Shown: positions 1-43,673 of the stretch, piece by piece
Layout: every line of letters begins with the position of its first letter
How positions within the stretch are numbered: position 1 is the first letter of the stretch
Translations under genes and position numbers: made by a program
DNA from: Candidatus Gastranaerophilales bacterium
Lineage (GTDB): Bacteria > Cyanobacteriota > Vampirovibrionia > Gastranaerophilales > Gastranaerophilaceae
Reading direction: 5' to 3'
NCBI GenBank assembly: GCA_944325625.1
Contig: CALVAP010000016.1
Coordinates: forward strand, 1 to 43,673
DNA length: 43,673 bases
The notes under the pieces: model-generated
Seen by the model: the letters and a program-made list of their open reading frames with translations, nothing else
Databases searched by the model: none
Told to the model about the DNA's origin: nothing

Positions 1-275
1 AAAACAGGGTTTTATTAAGAATGTATTAATGAAAACTTTGCTCAACTGTTTAACATTTTAAATTTATTTTGCCCGAAATAATCAAACTATCTGTAAAATA
101 TAATCAAACCATGTGTTCTTTTACAAAATCCTCAAAATTTATAGGTTAACAACCGATTTGTAAAAAGTGACAACATCCCATAAACTACAAATCAAATTAT
201 TATCTCCTATCATCTATGTACAGAATAAATCCGAAGTGATACACTGAAGGAAACATTTGATGTGGAGATATTTTT
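1..275. other. AT-rich intergenic region upstream of the M49-like gene
   Basis: No open frame with a convincing start or family signature is visible here. A weak promoter-like pair, TTGTAA at 158-163 and TAAACT at 181-186 with a 17-nt spacer, could drive the gene at 276; both hexamers are poor, so this is only a suggestion. GGAGA at about 262-266 is the ribosome binding site of the downstream gene. No RNA structure was recognised. Confidence 0.4.
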
Positions 276-2018
276 ATGAAAACATTCGAACTCAACCTCA
301 CCAGTGAGGAGCTTACTAAGCGCACAAGTAAAGACTGCCTTATTCCTAAAGTTATGTTGGAAAAAGATTGTGAAGAATACAACTTGCTATGCGACGGAGA
401 CAAAAAAGCACTTAAACATCTGGTATTGGCAGCTAACAAAATTGATGAAGTTTTCATGAAACAGGATAACGCAGCGAATATTGATTTTAAAACCTTTCTT
501 GAGGAAGAATCAAAAAAAGGAAATGAAGATGCAAAAATGACCCTCAAGCTCTTTAACGCCCAAATAGGGATGGTTGCCGTCGATTCAGAAGCCAATAAAA
601 TATATCTCGCAAAAGGATATGGCGACTTACCTGGCAAAGGGTTTTACCCAAACGACTTAACAACTGATGAATTCCATAATATTTTAATTGATATGATAAA
701 ATCCGGTAAAATTAAAGAAGTCGAAGATATATTAAATCAGCGAACAATGGTCATAAGAGACGGTAAATGGTTAAAAGCCATTGATTTCACGGAATTTTTT
801 AAAGATGAATTTTCATACGTGGCACAAAACCTCCAAATAGCAGCCACTCTATCCTCCAATAAAGATTTTAACGAGTATTTAAAACTACAAGCAGATGCCT
901 TAATGGAAGCAGACCCAATGTTAGACGCCAAAGCTGATAAAAAGTGGGCAGAACTTCAAGACACCCCTCTTGAATTTACAATTTCACGTGAACAATATGC
1001 AGATGAGCTAACCGGAACCGTTATCGAAAATGCCGAACTTTCAGCACTTTTAAACAAAAATAATATTACACCTATATCAAAGGACTCAATCGGTGCAAGG
1101 GTTGGAATTGTTAACAAAAAAGGCACCGAAAAATTGCTGGAAATAAAAAAACATCTACCGCTTCTGGCAAAAAACATGCCATATAATGATGAATACGAAC
1201 AAAATATCAATACAGAAGATGATAAACAAACAATGGTAGATGTTGATATTGTTACATTAAGAGGTGATGAAGGCACATACAGAGGAGGTATAACACTGGC
1301 TCAAAACCTTCCAAATAATGACAAACTATCATTAACAATCGGAGGCGGAAGAAGAAATGTATATCACAGGCAAATACGGACAAGCAATACACCAGAAGCG
1401 ATTGAAAAAAGACAAAAAAGACTAAATGCAACACTAAAAAAAGAATTTCATAAATACTACAACCCCGAAGCCGACCACTGGTTCACAATCGGTCATGAAA
1501 ATGTTCACTCACTTGGACCAAAATCAGGGACAGAAGCCCTTGGAAAATACAAAAATATTATAGAAGAAAACAAAGCAGATATGGGTTCTCTGGCGCTTTT
1601 GGACATCTTGCTGAAACAGGAAATGTATACAGAAGAAGAAGTTAAACAAATTTTAGTAACATACGCGGCGGATAATTTTCTCAAAGCCAGACCCACACTC
1701 TCACAAGCTCATCGTGTCAGAACAGTAATGCAGTCAAAATATTTTCTTGATAAAGGGGCAATAACACTTGATGAAAATAATCTTATTAACATAAATTTAG
1801 AAAAAATGATTCCAACTGCCAAGCAAATGCTTGCTGAAATTATAAAAGTTCAGCTCTCTCAAGACTTTAATACGGGCGAAAAATATGTTCTTGAGAATTT
1901 TATCTGGACTGATGAAATGGAGATAATCTCAAAAAAATTAAAAGAAATAGACAAATCTTTAAACGGGATACTCAAAACACCTCTTGCTGACGAACTTTCA
2001 GGAAAAAACACAAATTGA
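276..2018 (+). CDS. M49-like (dipeptidyl peptidase III-type) zinc metallopeptidase
   Basis: This 580-residue protein carries HENVH at residues 407-411 (preceded by IG, followed by SLGP) and EENKAD at 430-435. They match the two zinc motifs of peptidase family M49 (dipeptidyl peptidase III), where the two His and the first Glu of the second motif bind zinc and the Glu of HExxH is the catalytic base. The classical M49 motif is a hexapeptide (HELLGH); this one is a pentapeptide, a variant known in some bacterial members. There is no signal peptide or membrane segment, so a cytosolic enzyme acting on small peptides is expected. The ATG follows GGAGA at good spacing. The stop overlaps the TTG start of the polyprenyl synthase, implying translational coupling. 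Family assignment is fairly firm; substrate is unknown. Confidence 0.72.
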   Translation: MKTFELNLTSEELTKRTSKDCLIPKVMLEKDCEEYNLLCDGDKKALKHLVLAANKIDEVFMKQDNAANIDFKTFLEEESKKGNEDAKMTLKLFNAQIGMVAVDSEANKIYLAKGYGDLPGKGFYPNDLTTDEFHNILIDMIKSGKIKEVEDILNQRTMVIRDGKWLKAIDFTEFFKDEFSYVAQNLQIAATLSSNKDFNEYLKLQADALMEADPMLDAKADKKWAELQDTPLEFTISREQYADELTGTVIENAELSALLNKNNITPISKDSIGARVGIVNKKGTEKLLEIKKHLPLLAKNMPYNDEYEQNINTEDDKQTMVDVDIVTLRGDEGTYRGGITLAQNLPNNDKLSLTIGGGRRNVYHRQIRTSNTPEAIEKRQKRLNATLKKEFHKYYNPEADHWFTIGHENVHSLGPKSGTEALGKYKNIIEENKADMGSLALLDILLKQEMYTEEEVKQILVTYAADNFLKARPTLSQAHRVRTVMQSKYFLDKGAITLDENNLININLEKMIPTAKQMLAEIIKVQLSQDFNTGEKYVLENFIWTDEMEIISKKLKEIDKSLNGILKTPLADELSGKNTN

Positions 2019-2953
2019 ACTCGAATTTCAAAACATATTCAGAAATTAAAAAACTTGTTGAACCCGAGATACTCAAAATGTCATCGGTAATCTCGGAACG
2101 AATTTATAAAACAAACATACCAGAGCAAGAGTTTTTAAACGAACTGAATGAATATTTTAAAAGCGGCTCAAAGCAGCTTCGCTCTTGTCTGATATTTTTA
2201 TTTGCAAAAGCAATAAACGCAGAAGTGAATGAAAAAACAGTAAAATTAGCAGCCGCGGTAGAGATAATACACAATGCAACACTAATCCATGATGATATCA
2301 TAGATGAAAGCGATATTCGACGTGGAAAAACCGCACTTCACAAGAAATACGGCAACAAACTCTCAATAATCGCAGGAGACTATCTTCTTTCACTTGCAAT
2401 AAATTTGCTGAGTGAAACAGGAAACTCAAAGATTATAGAAAACTTTGCAAATTGTTTAAATGCACTTTGTCTGGGAGAAATAGAACAATATTTTTCACAA
2501 AAAACAACTCCTTCACTGGAAGAATATATAATCAAATCTGAAGCAAAAACAGCATCTCTTTTCAAAGCATCCCTCAAATCTCTTGCTGATTTGCAAGAGA
2601 AAAAACATTCTAAATCCTTGGAAACTTTTGCAAAATACTTTGGTATAGCCTTTCAGATTAGCGATGATTTGAAAAACATTTCCGCTCTCCCCCAAAAAGA
2701 AAAACAAAAACCGAGATTTAATGACATAAAAGCAGGAATATACACCGCACCTGTGATATATGCTTTTGGCGAAAACAAGCTTTTGGACAAATTTTCAACA
2801 GATGAAATTATAAAAAAATCCGGTACAAAACCTATCCAAGAAAAAACGAAGCAATTAATAAAAACCCAAGTAAATGAGGCAAAACGACAAATCACAAACA
2901 TCCCTGATAGCGCTTACAAACAAGCAATACTAAAGTTATGTGACCTTATTTAA
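2015..2953 (+). CDS. Polyprenyl (long-chain isoprenoid) diphosphate synthase
   Basis: This is a trans-prenyltransferase of 312 residues that condenses isopentenyl diphosphate onto an allylic primer, probably for the side chain of a quinone. The first Asp-rich motif is intact (HDDIIDE, D93/D94/D97), preceded by the KQLR box near residue 53 and followed by RRG at 102-104. The second motif reads DDLKN at 217-221, so its last Asp is replaced by Asn. The C-terminal GIYTAPVIYA box resembles the GxxTAPxI form of solanesyl-type synthases. The start is TTG at 2015, overlapping the upstream stop in ATTGA, with AGGA 11 nt before it; an in-frame ATG lies at 2078 but would remove N-terminal helix residues. 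Chain length and end product cannot be told from sequence. Confidence 0.85.
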   Translation: MNSNFKTYSEIKKLVEPEILKMSSVISERIYKTNIPEQEFLNELNEYFKSGSKQLRSCLIFLFAKAINAEVNEKTVKLAAAVEIIHNATLIHDDIIDESDIRRGKTALHKKYGNKLSIIAGDYLLSLAINLLSETGNSKIIENFANCLNALCLGEIEQYFSQKTTPSLEEYIIKSEAKTASLFKASLKSLADLQEKKHSKSLETFAKYFGIAFQISDDLKNISALPQKEKQKPRFNDIKAGIYTAPVIYAFGENKLLDKFSTDEIIKKSGTKPIQEKTKQLIKTQVNEAKRQITNIPDSAYKQAILKLCDLI

Positions 2954-3030
2954 TAAGAAAAAACAAATTAGGCAATTTTTTTGTATGAAATGTTTTTATA
3001 TAAATATAGGGGAAAACGGGGAAATATTTA

Positions 3031-3405
3031 ATGACGATAGGATTTAATTTTAATACCAGTTTACTAACGCCAAATACCAACATCAATTGGGGAATAGACC
3101 AAGCATTTAACCAAAACTTCGGCAATAATCTGGCACTAATAAGCATGCTCAGCATGCCAACGATAGGAGGAGGAGATTCCATACCATATTGTATGGACTA
3201 CCCGCTATTACCCGGCTTTGGATTAGGGGGGCTTGGTTTTGGGTATGGATTTAATTTAGGCTACCCAAGCGTATTTATGAATGGTAATAACGCAGGAATG
3301 ATACAAAGTTGGCAAAATCTCGGTAACACACTTGGGAACTCACTAAGCGCACCATTTTATAAGCTAAGTGATGCAGTAGGCAAATTTTTCTGCTCATCCG
3401 GTTGA
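3031..3405 (+). CDS. Small Gly/Asn-rich protein of unknown function
   Basis: The 124-residue product is rich in Gly, Asn, Phe and Leu, with a glycine-aromatic stretch (GFGLGGLGFGYGFNLGY) around residues 62-78 and a C-terminus ending KFFCSSG. It has no signal peptide by eye and no recognised domain. GGGGAAA sits about 8 nt before the ATG, so translation is likely real. It stands alone between the polyprenyl synthase and the serine dehydratase genes, and the sdaAB promoter lies just after it. The composition suggests a surface or self-assembling protein, but that is only a guess. Confidence 0.6.
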   Translation: MTIGFNFNTSLLTPNTNINWGIDQAFNQNFGNNLALISMLSMPTIGGGDSIPYCMDYPLLPGFGLGGLGFGYGFNLGYPSVFMNGNNAGMIQSWQNLGNTLGNSLSAPFYKLSDAVGKFFCSSG

Positions 3406-3414
3406 TACGAATTA

Positions 3415-3443
3415 TTTTCAATTGAATAAGTTTAGGATATAAT
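3415..3443 (+). promoter_or_regulatory. Probable sigma-70-type promoter of sdaAB-sdaAA
   Basis: TTTTCA at 3415-3420 and a perfect TATAAT at 3438-3443 are separated by 17 nt. Transcription would start near 3450, giving a leader of about 20 nt that contains the AGGGAAA ribosome binding site of the ATG at 3469. Confidence 0.55.
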
Positions 3444-3468
3444 GCCATAGTAAAGACAGGGAAAAACT

Positions 3469-4152
3469 ATGGCAAATTCGTCTATATTTGATATAATAAC
3501 CCCAATAATGGTAGGTCCCTCAAGCTCCCATACTGCAGGGGCAGTAAGGATAGGACTACTTGCAGGAAAAATATTTGGTTCTAACCGACCTCAAAAAGTG
3601 CATTTCAAGTTATATAATTCTTTTGCGAAAACAGGAAAAGGACACGGAACAGACAAAGGGTTATTAAGTGGCGTATTGGGCTTTAATGTAGATGATACAA
3701 GAATAAAAAATGCGTTGGATATAGCAAAAGAACTTGGCGTAAAATACTCGTTTGAATACGCAGAAGACTACAACCGACACCCCAACTCGGTGGATATAAT
3801 CTTTTATGGGAGAGAAGAAGATGATGATGCCCAAATACGGGTTTCTGCAGATTCACTTGGAGGAGCAAAAGTAGTAATTACAAACATAAACGGATACCAA
3901 GTAAACCTCAGAGGAGATTACCACACGTTATTACTAATCTACAAAGACAAGCCTGGAATGATATACCGAGTAACAACACTAATACAAGATTTTGATATAA
4001 ACATCGCCTCTATGACATGCGATAGGGAGGCAAAGGGACATAATGCCTCCATGAGTATATGTTTAGACAGCCCTCTTACTGAAGATATTATAAACTCAAT
4101 AAAAACAATAAGTGAAATTTACCTGATAAGGAATATAGAGGTCACAAAATGA
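3469..4152 (+). CDS. sdaAB: L-serine ammonia-lyase, Fe-S dependent, beta subunit
   Basis: Together with the alpha subunit this enzyme deaminates L-serine to pyruvate and ammonia using an oxygen-sensitive [4Fe-4S] cluster. The 227-residue protein has the family signature GPSSSHTAGAVRIG at residues 17-30. It ends in an ACT domain (from about residue 150, DYHTLLLIYKDKPGMIYRVT), as in Gram-positive-type beta subunits, where this domain takes part in serine or metal regulation. AGGGAAAAA precedes the ATG. The stop overlaps the sdaAA start in ATGA. The split two-gene form and the cluster dependence fit an anaerobe. Confidence 0.95.
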   Translation: MANSSIFDIITPIMVGPSSSHTAGAVRIGLLAGKIFGSNRPQKVHFKLYNSFAKTGKGHGTDKGLLSGVLGFNVDDTRIKNALDIAKELGVKYSFEYAEDYNRHPNSVDIIFYGREEDDDAQIRVSADSLGGAKVVITNINGYQVNLRGDYHTLLLIYKDKPGMIYRVTTLIQDFDINIASMTCDREAKGHNASMSICLDSPLTEDIINSIKTISEIYLIRNIEVTK

Positions 4153-5036
4153 AGCCCACAACTACATTTGCAGAACTGGCAGAGCTATGCCAAAAAACAA
4201 ATAAAAAAATATATGAAATAGCACAAGAAGAAGAATCCTCGCTATTGGAATGTACCGAGCAAAACGTCCGAAAAAGGGTACAAGAAACGCTAAAAGCAAT
4301 GCAAGAAGCAATAAACGAGGGACTAAAGTCAGACGAAAAATCTGCAAGCAAAATGGTCGGGGCAGACTGTGCAAAACTAAAAAAATATTATGAAAAGAAT
4401 GAAGGACTATTCAGCCAACCATACCAAAACATAATAAAATACGCACTCGCAACCTCAGAACAAAATGCAAGGATGGGTAAAATTGCAGCATGCCCGACAG
4501 CCGGAGCCTGCGGAATAGTACCTGCAGCAATGATAGGCATAGGCACCTACTTAAAAGTAGAAAACGAAATACTTATAAATGCGCTGCTTACAGCAGGTAT
4601 AATAGGCAGAATTATCTCAGAGAAGACAGCACTTGCAGGTGCGGTCGGAGGTTGCCAAAGTGAATGCGGAGTAGCCTCCGCAATGGCAGCAGGAGCAGTC
4701 GTGGAGATTTTAGGCGGCAACGCTGAACAAATAATAAACGCAGTAGCACTGGCACTAAAAAACATACTCGGACTAGTTTGTGACCCAATAGCAGGACTTG
4801 TTGAGGTTCCTTGTGTAAAAAGAAATCCGTTTTTGGCAATTCATGCACTAACAGCAGCGGAACTTGCTCTAGCAGATATTAAAAGTTTTGTTCCCGCAGA
4901 CGAAGTTGTGGATGTACTCAAACAAATAGGCGCACTAATGTCACCGACATTGAAAGAAAGCGCTCAAGCAGGGCTCGCAACAACTCCAAGTGCAATAAAA
5001 ATAACAGAAGAACTAAACAAGACGTGTCAGAAGTAA
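4149..5036 (+). CDS. sdaAA: L-serine ammonia-lyase, Fe-S dependent, alpha subunit
   Basis: This is the catalytic partner of sdaAB, 295 residues long. Cysteines expected to hold the [4Fe-4S] cluster lie in CPTAGACG (C115, C121), GGCQSECG (C169, C173) and CDPIAGLVEVPC (C211, C222), all typical of the family. The hydrophobic Gly/Ala-rich core (residues 115-215) matches the SDH alpha domain. Translation is coupled to sdaAB through the ATGA overlap. The gene ends 15 nt from the convergent MBL-fold gene. Pyruvate from serine would feed fermentation or central metabolism. Confidence 0.95.
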   Translation: MKPTTTFAELAELCQKTNKKIYEIAQEEESSLLECTEQNVRKRVQETLKAMQEAINEGLKSDEKSASKMVGADCAKLKKYYEKNEGLFSQPYQNIIKYALATSEQNARMGKIAACPTAGACGIVPAAMIGIGTYLKVENEILINALLTAGIIGRIISEKTALAGAVGGCQSECGVASAMAAGAVVEILGGNAEQIINAVALALKNILGLVCDPIAGLVEVPCVKRNPFLAIHALTAAELALADIKSFVPADEVVDVLKQIGALMSPTLKESAQAGLATTPSAIKITEELNKTCQK

Positions 5037-5051
5037 CCTATCCCACAGGCC

Positions 5052-5675
5052 CTAAACCATCATATTATATTTTTTTTCATGCGCAATATTTGTAGCATCA
5101 TCATGTCCGGGAAAAACATTTATATTATCAGGTAGAACAAATAATTTCTCTCTAATGGATGAACTTAATAATTGATAGTTACCTCCTGGCAAATCAGTTC
5201 GCCCAATAGATTCTAAAAATAAAGTATCTCCGGAAAACAACATATCACCAACTAAAAAACATATTCCACCCGGGGTATGCCCTGGAGTTTCGAGAATTTT
5301 AACCTTATTATCACCCAAAAATAATTCAGTATTTTCATCAATACTCTCAGTAATTTTAGGTGGATTTTTAGGTTCTAAACCGTATAAATTTAGCTGAGAT
5401 AATAAGTTTTCTACAAAAATAAAATCATTTTTGTTAACATAGAATGCACACCCAGTAATATCTTGCAGTTCTTTAGCTCCAAAAACATGGTCAAAATGCC
5501 CATGCGTATTATAAATTCCCTTAAGGTTTAAATTCAAATCACTGATATCTTTAGCTATTCGCAAGCTTTCGCCACCGACATCGATTACAATAGCCTCGCG
5601 ACTATCATCATCGTAAACAAGATAAGTATTAACCTGAATTGGACCTGTAATATATCGTTTAAATTTCACACTCAT
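5052..5675 (-). CDS. MBL-fold metallohydrolase, glyoxalase II-like
   Basis: The 207-residue protein has the metallo-beta-lactamase fold signatures: NTHGHFDHVFG (HxHxDH zinc motif), PGHTPGG, FSGDTLF and the C-terminal PGHDDATNIAHEK. These match the stand-alone hydroxyacylglutathione hydrolase-like group that hydrolyses thioesters, though the real substrate is unknown. The frame opens further upstream at a TTG (5693), but GAGGAG lies 7 nt before the ATG at 5675, which I take as the start. A TATAAT on the minus strand (5697-5702) could be its -10, placed just after the terminator of the upstream peptide operon. The gene converges on sdaAA. Confidence 0.87.
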   Translation of the reverse strand: MSVKFKRYITGPIQVNTYLVYDDDSREAIVIDVGGESLRIAKDISDLNLNLKGIYNTHGHFDHVFGAKELQDITGCAFYVNKNDFIFVENLLSQLNLYGLEPKNPPKITESIDENTELFLGDNKVKILETPGHTPGGICFLVGDMLFSGDTLFLESIGRTDLPGGNYQLLSSSIREKLFVLPDNINVFPGHDDATNIAHEKKYNMMV

Positions 5676-5711
5676 AATAAACTCCTCACACAATATATTA
5701 TACAGACAAAA

Positions 5712-5743
5712 GAAAAAATCACCACCAATGTGGTGATTTTTTC
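5712..5743 (-). terminator. Intrinsic terminator of the small-peptide operon
   Basis: A perfect 14-bp inverted repeat (5712-5725 with 5730-5743, loop CAAT) has an A-rich left arm and a T-rich right arm, so it could work in both directions. It closes the minus-strand unit that encodes the two tiny peptides and separates it from the MBL-fold gene. Confidence 0.85.
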
Positions 5744-5763
5744 ATCAAGTTCTCATTACTCAC

Positions 5764-5910
5764 TTATCCACAAAACGCCGACACTGTAGTAGTAACAGTG
5801 CTAGCCCCGACTACACCGGAAGAAGAAACTTGAACCGCAAAGACAAATGCTACAAGCATAATCACAAACAGTCCAATAAATGTAAAATTTAAAACTCTGG
5901 CTTCATTCAT
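5764..5910 (-). CDS. 48-aa single-pass membrane peptide ending in Cys-Gly
   Basis: The reading frame gives MNEARVLNFTF, a hydrophobic segment (residues 11-27, IGLFVIMLVAFVFAVQV), then a Ser/Thr/Val-rich tail that ends SAFCG. GGAG stands 9 nt before the ATG. It is the second gene of a two-peptide operon, 82 nt after the 54-aa peptide. The membrane segment followed by a small polar tail with a penultimate Cys could be a signal-anchor peptide, a processed secreted peptide, or the substrate of a modifying enzyme. No family is recognised. The frame is short, but promoter, ribosome binding site and terminator around it support expression. Confidence 0.6.
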   Translation of the reverse strand: MNEARVLNFTFIGLFVIMLVAFVFAVQVSSSGVVGASTVTTTVSAFCG

Positions 5911-5992
5911 ATGAACACACTCCATTTTTCATCAAAAGATGATAACTACACACACAGGATTTCAACAGAAACTTCTAAGAAGGCAATCCTTA

Positions 5993-6157
5993 CTAAGCAA
6001 CAGCAGAAAATCCGCCGCCACCACCACATGAAGAAGAAGCCACAGAACCAGCTGTTTCAGCTCCGCTAAAAGCTACCGAACCTGCAGTTTCAGCACTTGC
6101 TGGAGCAGAAGGTTGACTTACCATTGCAAAATTTACCGGTGCTACTGAAAAATTCAT
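5993..6157 (-). CDS. 54-aa Ala/Ser/Gly-rich peptide with internal repeat and CGGGGG tail
   Basis: The peptide begins MNFSVAPVNFAMVSQ, then repeats AETAGSVA twice (residues 23-30 and 33-40), and ends SSSCGGGGGFSAVA with one cysteine before a run of five glycines. The ATG at 6157 is preceded by AAGGAG at 8 nt; the frame extends upstream but without a better start. It is the first gene after a strong promoter. Such small, low-complexity, single-Cys, glycine-tailed peptides are often precursors of modified peptides or cell-surface components, but no maturation enzyme lies next to it, so function is unknown. It is divergent from the purD-like gene. Confidence 0.65.
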   Translation of the reverse strand: MNFSVAPVNFAMVSQPSAPASAETAGSVAFSGAETAGSVASSSCGGGGGFSAVA

Positions 6158-6209
6158 AATAAACTCCTTAATATTTTGATACCTCGTGATATATTGTTTT
6201 ATATCCACA

Positions 6210-6238
6210 TTTATATAAAACCATCTAAAAAGTTCCAA
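6210..6238 (-). promoter_or_regulatory. Sigma-70-type promoter of the two-peptide operon
   Basis: On the minus strand TTGGAA (6233-6238) and TATAAA (6210-6215) are exactly 17 nt apart. Transcription would begin near 6203 and give a leader of about 46 nt before the ATG at 6157. It is divergent from the purD-like promoter about 50 bp away. Confidence 0.65.
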
Positions 6239-6285
6239 TTTCAGATATATATTATTTTGTTACATTAGTTAACATAATGATATAG

Positions 6286-6291
6286 TATAAT
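6286..6291 (+). promoter_or_regulatory. -10 element of purD-like gene, predicts leaderless mRNA
   Basis: A perfect TATAAT ends 6 nt before the ATG at 6298, so the expected transcription start coincides with the A of the start codon. No purine-rich ribosome binding site lies between. The -35 region is poor (CATTAG at a 17-nt spacer). The same spacing recurs at three other genes in this window. Confidence 0.55.
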
Positions 6292-6297
6292 TCGGAT

Positions 6298-7557
6298 ATG
6301 CAAATACTAATAATCGGAAAAACAGCAGCAGAATATGCTCTAGCGAAAAAAATAAAAGAATTACACCCTGATGACATAATATTTGTAGCGCCGGGAAATC
6401 AGGCAATAGGTGATTTTGCGACGTGCATAGATATTCAACCGGATAAAACAGAAGAAATGGTTGAATTTGCGCAAGCAAACGAAATAAACATAACAATCAT
6501 CAGTGATGATACAGCCATAGAAAATAAAATGGCAGACGCATTTAATGAATCAGGACTAATGGTATTTGCGCCGGAAAAAGAGGCGGCGAGATTTGCAACA
6601 ACAAAGTCGGTAGGGAAAAGATTTATGTACAAATTAAACATACCGACACCAAAATTCGGAATATTTGACAAAGAAAATACAGCACGAGAATACCTAAAAA
6701 CAGCAACCTATCCGATATTAATAAAAGCGGACAAGCATGATGACGGGGAGCGAGTATATTTATGTCACAGCGAAAGAGAAGCAAACAAAATTCTCAATAA
6801 ATTCTTTGCAATAAGTAATCCCAAAGTTGTTATAGAACAATATATTCAAGGCAGAGAAGCCTCCTTATATTTTCTAACTGACGGGTACAATGCACTACCC
6901 GTAAGTACAGTTGTACCATACAAATACGCCTCAGAGAAAGATGGAGGAAGTATAACAAATGGGGTAGGCGCATATACTCCCGCAGTATTTGCTGATGACA
7001 AGCTAACAAGAAACATTTTGGAAAAAGTTATCTACCCTGCCCTAACCGAAATAGAAAAAAATGCATCCCCATACGTTGGAGTAATCGGGGTAGATATTAT
7101 CCTTGACGAAAAAGATAATTTTTCGGTTATCGAGTTTAACTCATTTTTCAAATCACCGGATATAGAATGTATACTATCAATAGTTGAGGATGATTTGCTA
7201 GACTTGTTTAAAGCGTGCACAATTGGGTCACTGGCAGACGATTATGACTTTATAAAGCTTAAAGATAAATCCTCCTTTTCCATCGTACTGACAAAAGTCG
7301 GCGAGCATTTATTTGATACCAATACAGAAGAAGTTGATGGAATAGAAGCAGCCGAAGAAGAAGCCACAGTCAACCTGTACAATACAATAAACAAAGAAGG
7401 AAAAATTCGGGCAAAAAATGGTCGAATACTTTCGCTAACAGCCGAAGCCTCAACACTAAGCAGAGCAAAAGAAATAATTCGTCAGAATATAGAATTTATA
7501 AAATTTAAAGGTAAAAAGTATAGAAAAGATATCTTGGATTGCGTAAATGAACGTTAA
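6298..7557 (+). CDS. purD: PurD-family ATP-grasp ligase (phosphoribosylamine-glycine ligase), divergent
   Basis: The 419-residue protein follows the PurD layout: N-terminal Rossmann-like domain (MQILIIGKTAAEYALAKKI), ATP-grasp core and C-terminal cap ending FKGKKYRKDI. PurD joins glycine to phosphoribosylamine in purine synthesis. Several usual motifs are altered: the KADGLAAGKG loop reads KADKHDDGER (about residue 141), NTGGMGAY reads TNGVGAY, and FNCRFGDPETQ reads FNSFFKSPDIE; the metal-binding Glu and Asn of EFN are kept. It may be a fast-evolving true PurD or a paralogue with another substrate. It starts the ylxR-infB-rbfA-truB operon, in the place where nusA is often found, and overlaps ylxR by 11 nt. 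No Shine-Dalgarno sequence is present. Confidence 0.7.
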   Translation: MQILIIGKTAAEYALAKKIKELHPDDIIFVAPGNQAIGDFATCIDIQPDKTEEMVEFAQANEINITIISDDTAIENKMADAFNESGLMVFAPEKEAARFATTKSVGKRFMYKLNIPTPKFGIFDKENTAREYLKTATYPILIKADKHDDGERVYLCHSEREANKILNKFFAISNPKVVIEQYIQGREASLYFLTDGYNALPVSTVVPYKYASEKDGGSITNGVGAYTPAVFADDKLTRNILEKVIYPALTEIEKNASPYVGVIGVDIILDEKDNFSVIEFNSFFKSPDIECILSIVEDDLLDLFKACTIGSLADDYDFIKLKDKSSFSIVLTKVGEHLFDTNTEEVDGIEAAEEEATVNLYNTINKEGKIRAKNGRILSLTAEASTLSRAKEIIRQNIEFIKFKGKKYRKDILDCVNER

Positions 7558-7783
7558 AAAGAGAAAATGCATAGGCTGTCAAAATATCTTTGACAGAAAT
7601 CATATGTTCAAAATAATGAAAAAATCTGATACACAAGAAATAATATTAAATCCCTCAAACAAAGACTTTGGGCGCTCCATATACATATGTAAAAACCCTC
7701 AATGCATAGAAAAAGCCTTCAAACGAAAAAATAACACATATTTAAAATCGCTTACCCCCGAAAAATTGAAATCAATGCTGTAA
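7547..7783 (+). CDS. rnpM: YlxR/RnpM family RNA-binding protein
   Basis: The 78-residue protein has the YlxR pattern: basic N-terminus with RKCIGC, then FGRSIYIC and KNPQCIEKAFKR. Family members bind RNA; in Bacillus the protein modulates RNase P. The gene overlaps the 3' end of the purD-like gene and precedes infB, the usual nusA-ylxR-infB position, although nusA is absent here. Four cysteines (two CxxC-like pairs) are present. The GRGAY motif of the family reads GRSIY. Confidence 0.85.
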   Translation: MNVKKRKCIGCQNIFDRNHMFKIMKKSDTQEIILNPSNKDFGRSIYICKNPQCIEKAFKRKNNTYLKSLTPEKLKSML

Positions 7784-7881
7784 AAACCTTAACAAAGTAA
7801 AATATTTTGTAAACGTTGTTTTACTTGAAAGTATGATTGTGATACTCTAATGATATCGAAATAAATGGAGTACAATCGTCA

Positions 7882-10413
7882 ATGACACAAGAAACAATAA
7901 GAGTATATGATTTAGCGAATGAACTGAAACTTTCTAACAAAGAGGTTATAGACCTATTGGAAAAAAAGATTCAAGTCAAAGTGAAATCGCATTCATCAAC
8001 ATTGACGGCAGAACAAGTAAAAAGGTTCAAGGAATTGCTTAAAGAGCCGGATCAAAAGCCATCGGCAAAACCGAAAGCCTTTATAGTAAAAAAAGCAAAA
8101 ACTCCAAAACCCGAAACAGAAGAACCTGTAAAACCTATTGTAGAAGAAGAAAAGATTCAACAACCAACCGAGCAGGTTACAATAAAACCCCGTCTTGGTC
8201 CGAAGATTATTCAAAAAGCAGAAGACAGATATGCAAAGCCCAGACTTCCGCAAAAAGAAAATACAAAGAGAGATTTGAGAGAACAAAGTGAAAAACGAAC
8301 TGTTGGCGGCAGTTTGCGCACTAGCTCAAGTCGCCAAGAGTCAGGCACACAAAATACTCAAGCTCAAGCTCAAACTCAAGGACCAAAACAAACATCAGAA
8401 AAATCAGTTCGACCAAATCAAGCCGGAGAGAAGAAAACTCCAATAAAAAGACACATAATTTCTCAAGACATATATACAAATAAAGCACCTATTTCTAAAA
8501 AGAAAAACTCTTCTCAAGGTAAAGACAGAACAAGAAGTAAAGAAGAAGAACAAGAAAGAATTTCACTTGAGAAGGCAATGGCGCAAAAGCACAAAAAGCG
8601 CCACAAAGAGGAACAAAAAGAAGAAGCAGTAACGCAAGTAATAATCAACCAGGCGATGACTATTGGAGAACTTGCTGATAAAATCAAAAAAAGTTCGGCA
8701 GAAATTGTTAAATATTTGATGATGCAAGGTATAATGGCTACGGTAAACGAGGTTATAGATGTAGAAATAGCTAAAAAAGTGGCACAAAATTTTGAGCTTG
8801 AAGTTTTGGAAGAAGACCTCGAAGCATATATGGAAGAGGAGCTTGAAAAGGAAGAAAAAGCAAATGCACTTAAGAATATAGACGCAAAATTGCTAAAACA
8901 CAGAGCGCCTGTAGTATCAATAATGGGACACGTTGACCATGGAAAAACGACTTTATTGGACAGCATACGAGCTGCAAAACATAAAATTGTATCCACAGAA
9001 GTCGGAGGTATAACACAGTCCATAGGTGCATATACAGTATTTCTTGACGATAAAAAGATAGTATTCATAGACACACCGGGTCATGAAGCCTTTACTGAGA
9101 TGAGGGCCCGTGGTGCTAAAGCAACGGATATAGCAATACTTGTAGTAGCAGCTGATGATGGAATAATGCCGCAGACTATTGAGGCGATAAACCACGCCAG
9201 AGCCGCAGAAGTACCAATAATAGTTGCAATAAACAAGATGGATAAGCCTTCGGCTAACCCCGATAGAATATTGCAACAGTTAACAGAACATGGACTTGTA
9301 CCTGAAGCTTGGGGTGGAGATACTGTCTGCGTAAAAGTTTCAGCAATACAAGGTACAGGAATAGATGAACTTTTAGAATATATTTTGTTGACTGCGGAAA
9401 TGCAAGACTTGAAAGCCTATCCTGAAGCCAATGCAAGCGGGGTGGTCATAGAAGCAAATCTTGATAAAGGTAAAGGGCCTGTTGCTACGTTGCTTGTCCA
9501 AAACGGAACGCTAAAAGTCGGTGACTGTGTAGTTGTAGGCAGTGTAGGTGGTCGAGTTCGTGCATTACTTTCAGATTCAGGGGAACGTATCAAAAAAGCA
9601 CCTCCCTCAACGCCTGTAGAAGTTTTAGGGTTATCCGAAGTTCCACAAGCCGGAGATTCTTTTGACGTAGTAGATAATGAAAAAGAAATGAGACAAATAA
9701 TATCAGAGCGCAAGGAAAAAGAGCGTATAACAAAGCTTGAAGCAATGAAACCTGCGCATGTAAGAAGTGATGTTGTTGGCTCTGATGAAGATGTAAAACA
9801 TCTAAATATAATCATAAAAGCAAACACCCATGGTTCTGCAGAAGCTGTATCTCAAGCAGTAATGCAACTTGAAAGCAAAGAGATACTGACAAAGTTAATC
9901 CACGTTGGTGTTGGTGACATTTCCGAAGCTGATGTTATGTTGGCTGCAGCGTCTAATGCAATTATTCTTGGGTTTACCGTAAGAGAAGATGCAAACGCAC
10001 TTGCAGCAGCAGAACGAGAAAATGTTACTATCAAAAAATACGATATTATTTATAAAGTTCTTGAGGACCTTGAACAAACAATGCTTGGTCTGCTCCAACC
10101 TGAAGTAAAGGAAGTGGCATTGGGCAAAGCAGAGGTAAGACAAATCTTTACTATTGGCAAAACAACAAAAATTGCTGGTTGTTATGTAACAGAAGGCAAA
10201 ATCAAACGGGGTGAAACAGCCAGTGTAATTAGAAACGGGGTAGAAATATTCAAAGGACAGGTTGATCAACTCAAACGATTTAAAGATGACGTAAAAGAAG
10301 TAGCACAAGGTTTTGAATGCGGACTTTCATTTACGAAGTTCAATGACCTTCAAGAAGGTGATGTTATTGAGGTTTCAACAACAACTGAAGTTGAAAGACT
10401 TACTTTAGCTTAG
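7882..10413 (+). CDS. infB: Translation initiation factor IF-2
   Basis: This GTPase brings initiator fMet-tRNA to the 30S subunit. The 843-residue protein has an N-terminal IF2_N segment (DLANELKLSNKEVIDLLEKK), a long charged Pro/Lys/Gln-rich linker (about 55-240), a second IF2_N-like helix-rich segment (TIGELADKIKKSSAEIVKYL), then the G domain with GHVDHGKT (349-356), DTPGHE and NKMDKP. The C-terminal EF-Tu-like domains follow. GGAG precedes the ATG by 11 nt. A TACAAT 5 nt before the ATG may be chance. The gene sits 98 nt after ylxR, so an extra promoter there is possible. Confidence 0.97.
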   Translation: MTQETIRVYDLANELKLSNKEVIDLLEKKIQVKVKSHSSTLTAEQVKRFKELLKEPDQKPSAKPKAFIVKKAKTPKPETEEPVKPIVEEEKIQQPTEQVTIKPRLGPKIIQKAEDRYAKPRLPQKENTKRDLREQSEKRTVGGSLRTSSSRQESGTQNTQAQAQTQGPKQTSEKSVRPNQAGEKKTPIKRHIISQDIYTNKAPISKKKNSSQGKDRTRSKEEEQERISLEKAMAQKHKKRHKEEQKEEAVTQVIINQAMTIGELADKIKKSSAEIVKYLMMQGIMATVNEVIDVEIAKKVAQNFELEVLEEDLEAYMEEELEKEEKANALKNIDAKLLKHRAPVVSIMGHVDHGKTTLLDSIRAAKHKIVSTEVGGITQSIGAYTVFLDDKKIVFIDTPGHEAFTEMRARGAKATDIAILVVAADDGIMPQTIEAINHARAAEVPIIVAINKMDKPSANPDRILQQLTEHGLVPEAWGGDTVCVKVSAIQGTGIDELLEYILLTAEMQDLKAYPEANASGVVIEANLDKGKGPVATLLVQNGTLKVGDCVVVGSVGGRVRALLSDSGERIKKAPPSTPVEVLGLSEVPQAGDSFDVVDNEKEMRQIISERKEKERITKLEAMKPAHVRSDVVGSDEDVKHLNIIIKANTHGSAEAVSQAVMQLESKEILTKLIHVGVGDISEADVMLAAASNAIILGFTVREDANALAAAERENVTIKKYDIIYKVLEDLEQTMLGLLQPEVKEVALGKAEVRQIFTIGKTTKIAGCYVTEGKIKRGETASVIRNGVEIFKGQVDQLKRFKDDVKEVAQGFECGLSFTKFNDLQEGDVIEVSTTTEVERLTLA

Positions 10414-10423
10414 GGGAAATATT

Positions 10424-10777
10424 ATGTCACTGAGAAACGAACGAATAAGAAAAACCTTGATGAAAGAAATTGCGGACATAATCCAAAAAGAAGTACGAGA
10501 TCCGAGAATCAGCGGTGTAATATCTGTGGTAGATGTAGAATTGTCACAAGATAACTCTTATGCAAAGGTAATATATTCTGTCTTGGCAGCTGATGATGCT
10601 GCAAAAGAGAAGACAATCGAGGCTTTAAATGCCAATAAGCCTCACATACGTTTTGAGCTGGGTAAACGCATCAGATTAAGACACACACCCGATTTAAGGT
10701 TTATAGCCAGTGACACGTTGGAAAAAGGTTCGGAAGTAACAGATTTGATAAACAAAATTTCACGCGGTGAACTGTAA
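10424..10777 (+). CDS. rbfA: 30S ribosome-binding factor A
   Basis: RbfA helps mature the 3' end of 16S rRNA and assists late 30S assembly. The 117-residue protein starts SLRNERIRKTLMKEIADIIQ and contains the family motif RDPRISGVISVVDVELSQD, and ends with RLRHTPDLRFIASDTLEKG. GGGGAA lies just before the ATG. It follows infB by 10 nt and precedes truB by 3 nt, the standard order. Confidence 0.96.
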   Translation: MSLRNERIRKTLMKEIADIIQKEVRDPRISGVISVVDVELSQDNSYAKVIYSVLAADDAAKEKTIEALNANKPHIRFELGKRIRLRHTPDLRFIASDTLEKGSEVTDLINKISRGEL

Positions 10778-10780
10778 AAA

Positions 10781-11659
10781 ATGACCTTGCAGTTGTTTGG
10801 ATTTCTCAATGTATATAAACCTAAAGGAATAACCTCTTTTGATGTTATACGACAATTGAGAAGAATCCTCAAAATCAAACAAATCGGACATACCGGAACT
10901 CTTGACCCTTTAGCTGAGGGGGTTTTGCCAATATGTATAGGTAAAACTACCAAATTAATCGATTATCTTCAAGAAGATAAAGGCTACATTGCAGAGATTA
11001 ATTTTGGTTGGATTTCAAATACCTACGATACAGAAGGTGAACTTGTAAAGACCAGTGATGGTGCAATTGCGAAAAAGCAACTTGAAGAGATATTAAAAAG
11101 TTTTGAAGGAGAAACAGAACAAACCCCGCCCATATACTCCGCTTTAAAGTTAAACGGTAAAAAGCTTTACGAATATGCGAGAAAAGGCATAAGTACAAAT
11201 GACATAGAAATTCCAAAACGCAGAATTAAAATATCACAAATATCATTAATTGATTTTGATGAAAAAAGCCGCAAGGCAAAAATTATAGTATACTGTTCAA
11301 AAGGCACATATATTCGCTCTATTATAAATGATATTGGAGAAAAAAGTGGTCTTGGCGCAGTTATGAGTGGATTGGTACGAATAAAATCCGGCAAATTCAC
11401 CATTGAAGAAGCTACAAAACTTGATGAGCTTAATTCATATGAAACAATTGTAAATAATTTGATAAATCCGCTTAATGTTTTATCATATAATAATATAGAG
11501 TTGAGTGATGCTGAGTATTCCAAAATAATAATAGGTCAAACTATAGACGCAAAAACCGCTGATAATGGAAAAATTGTACTACTTTCACAAAAGAACCAAC
11601 TCATTTCTATAGGAAAGGTTGAATTAAATAAAATTAAAGTAATAAAGGTATTTGTATGA
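10781..11659 (+). CDS. truB: tRNA pseudouridine(55) synthase
   Basis: TruB makes pseudouridine 55 in the T loop of tRNA. The 292-residue protein has GFLNVYKPKGITSFDV at the N-terminus, the catalytic-Asp motif GHTGTLDPLAEGVLPICIG (near residues 38-56), TPPIYSALKLNGKKLYEYAR and KGTYIRSIINDIG. Length and motifs are normal. The start is 3 nt after the rbfA stop and its end overlaps the DUF2993 gene in ATGA. Confidence 0.96.
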   Translation: MTLQLFGFLNVYKPKGITSFDVIRQLRRILKIKQIGHTGTLDPLAEGVLPICIGKTTKLIDYLQEDKGYIAEINFGWISNTYDTEGELVKTSDGAIAKKQLEEILKSFEGETEQTPPIYSALKLNGKKLYEYARKGISTNDIEIPKRRIKISQISLIDFDEKSRKAKIIVYCSKGTYIRSIINDIGEKSGLGAVMSGLVRIKSGKFTIEEATKLDELNSYETIVNNLINPLNVLSYNNIELSDAEYSKIIIGQTIDAKTADNGKIVLLSQKNQLISIGKVELNKIKVIKVFV

Positions 11660-12528
11660 AAAAATTATTAATAACGCTTGGAACATTTTTACTTTTGACA
11701 CAAGCAGCATTTTCGACAGAAGCCCAATACTATTGTGCTAAAGAGCCATATGATATATCCGGTGGACTCGGAGGTTTATTAACATCTGCCAGCGGAATTA
11801 ATTTCATATCTACAAAAGTTGTTGAACACTCTGTCTCAAATGCATTGAAAAAAGAACTGGGCTCAAACTTCAAAGTGAAAATAGAAACATTCGGAGGTAC
11901 AAATCTTCTTAATGGCAAATTTAAAAGTTTAACAGCCAAAAGCAATGATCTGAAGCTAAATGGACTTTATTTTTCATCAATGGACGCAGAAACACTCTGT
12001 GGATTTAACCATGTAAAATATGAAGAGGGTAAACTGTATTTTGTTGAAAACATGGTTATAAAATATCAAGGTAAAATTACCGAAGCAGATCTGCAAAAAA
12101 CTATATTAACAAGTGAATACGCAAAAATTCTTGACAATATGACAATTCGCACAGGCGGAAACCTCATAATGCAAGTTTTAAATACACAAGTAAAAATAGA
12201 GAACAATAAAATAGTTATGAGCTATGATATCCTCTCGCCTACATTTATGGGAACAGTTCCCAAAACAATCAAATTCAAGGCAGGATTAGATGTCGAAGAC
12301 GGAAAAATAAAATTTGATAATATTGACTTTGGTAACCCGATTACCAATATGGCAATGAAATCTGCACTTCCTATGATAAATAAGCTTAATCCGCTTGTAT
12401 ATCAAATAAAAAATAAAAAAGGTAATAACTCTCTTGTCACCGTGAAAAATGTTAAAATAGTAAACAATGAAATTCTAACTGACGGTGTAATTATTATATT
12501 TAAAAATTACAAAAATTATGGAGTATAA
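11656..12528 (+). CDS. Secreted DUF2993/LmeA-like protein
   Basis: The 290-residue protein begins with a Sec signal peptide (MKKLLITLGTFLLLTQAAFS). The rest resembles the DUF2993 family: an early EHSVSNALKKELG helix followed by repeated beta strands, with statements of the type GKFKSLTAKSNDLKLNGLYFSSM. In actinobacteria the related LmeA binds phospholipids and acts on cell-envelope lipids; cyanobacteria carry homologues. The protein probably acts outside the membrane. The start overlaps the truB stop, so it is read from the translation operon, a mixed housekeeping/envelope arrangement. Confidence 0.7.
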   Translation: MKKLLITLGTFLLLTQAAFSTEAQYYCAKEPYDISGGLGGLLTSASGINFISTKVVEHSVSNALKKELGSNFKVKIETFGGTNLLNGKFKSLTAKSNDLKLNGLYFSSMDAETLCGFNHVKYEEGKLYFVENMVIKYQGKITEADLQKTILTSEYAKILDNMTIRTGGNLIMQVLNTQVKIENNKIVMSYDILSPTFMGTVPKTIKFKAGLDVEDGKIKFDNIDFGNPITNMAMKSALPMINKLNPLVYQIKNKKGNNSLVTVKNVKIVNNEILTDGVIIIFKNYKNYGV

Positions 12529-12531
12529 TAT

Positions 12532-13134
12532 ATGAATTTTTTCTCAAAACTTATAGTTATATGTTTAATAATTCTTGCAATCATCTACGTAAAAGATAAT
12601 TTTATAACCGACAAAAATGATAATGTTTATGATCAAATACATCAACCTAAAAGGACTGAAACACAACAAACATACGAACAAAATCCAAACATGTCGAATG
12701 GAAAAAACACAGAAACAGTAAAACCTACAATCAACATATACTTCACTAACTCAAACAGCGGAGCATTAAAAAAAATAACAAAATCCCTACCCTCAAATGA
12801 AGACCGACTAAATTATGCAGTCAATGAACTTTTAAAAGGTCCGGACCTAAAAGAAAAAAACCAAGGTTACTCATCAGAAATTCCGAAGGGCACCAAGCTT
12901 TTAGGAATAAAAGATGAGGGAAGCATAATAATCCTCGATATATCCGATGAATTTCAATACGGCGGCGGAACAGAAAGCCAATACACAAGATTAAACCAGT
13001 TAATAAAAACCGTACTGGAACAAAAACCGAACAAACCTGTATATCTTTATCTTAACGGGAAAAAAGCAGAAATAATTGGCGGGGAAGGTATTCTCCTAAC
13101 TCAACCACTAAGCGAGAACTCTTTAAATGGATGA
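12532..13134 (+). CDS. GerMN-domain membrane-anchored protein
   Basis: The 200-residue protein has an N-terminal membrane anchor (residues 5-20, SKLIVICLIILAIIYV), a polar linker of about 45 residues, and a GerMN-type domain from about residue 64 (INIYFTNSNSG, then LNYAVNELLKGP, GTKLLGIKDEGSIIILDISDEF, and LNQLIKTVL). GerMN domains occur in spore germination lipoprotein GerM and in many non-sporulating envelope proteins. GGAG lies before the ATG. The gene follows the DUF2993 gene by 3 nt and its end overlaps the next gene by 8 nt. Confidence 0.75.
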   Translation: MNFFSKLIVICLIILAIIYVKDNFITDKNDNVYDQIHQPKRTETQQTYEQNPNMSNGKNTETVKPTINIYFTNSNSGALKKITKSLPSNEDRLNYAVNELLKGPDLKEKNQGYSSEIPKGTKLLGIKDEGSIIILDISDEFQYGGGTESQYTRLNQLIKTVLEQKPNKPVYLYLNGKKAEIIGGEGILLTQPLSENSLNG

Positions 13135-13372
13135 AAAAGAATTAGAAACTTATATAAATCAAAACTGGACACTTGTTTTCGGAATAGACAAAGGCTATAT
13201 TGGTAACACGTATCATTATATCGAAATCAAAGAATTTCCGAGTTTTGTCTACTGCGCCCCCACCAAAGAAATAGCCCTCGCCAATTATAAAAATCAGCTA
13301 AAACTTATGGTGCAAATAATGTTGGAAATGGGAGATAAACTTCCAACCCCCGGCGAATATGATTCAGACTAA
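13127..13372 (+). CDS. HicB-like domain protein without a HicA partner
   Basis: The 81-residue protein has the HicB-type pattern: a beta strand pair (YHYIEIKEFPSFVYCAPT), then KEIALANYKNQLKLMVQIMLEMG and the terminal LPTPGEY, matching the usual EEALENAKEALELWLE...G.PIPEP. HicB proteins are antitoxins to HicA mRNA interferases, but no HicA-like frame lies on either side, so this may be a free-standing regulator or a domesticated antitoxin. It is the last gene of the infB-truB unit and converges with the next gene, sharing 3-4 nt. Confidence 0.6.
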   Translation: MDEKELETYINQNWTLVFGIDKGYIGNTYHYIEIKEFPSFVYCAPTKEIALANYKNQLKLMVQIMLEMGDKLPTPGEYDSD

Positions 13373-13635
13373 GCGTGCTTTAGAACTTTACCTGTTCGCT
13401 TATCTACGAACAAATCCGCATTACTTGCGTTGCGATGAATTCTTGAAAAGAATTTGTCCATAATCACACTTTTTACAAGTTCACGCCCCTTAGGTGTTTT
13501 TTTGATGATTGAACACTCAACAACATCATTTGGTAACGTGGCTCTAGAAAAAATATACTTGCCTTTAACCTTAGTTCTTACCTTAGTTCCCGGAAGTTGT
13601 GGAATACCCATCATTAATCTTGTAATACTGCTCAT
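13369..13635 (-). CDS. Small basic protein of unknown function
   Basis: The 88-residue product (MSSITRLMMGIPQLPGTKV...) is basic and contains no recognised domain. The frame is open further upstream, but AAGGAG is placed 5 nt before the ATG at 13635, which decides the start. The C-terminus (LFVDKRTGKVLKHA) overlaps the end of the HicB-like gene. It lies downstream of the rpsG terminator and so probably has its own promoter. Confidence 0.6.
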   Translation of the reverse strand: MSSITRLMMGIPQLPGTKVRTKVKGKYIFSRATLPNDVVECSIIKKTPKGRELVKSVIMDKFFSRIHRNASNADLFVDKRTGKVLKHA

Positions 13636-13740
13636 TTTCGCTCCTTCTTTAATACGTTTTGTAATAAGAGTAATACTTCTCAAGAAAAAAAGTTGCTAGT
13701 CAACTGGTTATAAAAAGTATAATCTTAATTTTTTTTAAAC

Positions 13741-13775
13741 AAAAACCTGCTGTTTAAAATAAACGGCAGGTTTTT
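13741..13775 (-). terminator. Intrinsic terminator after rpsG
   Basis: The arms AAAAACCTGC and GCAGGTTTTT form a 10-bp stem, extended by a wobble and GTTT/AAAC. In the minus direction the hairpin ends in a T run, placing it directly behind rpsG, so the str-type operon here ends without fusA or tuf. Confidence 0.85.
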
Positions 13776-13793
13776 AAAGTATTTATTTTACAA

Positions 13794-14264
13794 TTAGTAT
13801 CTGTAGTGAGCGAAAGCCTTATTTGCCTCTGCCATTTTGTGAGTGTCTTCACGTTTTTTAACTGAAGCACCTGAACCATTAGCAGCATCCAAGATTTCGT
13901 TAGTTAATTTTTCAATCATAGATTTACCGCTACGTTTTTTAGCAGATTCAATAATCCAGCTTGTACCAAGCGCCATACCACGATCAGCTTTTACTTCGAT
14001 AGGCACCTGATAAGTAGAACCACCGATACGTCTTGCTTTAACTTCCAACAACGGAATAACATTTGTCAAAGCTTTTTTGAACACATCAGTAGCTTCTTCT
14101 TTAGTTTTTTCTTTAATATTGTTCATAGTAGAGTAAAAGATTTTTTCAGCAACTGATCTTTTACCACGTCTCATAAGTCTGTTAATGAATTTAGCAACAT
14201 CCACACTACCGTATACTGGGTCAGCAGCGGGAACTCTTCTTGCCGGTTTATTACGTCTTGACAT
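13794..14264 (-). CDS. rpsG: Ribosomal protein uS7
   Basis: The 156-residue protein reads MSRRNKPARRVPAADPVYGS and contains LMRRGKRSVAEKIFY, RRIGGSTYQVPIEV and the C-terminal KREDTHKMAEANKAFAHYRY, all standard for S7, which binds the 3' major domain of 16S rRNA. AAGGAAA precedes the ATG. It follows rpsL with a gap of about 109 nt that includes an imperfect GC-rich hairpin (about 14310-14360) which might be a leader structure. It is followed by a terminator rather than fusA. Confidence 0.98.
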   Translation of the reverse strand: MSRRNKPARRVPAADPVYGSVDVAKFINRLMRRGKRSVAEKIFYSTMNNIKEKTKEEATDVFKKALTNVIPLLEVKARRIGGSTYQVPIEVKADRGMALGTSWIIESAKKRSGKSMIEKLTNEILDAANGSGASVKKREDTHKMAEANKAFAHYRY

Positions 14265-14373
14265 ATTAATTTTCCTTTTCTTTTACTAATGTCTTACTCT
14301 ATTTGAGGACCGAAGGGGAACAAATGCGGTTAAAGCCGGTTTATCAAAAACCGCCCCCATAAATGGCTACAAC

Positions 14374-14748
14374 CTATTTTTTAGGTCTTTTTGCACCATA
14401 TTTTGATCTGGCTTGATTTCTGTTAGCCACACCTGCTGAGTCTAAAGTACCTCTAACAATGTGATAACGAACCCCTGGAAGATCCTTTACCCTGCCGCCT
14501 CTGATAAGTACAACAGAGTGCTCTTGCAAGTTATGACCAATACCCGGAATATATGATGTAACTTCAAATCCGTTTGTAAGTCTTACCCTTGCTACTTTTC
14601 TTAGCGCTGAATTCGGCTTTTTAGGAGTTGTTGTGTAAACTCTTGTGCAAACGCCTCTTCTTTGCGGACAGTTTGCCAAAGCCGGTGATTTAGTTTTGTC
14701 AGTTAGTTTTTTACGCTCTTTTCTAACTAATTGTGCTATTGTAGGCAT
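14374..14748 (-). CDS. rpsL: Ribosomal protein uS12
   Basis: The 124-residue protein starts [15 protein letters not shown] and contains [31 protein letters not shown] and [17 protein letters not shown], the decoding-site loop of S12. The frame stays open for 28 more codons upstream, but the ATG at 14748 with AAGGAG in front and the conserved N-terminus fix the start. The K42-equivalent lysine in TPKKPNS and K87-equivalent in VKDLPG are present, the wild-type, streptomycin-sensitive state. Confidence 0.98.
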
Positions 14749-14861
14749 TAAATACTCCTTTATTTTAAAAGTGTTATTATCTGTTTTCAAGGCTATACAA
14801 GTCTTGAGACCGCTCAGGCCTCCCTTCAGCACAAAGGATAAAATCCTTCACGGTAATAATT

Positions 14862-14890
14862 ATTACACTACAAGCAAAACCTCTTGTCAA
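14862..14890 (-). promoter_or_regulatory. Strong sigma-70-type promoter of rpsL-rpsG
   Basis: A perfect TTGACA (14885-14890) lies 17 nt before TGTAAT (14862-14867) on the minus strand. The transcript would start near 14855 and carry a leader of about 100 nt with a small hairpin (AAGGAT/ATCCTT, 14834-14848). Confidence 0.8.
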
Positions 14891-14967
14891 CGATAATTAG
14901 CGATTTTTATTACAAGGTTAATATTTAGAAATATTTTTCTATTCAAACAACTTTTTAAGTAATCCGA

Positions 14968-15825
14968 TTAGCTATCGATAATTGTTTTTAGCGCCAAATT
15001 TGCTTGATAAGAACTTCTAACCAGCGGAGCAAATATTGGAACTTTTATTCCGATATTTTTTGCCTCTTGAATTAAGTCCTCATATTCTTCCGGTTTATAG
15101 TATTTTTGAACCTCCAAATGTTCTTTTGATGGCTGCATATACTGTCCAATAGTTACAATATCGCAATCTACAGCCTTTAACTTTTTCAAAACCTCCAAAA
15201 TTTCCTCTTTTCTTTCACCCAAACCAAGCATTAAGCCTGTTTTTGTAACTATATTCGGATAAGTATTTTTGACATAATACAAAATATCCATAGCGCGCTC
15301 AAAGCTTCCCTGCGGACGAGCTTTTGGGTACAAAGATGGAACAACTTCTATATTATGGTTAAACACATCAGGTTTAGCCCCAACAACCTTATCTATTGCA
15401 ACTTTATCCCCTTTAAAATCCGGTACCAAAACTTCGACTTTTACATCATTACAAAGATTTTTTATTGCATTAATTGTTTTGGCAAAATGCTCTGCTCCTC
15501 CATCTTTGAGGTCATCTCGAGTAACTGAAGTTATAACTGCATATTTAAGACCCAGTGCTTTTATTGTTAGTGCAAGTTTTTGGGGTTCGTTGCTATCCAA
15601 CGCCGAAGGTTTTCCTGTTTGCACATTGCAGTATCTGCAATTTCTTGTACATATATCGCCCATAATCAAAAAACTGGCAGTATTGCACGAATAACACTCC
15701 GCCTTGTTAGGACAACGCCCCGCCTCACAAATTGTATGTAAACCATGCTCTTTTAACAAAGCTCGCACTTTTTTTGTCTTATCTGTATTAATTATTCCCC
15801 TTTTTAAATAATCAGGTAATCTCAT
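14968..15825 (-). CDS. lipA: Lipoyl synthase (radical SAM)
   Basis: LipA inserts two sulfurs into octanoyl groups on lipoyl-dependent proteins. The 285-residue protein has the auxiliary cluster motif CEAGRCPNKAEC (C33, C38, C44), the radical SAM motif CTRNCRYC (C59, C63, C66), and the C-terminal RSSYQA serine that ligates the auxiliary cluster. It begins 1 nt after the lpdA stop, with AAGGA before the ATG, so the two form an operon joining lipoate synthesis to a lipoyl-using enzyme. Confidence 0.97.
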   Translation of the reverse strand: MRLPDYLKRGIINTDKTKKVRALLKEHGLHTICEAGRCPNKAECYSCNTASFLIMGDICTRNCRYCNVQTGKPSALDSNEPQKLALTIKALGLKYAVITSVTRDDLKDGGAEHFAKTINAIKNLCNDVKVEVLVPDFKGDKVAIDKVVGAKPDVFNHNIEVVPSLYPKARPQGSFERAMDILYYVKNTYPNIVTKTGLMLGLGERKEEILEVLKKLKAVDCDIVTIGQYMQPSKEHLEVQKYYKPEEYEDLIQEAKNIGIKVPIFAPLVRSSYQANLALKTIIDS

Positions 15826-15826
15826 T

Positions 15827-17188
15827 TCAATCCTTATTTTTAGGAAGGCTTAAAGACATATTATCCAACGCCAAAGTAGCTTCATATACCGCTTCCGAAA
15901 ATGTCGGATGCGGAAAAACAACATTATGCAATAACTTATATGAAAGATTGTTCTCTTTTAATATCAAAAACTGCATAAGCAACGAGGCCGCCTCAGGCGC
16001 AACAATATGAACCCCCAAAAGTTTTTCTCCGTTAACAAGCAATTTAATAAATCCCTCAATCTCTTCATCAGCATGCGCTTTTCCGACAGCTGAAACAGGA
16101 AACAAAACTCTTTTGTATTGCGCATTACACTCAATCAAATCCTGTTCTCTTTGTCCGAACCATGCGACCTCAGGCGTTCCATAAACAACAGAGGGAATAA
16201 TTTTTTTACTAAAATCAGGTGTTTTTTGTTCCAAAAGGTATTGTGAAAGCTCGATAGCCTGGTGTGTAGCACTGTGAGCCAGCAGAGAAAGTCCGTTTAT
16301 ATCCCCTATGGCATAGATGTTTTTTTGACTTGTCATAAAGTTCTCGTCTACACACAAAAAACCTTTGTGAACTTTTAAACCCAAATCATTTTTAGGCAAA
16401 ACAGGAAGCCTGCCTACTGCAACAAGAATACTCTGCGGTTCAATAATCTTGCCGTTTGAAAGCTCCAGTTTATTTTTGATGAGAGATTTTAGAGTCACAC
16501 CCTTTTCAATTTTAACCCTTTTCTTTTTTAGTATTCTCTCCACACGTGAAGAAACATCATAATCCGCCATTGGCAGAATACAAGCCATCGCCTCAATTAG
16601 AGTCACCTCAACTCCTAAATCAGCAAAAATTCTGCTCCATTCAATTCCAATTGCGCCGGAACCTACAATCGCTATCGATTTTGGCAATTTCGTAAGATTT
16701 AAGATACCATCAGAATCGAATACAAACTTGTTATCACACTCAATCCCTTTCAAAACCGAAGGTTTCGTCCCAGTCGCCAAAACTATTGCATCAAAATTAT
16801 AAGAATTCGAGCTGGTGTCAATTTTTCCCGAACCAAAACTAATAACTTCATCTTTAACAATCTCAATTCCATAACTTTTAAGAAGCAATTCAAGAGATTT
16901 ATTCAGTTTACCGACAATTTTATCTTTATTCTCAACTATTTGAGAAAAATCAAGCTCAGATGCATCAATTTTTAAACCGAAACGTGTAAGATTTTTCGAT
17001 TTATTAATTAAATTAGCGTTATAAAGTATTGACTTTGTGGGAATACACCCCTTGTTAAGACAAGTACCGCCTAAGTCATTTTTTTCAAACACACAAGCAT
17101 AGACCCCGCCCATAGCTAATTTTAGCGCCAACGCATATCCTGCGGGTCCTCCCCCAATTATCCCTACTTTTTTTAATTCACATCCCAT
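15827..17188 (-). CDS. lpdA: Dihydrolipoyl dehydrogenase
   Basis: This flavoenzyme (E3) reoxidises dihydrolipoyl groups of 2-oxoacid dehydrogenase or glycine cleavage complexes. The 453-residue protein has an N-terminal FAD motif (GIIGGGPAGYA), the redox disulfide in GGTCLNKGCIPTKS (C43, C48), the second Rossmann motif (AIVGSGAIGIEW), AIGDINGL, and the C-terminal catalytic HPTFSE. No E1 or E2 gene is nearby. There is no Shine-Dalgarno sequence; a TATAAT lies 6 nt before the ATG, so the mRNA may be leaderless. It is co-transcribed with lipA. Confidence 0.95.
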   Translation of the reverse strand: MGCELKKVGIIGGGPAGYALALKLAMGGVYACVFEKNDLGGTCLNKGCIPTKSILYNANLINKSKNLTRFGLKIDASELDFSQIVENKDKIVGKLNKSLELLLKSYGIEIVKDEVISFGSGKIDTSSNSYNFDAIVLATGTKPSVLKGIECDNKFVFDSDGILNLTKLPKSIAIVGSGAIGIEWSRIFADLGVEVTLIEAMACILPMADYDVSSRVERILKKKRVKIEKGVTLKSLIKNKLELSNGKIIEPQSILVAVGRLPVLPKNDLGLKVHKGFLCVDENFMTSQKNIYAIGDINGLSLLAHSATHQAIELSQYLLEQKTPDFSKKIIPSVVYGTPEVAWFGQREQDLIECNAQYKRVLFPVSAVGKAHADEEIEGFIKLLVNGEKLLGVHIVAPEAASLLMQFLILKENNLSYKLLHNVVFPHPTFSEAVYEATLALDNMSLSLPKNKD

Positions 17189-17194
17189 AAAAAA

Positions 17195-17203
17195 ATTATA
17201 TCA
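17195..17203 (-). promoter_or_regulatory. Extended -10 of lpdA-lipA, predicts leaderless mRNA
   Basis: On the minus strand TGATATAAT matches an extended -10 (TGnTATAAT). The hexamer ends 6 nt before the ATG at 17188, so transcription should begin at the start codon. The -35 region is an A/T tract without a clear hexamer, as expected for an extended -10 promoter. Confidence 0.6.
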
Positions 17204-17339
17204 AAATAAATAAAAAAAAACTTGTTAAATTTCGTTACGTTGTGGTAATATATCTATAAGAAAATAAATATTTTTTAATATTCGGAAACAATCTTTAAAA
17301 AATATACATAAATATTAATAATGGAAGAAGGGAAAGAAC

Positions 17340-18092
17340 ATGACAACAAACACTGACATCACAGAACCAACCGAGTCACGCCAAAAAGTACTTGTAGCTG
17401 ATGATGAAGCAAGTATCAGACGTATTCTTGAGACCCGTTTAAAAATGATTGGGTATGATGTTATCACCGCAGCAGACGGAGAAGAAGCTATTGCCCAATT
17501 TAATAAACACAATCCGGAGTTGGTAATTCTTGACGTTATGATGCCAAAAACGGACGGTTATGGAGTAACAAGAGAAATCAGACGCAATTCTGATGTTCCA
17601 ATAATCATCCTTACAGCTCTTGGAGATGTATCAGAAAGAATTACTGGGCTTGAACTTGGTGCTGATGACTATGTAATAAAACCATTTAGTCCAAAAGAAC
17701 TTGAAGCCAGAGTTAAAGCGGTTTTAAGAAGAACCTCAAGCAGAGAAATTACAGCACCTACCGGTGGCAAGGTTGCTAAAAATGTTATCACAACAGGTCA
17801 AATTAAAATAGACACTGCAAGACGTCAAGTTTTCAGAAAAAATGAACGTATTCGTCTTACAGGCATGGAGTTTAGTTTGCTTGAACTACTTGTTAACAAT
17901 TCCGGTCAAGCTTACTCTAGAAACGAAATATTGCAGCATGTTTGGGCGTATCCGCCTGATCATCGAATTGACACAAGAGTTGTTGATGTTCATATTTCAA
18001 GATTACGTTCTAAACTCGAACAAGACCCGACAAACCCTGAACTTATTCTTACCGCTCGCGGTATCGGATATATGTTCCAAAGAATATCATAG
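17340..18092 (+). CDS. rpaB: OmpR-family response regulator, RpaB/Ycf27-like
   Basis: The 250-residue protein has a receiver domain with acidic pair D21/D22, phosphoacceptor D65 (LVILDVMMPK), T92 and K114 (IKPFSPKELEAR), then a winged-helix DNA-binding domain from about residue 155 (RIRLTGMEFSLLELL ... IDTRVVDVHISRLRSKLE ... ILTARGIGYMFQRI). Phrases such as ASIRRILETRLKMIGYDV and LTALGDVSERITGLELGADDY are close to cyanobacterial RpaB, which controls high-light and stress genes with the kinase Hik33/NblS. No kinase gene is adjacent. In a non-phototroph its role must differ, perhaps general envelope or redox stress. A good ribosome binding site (AGGGAAAG) precedes the ATG. Confidence 0.88.
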   Translation: MTTNTDITEPTESRQKVLVADDEASIRRILETRLKMIGYDVITAADGEEAIAQFNKHNPELVILDVMMPKTDGYGVTREIRRNSDVPIIILTALGDVSERITGLELGADDYVIKPFSPKELEARVKAVLRRTSSREITAPTGGKVAKNVITTGQIKIDTARRQVFRKNERIRLTGMEFSLLELLVNNSGQAYSRNEILQHVWAYPPDHRIDTRVVDVHISRLRSKLEQDPTNPELILTARGIGYMFQRIS

Positions 18093-18109
18093 GGTTAATA
18101 AAATAATTT

Positions 18110-18142
18110 CAAGCCCCTCAAGCGTTTCGTTTGAGGGGCTTG
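18110..18142 (+). terminator. Intrinsic terminator after rpaB-like gene
   Basis: A 15-bp GC-rich stem (18110-18124 with 18128-18142, loop TTT, one G-T pair) built on AAGCCCCTCAA stands 18 nt after the stop codon and is followed by a short T-rich stretch. Confidence 0.85.
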
Positions 18143-18252
18143 TTTATACTTCATTTAAAAACTTTATTATTAATCTTTGTAACATTTTAATCAAAGTTTT
18201 AAAGTTCCACTCAATTCTGCCGATAAAAAAATTACAGATGCAGGGAACTAAA

Positions 18253-18408
18253 ATGTTTAAAAAATCCAAATCGGCAAATAGTAATATCAATGAAGGTGTA
18301 GAATTTATCTTGCGTGGTGCGAAAAAACGCCGCTCAATGGCTATTGCAAGCGCAAAAATGCTCAATGCCGAATTGGGGTTTAATCCAAGGCTTATTGCTT
18401 TGAAATAA
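18253..18408 (+). CDS. 51-aa basic protein of unknown function
   Basis: The product (MFKKSKSANSNINEGVEFIL...) is rich in Lys and Arg (RGAKKRRS in the middle) and ends NPRLIALK. AGGGA lies 6-7 nt before the ATG at 18253; an in-frame ATG at 18238 is also possible. It is flanked by terminators on both sides (18110-18142 and 18429-18458), which supports an independent small gene. It could bind nucleic acid, judging only by charge. Confidence 0.55.
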   Translation: MFKKSKSANSNINEGVEFILRGAKKRRSMAIASAKMLNAELGFNPRLIALK

Positions 18409-18428
18409 AAGAGTGAGTATGTACAATA

Positions 18429-18458
18429 AAAAACCGTTATAGTTTTATAACGGTTTTT
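18429..18458. terminator. Bidirectional intrinsic terminator
   Basis: CCGTTATA and TATAACGG pair around a 4-nt loop (GTTT), with an A run on the left and a T run on the right. It serves the 51-aa gene on the plus strand and the FtsB-like gene, which converges on it from the minus strand. Confidence 0.85.
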
Positions 18459-18470
18459 GCGTTTCAAACT

Positions 18471-18884
18471 TTATCTTTTACCCTCAAAACCTTTTTTAAC
18501 CGGAAGTTTTTTTGTATGAACCTGCTGTGGTGGTTGTTGTTCTTCTTGCGTTTTGGGTTCAATCTTCTTATTGATTATTACAAGAACTTCATCCTCGCCT
18601 GCCATTTTAAGGTTATTTCGTGCAATAGCTTCAAGACTCTCCAGTGAGTTAAAGTTATCTAATTCTTCCTTGAGCTTAATATTATCTTGAGCAGCTTTGT
18701 TTTTAAGCTGATCCATTTTTCTGATTTTACCCTGGTAATTAATTGTCTTAGAAATATTATAAAAGGCACTAACCCCGACATGCGCAAGACATGCCAACAA
18801 TACAAGAGTTAAAAACGAATATCTGAGTTTAAATTCTCTTTTTTTTCGTGAGTTCTTTGTTTTGGGATTAACCTTATTACTCAT
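18471..18884 (-). CDS. FtsB/DivIC-like septum formation initiator protein
   Basis: The product of about 137 residues has a basic N-terminus (KTKNSRKKREFK), one membrane segment (YSFLTLVLLACLAHVGVSAF, about residues 22-41), a coiled coil (KIRKMDQLKNKAAQDNIKLKEELDN) and the family box SLEAIARNNLKMAGEDEVLVI. This is the topology of FtsB/DivIC, which joins FtsL and FtsQ in the divisome. A Pro/Gln/Lys-rich tail follows. AGGAG is 12 nt before the ATG at 18884; a TTG at 18893 is too close to it. Assignment rests on topology and the C-terminal box. Confidence 0.72.
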   Translation of the reverse strand: MSNKVNPKTKNSRKKREFKLRYSFLTLVLLACLAHVGVSAFYNISKTINYQGKIRKMDQLKNKAAQDNIKLKEELDNFNSLESLEAIARNNLKMAGEDEVLVIINKKIEPKTQEEQQPPQQVHTKKLPVKKGFEGKR

Positions 18885-18961
18885 AAAAACCAATTACTCC
18901 TAAACAACTAACCACATGATAACACCAACATAGAATTCATACAAATTCACACTCAAATAAC

Positions 18962-20077
18962 CTAAGGAAAAGGCTTTTCAGAAAGGCTTTTTTCTCTAAC
19001 CTTTAACTCACAGCACATCTGGCAAGCATTAAAAACACCCGAACACTGCAAGTTTTTTCTAAAACACCTAAACTTTGGAAGGTTATAAACTTCTTTAAGC
19101 TTCATATCTCTGACATTGCCAATTTTTAAAGAAAGACACGGATAAACATCACCCTGCGGATTTATCATCATATTGGAAAATGGATACTTGCATGGATAAT
19201 ATATTTCTTTAATATCCCTTTTCGGATTATTCAAATAAAAATCCTTAATTTTTTGGAGTTCATTATTACCTTCAAACTTAGGCGCATAGCGAATTTTGAC
19301 ATTAGACTTTTTAGAAAGAGATTGAAGTTCTTTATAAACCTCTTCAAAATGTTCCATGTCAAAGTATGCTTCAATTGGATAACGTTTTTCCCAAAATTCT
19401 TCTCCAAAATTTTCTCTTAAGTGCGAATTTTGTTTAAGGTTATTATTTCTCAAAAAAGAAACCGAGAGAAAATCAAACCCCATATCATCACAGAGTTTAT
19501 AAAGCTTTGGCAAATCATCGAGATTGTTTTCTAGAACAATAGTCTTTATATCAACCATCGGTTTACTTTTTCTGAGGGATTTTTTCTTAGCTTGAAGCTT
19601 CTCCAGATTATAAATAATTTTGTCCCAAATACCCTCGCACCCGCGGTTAATATCATGATTTTTACCATAACCGTCCAATGATACCGACAAAAGCATCATG
19701 TTAGATTTAATAAACGCATCAATTATACTATTGTCAATTAAAATTCCGTTGGTAACAACATTTAGTTTTCCAAAAGTTTTCTTTGAAACAGAAAAAAGAA
19801 TTTCCTTAAAGTCTTTTCTTACCAGAGGCTCGCCGCCAACAAGAGTAACAAAAGAATAAAAAGGAATTTGAGAGATAACCTTTTTCCATTCTTCAAGAGT
19901 TAACTCATTTTTTTTTCGTTCATTACCCACATAGCAATACGGACATGCCAAATTACACCGATAAGTCAGCTCAAAAAAATACCTCAACGGAATCAAAGCT
20001 TTGCCTGATTTTGAATGATAAGACAAATCTGCATAGGCGTCTCTTAGTATGTCAAACAACTTTGAATAATTAATCAT
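18962..20077 (-). CDS. Radical SAM protein with SPASM-like C-terminal cluster domain
   Basis: The 371-residue protein has the radical SAM motif CNLACPYC (C41, C45, C48) and a glycine-rich GGEPLVRKDF. Its C-terminus carries PC...INPQGDVYPCLSLKIGNV and then CSGVFNACQMCCELK, the cysteine pattern of a SPASM/twitch auxiliary cluster domain. Such enzymes modify peptides, proteins or other substrates; the substrate is not evident and no short peptide gene adjoins it. It lies divergent to the sugar kinase/CsaB pair. No Shine-Dalgarno sequence is present and a -10 element lies 6 nt before the ATG. An anaerobic lifestyle fits. Confidence 0.8.
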   Translation of the reverse strand: MINYSKLFDILRDAYADLSYHSKSGKALIPLRYFFELTYRCNLACPYCYVGNERKKNELTLEEWKKVISQIPFYSFVTLVGGEPLVRKDFKEILFSVSKKTFGKLNVVTNGILIDNSIIDAFIKSNMMLLSVSLDGYGKNHDINRGCEGIWDKIIYNLEKLQAKKKSLRKSKPMVDIKTIVLENNLDDLPKLYKLCDDMGFDFLSVSFLRNNNLKQNSHLRENFGEEFWEKRYPIEAYFDMEHFEEVYKELQSLSKKSNVKIRYAPKFEGNNELQKIKDFYLNNPKRDIKEIYYPCKYPFSNMMINPQGDVYPCLSLKIGNVRDMKLKEVYNLPKFRCFRKNLQCSGVFNACQMCCELKVREKSLSEKPFP

Positions 20078-20083
20078 AGGGAT

Positions 20084-20113
20084 ATTTTAACCTAAATTTA
20101 AAAAATTGACCAA
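20084..20113 (-). promoter_or_regulatory. Promoter of the radical SAM gene, predicts leaderless mRNA
   Basis: On the minus strand TAAAAT (20084-20089) ends 6 nt before the ATG at 20077. TTGGTC (20108-20113) with an 18-nt spacer, or TGGTCA with 17 nt, is the likely -35. There is no ribosome binding site in the 6-nt gap. Confidence 0.5.
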
Positions 20114-20153
20114 AATTTTAACTTTGTGATATCTTCATATGAAGTGAGGTAGC

Positions 20154-21092
20154 ATGACTGAAAAATTAGATTTAATAACTATAGGCGAAAGTTTAATAGA
20201 GTTCTCAAGCGAGCAAAGTTTAACCTTTGCGGACTGCTTACAAAAATACTACGGTGGAGATACCATTTGTAGCGCAATTACAGCACTGAGACTGGGGGCA
20301 AAAGTAGGCTATATAACAAAAGTCGGCCTTGACCCGTTTAAGGATTACCTGCTTGATTGCTGGCAAAATGAAGGATTAGACATCTCGCAGGTGAAGCTGG
20401 TTAAGGGCTATAACGGGATTTATTTTATAGCAAGGCCTGTTGATAGTGAAAAAGAATTTTCCCATTACCGCAAAAAGACAGCCGCAACATACATAAGTAC
20501 TGATGATATAGATGAGGAATATATAAAATCAGGCAAAATATTCTATGCTACCGGTCTGACACAATCACTATCTTTAAATGCAAAAGAAGCCGTATGCAAA
20601 GCATATAAAATTGCACATGAAAACAATTCTATATGTGCATATGACCCAAATTATTCTGAAAATGTCTGGAGTGCAGCAGATGCAAAAGAAGCGTTTGAAG
20701 AAATATGCGAATATACCGATATAATATTTCTCAACCAAATACGAGACAGCAAAAAGATTTTTGAATTGGAATCTCCGGAGAAAATTATTAAATATTTTTG
20801 GGATTTAGGTATACAAACAGTTTTGTTGCGCTCCGCCAGAGATAACGGATGCTACACCGGAGCAGAAGGGAATATAATATTTAGTGAATTTAAAAATCAT
20901 GAAATTGTTGACGCAACAAGTTCCGGAGATGCCTTTAACGGAGCCTTTTTATATGCCATATCCCAAGGAATGAGTCCGTTTGAATCAACAAGAATGGCAC
21001 TTGCCACTGCATCGTTGCAAGCAATGGGTGTTGGAGCAATAAAATCTATACCTGCAAAAGATGCCGTCTTGAACAAATTAAAGGAAATGTAA
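20154..21092 (+). CDS. PfkB-family sugar kinase
   Basis: The 312-residue kinase opens DLITIGESLIEFS and has the N-terminal glycine region (YYGGDTICSAITALRLGAKVGYITKVGLDPF) and the C-terminal catalytic motif ATSSGDAFNGAFLYA, in which the Asp of SSGD is the base. The pattern resembles 2-keto-3-deoxygluconate or fructose kinases; the exact sugar is unknown. GAGG precedes the ATG. The stop overlaps the csaB-like start by one base (TAATG), so the two are co-translated. Confidence 0.87.
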   Translation: MTEKLDLITIGESLIEFSSEQSLTFADCLQKYYGGDTICSAITALRLGAKVGYITKVGLDPFKDYLLDCWQNEGLDISQVKLVKGYNGIYFIARPVDSEKEFSHYRKKTAATYISTDDIDEEYIKSGKIFYATGLTQSLSLNAKEAVCKAYKIAHENNSICAYDPNYSENVWSAADAKEAFEEICEYTDIIFLNQIRDSKKIFELESPEKIIKYFWDLGIQTVLLRSARDNGCYTGAEGNIIFSEFKNHEIVDATSSGDAFNGAFLYAISQGMSPFESTRMALATASLQAMGVGAIKSIPAKDAVLNKLKEM

Positions 21093-22129
21093 TGAAACCC
21101 GTAAAAATAGTTATTTCCGGCTATATAGGATTTGATAATTTTGGTGATGAGAGTATCCTTGATGTTTTGTTGGAAAATTTAAAACGGCAAGGAACAGAAA
21201 TTACAGTAATCTCCGCAAATCCAAAGAAAACAAAACTAATCCATGGAGTTAAGAGTTGTAAAACTTTCGCAGTTTTTTCAATCCTGCTTGCAATAATGAA
21301 AACTGATATTTTAATATCCGGAGGGGGAAGCCTTTTACAGGACAAAACAAGCTTGAAAAGCCTCCTGTATTACTTATTTATAATTCTTTGTGCTAAGTTC
21401 TTCGGTAAAAAAGTAATAATCTTCGCACAAGGAATAGGTCCAATAACAAATAAATTTGCGCAACTTTTAACAAAAATAGCACTAAAAAGCTGTGATTTGC
21501 TGAGTGTAAGGGACGACAAAAGTCTGTTTTTGTTAAGGGGATGGGGAATATGTACTCAACTGCAGTGCGATCCGGTATTTAACCTAAAAATTCCGGAATA
21601 CACCCCACAAAAAAAACTGGGAATTCAACTTCGAAACTGGAAATATCTTAGTGAAGATTTTTTAAACAGTTTAGCTGACGAAATTATAGAAAATTTCTCA
21701 GACAGAGAAATACTTATTTTTTCTTTTCAGGATAATCTGGATTATAAGGTATGTAAGGAGTTTCAAACAAAATTGACGCTATATGCCCCACAGATAAAAA
21801 CCAAAATAATCAAAAATGATTACCCTCATAACATAACAGAAAACTTTAAAACGCTTGAATACCTAATTGGAATGAGATTTCATGCCTGTGTTATGGCACT
21901 AAAATTCGGAATAAAAACTCTGGCAATAAATTATGATGAAAAGGTTGAAAAACTTGCTAAAGAAGCGAGAATACCATATGTAAACCTGGATAAAACAACC
22001 AACTTACATAGTCTTATTGAAGAAATGAAAGAACTTAAAAGCAGTACATTACTAGAATATGCCAATACAAGAGAATATGATTTTTCACAAATAAATGAGC
22101 TGATTAAAAGTCTTGAACATAAGAAGTAA
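21092..22129 (+). CDS. csaB: CsaB-like polysaccharide pyruvyl transferase
   Basis: The 345-residue protein begins KIVISGYIGFDNFGDESILDVLLENL and contains ILISGGGSLLQDKTS, IIFAQGIGPI and LIGMRFHACVMALKFGI, the main boxes of the CsaB/WcaK-type pyruvyl transferase family. CsaB adds pyruvate to cell wall polysaccharide, creating binding sites for SLH-domain proteins; cyanobacteria and their relatives use SLH proteins widely. The gene is coupled to a PfkB kinase, possibly supplying or modifying sugar for the same polymer. Confidence 0.85.
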   Translation: MKPVKIVISGYIGFDNFGDESILDVLLENLKRQGTEITVISANPKKTKLIHGVKSCKTFAVFSILLAIMKTDILISGGGSLLQDKTSLKSLLYYLFIILCAKFFGKKVIIFAQGIGPITNKFAQLLTKIALKSCDLLSVRDDKSLFLLRGWGICTQLQCDPVFNLKIPEYTPQKKLGIQLRNWKYLSEDFLNSLADEIIENFSDREILIFSFQDNLDYKVCKEFQTKLTLYAPQIKTKIIKNDYPHNITENFKTLEYLIGMRFHACVMALKFGIKTLAINYDEKVEKLAKEARIPYVNLDKTTNLHSLIEEMKELKSSTLLEYANTREYDFSQINELIKSLEHKK

Positions 22130-22267
22130 TTGGAATAAATTATGTGACAAGTTTAGTCCAGATTAGTAGACATTAAAAATGTTAAAATTAGTCAAAAGGA
22201 TTAGATTATTTTTTTTATTTTTGCTAATATAAATGTCAGGTTGAGTATTAGTGAAATTGGGGACATC

Positions 22268-23575
22268 ATGAAAAATAAAATCATTATGTTTTGGGCTATA
22301 ATAGCCATCGTGATTGCTTCTATTACAACAATTGTTGTGAAACCTACAAAATTAGGACTTGATTTGGTAGGTGGCTCAAGATTGGTACTGGAAGCACAAA
22401 CAACAAATAATATTGCAAAAATAACTCCTGATATGATGGATAGCTTACAATTTGCAATAGAAAACAGAGTAAACGCCCTTGGCGTATCAGAAACTATAGT
22501 ACAAAAAACAGGGGATAAAAGACTTCTAATAGAAATCCCAAACGTATCTGACCCTAAACAAGCAAGAGAATTCCTTGGAGAAACAGCTGAGTTGGTATTC
22601 AAGCGTCCAGGAGAAATTTTTAACGGAACACAACTATGGTTGGATACAGACTTAACAGGTAATGACGTAAAAAAAGCAATGGTTACAACAACCGCAGGAG
22701 GTCAGTGGGCAGTAAGTCTTGAGTTCAATGATAAAGGCGCAAAAAAATTCGGCCAACTGACGAAAGAGCTTGTCGGACAGCCAATGGCAATATTTTTTAA
22801 CGGAGAACTAAGCTCCGCACCAACAATACAAGAACCAATCTTGGGCGGACAAGCACAAATTACAGGTGGAGAAAACGGTTTTGCGTACGAAGAAGCTAAA
22901 AAAATGGTGGATCTTCTTAACGCCGGTGCATTACCTGTTCCCGCAAAGATTATAGAAGAAAATACAGTAGGTCCTACACTGGGTGCTGATAGTATAGAAA
23001 AGAGTAAATTTGCGGGAATACTTGGTATTGGACTTGTAATGGTATTTATGGTGCTTTATTACAGGGTTCCAGGAATTATCGCAGATATTGCTCTTTGTAT
23101 TTATGGGCTAATATTGTTTGCAATATTTAAAATAGTTCCCGTAACGCTTACATTGGCGGGAATAGCAGGGTTCATACTAAGTATCGGTATGGCTGTAGAC
23201 GCCAATATCCTTATCTTTGAGCGTACAAAGGAAGAGCTTCGTCAAGGAAGAACTCTTTTCACAGCAATAAATTCGGGCTTTGACAGAGCTTTTACAAGTA
23301 TCTTTGACTCTAACATGACAACAATAATAACCTGTGCTATTTTGTATATCCTTGGAACAAGTATAGTAAAGGGATTTGCACTAACACTCGCACTAGGGGT
23401 AATAGTTAGTATGTTCACGGCAATAACAGTAACAAAGAACTTTATGCATCTTTTGTTTGGAACAGGACAACTCAAACATCCGTCATGGTTTGGCTTAAAG
23501 GAAAGCGATATCGGTCAAGCATATCAAGCAACGGAAACAAAACGCGAAAAAGCCAGATTTGGTGTTTTAGATTAA
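22268..23575 (+). CDS. secD: Protein translocase subunit SecD
   Basis: SecD works with SecF to drive late protein export through SecYEG with the proton or sodium gradient. The product of about 435 residues has an N-terminal membrane segment, GLDLVGGSRLVLEA, a large extracytoplasmic region, and five C-terminal helices including AGFILSIGMAVDANILIFERTKEELRQG. An upstream in-frame TTG exists at 22241, but the ATG at 22268 has GGGGA 4-5 nt before it and gives a proper MKNKIIMFWAI start. secF follows after 16 nt. Confidence 0.95.
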   Translation: MKNKIIMFWAIIAIVIASITTIVVKPTKLGLDLVGGSRLVLEAQTTNNIAKITPDMMDSLQFAIENRVNALGVSETIVQKTGDKRLLIEIPNVSDPKQAREFLGETAELVFKRPGEIFNGTQLWLDTDLTGNDVKKAMVTTTAGGQWAVSLEFNDKGAKKFGQLTKELVGQPMAIFFNGELSSAPTIQEPILGGQAQITGGENGFAYEEAKKMVDLLNAGALPVPAKIIEENTVGPTLGADSIEKSKFAGILGIGLVMVFMVLYYRVPGIIADIALCIYGLILFAIFKIVPVTLTLAGIAGFILSIGMAVDANILIFERTKEELRQGRTLFTAINSGFDRAFTSIFDSNMTTIITCAILYILGTSIVKGFALTLALGVIVSMFTAITVTKNFMHLLFGTGQLKHPSWFGLKESDIGQAYQATETKREKARFGVLD

Positions 23576-23591
23576 TTTTAAGGAGAAAACA

Positions 23592-24620
23592 ATGTCTGAG
23601 ACAAATATTATAGGAAATAAAAATATAATTGATGTAATAAAATACAGATGGGTCTGGCTTACACTCTCGTTAATACTAATTCTTCCGGGGATATTTGCGA
23701 TGGTGTATTCGACAATAACACTTCCAACTCATACACCGTTAAAAGTTGGCATAGACTTTACCGGTGGTACCGTTTTGCAATATGGTGTAAACCAGAGTGT
23801 CGACAACAATAGCATTTCAAAATTGAGACAAGCTCTGGATGACAACAATATAGAATCTCCGTCAATACAAATAATAAACGTGAACACCGCAAATGACGTT
23901 GCAAATCCGGAAACAAAAGCAGATATTCAACATATAATTTCGATAAGAACAAAGTTTATAGATGAAAAAGACGTAACATCCCTTTCAAAAGTGTCCTCTG
24001 CAGTACAAAAAGATTACCCCGAGGCAAAAATGATTTCTGTAAACTCTGTCGGACCGACATTAGGAAAAGAGTTGTACAAAAATTCTCTTATTGCAATGGG
24101 GCTTGCTTTCATAGGTATTGTTGCATATTTGACAATAAGATTTCAACTTGATTATGCCGTAATCGCTTTGCTGTCATTAGTTCACGACGTCTTGTTTGTA
24201 CTTGGAGTATTTTCTATTCTGGGTCTTGTTTATAATGTTGAAATTGACAGCTTGTTTATCACAGCAATTCTTACGGTTATTGGGTTCTCTGTACACGATA
24301 CAATTGTTGTTTTTGACCGCGTAAGAGAAAACATGCGCTTTCTTGCGAAAAAAGCAAGTTTTGATGAAATTGTCAATGCCAGTGTAAATCAAACACTTGC
24401 AAGAAGTATAAACACTTCTTTGACAACCTTAATTACATTGTTGGCTTTGTATTTCTTTGGAGGAGTAACGACAAAGGACTTTGTTCTGGCAATGATTTTG
24501 GGTATTGCGATAGGAACATACTCAAGTATATTCTTTGCAAGTATGGTGTTAGCATGGCATCGTGATTGGGATGCAGCCCACAAAAAAGGGATAAGCAAAA
24601 ACGCAGAAGCTGTTGTATAA
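23592..24620 (+). CDS. secF: Protein translocase subunit SecF
   Basis: The 342-residue partner of SecD has six membrane segments, GIDFTGGTVLQYGV near the first periplasmic loop, and the conserved GFSVHDTIVVFDRVRENMR, then ARSINTSLTTLITLLALYFFGG. AAGGAG precedes the ATG. A strong terminator follows. Confidence 0.96.
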   Translation: MSETNIIGNKNIIDVIKYRWVWLTLSLILILPGIFAMVYSTITLPTHTPLKVGIDFTGGTVLQYGVNQSVDNNSISKLRQALDDNNIESPSIQIINVNTANDVANPETKADIQHIISIRTKFIDEKDVTSLSKVSSAVQKDYPEAKMISVNSVGPTLGKELYKNSLIAMGLAFIGIVAYLTIRFQLDYAVIALLSLVHDVLFVLGVFSILGLVYNVEIDSLFITAILTVIGFSVHDTIVVFDRVRENMRFLAKKASFDEIVNASVNQTLARSINTSLTTLITLLALYFFGGVTTKDFVLAMILGIAIGTYSSIFFASMVLAWHRDWDAAHKKGISKNAEAVV

Positions 24621-24646
24621 AGCTAAAAAATAAAAATTTTGAAAAG

Positions 24647-24680
24647 ATGAGCCTGACAAAAATGTCAGGCTCATTTTGTT
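24647..24680 (+). terminator. Intrinsic terminator after secF
   Basis: A perfect 12-bp stem (ATGAGCCTGACA and TGTCAGGCTCAT, 24647-24658 with 24663-24674) with loop AAAA is followed by TTTGTT. Confidence 0.9.
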
Positions 24681-24688
24681 AATAGTAA

Positions 24689-24735
24689 ACAAATGTTCAT
24701 ATTTTCTTGACAAATTATGAACGTTTGTACATAAT
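24689..24735 (+). promoter_or_regulatory. SOS-type promoter with two LexA-like boxes, predicts leaderless mRNA
   Basis: TTGACA (24707-24712) and CATAAT (24730-24735) are 17 nt apart. Two matching 12-mers in inverted orientation flank the -35: ACAAATGTTCAT (24689-24700) and ATGAACGTTTGT (24717-24728), which differ at one position when one is reversed. The reverse of the second reads GTAC-N4-GTTC, the core of the cyanobacterial LexA box. The second box fills the promoter spacer, so bound repressor would block polymerase. The -10 ends 6 nt before the ATG at 24742. Confidence 0.7.
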
Positions 24736-24741
24736 AATTGT

Positions 24742-25353
24742 ATGAAGCTAACAAAAAAACAACAGGAAATATACAATATTCTCATAGAACGGTATGGAAC
24801 AGAACCGCTGCCCAGCTTTGACATTTTGTGCAAAGAGCTCGGTTTTAGGTCTAAAAACTCAATTTGGCAGTATTTTCAAAAATTCCTTGAGTTAGGACTA
24901 ATCAAAGAAAAATTCAACAAATTTTTTATTCCTTCCATTAAGAGCGGAAATGATGAATATTTCCGCTCCCCCTCCCTAAAAATACCCCATTTTAGTGAAG
25001 GAGTCAGAGCCGGTTTTCCCACAATGGCAGAAGGTTATAGCGATACAAATATCAGTTTTGATGAAATGTTAATAAAAAAGCCTTATTCAACTTTTTCTGT
25101 AACTGTCGTAGGTGACTCAATGATAGACGCAGGTATTTGTGAAGGTGATATAGTTGTAGTAGAAAAAGGCGAACACGTCAAAGACGGAGATATTGTGGTT
25201 GCAAACGTAGATGGAGAATTCACACTAAAATACTACCGTTCAAGGAAAGGAAAAATCTATCTGGAACCTGCAAATTCAAGCTATCCGATAATAGAACCTC
25301 AAAACGAACTGACAATAGTAGGACTGGTTAGCGGGCTTGTAAGAAAGTACTAG
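24742..25353 (+). CDS. LexA/UmuD hybrid: HTH repressor with self-cleaving S24 peptidase
   Basis: The 203-residue protein has a LexA-type winged-helix N-terminus (LTKKQQEIYNILIERYG ... FRSKNSIWQYFQKF, residues 3-50). Its C-terminal half is closer to UmuD: the cleavage site VRAGFP (Ala90-Gly91), Ser126 in GDSMIDAGICEGD and Lys163 in VDGEFTLKYY form the Ser-Lys dyad, followed by LEPANSSYPII. It is expected to repress its own operon and cleave itself when RecA filaments form. It is followed by umuC after 16 nt. It lies behind two SOS-like boxes and has no ribosome binding site. It may be the main LexA or a dedicated mutasome regulator. Confidence 0.85.
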   Translation: MKLTKKQQEIYNILIERYGTEPLPSFDILCKELGFRSKNSIWQYFQKFLELGLIKEKFNKFFIPSIKSGNDEYFRSPSLKIPHFSEGVRAGFPTMAEGYSDTNISFDEMLIKKPYSTFSVTVVGDSMIDAGICEGDIVVVEKGEHVKDGDIVVANVDGEFTLKYYRSRKGKIYLEPANSSYPIIEPQNELTIVGLVSGLVRKY

Positions 25354-25369
25354 CTAAATTAAAGATAAT

Positions 25370-26554
25370 ATGACAAAACTTCAAGTAATAGCATTAATGG
25401 ACTGTGATTCATTCTTTGTGTCATGTGAGCAATTGGATAATCCGTCACTTTTGGGCAAGCCTGTATGCGTATTAGGTAATAATGACGGGTGTATTATTTC
25501 GCGTTCAAAAGAAGCTAAAGCAATGGGAGTAAAAATGGGCATGCCTCATTTTATGGCGAAAAAAGAATTTCCAAACGCAATATACGTTTCAAGTCATTAC
25601 CAAAGATACGTAGAGATATCAAAACGTATAATGGGACTGATTACAAATTTTAGTCCTGCTATTGAACAATACTCAATCGATGAAGCCTTCATTGATTTTA
25701 CAGGACTTCGAAAGCTATACAAAAGAAGCTATGTCGATATCGCAAAAATGATTCGAGAGGAGATTAAGCTTAAAATCGGAATACCTGTTTCAATAGGAAT
25801 AAGCACAACAAAGACTCTGGCAAAACTTGCCTCTCATCGCGCAAAAAATGGTGAAGGTGTATATATAATAGGCCGCAGAACACTGGATAATGAGCTAAAA
25901 CGCACAAAAGTGAGTGAAATATGGGGAATAGGAAAAAACATAAACGCGGTCATGTCAAAATATGGAATAATAACAGCATATGAATTCTCCCAACAATCAA
26001 GTGAATGGCTAGAGGCAAAACTGGGTATTCGCGGGATACAGATGAAAGAAGAGTTAAACGGCAACTGTATTTTTCAAATCAATGAAAATGAAAAATTGCC
26101 AAAATCAATTCAAAACACACGTTCCTTTGCAAAATTCACATCTGATAAAGAATATATAAAAAACTCATTGATTTATCACATAAATACATCCTGCCAAAGA
26201 CTTCGTGCGCTTAAACTCAAGACAAACTGTGTAAGAATAATGCTACGCACAAAAGATTTTAAATATTTTGTTGAGAAAAAAGCACTAATCCAGCCAACCT
26301 CATGGGATTGCGACATAGTGAATGTTGCACTTGAATTATTCGAAAAGATGTATAAAAAAGACCTCATCTACAGGAGTTCGGGAGTTGTTCTGGAAAATCT
26401 GATAAACTCAAGTGATATACAAATGTCCCTGTTTACCAACAACGAAAAAGAAAAAAAGAAAGAAGAACTTGGAAAATGCGTAGATAAATTATCACAAAAA
26501 TACAAAAAAAATATTGTAAAGATTGGTTACGCAGAATCACCGAAAAATGATTGA
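25370..26554 (+). CDS. umuC: Y-family error-prone DNA polymerase (UmuC-like)
   Basis: The 394-residue polymerase copies damaged templates. Metal-binding D11 lies in ALMDCDSFFVSCEQ and D104/E105 in YSIDEAFIDF. ISIGISTTKTLAKLASHRAK and VSEIWGIGKN (thumb helix-hairpin-helix) follow, then the little-finger domain. QMSLF at residues 351-355 fits a beta-clamp binding pentapeptide. The match is closer to UmuC than DinB. Its stop overlaps a TTGACA that may serve the next gene. Pairing with a LexA/UmuD hybrid suggests an SOS-inducible mutagenesis cassette. Confidence 0.93.
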   Translation: MTKLQVIALMDCDSFFVSCEQLDNPSLLGKPVCVLGNNDGCIISRSKEAKAMGVKMGMPHFMAKKEFPNAIYVSSHYQRYVEISKRIMGLITNFSPAIEQYSIDEAFIDFTGLRKLYKRSYVDIAKMIREEIKLKIGIPVSIGISTTKTLAKLASHRAKNGEGVYIIGRRTLDNELKRTKVSEIWGIGKNINAVMSKYGIITAYEFSQQSSEWLEAKLGIRGIQMKEELNGNCIFQINENEKLPKSIQNTRSFAKFTSDKEYIKNSLIYHINTSCQRLRALKLKTNCVRIMLRTKDFKYFVEKKALIQPTSWDCDIVNVALELFEKMYKKDLIYRSSGVVLENLINSSDIQMSLFTNNEKEKKKEELGKCVDKLSQKYKKNIVKIGYAESPKND

Positions 26555-26611
26555 CAAAGATTTTTGAAGTGGTAATCTGGACAGATATAAATTACACAGC
26601 CATAGGGAATT

Positions 26612-27940
26612 ATGAATACTCTAATAACGAGACAAAAAAATATTCCTATAGGATACAAGTACAAGCAGAGCCTGTACGACAAGAGTAAGGCGGTGCGTGA
26701 GAAAAATGGGTTTGACATAATAAACAAGAGTGCGCCCGAACCGCTAAAAGTGAATTACTGTGGAACTGTGAACAAAAATGAATATAATACTGGAAAAAGT
26801 CCGTCGAACGTAAGTTTTGGCGGACTTTCAAGTAGCAGGGTTTTTAAAACTTTATTGGAAAAATCTGCAGATAATGGAGCGTTATGCTCTGCGGCAGCTA
26901 TGCTTCTAGCATGTTGCGTTCTAAGACCGGCATCAATTATGGCTTCGCAAAACGTTGATCAAGAGAATAGAAAAATAGCCGCCACAAAATCGATTGCATC
27001 AGGAATTATTGGGTTTGTACTTATGTTTCTTGTTTCAAAACCCATTGAACATGCAATAAAGAAAATAAATAAAGCTCCGGAAGCATATTTAAAAAAAGAC
27101 ACAATAGAAGCACTCAAAGAAAATGCAAAAGATATAAACAAATCACCTGCATATAATCTGGCAACTCGATTCTTTAAAATGAGTGCAGATATGATAGTAG
27201 CGGCGCCAAAAGGCTCTCTGACAATAATAATGATACCCCCTCTATTGAACATAATTTTTAGAAAAGACAAAAAGCAAAAACAATCATCGCCATTTCCGAA
27301 AGAAATAACACAATTCCAACCAACGCCGCATGCAACTGATGCGGAAGATTTTGCAAACCAAAAGAACTACGTATTTTTTAAAGGTAATGTAAGACAAAAC
27401 CCAATCCACCTAAAAAGCAATATCGCCTTCAAAGGAAATCCCCTCAGAAGTATCTACGGTTCTTTTATAGACAAACTGGCACACGGTTTTGGTAAGATTA
27501 TGGACAACAAAAAAGTTCAAAAATTCGCAACAAAATACAAAGACTCCTCAATAGAAAACCACGAAATGGCTGTAGCCGGAACAATAGTTTCAAGTTTTTA
27601 TGTAATAAATACGTTAAAATCAAAAAAAATTGAAGAAGAAAGAAAAGGTCCTTTGATATACAATTCAATAATTTCTTGGGCAATAGCCACAACAGGCGCC
27701 TACAGTGTAGATAAATTGTTGAATAAACATCTTAAAAACTTTGAGAACAATTACAAAAAGGCTAATGCAAATGAAGCCAATTTGGATAAGCAATTACGCG
27801 GTATAAAGATTATGAAATCCGCATTGATTTTCGGAATGATGTATCGTTGGGTAACACCTTGGATATCAACATTACTTGCCGAAAAAATATGGAACAAAAA
27901 AATCCATAAAAATGAAAAGAAAACAGCCGTCAACAAGTAG
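26612..27940 (+). CDS. Membrane protein of unknown function with recurring FxG motifs
   Basis: The 442-residue protein is not recognised. It has a polar N-terminus without signal peptide, hydrophobic segments near residues 92-106 (SAAAMLLACCVLRPA), 127-146 (IASGIIGFVLMFLVSK) and 205-217 (LTIIMIPPLLNII), and further ones near 312-323, 349-362 and 395-410. A short motif of the type N-x-V/I-x-F-G/K-G occurs three times: NVSFGG (66-71), YVFFKGN (253-259) and NIAFKGN (270-276). AGGGAA lies 5 nt before the ATG. TTGACA at 26551 is a possible -35. It is probably a multi-pass inner-membrane protein particular to the lineage. Confidence 0.65.
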   Translation: MNTLITRQKNIPIGYKYKQSLYDKSKAVREKNGFDIINKSAPEPLKVNYCGTVNKNEYNTGKSPSNVSFGGLSSSRVFKTLLEKSADNGALCSAAAMLLACCVLRPASIMASQNVDQENRKIAATKSIASGIIGFVLMFLVSKPIEHAIKKINKAPEAYLKKDTIEALKENAKDINKSPAYNLATRFFKMSADMIVAAPKGSLTIIMIPPLLNIIFRKDKKQKQSSPFPKEITQFQPTPHATDAEDFANQKNYVFFKGNVRQNPIHLKSNIAFKGNPLRSIYGSFIDKLAHGFGKIMDNKKVQKFATKYKDSSIENHEMAVAGTIVSSFYVINTLKSKKIEEERKGPLIYNSIISWAIATTGAYSVDKLLNKHLKNFENNYKKANANEANLDKQLRGIKIMKSALIFGMMYRWVTPWISTLLAEKIWNKKIHKNEKKTAVNK

Positions 27941-28056
27941 CTTTAAGCCTCATCAACTGCTCCAACAAATATAAATAAAGCCCTAAACCATAAATTAATA
28001 TTCTTCTATTTTGAATTTATTTATATTAAAATCAGCTTGAAGAAGTGAGGTAAAAA

Positions 28057-29343
28057 ATGATTGAAAGATATGCAAGAGAAGAAATGAAACAAATTTGGGA
28101 ACTTGAAAAAAAGTTTCAATATTATCTTGATGTCGAACTGGCGGTGTGCGAGGCATATAACACCCTTGGAATAATTCCTGATGACGCAATAAAAAGAATA
28201 AAGGAAAATGCCTCATTTTCATTAAAAAGAATAGATGAAATAGAAGCTGTAGTTAATCATGATGTAATAGCTTTTCTTACAAATGTTAATGAAAGCCTTA
28301 AAGATGATGCCCAATATATGCATATGGGGCTAACCAGTTCTGATGTCATAGATACAGCTCTTGCAATCCAAATTCAAGCTGCCTCCGAAATTATAAAAAC
28401 AGACCTCAAAAATTTAATTCTTGTCTTAAAAGACATGGCAAAAAAGTACAAAAAAACTCTATGCATTGGTCGCTCGCATGGAATACAAGCAGAACCAATG
28501 ACATTCGGGATAAAAATGCTTAACTGGCTGGATATTTTTGAACGTATGCTTTATCGGTTTGAAAATGCGAGTGAAGAGATAAGAATAGGCCAAATTTCCG
28601 GACCTGTTGGAACATATTCCAACATAGACCCTAAAATTGAAGAATTAGCATGTAAAACCTTGAAACTCAAACCTGCGAGAATTTCTACTCAAATTATTGC
28701 TAGGGATTTTCACGCACATTATTTACAAACCTTGGCACTAATAGCCTCTGCAATCGAACAATGCGCAACAGAAATTCGCCACCTGCAAAGAACGGAAGTA
28801 AATGAAGCAGAAGAAGGATTTAAACAAGGTCAAAAAGGGTCCTCAGCTATGCCACATAAAAAAAATCCAATATCCTCAGAAAATCTCTGTGGCTTAGCGC
28901 GAGTTGTTCGTGCAAATTCTCTTGCATCAATGGAAAATATATCATTGTGGCATGAACGAGATATCTCACACAGTTCTGTGGAAAGGATTATTTTTCCCGA
29001 CAGTACAATACTTGTGGACTATATGCTCAACCGTTTCAAAAATACGGTTGAAAACTTAGTAATAAAAGAATCCAACATGTATAACAATGCTCATTCCTTT
29101 GGCGGAATTATTTTTTCACAAAAGGTTATGCTTAAATTAATAGAAAAAGGACTAACCAGAGAAGAAGCGTACGAAATAGTGCAACGGAATGCACACAAAG
29201 CCTTTAATACAAACGGCAGCTTTAAAGATAACCTGATATCGGATAAAGCCGTTATATTAACATCCAAAGAAATTGATGAGTGTCTTGATTACGAATCATA
29301 CCTTAAAAATATCGACAAGATTTATCAAAAATTTGGTTTGTGA
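28057..29343 (+). CDS. purB: Adenylosuccinate lyase
   Basis: PurB acts twice in purine synthesis, releasing fumarate from SAICAR and from adenylosuccinate. The 428-residue protein has [41 protein letters not shown] (active-site His) and the family signature [20 protein letters not shown] stands before the ATG. Length is normal for the Bacillus-type enzyme. It is followed 25 nt later by panD. Confidence 0.97.
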
Positions 29344-29368
29344 TAAAATAACTTTAAGAGAGGTTAAT

Positions 29369-29716
29369 ATGCTATTCGAATTTTTATACTCAAAAATACA
29401 TAGAGCAACTGTTACCGACGCAAACCTTAATTACGTCGGCTCGATAACAATAGATGAAGAATTGATGGAGCGAGCAAACTTAAAAGTCGGGCAAAAAGTT
29501 GATATCTTGGATATAAATAATGGAGAAAGATTTCAGACATACGTGATTAAGGGCAAAAGAGGTCAAAGAGACATTTGTCTAAACGGTGCAGCCGCAAGAA
29601 AAGTCCAAAAAGGCGACAAGGTTATAATTGTAGCTTATGCATATCTTACCCCTGAAGAAGAAACCGATTTTGAGCCTGCAATAGTCATGGTTGATGATAA
29701 AAACAACCCGCTTTAG
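29369..29716 (+). CDS. panD: Aspartate 1-decarboxylase
   Basis: PanD makes beta-alanine for pantothenate and coenzyme A. The 115-residue proenzyme has [20 protein letters not shown] with the self-cleavage bond Gly24-Ser25, which yields the pyruvoyl group, plus K9 and R54-type residues of the active site. The ATG at 29369 follows GAGAGG; the frame is open further upstream into purB, but that would add unrelated residues. It ends before a bidirectional terminator. Confidence 0.96.
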
Positions 29717-29755
29717 TAAATGAGCAATAATACGATTGAAAATACAATGAAGCAA

Positions 29756-29787
29756 AAAGGCACTTGTTTTAACAAACAAGTGCCTTT
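29756..29787. terminator. Bidirectional intrinsic terminator between panD and the XRE gene
   Basis: A perfect 14-bp stem (AAAGGCACTTGTTT at 29756-29769 with its complement at 29774-29787, loop TAAC) has A and T runs on either side and sits between convergent genes. Confidence 0.9.
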
Positions 29788-29803
29788 CTAAATAAATTAA
29801 AAA

Positions 29804-30031
29804 CTAACCGCAAGCAATATTCAGCTTCTTTTGAACAGGCTCAGCCTCCAACAAATCAGACACCTCACAACCTAAAATATCGCATAGTTTATCCATATTT
29901 TCATAAGCCGGCTGGGTTCGTCCATTTGCCCAGGAATATACTGTCTGCTGAGGAAGATTTAATTCCTTTGCCAATCTGTATAAACTCCATTTTCTAAACT
30001 TCTGTGCTGCTTCTTTAATTTTAATCTTCAT
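29804..30031 (-). CDS. Small XRE/Cro-type HTH regulator
   Basis: The product of about 75 residues is nearly all one helix-turn-helix domain: WSLYRLAKELNLPQQTVYSW, then NGRTQPAYENMDKLCDILGCEVSDLL. AGGA lies 6 nt before the ATG at 30031 and directly abuts another ATG at 30037, so I prefer the inner start. The upstream region (30060-30110) is very AT-rich with repeated ATACAT elements that could be an operator. No toxin partner is adjacent. Confidence 0.85.
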   Translation of the reverse strand: MKIKIKEAAQKFRKWSLYRLAKELNLPQQTVYSWANGRTQPAYENMDKLCDILGCEVSDLLEAEPVQKKLNIACG

Positions 30032-30231
30032 AACCATTCCTATCTATTAAACATTTGCATTAGTATACATTTTCTTATACTATTATACATATAATAGTAG
30101 TAAATAATATAACTACTGTGAAAATTCATACTTTTACAGTACAAATACAAAGATTAAAAAGACCTCTTTCAACCATTCGGACCAAAAAACTTATCCAAAT
30201 ATCTAATATAATGGTGGTAAATCTGATAAAG

Positions 30232-30259
30232 TTGACATAATAGTAAAAAGAATTAAAAT
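30232..30259 (+). promoter_or_regulatory. Promoter of the TPR-fliW-csrA unit
   Basis: A perfect TTGACA (30232-30237) and TAAAAT (30254-30259) are 16 nt apart. The transcript would start near 30266, with AGGTAA before the ATG at 30281. The rest of 30038-30231 shows only AT-rich sequence. Confidence 0.6.
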
Positions 30260-30280
30260 TAATATATAGGTAATAGACGT

Positions 30281-31099
30281 ATGAAAAAGTTTTTATCAAT
30301 TGCACTTGTTGTATTAATGGGACTGACCACCACTGCGTTTGCAGCCTCTAACAGTGCTCTTAGTACCGCAATAAAAAAATATAAAAGTAAAAATTACGTG
30401 GGATGTATTCAAGATACAACGGATATAACAAAAAAAGACCCCTCAAACACAGTAGCATACTACTATATGGCTATTTCGTATGCGCAAATTGGTGACAAAT
30501 ATAAAGCCCTAAATGCGTACCAAAAAGTAATAGACTTATCCACAAACTCAACACTTGTTGAATATGCTCAAAAAGGAACAAGCTGTATAAACGACCCTGA
30601 GTCTTGTAAAAACAAGGAAAGTGAAGCAACTAAAAGGATTGAAAGCGAGCTTGATAGGTTTATAAAAAGCGGAAGCACTTTCTCCACAGAAGTTAATCAA
30701 AAACTTCAAGAAATAAGAAATGAACAATTAAAAAATGACATAAATAATGATGCCGACCAGATGCAAAAAAGCGAAATGCCAACAAATGATGAAATAGCAG
30801 AAGCCGTAAAGACACTTGCCAGAGCCGGTTTTAATCCTTTGCAGATGCAAATGAATAATCCGGTAATGCAAGCTCAACAAGCTTTATACCAAAACCCTGA
30901 ATATGCTCAACTTCAAATGCTTTTGGGCAATAATAACAATAACGGGATGGATTTTATGAATATGCTGCCATATTTCTTGGCTCAAAAACAAGGTCAAAAC
31001 CAAAATTCAAATATTTCGGCGGATATGTTTAAAAATATGATGATGTCTTCAATGATGGGCAATTTATCAACAACATTTGATTTTGACAACAAATTTTAG
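30281..31099 (+). CDS. Exported TPR-repeat protein
   Basis: The 272-residue protein starts with a clear Sec signal peptide (MKKFLSIALVVLMGLTTTAFA, cleavage likely after residue 21). Two TPR-like helix pairs follow (ALSTAIKKYKSKNYVGCIQ and NTVAYYYMAISYAQIGDKYKA). The C-terminal half is rich in Gln, Asn and Met. It leads the unit with fliW and csrA, so a link to motility or to its envelope platform is possible but not shown. Confidence 0.75.
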   Translation: MKKFLSIALVVLMGLTTTAFAASNSALSTAIKKYKSKNYVGCIQDTTDITKKDPSNTVAYYYMAISYAQIGDKYKALNAYQKVIDLSTNSTLVEYAQKGTSCINDPESCKNKESEATKRIESELDRFIKSGSTFSTEVNQKLQEIRNEQLKNDINNDADQMQKSEMPTNDEIAEAVKTLARAGFNPLQMQMNNPVMQAQQALYQNPEYAQLQMLLGNNNNNGMDFMNMLPYFLAQKQGQNQNSNISADMFKNMMMSSMMGNLSTTFDFDNKF

Positions 31100-31113
31100 T
31101 AAGGAAAAATTTA

Positions 31114-31548
31114 ATGCGAATTAGCACAACAAGATTTGGGGAAGTAGAAGCGGATGAAAAGCTTGTTTTCACATTTATATCGCCCATTATCGGATTTGAG
31201 CAAGCTCAAAAATTTATACTTATAGAAAATGATAACAACAACATATTCAGGTGGCTGCAGTCTACAGAGTACCCTGAGTTAGCATTTCCTGTGTCGAAGG
31301 CGTCAAATTTTAAAATAGAATATAATTTTGAGATAGATGATAAAACTGTAGATATGCTTGACTTAAAATCGATTGATGAAGTTTTGTCTTTAAACATAGT
31401 TAATATTCCTCAAGGCAGACCACAAGATTCAACAATAAATCTTCTTGCACCTATCATAATAAATAAGAGAACGAAAGATGCAGCACAAATAATTCTTAAT
31501 GGAGCGGATTACCTTGTAAAACAGCCCATATTCCCTCAAGGAGTTTGA
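31114..31548 (+). CDS. fliW: Flagellar assembly factor FliW
   Basis: FliW is the protein antagonist of CsrA: free FliW binds CsrA and relieves translational repression of flagellin mRNA, while flagellin that builds up in the cytoplasm binds FliW. The 144-residue protein has the family features TRFGEVEADEKLVFTF...GFEQAQKFILIEND, FRWLQSTEYPELAFPV and NLLAPIIINKRTKDAAQIIL. AAGGAAAAA precedes the ATG. csrA follows 1 nt after the stop. Confidence 0.95.
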   Translation: MRISTTRFGEVEADEKLVFTFISPIIGFEQAQKFILIENDNNNIFRWLQSTEYPELAFPVSKASNFKIEYNFEIDDKTVDMLDLKSIDEVLSLNIVNIPQGRPQDSTINLLAPIIINKRTKDAAQIILNGADYLVKQPIFPQGV

Positions 31549-31549
31549 T

Positions 31550-31798
31550 ATGCTAATCTTATCAAGAAAGCAAGGACAAAAACTTATAATAAATGATAGT
31601 ATAATAGTTACCATTCTCGACAACGGAACTGGAAATGTTAAGATTGGAATAGACGCACCCTGCGGAGTTAAAATTTATCGAGAGGAGATTTATAACGCAG
31701 TAAAAGAAGCCAACATGGAGTCAAACAAAAGTACCACAAACTCGTTTGACAAGCTCAATGAAATAACAACACACAAAAATTCAATTGTAGAAGCGTAA
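31550..31798 (+). CDS. csrA: Carbon storage regulator CsrA
   Basis: The RNA-binding dimer has the standard core MLILSRKQGQKLIINDSIIVTIL ... KIGIDAPCGVKIYREEIYNAVKEAN, including the critical Arg in YREEI. At 82 residues it carries a C-terminal extension of about 25 residues, Ser/Asn/Thr-rich, beyond the usual length. AAGGAG lies before the ATG. Paired with fliW, it probably represses flagellin translation; a candidate site precedes the giant flagellin gene at 36961-36970. Confidence 0.95.
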   Translation: MLILSRKQGQKLIINDSIIVTILDNGTGNVKIGIDAPCGVKIYREEIYNAVKEANMESNKSTTNSFDKLNEITTHKNSIVEA

Positions 31799-31801
31799 AT
31801 A

Positions 31802-32407
31802 ATGACATCAAAAGAGTATACAACCGCACTAAATTTATTTAATGAAAGCAAATACGCAGAAGCCGCCAAATTGTTTGATGAACTGGGGTTTCTATACGAA
31901 TCCGGATACTGTGAATTTGCCCAAGGAAATTTGGACAAAGCAAAATATATCTGGAAAGCCTCAAAAATTGATAGCCCCGCTATCGAATGGGGCAACTGTA
32001 TCATTCAATTAATAAACAGAACTATCCCTATAAAAATAAGTTATTTTCAAATTCGTAACTTTCTGGAACGAGATTTGGACGTACTTCTTTGCAGCGATTT
32101 AATGGATTATGCCGACAGGGTATTGAGTGCTGAAAAAATTTTGTTCAAATATAATCCTGAAACCTACAAATTTATGGGTAGAGGCTTGATGGCCTTTGGT
32201 TTTTTTGACCTGGCATATGAGTTTTTATTAAAAGCACAAAATGTATGCTATACGGATGTAGAGGTTCAATTTTTAATAGCACAATATTTTATTTGCAAAC
32301 TAGACCGTGAAAGCGGAGCAGCTGTTTTAAAAAAGCTTATAAAAAATGCACCCGACTACTATCCTGCACAAAAATTATTAGAAAGCATTTCTTATCCTTA
32401 TTCCTAA
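31802..32407 (+). CDS. TPR-like repeat protein
   Basis: The 201-residue protein has TPR-like helix pairs (EYTTALNLFNESKYAEAAKLFDELG; YCEFAQGNLDKAKYIWKAS; YKFMGRGLMAFGFFDLAYEFLLKAQ; VQFLIAQYFICKLDRESGAAVLKKLIK). No signal peptide is visible. It follows csrA by 3 nt and converges with murI, 2 nt from its end. It may scaffold a protein complex; partner unknown. Confidence 0.7.
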   Translation: MTSKEYTTALNLFNESKYAEAAKLFDELGFLYESGYCEFAQGNLDKAKYIWKASKIDSPAIEWGNCIIQLINRTIPIKISYFQIRNFLERDLDVLLCSDLMDYADRVLSAEKILFKYNPETYKFMGRGLMAFGFFDLAYEFLLKAQNVCYTDVEVQFLIAQYFICKLDRESGAAVLKKLIKNAPDYYPAQKLLESISYPYS

Positions 32408-32409
32408 TA

Positions 32410-33198
32410 TTACAAATTAACAACAATAGGTAATTTATCCAGCTGATAAAATGTTTTTGAAACACGCATAAAGTTTTCTGCATCAGCCGAAACGTAAAAA
32501 ACAGGCTCTAATGTTTTTTGAGAGGAAACAAGATTTTTTTGTCGCAAATTCTGCACAATATATTCCGTAAAATCTTTTGCCGGATTAATAAAATGAATGC
32601 TATTATCCGTCAACTCATTTAAAACATCTGTAAGATATGGATAATGAGTACAACCCAACACAATATTTTTACATCCCTGCTCCACGAGCGGAAATAATGA
32701 ATTTTTTATAATTTGCAAATTATCTTCACTGTAATAATCACCACTCTCAACAATTTTAACCCAATCCGGACAAGCCTTTTGAATAACTTCCAAATTAGGG
32801 TTATTTTTTAAGAATTCATCTTTGTATTTGTTTGATGCAACAGTAGCAATTGTAGCGAGCACACCTATTTTACCGTTATATCTCGGAGCGATGCACCTGG
32901 CTGCAGTTTGAATAATAGGATAAATCTCATAGTCGTACTTGCCTCTCATTTCATCATAAACCATAGAAGATGTCGTATTACAAGCCATAACAACTGCCTT
33001 AACATTCTTTTTTTGGAAAAAATCAAATATCAGACTTGATATCTGCAAAAGTTGCTCTTTTGTTTTAGTCCCATAGGGAAGATTTTTAGTATCCCCAAAA
33101 TAAATATAGTTCTCATTCGGCAAAAGTTTACGCAACTCACTAAAAACAGTTGTTCCTCCTATTCCGGAATCATAAATTCCTATTGCGCGCCCATCCAT
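32410..33198 (-). CDS. murI: Glutamate racemase
   Basis: MurI supplies D-glutamate for peptidoglycan. The 262-residue protein has IGIYDSGIGGTTVF at the N-terminus and the two catalytic cysteines C73 (MACNTTSS) and C183 (GCTHYPYL). GAGGG lies before the ATG, which begins 1 nt after the stop of the amidase gene, so both cell wall genes are co-transcribed. Confidence 0.97.
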   Translation of the reverse strand: MDGRAIGIYDSGIGGTTVFSELRKLLPNENYIYFGDTKNLPYGTKTKEQLLQISSLIFDFFQKKNVKAVVMACNTTSSMVYDEMRGKYDYEIYPIIQTAARCIAPRYNGKIGVLATIATVASNKYKDEFLKNNPNLEVIQKACPDWVKIVESGDYYSEDNLQIIKNSLFPLVEQGCKNIVLGCTHYPYLTDVLNELTDNSIHFINPAKDFTEYIVQNLRQKNLVSSQKTLEPVFYVSADAENFMRVSKTFYQLDKLPIVVNL

Positions 33199-33199
33199 A

Positions 33200-35140
33200 C
33201 TACTTAATTCCCTCTTTTTTCATAAATTTAATGATGCCTTCAGCTATACCTTCCGCTGTATTTTGTTTACGTTGTTGCGTAAGCAATTCATTACGTTCAT
33301 TATCATTCGAAATAAAACCAATTTCAACCAATATCGACTTAGCTTTTGTGTGATTGATAACATAGAACTTAGATTTGACAAGACCTCTATCCGTAGATTT
33401 AACTTTTTTAACCATTTCTTCATGCACAACCTTTGCCAATTCATGTCCTTCATCAGTCCACCAATGCGTTTCAACACCTTTTGGCTCAGAGCTTACACTT
33501 GAATTAACATGGATACTTACAAATACGGAAGCTTTTTTATTATCTGAAAAATCTACTCTATCTTGTAGCGAAAGTGTTTTATCCTCCCATCTGGTTAAAT
33601 CGACCTTGTAACCTTTTTTAGTTAATATTTGATAAACCAGCTTGGAAACATCCAAAGTAATATCTTTTTCATTAATTCCTGCTCTAATTGCACCACCGTC
33701 GATACCACCATGTCCGGGATCTAAAACGATTAAACCTGAACCTTTGTATGCACCACCGGAAGATGCTTGTGCTTTTTCTTGCGAAACACGCTTTTGATTA
33801 ATGACTCTAACTTTTAATTTTTTACCATCTTCACAAGCATATACCTCAACCTGTGCATCATCTTGCAGCCCGAACTCATATTTAACGCCACCAATAGCCA
33901 TTTTAGAGCCACTAACAGTGAACTGTTTTGCTCCGATTACGCTTTTTTTAAAGATTTCATCATTAAAACCCGTAGCGTTATATACCATAAGCTCCAGCTT
34001 ATTGTCCAATTCCTTGACCGAATAAACGACAGGAGCGGCATAACTCAAACTAAAAACATCCACCAATGAATTCTCTGCTTTTACACCAGTAAAGAGTGTT
34101 TGGGCTCCGCTTTCATAAAGCTTTATACCTGAGAGCCTTGAATCATTCGCCAATAATAATCCCTGTGCATCACTAGAAAAAATTGGACGAAAATTTTTTG
34201 GATTAGAAGTAGTTATAACCAATCGTATTTTAGATGGCTCAAATTGACCAACCTTAAGCGATTCATTTTCCGAAATTTGTATTTCAACATTTTTAAATCT
34301 CTGAGCAACCATAGTATTTGGCAAGTCGAATGCAACACGAGTCGGATTAGTCAAATATATAGGTTTTTCAACAGCAATTCTACCTGAGCCTAAAAGAAGA
34401 ATATTCCCCCTTTTTACATCAACACGCGAGAGGAAAAAATTAGACCGAAGCTTAAAAACCTTACTCCAACTAAAATTATTAGGAACAGAAGGAACAGAAT
34501 TTTGCACCTCAGAAGGTTTTGTTGCACTCTGGGCGGCAGAAGTAAAGGCTTTTTGAACCTCCTGCACAGTAATCCCTGTTACATCAGAAGTACTTGGCAC
34601 CTGCTTAATTTCACTTTGCGGAATATAGACCATTTTTTCTATATAATCTGACGGTTCTGAATGAACAGAGCGATAAGACTTAGTATAATTTCCCTGTAAT
34701 AAATCTATATCACCATAGCGGAATAAATAATTTCCTTTTACATTAATCACACTGATATTTTTAGGATTGAATTTGGCATTATGATAAAAAACAACACGGA
34801 CAACATTAGGATTAGTGGAAAACTGGGAAACTCTTATTTGAGATATATCACTCCCTCTAAAAAACCAAGTTTCATTTGGACGTGTAAGCACCGCATTGTT
34901 TATATCGAAAAACACCCTATTGGGATTTTTAAGCGTCGTTGACGATATTTCCGGCTGTTCTGAAACAACATTTGAAGTTGAAAGAAACATAAAAGCATTA
35001 GAACTGTCAAAACTCACGTTGTTAATTTTAGTGTCAGCAAAAGATTTTAACCCTAAAAAACAGGTTAAGAGTGCTAAAACGAATATTAAAAATATTTTCT
35101 TTAATATTTTCAAACTTTCAAACAGCCTCCAAATAAACAC
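33200..35140 (-). CDS. N-acetylmuramoyl-L-alanine amidase with AMIN-type N-terminal region
   Basis: The 646-residue exported protein has a signal peptide (KKIFLIFVLALLTCFLGLKSFA) and a long beta-rich region with two AMIN-like segments (NPNRVFFDINNAVL...ISQIRVSQFSTNPNVVRVVF and NPTRVAFDLPNTMV...ESLKVGQFEPSKIRLVI). It ends in an Amidase_3 domain (about 468-640) with zinc and catalytic motifs LDPGHGGIDGG, E in INEKDITLDV, SIHVNSS and VEIGFISN. It cleaves the peptide stem from murein, likely in cell separation. The GTG at 35140 has GGAG 5 nt upstream, overlapping the deoC end; a TTG at 35113 behind GGAGG is an alternative that shortens the signal n-region. Confidence 0.92.
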   Translation of the reverse strand: MFIWRLFESLKILKKIFLIFVLALLTCFLGLKSFADTKINNVSFDSSNAFMFLSTSNVVSEQPEISSTTLKNPNRVFFDINNAVLTRPNETWFFRGSDISQIRVSQFSTNPNVVRVVFYHNAKFNPKNISVINVKGNYLFRYGDIDLLQGNYTKSYRSVHSEPSDYIEKMVYIPQSEIKQVPSTSDVTGITVQEVQKAFTSAAQSATKPSEVQNSVPSVPNNFSWSKVFKLRSNFFLSRVDVKRGNILLLGSGRIAVEKPIYLTNPTRVAFDLPNTMVAQRFKNVEIQISENESLKVGQFEPSKIRLVITTSNPKNFRPIFSSDAQGLLLANDSRLSGIKLYESGAQTLFTGVKAENSLVDVFSLSYAAPVVYSVKELDNKLELMVYNATGFNDEIFKKSVIGAKQFTVSGSKMAIGGVKYEFGLQDDAQVEVYACEDGKKLKVRVINQKRVSQEKAQASSGGAYKGSGLIVLDPGHGGIDGGAIRAGINEKDITLDVSKLVYQILTKKGYKVDLTRWEDKTLSLQDRVDFSDNKKASVFVSIHVNSSVSSEPKGVETHWWTDEGHELAKVVHEEMVKKVKSTDRGLVKSKFYVINHTKAKSILVEIGFISNDNERNELLTQQRKQNTAEGIAEGIIKFMKKEGIK

Positions 35141-35794
35141 CTATTCTCCGGCAATAATCTTTATGGATGAAGAAGTACCTATTCTGGAAGCACCTTTTTG
35201 AATAAGAAGCTGAGCCTTTTGCGCATCTCTGACCCCTCCGGATGCCTTTACTCTCAAACCTTTATCCGAAACCGTCTTATACATCAACTCAACATCTTCA
35301 ACCTTTGCCCCAACACCATTTTTTACAAATCCGGTGGAAGTTTTTACAAAATCCGCCCCAGCTAAAGCTGCAAGCTCGCAAGCTTCTTTTATTTCATCTT
35401 GAGTTAACAAGTCTGTTTCGATGATTACTTTCAATACATTCTTACCACAAGCCTTTTTCACAGTAGCAATATCATTTTTCACAAGTTCAAAATCTTTATC
35501 TTTAATTGCGGAAATATTAATAACCATATCAACTTCATCCGCCCCATCTTCAATAGCACGTTTAGCTTCAAGAGCCTTAATTTCGCTAACATTGGCACCG
35601 AGAGGGAATCCGCAGACAGTTACTACCCTAACATCAGAATTTTTTAAGTATTTTTTCGCAAAAGCGACATTGACCGGGTTAACACAGACACCGTAAAATT
35701 TGTGTAAAATTGCCTCATCAAAAAGCTTTACCAACTCATCTTTGGTAGCATCAGGCTTTAAAAGCGTATGCTCAATATACTGATTAAAATTCAT
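35141..35794 (-). CDS. deoC: Deoxyribose-phosphate aldolase
   Basis: DERA splits 2-deoxyribose 5-phosphate into acetaldehyde and glyceraldehyde 3-phosphate in deoxynucleoside catabolism. The 217-residue protein has IEHTLLKPDA, VTVCGFPLGAN, DGADEVDMVINI (D89), the Schiff-base lysine K151 in ADFVKTSTGF, and K183 in VKASGGVRD. GGAGGAGG is placed before the ATG, with TATAAT about 20 nt upstream (35814-35819, minus). It is the first gene of the deoC-amidase-murI unit. Confidence 0.97.
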   Translation of the reverse strand: MNFNQYIEHTLLKPDATKDELVKLFDEAILHKFYGVCVNPVNVAFAKKYLKNSDVRVVTVCGFPLGANVSEIKALEAKRAIEDGADEVDMVINISAIKDKDFELVKNDIATVKKACGKNVLKVIIETDLLTQDEIKEACELAALAGADFVKTSTGFVKNGVGAKVEDVELMYKTVSDKGLRVKASGGVRDAQKAQLLIQKGASRIGTSSSIKIIAGE

Positions 35795-36004
35795 CTTCCT
35801 CCTCCCAATCCATATTATACAACTATTTTACAATAAAAAGAGTTTTTGAAAAACATCGCAACATAACTTAAACGGAGAAATTATTACAAAATATTAAGCA
35901 AAATATATATAAAAGAGCAATTTTTATATACGACAAAACTTTATATATATACGAGAGATATAAATTATACCACTAAAATATTTAATTAGAGAAAGAGAGA
36001 AACT

Positions 36005-36397
36005 ATGTCACTAGCTGTTGCACAAGGAACAAATCTATTCATAGTTATGCAAAAAGCAAATCTTGAATACAGATTAATGCAGATAACAAGCCAACTTCAA
36101 CAACTTGCCTATGCTGTATCTGACGAATCCTCAAGAATGCTCAATGAATACCAACGCTCCGTTGCAATTTCAGAGGGGACGGATGAATCCGCTGTGGCGG
36201 CAGATGTAATGAGCAGTACCGAATTTATGGCGATGTACAACAATATGACCTTGCAATATCAAGCAAAAGAAAAAATGCTAAACACAGAAAAACAACAGTT
36301 GGAAACAGAACAAAAATCTTACGATACAATGCAAGAGGGTATTGAAAAAATGATAGAATCCGGAATAAAAGAAAGTTTCTCATATTTTGACAACTAA
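36005..36397 (+). CDS. 130-aa helical protein of unknown function
   Basis: The protein is almost all predicted helix: VMQKANLEYRLMQITSQLQQLAYAV at the start and a coiled-coil-like stretch YQAKEKMLNTEKQQLETEQ near residues 80-100. It has no signal peptide and ends ESFSYFDN. GAGAAAGAGAG lies before the ATG. It precedes the 60-aa gene and the giant flagellin on the same strand. The shape recalls small helical filament, chaperone or secretion-associated proteins, but no family (FliS included) is recognised. Confidence 0.7.
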   Translation: MSLAVAQGTNLFIVMQKANLEYRLMQITSQLQQLAYAVSDESSRMLNEYQRSVAISEGTDESAVAADVMSSTEFMAMYNNMTLQYQAKEKMLNTEKQQLETEQKSYDTMQEGIEKMIESGIKESFSYFDN

Positions 36398-36414
36398 TAA
36401 GAGAGGAAAATAAA

Positions 36415-36597
36415 ATGGAAAACAACCCTTTTAAAAAATACACACTTGCTATAGCGCAAGAATATACAACTACGGCAGAGAAAATTGCAGAAGCACAAAA
36501 AAAGCCCCCAAAACGGGTTTATGATAACATGACCCATTTGCTAAAAGAATGTGTATTTCTTGGCGCAACTCGATTTGGAAATAATTTTATATGCTAA
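36415..36597 (+). CDS. 60-aa protein of unknown function
   Basis: The small product (MENNPFKKYTLAIAQEYTTT...) is helix-prone in its first half, contains a KKPPKR turn and ends FGNNFIC with a C-terminal Cys. GAGAGGA precedes the ATG, 17 nt after the stop of the 130-aa gene, so the two form a unit closed by the terminator at 36596-36626. Confidence 0.6.
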   Translation: MENNPFKKYTLAIAQEYTTTAEKIAEAQKKPPKRVYDNMTHLLKECVFLGATRFGNNFIC

Positions 36598-36626
36598 AAG
36601 AACTCTTAAACGGGTTCTTTTTATTT
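36596..36626 (+). terminator. Intrinsic terminator after the two small genes
   Basis: AAAAGAAC (36596-36603) and GTTCTTTT (36614-36621) form a perfect 8-bp stem with a 10-nt loop, followed by TATTT. It separates the small genes from the flagellin leader. Confidence 0.65.
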
Positions 36627-36640
36627 ATAAAGAAAAGAAT

Positions 36641-36660
36641 CCCCCCCCCAAAAAAAAAAA
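36641..36660. repeat. C9-A11 homopolymer junction upstream of the giant flagellin
   Basis: Nine consecutive C (36641-36649) run directly into eleven A (36650-36660). Tracts of this length are prone to slipped-strand length change and also to sequencing and assembly error. It lies about 320 nt upstream of the flagellin start, outside any gene. Confidence 0.7.
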
Positions 36661-36691
36661 TCGGCTTTTGCTTTAAATTGCGATAAGCCGA
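36650..36691 (-). terminator. Terminator-like hairpin facing away from the flagellin gene
   Basis: TCGGCTT (36661-36667) and AAGCCGA (36685-36691) form a 7-bp stem with a 17-nt loop. Read on the minus strand it is followed at once by eleven T (36650-36660), the form of an intrinsic terminator. No minus-strand gene lies upstream of it, so it may end an unannotated antisense or leader transcript, or it may be chance. Confidence 0.4.
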
Positions 36692-36976
36692 GATGGATAG
36701 AATTAGTTTATGGAGTTTATAGAGGAGTTTGTACGTTAGCTTTAAATCTTGAAAAAAAATAAACTTGCTACCTATGTAACGAAATGTAAACATAAATTTT
36801 AAAATTTTAAACTTTAGTTCAAGATTTTTTCAACTTTTGTCGAATTCAAATATGTACAATTTAATTGCATAATAACATTGTAAAGTTATCTACACATTTC
36901 CAACAAAAAGTGTTACAAAAACATTTTTTTGGGAATATACAAAATAGAGTTTCGTTAAAAGCAAGGTTGGCGCCGC
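36692..36976 (+). promoter_or_regulatory. Flagellin upstream region with possible sigma-28 and CsrA sites
   Basis: TAAAGTTA at 36881-36888 matches the first half of a sigma-28 (FliA) promoter (TAAAGTTT); 10-11 nt later stands tCCaAcAA, a 5-of-8 match to GCCGATAA. A start near 36913 would give a leader of about 64 nt. Within it are GGGAA (36931-36935) and GCAAGGTTGG (36961-36970); the latter matches 7 of 10 positions of the CsrA consensus ACAAGGATGT and contains the AAGG that would be the Shine-Dalgarno sequence of the GTG at 36977. An alternative sigma-70-like pair, TTACAA/TATACA, is weak. No open frame was found here. Confidence 0.35.
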
Positions 36977-39900
36977 GTGATATCGATTAATAACAGCTTA
37001 CTTAATCTAAAGCTACAAAACACAATATTCAATAATTTTCAGTCCTTCACAACCTCATTACAAAGGTTGATTACAGGGCTGAGAATAAATTCGCCATCAG
37101 ATGACCCTGCAGGTTTTTATATTGCGAGTAACTTTACAACACAAATTAGGGGATTAGAGGTTGTCAACCAGAACATACAGTCTGCAATGAGCATACTTGG
37201 GATTGCCGATGAGTCAATAGAAGAGATTAACGACATCATGGGCGAAATTCGCGACCTTGTAGCCAAAAGCACAAGCGATTACCTTACACCGGAAGAGAGA
37301 GAAGCAAATCAGAAAAAGATTAACGAACTTTTTGCTCAAGCAAAACAAATTAAGGAAAACGCCGAATACAAAGGCAACAAGCTTTTGAGCAATACCATTA
37401 AACTTGACAAAAACGAAACATACTACAACGACAAAACATCAAGCGGAAAATCGGTAGCAACACTTGGGGGCATATCCAGAACCTATACCCCGGTAACAAC
37501 AGCAGCAGGTCAAGTTTTAAACAAATTAGCTGATGTCACGCCAACCACATCAGCTTCCCCTTCTTCTGATACTCCCTCATCTGATTCTGAAGCGCAACCG
37601 GATGAAGTATCGTCATTAGCAGATACTACGCCAACAACACAAAGTACAGAAACACCAGAACCGCTCATGTCTGCATCTACTATGATGTTTTCCGCAGCTC
37701 CTGCAATGTATTCTACGCTTGCTGCGCCGACATCATCTCAAGACCCATCAGATGCCAGCATAACGATGATGTCTTTAGATGAGCCTGACGCCTCAACTCA
37801 ATCACCTAATTCAGGAATTATGATGATGTCATTGGATGCAGGAGATGCCGCAGCTGCTCCGGCGAACGCTCCGGCAAGCACTATGTCGTCTGACGTAGAA
37901 AACTGGGGTACCTCAGGTGGTACAGTTTCGTTCAGTAAAGGAACGTCCAAAACCGTACAAATTGGAGACAAGGTTTATACTATCGAAAACCTTAAAACCA
38001 GCATAACTTCAAACTCCCTCAAGTGGTCATACGACAGTGGTACAGGCGAAATAACCTTCAGCGGTTCGTCATTTTGCATAACCGCAGCCGACGGGCAAGA
38101 TGATAAGATGAAATTAAGCATTGGCTCATATAACCAAATCCACACTGGTGATGGTGCAGATTCGGTTAATCTTTCATCATCTTCATCTCGAAACAACACC
38201 GTAAACACTGGCGAGGGCAACGATTCGGTTTCAGTTTCCGGAGATTACAACACCATTGACACAGGCGAGGGCAACGATTCGGTTTCGGTTTCTGGTTATA
38301 GCGACAGCAACACGATTGACGGCGGCACAGGCTCAAATACTTACGTAAACAATTCTACATCTACCACACCTAACACTATAACCAATTTTGAAAATGCCGG
38401 TACTTTATCCTTCTCTCAAAATGAAACTAAAACTATTCAAATTGACGGTAAAACCTATACTGTTCAAAACCTTAAAAATAATTCATCTGCTAATTCACTA
38501 ACTTGGACTTATGATGATTCAACAGGCGAGATTACTTTCTGGGGTTCGTCGTTCGGTATTATCGCAGCTGATGGTCAAGATGATAAGATTAAGTTACAAA
38601 GTGGCTCATATAACCAAATCCACACTGGTGATGGTGCTGACTCGGTTAATATTGCATATTCTTACTCTTATTATAACACCGTAAACACTGGCGAGGGCAA
38701 CGATTCGGTTTCGGTTTCTGGCAACTCCAACACCATTGATACAGGAATTGGCGATGATTATATCAGTATTGCTGGGTCAGTTAACGCTGTCACTTCCGGT
38801 GCTGGAAATGACACTGTATTTGTTTCAAATGCAGACAACTATATTTGCACAGGTGAAGATGATGACTCTATTGCCATATTAAGTAGCGATAATCAAAACA
38901 ATAATATAATAGAAACAGGACTTGGCATAAATGATAAAATAATTTATCAATCGTCTTACTCATCGAACATACCTATCAGAACAATAATACAATCTTACGA
39001 ATCAAATGAAACTAAAACTATAGCAATCGGAGATAAAACCTACACCATTCAAAACAATGGAACTAAAGGCAATGAATTAACGTATTTTGTTTCTAATAAT
39101 GGTTTAATTAGTTTTACTGGGGACAATTTTACAATAACCGCAGCAAATAATCAGAGTGATAATATTATAATTAACGGCGATAATAATAATGTTGATACCG
39201 CAGATAACAATGACACTATAGTTATTAACGGGAACAGCAACAACGTAAATGGAGGAAGTGGCGTTGATACATACACAGACATAGGTTCGAATAATACATT
39301 GTCAAACGTTGAGACTCAATTAACAGAAGTAAATTGGGGTTCTACAGAAGGAACAGTATCTTTCAACGCCAACGAAACTAAAGTTGTTAAAATTTCAGAT
39401 AAAACATACATTATTACGAATGTAGGCTATCGTAGTAATTCATTATATTGGTCCTATGATAGCAATACAGGAAATATTACTTTCGATGGGCCTTTATTTA
39501 CAATAACTGCAGGCAATGGTCAAGACGATAAATTGAATGTTGGAGGATCTAGTTCTTTTATATTCACAGGTGATGGTGACGATTTAGTTAATAACGACTT
39601 TGAATCATATGTAATTCAAATAAATACTGGCAAAGGTAATGATACCGTAAACACCAGAGGAGATGATTATCACTCTTGGTCTGTAATATATACTGGCGAT
39701 GGTAATGATGTAATAAATAATTCTACAGACTTATCAGATTACATCCTTGCTGGCGGTAGTGGATATAATCAGTATACAGGCGACATTACAAACAACGCAG
39801 TTATCAACTTTGCTCCTCCTGCTGAAGATTGGGGTACTGCAGGTGGTACGGTGTCATTTGCTCAAGATGAATCCAAAACCGTTCAAATCGGCGATAAAAT

Positions 39901-42900
39901 CTATACTATCGAAAACCTCAAAAACAACTCTACCGCTAACTCTCTCACTTGGTCATATAATAATAGCACTGGTGAAATAACCTTTAGCGGTTCATCATTT
40001 GGCATCACCGCAGCAGACGGGCAAGATGATAAGATTAAGTTAGGCAGTGGTTCCTACAACACCATTGACACCGGTGATGGTGCCGACTCGGTTAATCTTT
40101 CATCATCTTCATCTCGATACAACACCGTAAACACTGGCGAAGGCAACGATTCTGTTTCTGTTTCTGGACACGACAACACCATTGATACCGGTGAGGGCAA
40201 CGATTCGGTTTCGGTTTCGGGTTCCGACCACACCATTGACGGCGGTACAGGCTCAAATACTTACGTGAATAATTCTACATCCTCTAACACTATAACCAAC
40301 TTTGAAAATGCAGGTACTTTATCATTCTCTCGAAATGAAACTAAAACTATTCAAATTGACGGTAAAACTTATACTGTTCAAAACCTTAAAAATCGTTCAT
40401 CTGCTAATTCTCTTACTTGGACTTATAATGATTCAACAGGCGAGATTACTTTCTGGGGGTCGTCATTTGGCATAACTGCAGCTGACGGTCAAGATGATAA
40501 GATTAAATTAAGCAGTGGTGATGCCAACCAAATCAACACCTGCGATGGCGCAGATTCGGTTAATCTTTCATCATTTTCATCTCGATACAACACCGTAAAC
40601 ACGGGCGGGGGCAACGATTCTGTTTCTGTTTCCGGAGATTACAACACCATTGATACCGGTGATGGCGCAGATTCGGTTAATCTTTCATCATCTTCATCAT
40701 CTTTATCTCAATACAACACCGTAAACACTGGCGAAGGCAACGATTCTGTTTCAGCTTCCGGATCTTCCAACACAATTGACGGCGGTAGTGGTACTAATAC
40801 TTATGTGAATAATTCTACCTCCTCCTCTTCAAACACTATAACCAACTTTGAAAATGCTGGTACTTTATCTTTTACTCAAAATGAAACTAAAACTATTCAA
40901 ATTGACGGTAAAACTTATACTGTTCAAAACCTTAAAAATAGTTCATCTGCTAATTCTCTCACTTGGACTTATGATAATACAACAGGTGAAATTACTTTCT
41001 GGGGTTCGTCATTTGGCATCACCGCAGCAGACGGGCAAGATGATAAGATTAAACTTGATGGCTACTACAATCAAATATACACTGGCGATGGTAACGACTC
41101 TATATCTGCTTGGAAAGCATATCATAGCACTATAGACGGGGGGGCTGGCAATGATACCATAAGCAATTTAGACATTTCATATGGCAACACTACTCAAAAT
41201 ATTGAGGTTTGGGATATCACTGATTCTTATGGGTCTCTGTCTTTCAACCAAAATGAATCCAAAACGGTCCAAATCGGCGATAAGATTTATACTATCACCA
41301 ACAATGGTAATGCGAACAACTCTCTTAGCTTTGCATATTATAGTGATTACGATGAAATCACATTTGATGGTTCGTCATTTGGCATTACTGCTGCTGACGG
41401 GCAAGATGATAAAATCAACATAGGAGGAAGTTATAATTCTGTTTATACGGGCGATGGCGATGACTATGTATGCAGCTCCGCAGGTAGCGGTCATAATACT
41501 ATAGACACTGGCATTGGTGATGATTCTGTAAAAATCCAAGGGATGTCAGCGCACAATACGGTATACACTGGTGATGGCGATGATTATGTTTATACCTCTA
41601 CTGGGACTTCTAACAACACCATTGACGGTGGTAGCGGGCTCAACACATATGAAGATAATGGCACAGGTAATAGCTTTATAAACTTTGACCCGCCGGAAAA
41701 CTGGGGTACGTCTGGTGGTTCGGTTTCATTTGGTAAGGATGAGTCCAAGACTGTTCAAATCGGCGATAAGATTTATACTATCGAAAACCTCGGTAATTCT
41801 TCTAACGGGCTCTCTTGGTCATACGACAACTCAACAGGTGAAATAACCTTTAGCGGTTCGTCATTCGGTATTACCGCAGCCAACGGCCAAGATGATAAGA
41901 TTAAGTTAATCGATGGCTACTACAATCAAATATACACTGGCGATGGTGATGACTCAATAAATGGATGGAACGCATATAATAGCACTATTGACACAGGCGA
42001 GGGCAACGATTCGGTTTCGGTTTCTGGTTATAGCAACAGCAACACGATTGACGGCGGCACAGGCTCAAATACTTACGTAAACAATTCCACATCTACCATA
42101 CCTAACACCATAACCAATTTTGAAAATGCAGGCACTTTTTCTTTCTCTCAAAATGAAACTAAAACTATTCAAATTGACGGTAAGACTTATACTGTTCAAA
42201 ATCTTAGCGATAGTTCATCTGCTAATTCACTCACTTGGACTTATGATAATACAACAGGTGAAATTACTTTCCGGGGTTCGTCATTTGGCATCACCGCAGC
42301 AGACGGGCAAGATGATAAGATTAAGTTAATCGATGGCTCCTACAACCAAATCAACACCGGTGATGGAGATGATTTGGTTAATATTGTTTTTGGTTCTCAT
42401 GATAACACCGTAAACACTGGCGAGGGCAACGATTCCGTTGATGTTTCTGGACACGACAACACCATTGATACTGGCGAGGGCAATGATTACGTTTATACCT
42501 CTACTGGGGCTTCTAACAACACTATTGACGGTGGTAGCGGGCTCAACACATATGAAGATAATGGCACAGGTAATAGCTTTATAAACTTTGAAACACCTGT
42601 TGAGAACTGGGGCACCTCTGGTGGTACGGTTTCATTCACTCAAGACGAATCCAAAACCGTCCAAATCGGCGATAAAATCTATACTATCGAAAACCTTACA
42701 ACCAGCTCAACTTCAAACTCCCTCACCTGGTCATATGATAGTAATACCGGTGAAATAACCTTTGAAGGAGATTATAGTTTTAAGATTACTGCTGCAACTG
42801 GTCAAGACGATAAGATCAATTGGGGAATCCATAGTGGAGAACTCTATACCGGCGACGGTAACGACACCATTAACGTTAATAATTCTAACAATATCATAAA

Positions 42901-43673
42901 CACAGGTGATGGCGCAGATTCGGTTAATATTACAGATTATGCATCTAGCAACACCATTGACGGCGGTAGCGGATACAACCAATATACCGATAACGGCTCT
43001 AATAATACCTTTATAAACTTTGAAACACCTATTGAAAACTGGGGTACTGCAGGTGGTACGGTGTCATTTGGTCAAGATGAGTCCAAAACCGTCCAAATCG
43101 GCGATAAAATCTATACTATCGAAAACCTTAAAACCACGACAGGTAACAACTCACTCACCTGGTCATATGATAGCAACACAGGTGAAATAACCTTTAGTGG
43201 TTCGTCATTTGGCATAACCGCAGCCGACGGGCAAGATGATAAGATTAAACTTGATGGCTACGACAACCAAATCAACACCGGTGATGGCGCAGATTCGGTT
43301 AATATTACAGATCATGCATCTAGCAACACCGTAAACACTGGCGAGGGCAACGATTCGGTTGAGGTTTCTGGACCTGAGAACACCGTAAACACTGGCGAGG
43401 GCAACGATTCGGTTTTTCTTGTCGGATATAGAAATACTGTCAACACAGGCGAGGGCAACGATTCGGTTTCGGTTGCGGGCGGATCCAACACCGTTGACAC
43501 TGGCGAGGGCAACGATTCGGTTTCAGTTTCCGGAGGTTACAACACCATTGATACAGGCGATGGAGATGACTTTATTGTTATTTCATCTGGTGGTAACATA
43601 GTTTATTCAGGAAACGGCAATGATACAATTAAAATTACTGGGGAATATTATCACGGTTCTCATATAAATACAG
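36977..43673 (+). CDS. Giant flagellin with RTX-like beta-roll array (3' end outside window)
   Basis: The frame starts at GTG 36977 (TAA at 36956-36958 closes it upstream; no ATG fits) and runs 2232 codons without a stop to the window end. Residues 1-140 are a flagellin N-terminal D0/D1 domain: ISINNSLLNLKLQN, then LQRLITGLRINSPSDDPAGF (28-47), IRGLEVVNQNIQSAMSILG and EIRDLVAKS (90-98). Residues about 165-305 are a Ser/Thr/Pro/Met linker. From residue 310 come at least twelve modules of 111-202 residues, each a conserved block (WGTSGGTVSF, KTVQIGDKIYTIENL, TGEITFSGSSFGITAADGQD) followed by RTX-type repeats such as TGEGNDSVSVSGDYNTID. About 35 xGxGxD sites are visible. The C-terminal D0/D1 half, needed for a true flagellin, is not in the window. 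AAGG is 10 nt before the GTG. Confidence 0.88.
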   Translation, partial: MISINNSLLNLKLQNTIFNNFQSFTTSLQRLITGLRINSPSDDPAGFYIASNFTTQIRGLEVVNQNIQSAMSILGIADESIEEINDIMGEIRDLVAKSTSDYLTPEEREANQKKINELFAQAKQIKENAEYKGNKLLSNTIKLDKNETYYNDKTSSGKSVATLGGISRTYTPVTTAAGQVLNKLADVTPTTSASPSSDTPSSDSEAQPDEVSSLADTTPTTQSTETPEPLMSASTMMFSAAPAMYSTLAAPTSSQDPSDASITMMSLDEPDASTQSPNSGIMMMSLDAGDAAAAPANAPASTMSSDVENWGTSGGTVSFSKGTSKTVQIGDKVYTIENLKTSITSNSLKWSYDSGTGEITFSGSSFCITAADGQDDKMKLSIGSYNQIHTGDGADSVNLSSSSSRNNTVNTGEGNDSVSVSGDYNTIDTGEGNDSVSVSGYSDSNTIDGGTGSNTYVNNSTSTTPNTITNFENAGTLSFSQNETKTIQIDGKTYTVQNLKNNSSANSLTWTYDDSTGEITFWGSSFGIIAADGQDDKIKLQSGSYNQIHTGDGADSVNIAYSYSYYNTVNTGEGNDSVSVSGNSNTIDTGIGDDYISIAGSVNAVTSGAGNDTVFVSNADNYICTGEDDDSIAILSSDNQNNNIIETGLGINDKIIYQSSYSSNIPIRTIIQSYESNETKTIAIGDKTYTIQNNGTKGNELTYFVSNNGLISFTGDNFTITAANNQSDNIIINGDNNNVDTADNNDTIVINGNSNNVNGGSGVDTYTDIGSNNTLSNVETQLTEVNWGSTEGTVSFNANETKVVKISDKTYIITNVGYRSNSLYWSYDSNTGNITFDGPLFTITAGNGQDDKLNVGGSSSFIFTGDGDDLVNNDFESYVIQINTGKGNDTVNTRGDDYHSWSVIYTGDGNDVINNSTDLSDYILAGGSGYNQYTGDITNNAVINFAPPAEDWGTAGGTVSFAQDESKTVQIGDKIYTIENLKNNSTANSLTWSYNNSTGEITFSGSSFGITAADGQDDKIKLGSGSYNTIDTGDGADSVNLSSSSSRYNTVNTGEGNDSVSVSGHDNTIDTGEGNDSVSVSGSDHTIDGGTGSNTYVNNSTSSNTITNFENAGTLSFSRNETKTIQIDGKTYTVQNLKNRSSANSLTWTYNDSTGEITFWGSSFGITAADGQDDKIKLSSGDANQINTCDGADSVNLSSFSSRYNTVNTGGGNDSVSVSGDYNTIDTGDGADSVNLSSSSSSLSQYNTVNTGEGNDSVSASGSSNTIDGGSGTNTYVNNSTSSSSNTITNFENAGTLSFTQNETKTIQIDGKTYTVQNLKNSSSANSLTWTYDNTTGEITFWGSSFGITAADGQDDKIKLDGYYNQIYTGDGNDSISAWKAYHSTIDGGAGNDTISNLDISYGNTTQNIEVWDITDSYGSLSFNQNESKTVQIGDKIYTITNNGNANNSLSFAYYSDYDEITFDGSSFGITAADGQDDKINIGGSYNSVYTGDGDDYVCSSAGSGHNTIDTGIGDDSVKIQGMSAHNTVYTGDGDDYVYTSTGTSNNTIDGGSGLNTYEDNGTGNSFINFDPPENWGTSGGSVSFGKDESKTVQIGDKIYTIENLGNSSNGLSWSYDNSTGEITFSGSSFGITAANGQDDKIKLIDGYYNQIYTGDGDDSINGWNAYNSTIDTGEGNDSVSVSGYSNSNTIDGGTGSNTYVNNSTSTIPNTITNFENAGTFSFSQNETKTIQIDGKTYTVQNLSDSSSANSLTWTYDNTTGEITFRGSSFGITAADGQDDKIKLIDGSYNQINTGDGDDLVNIVFGSHDNTVNTGEGNDSVDVSGHDNTIDTGEGNDYVYTSTGASNNTIDGGSGLNTYEDNGTGNSFINFETPVENWGTSGGTVSFTQDESKTVQIGDKIYTIENLTTSSTSNSLTWSYDSNTGEITFEGDYSFKITAATGQDDKINWGIHSGELYTGDGNDTINVNNSNNIINTGDGADSVNITDYASSNTIDGGSGYNQYTDNGSNNTFINFETPIENWGTAGGTVSFGQDESKTVQIGDKIYTIENLKTTTGNNSLTWSYDSNTGEITFSGSSFGITAADGQDDKIKLDGYDNQINTGDGADSVNITDHASSNTVNTGEGNDSVEVSGPENTVNTGEGNDSVFLVGYRNTVNTGEGNDSVSVAGGSNTVDTGEGNDSVSVSGGYNTIDTGDGDDFIVISSGGNIVYSGNGNDTIKITGEYYHGSHINT
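37895..43673 (+). repeat. Twelve tandem protein-coding modules in the giant flagellin
   Basis: Modules begin near 37895, 38390, 38996, 39329, 39821, 40304, 40850, 41207, 41696, 42122, 42599 and 43031. Two block types occur: A (ENWGT.GGTVSF...KTVQIGDKIYTIENL) and B (ENAGTLSFSQNETKTIQIDGK). A followed by B appears at modules 1-2, 5-6 and 9-10, and a second B follows at module 7. Most modules end with DGG(T/S)GxNxY, where the Asp of the RTX motif is replaced by Asn, which looks like a capping turn. Near-identical DNA stretches, such as GGCGAGGGCAACGATTCGGT, recur many times, so the region is prone to recombination and misassembly. Confidence 0.85.

What the first reader, a model, noticed from the sequence alone, without database searches (positions are those of the whole stretch)
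5712..6238. Self-contained operon of two tiny peptides with Cys/Gly-rich ends
A near-consensus promoter (TTGGAA-17-TATAAA), two short genes with good ribosome binding sites, and a perfect 14-bp terminator enclose peptides of 54 and 48 residues. One has a duplicated AETAGSVA and ends with CGGGGGFSAVA; the other is a membrane peptide ending FCG. Both end near a single cysteine followed by glycine. This looks like an expressed, dedicated system: a modified-peptide precursor pair, a secreted signal, or a surface component with membrane partner. No maturase is adjacent, although a SPASM radical SAM gene lies 13 kb away.
Basis: partly seen in the sequence, partly recalled or inferred. Interest (0 to 1): 0.6.

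Follow-up and report, generated by a model that had tools for sequence, protein, structure and literature searches.

The report
Tiny-peptide operon in secretion-like regulon
Two tiny neighbouring genes of a gut bacterium related to cyanobacteria make a real, conserved peptide pair of an undescribed family, sitting behind a DNA element that also precedes many other small proteins without export signals, which suggests, without proof, that they are cargo of a flagellum-like secretion machine.

Summary
Peptide A (54 aa) and peptide B (48 aa, one membrane segment) are under purifying selection: window versus a same-genus genome, dN/dS 0.05 for A and 0.22 for B. A belongs to an undescribed family built from E-[TS]-A-G-[ST]-[LIVM]-A units, found in at least 22 of 41 genera of one family of gut Gastranaerophilales. 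In all 45 B loci examined (10 genera) a small gene lies directly upstream; in 42 it carries clear A repeat units. The surroundings otherwise differ between genera and no maturase travels with the pair. Cysteine is not conserved, so the modified-peptide reading is not supported.

The operon is not self-contained. A rigid 71-77 bp element precedes 63 of 64 A genes. It recurs up to 22 times per genome, in 190 of 191 genomes of the family and practically nowhere else in the class. Other genes behind it encode leaderless proteins with polar N-termini; some sites precede an apparent small RNA. All genera also keep type III export genes even without flagellin. I propose that A (perhaps B) belongs to a type III export-type cargo regulon. 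Family, pair and element are shown; export and function are inferred.

The parts
6200..6276 (-). Conserved promoter element: GTTAA..TGTAAC (box 1), TGAAATT (box 2), GTTTTATATAAATGTG (box 3, -10-like)
   Evidence: Rigid spacing upstream of 63 of 64 A genes; model R1 E=3.3e-12, best site of the genome; 60.5 bits by weight matrix
6164..6169 (-). Ribosome binding site of A (AAGGAG)
   Evidence: sequence
5993..6157 (-). Peptide A, 54 aa, two AETAGSVA units, CGGGGGFSAVA tail, stop codon included
   Evidence: homologues; dN/dS 0.05
5920..5923 (-). Ribosome binding site of B (GGAG)
   Evidence: sequence
5764..5910 (-). Peptide B, 48 aa, single membrane span, ends SAFCG, stop codon included
   Evidence: profile search; adjacency; dN/dS 0.22
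5712..5743 (-). Intrinsic terminator, 14-pair stem, 4-base loop, T tail
2938..3014 (+). Possible core half of the element (GCAATT + TTTATATA) upstream of the gene at 3031-3405; box 1 missing; weak
   Evidence: -10.6 bits, best + strand site of the window; E=1.09
3031..3405 (+). Possible regulon member: leaderless 124-aa protein MTIGFNFN...FFCSSG, no Pfam match
35883..35959 (+). Possible core half of the element upstream of the gene at 36005-36397; weak
   Evidence: -14.8 bits
36005..36397 (+). Possible regulon member: leaderless 130-aa helical protein MSLAVAQGTNLF..., resembling by eye the ends of the co-regulated MGLAASQ family

Best explanation
The locus is a two-gene operon of a small-protein family of gut Gastranaerophilales. 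A is a short, low-complexity, leaderless peptide carrying one to seven copies of E-[TS]-A-G-[ST]-[LIVM]-A and a Gly/Ser(/Cys)-rich tail. B is a 46-50 aa single-span membrane peptide encoded just downstream. The pair sits behind a rigid three-box element (an upstream GTTAA..TGTAAC site plus a core of G[AC]AATT and TTTATATA) that recurs up to 22 times per genome before genes whose products are likewise leaderless with polar, weakly charged N-termini. I infer that this is the cargo regulon of the second, flagellum-like type III export apparatus that the family keeps with or without flagella: A would be exported, B would sit in the membrane as its partner or be delivered with it, and the repeat would act outside as a multivalent linear motif or surface ligand. 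Shown: genes, selection, linkage, element, its gene set, presence of export genes. Inferred: transcription from the element, export route, role of B, function of the repeat.
For: Coding selection. A repeat family. A-type gene directly upstream of B in 42 of 45 B loci. Element before 63 of 64 A genes, 190 of 191 family genomes, 38 of 38 family genomes but only single weak hits in 4 of 79 others in the class. Element genes are leaderless: 0 of 28 non-A and 0 of 51 A N-termini look like signal or membrane segments against 16 of 101 controls, with more small polar residues. One co-regulated family has conserved helical ends and a variable middle, the layout of flagellin-like axial proteins. Export genes: FHIPEP in 190 and FliP in 189 of 191 genomes, flagellin in only 77; second FliE/FliF/FHIPEP/ATPase and FliP/Q/R sets in this genome and, apart from the ATPase, in a flagellin-less relative. 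A-B occurs in flagellin-less genomes (g26).
Against: The element was not found upstream of the export operons themselves, so the link to export is by product type and taxonomic range only. Other families of the class have a similar second FHIPEP but no element. No secretion data. B has no type III hallmark and could simply be an inner-membrane protein. The fold matches of the co-regulated proteins are inconclusive.
Confidence: 0.48

Rival explanations
1. A is a ribosomally made precursor peptide modified by trans-acting enzymes (for example azole formation in the Gly/Ser/Cys tail, the kind of tail known from microcin B17), with B helping export or immunity.
For: Gly/Ser/Cys-rich tails, very rich in long forms such as ...SCGGFSGGASAGGSCG...; short leaderless precursor; repeats as in multi-core precursors.
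Against: 24 of 66 A peptides have no Cys at all; the most conserved part is the ETAGSxA unit, not the tail; no maturase or other gene shared next to A across genera; the SPASM gene of the window has no demonstrated link.
Confidence: 0.12
2. A and B are non-exported: a cytoplasmic, disordered peptide A tethered by or regulating a membrane peptide B (a small regulatory or stress pair), and the element is simply a growth-phase or stress promoter class of this family.
For: No export shown; B is a plain single-span peptide; the element lies before diverse genes and apparent small RNAs and not before the export operons.
Against: The co-regulated products share leaderless, polar N-termini and include repeat-rich and axial-like proteins that are hard to place in the cytoplasm; many A genes have no B at all.
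Confidence: 0.28
3. B is a peptide pheromone precursor (membrane or signal segment plus a released C-terminal tail) and A a companion.
For: B resembles a short signal segment followed by a 15-20 residue tail; sequences differ between genera.
Against: B tails are alike across several genera (SAFNA, SAFDA); no receptor gene accompanies B; many A genes lack B.
Confidence: 0.07

Closest known systems
Type III / flagellar export substrates (flagellin, FliD, FliE, non-flagellar effectors)
   Same: Leaderless; polar, weakly charged N-termini; made from dedicated promoters; several co-regulated products are helical or repeat-rich; export genes present in the genome.
   Different: No sequence family match; A has no helical ends and a repeated ETAGSxA unit; no demonstrated chaperone; promoter not shared with the export operons.
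Microcin B17-like and other RiPP precursors
   Same: Short peptide, Gly/Ser/Cys-rich tail in many members, multi-copy motif.
   Different: Cys not conserved, repeat unit conserved instead of a core, no maturase, protease or transporter gene shared beside A across genera.
Two-peptide bacteriocins and small membrane toxin pairs
   Same: Two tiny peptides in one operon, one hydrophobic.
   Different: No double-glycine leader on either, no immunity or transporter gene shared beside them, A is polar and repeat-built.

Membership tests
Type III (flagellum-like) export cargo | No Sec signal or membrane segment at the N-terminus; polar N-terminus | tested here: met
   A: 0 of 51 distinct A N-termini signal-like, more small polar and fewer charged residues than controls; met for A, not for B, which has a membrane span
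Type III (flagellum-like) export cargo | A type III export apparatus in the same genome | tested here: met
   FHIPEP in 190/191 and FliP in 189/191 genomes; second set in this genome
Type III (flagellum-like) export cargo | Shared regulation with the export apparatus | tested here: inconclusive
   No element upstream of the export operons scanned; many cargo genes elsewhere are regulated apart from the apparatus, so this does not exclude it
Type III (flagellum-like) export cargo | Secretion that depends on the export gate | not testable with these tools
   needs an experiment
RiPP precursor | Conserved modifiable core residues (Cys) | tested here: not met
   38 of 66 with Cys in the last 12 residues, 42 with any Cys
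RiPP precursor | Maturase, protease or transporter beside the precursor | tested here: not met
   No gene other than B shared beside A across genera in loci of about 6-18 kb
RiPP precursor | Trans-acting maturase elsewhere in the genome | not tested
Two-peptide bacteriocin | Double-glycine leaders on both peptides | tested here: not met
   sequences of A and B and their relatives

The most novel reading that the evidence does not exclude
Gut Gastranaerophilales, motile or not, run a flagellum-derived type III secretion system with its own promoter-defined cargo regulon, and A (with membrane partner B) is a repeat-bearing cargo acting at the surface or on other cells; the 'incomplete flagellar gene sets' of non-motile members would be this secretion system rather than decaying flagella.
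Probability: 0.38. Interest if true: 0.85.

Novelty: new variant of a known kind. Interest (0 to 1): 0.62.

Why it matters
Earlier genome papers read here describe the incomplete flagellar gene sets of these gut bacteria as flagellum loss (PMC3787301, PMC4040986), and two searches of the open-access library found no study of type III secretion in them (subscription papers are not held). A rigid, family-specific promoter element that marks a set of leaderless small proteins, together with export genes kept in every genus, gives a concrete and testable list of candidate exported proteins for a largely uncultured gut lineage. The A-B pair is among its best-conserved targets and is a small-protein family absent from Pfam and NCBIfam.

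Tried and rejected
Pfam and NCBIfam for A and B: nothing above a cut-off. Rfam on the window: nothing. Named-genome scan with the window's A: no relative; with a relative's A: 19 records, 17 titled Candidatus Gastranaerophilales and two 'uncultured bacterium'. B's alignment was too variable for that scan. Structure of the 58-aa co-regulated family: low-confidence two-helix model, only weak unrelated matches. Structure of the 269-aa co-regulated protein: low confidence; flagellins appear at Z about 9 but below unrelated coiled coils, so inconclusive; PDB sequence searches gave only chance-level matches. A lone FHIPEP C-domain gene lies beside an element-bearing gene in this genome, but not in G073, so I do not use it as evidence.

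Full report
What is there. The window is one whole contig of a 1.7 Mb genome in 17 contigs. Homologues of A sit in genomes deposited as Candidatus Gastranaerophilales (17 of 19 records, the other two 'uncultured bacterium').

Are they genes? Yes. Against the same-genus genome G016, where the locus has the same neighbours, A shows 22 synonymous and 5 non-synonymous differences (dN/dS 0.05) and B has dN/dS 0.22.

A family without a name. A has no Pfam or NCBIfam match. Searches in 191 genomes of the same taxonomic family, plus reading downstream of the promoter element, gave A-type proteins of about 50-150 aa in at least 22 of 41 genera (my count). They share E-[TS]-A-G-[ST]-[LIVM]-A units: 200 units in 66 proteins. 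Positions 1, 4 and 7 were fixed by the search pattern; position 2 is T or S in 189, position 3 is A in 164, position 5 is S or T in 166, position 6 is L, I, V or M in 196. Short forms have one to three units, some long forms up to seven. The last residue is A in 47, C in 14, G in 4 and S in 1 of 66.

B is a true partner. A profile of B finds 44 genomes with E below 1e-7, in 10 genera; the next match (5e-4) also lies behind an A gene. In all 45 loci examined a small gene lies directly upstream; in 42 it carries clear A units, in two (genus g37) a degenerate one, in one (g3) none. B starts M-[NTSK]-[ED]-x-[RK], usually with N-[YF] two residues later, spans the membrane once and often ends SAFNA or similar. 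Most long A forms have no B and a terminator directly after the stop; genera g26 and g36 have A of about 100-130 aa with B.

No maturase. Apart from B, no neighbour of A is shared across genera: purD and a metallo-beta-lactamase-fold gene in g1, a grpE-like gene and its neighbours in g6, ferredoxin and oxidoreductase genes in g36. The SPASM protein at 18962-20077 shows no link.

The promoter is the surprise. Upstream of 63 of 64 A genes lies GTTAA-n4-TGTAAC-n15-TGAAAT-n16-TTTTTATATA at near-fixed spacing, 43 bases from TGTAAC to the T run in most. A sequence-only model (R1) finds seven strong sites in this genome, up to 22 per genome and in 190 of 191 family genomes. In a class-wide sample it finds all 38 family members but only single weak hits in 4 of 79 other genomes.

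What else it precedes. Across genomes the element lies before leaderless genes: a 54-60 aa family with KVTVNLD; a 249-269 aa family with conserved helical ends and a variable middle (MGLAASQARLLLLTARKSDLEYRAQ); repeat-rich proteins; coiled coils; 69-aa peptides ending LDFMA or LDYFA. None of 28 non-A and 51 A N-termini looks like a signal or membrane segment, against 16 of 101 control genes, and their first 20 residues are richer in small polar residues (members of one family are not independent samples). Several sites have no ORF but a CU-rich sequence ending in a terminator, apparently a small RNA. In the window two further leaderless genes (3031-3405, 36005-36397) carry only what looks like the core half of the element (weak).

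Link to type III export (inference). This genome has two complete FHIPEP genes. One is flagellar-type; the other falls below both the FlhA and the SctV cut-offs and lies with FliE, FliF and ATPase homologues. It has two FliP genes, the second with FliQ and FliR homologues. FHIPEP occurs in 190 and FliP in 189 of 191 genomes, flagellin in 77. A and B occur in flagellin-less genomes (g26), so they are not flagellar parts. The published view is that incomplete flagellar sets reflect loss (PMC3787301, PMC4040986). The element was not found before the export operons scanned and related families have a similar second FHIPEP without the element, so the link rests on the nature of the products and the presence of the genes, not on shared regulation.

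Verdict. Shown: a conserved two-gene operon, an undescribed repeat-peptide family, a family-specific promoter-like element and its gene set. Inferred, at about even odds: these are cargo of the second type III-like exporter. Not supported: a modified-peptide pair. Unknown: what the ETAGSxA repeat binds and what B does.

Noticed in passing
G000:C6:11690-19900 (L207), G000:C2 84.4-86.8 kb (L265); G073 (L266, L267): A second, flagellum-like type III export gene set (FliE, FliF, FHIPEP, FliP/Q/R homologues, and an ATPase in this genome), kept in essentially all 41 genera of the family even without flagellin; its FHIPEP falls below both the FlhA and the SctV cut-offs.
   Followed up: partly
L135, L143, L193, L194, L199, L221, L248: Element sites without an ORF, followed within about 100 nt by a CU-rich stretch (CTTCCTAACCTTCCCTTCC in most) and a terminator: an apparent co-regulated small RNA that could pair with Shine-Dalgarno sequences.
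   Followed up: partly
L210:8191-9657 (G000:C13:63190-64656); L268:7224-8702 in G073: A stand-alone protein carrying only the C-terminal, cytoplasmic part of FHIPEP (about 490-505 aa), found in nearly all sampled genomes of this family and hardly elsewhere in the class.
   Followed up: partly
window 36977-43672 (+, runs off the contig): A very long flagellin-like protein: flagellin N-terminal domain followed by more than 1,500 residues of repeats with G-x-D-x motifs resembling calcium-binding repeats.
   Followed up: no
L134/L139 (G000:C13:135.7-136.1 kb), L224 in G016: Two element sites about 0.3 kb apart, each before a short leaderless gene (69 aa ending LDYFA; 133 aa ending INFLA), with C-terminal ends resembling those of A.
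   Followed up: no
window 18962-20077 (-): A SPASM radical SAM protein upstream of which, on the other strand, a sugar-kinase-like and a pyruvyl-transferase-like gene begin; no link to A found.
   Followed up: partly
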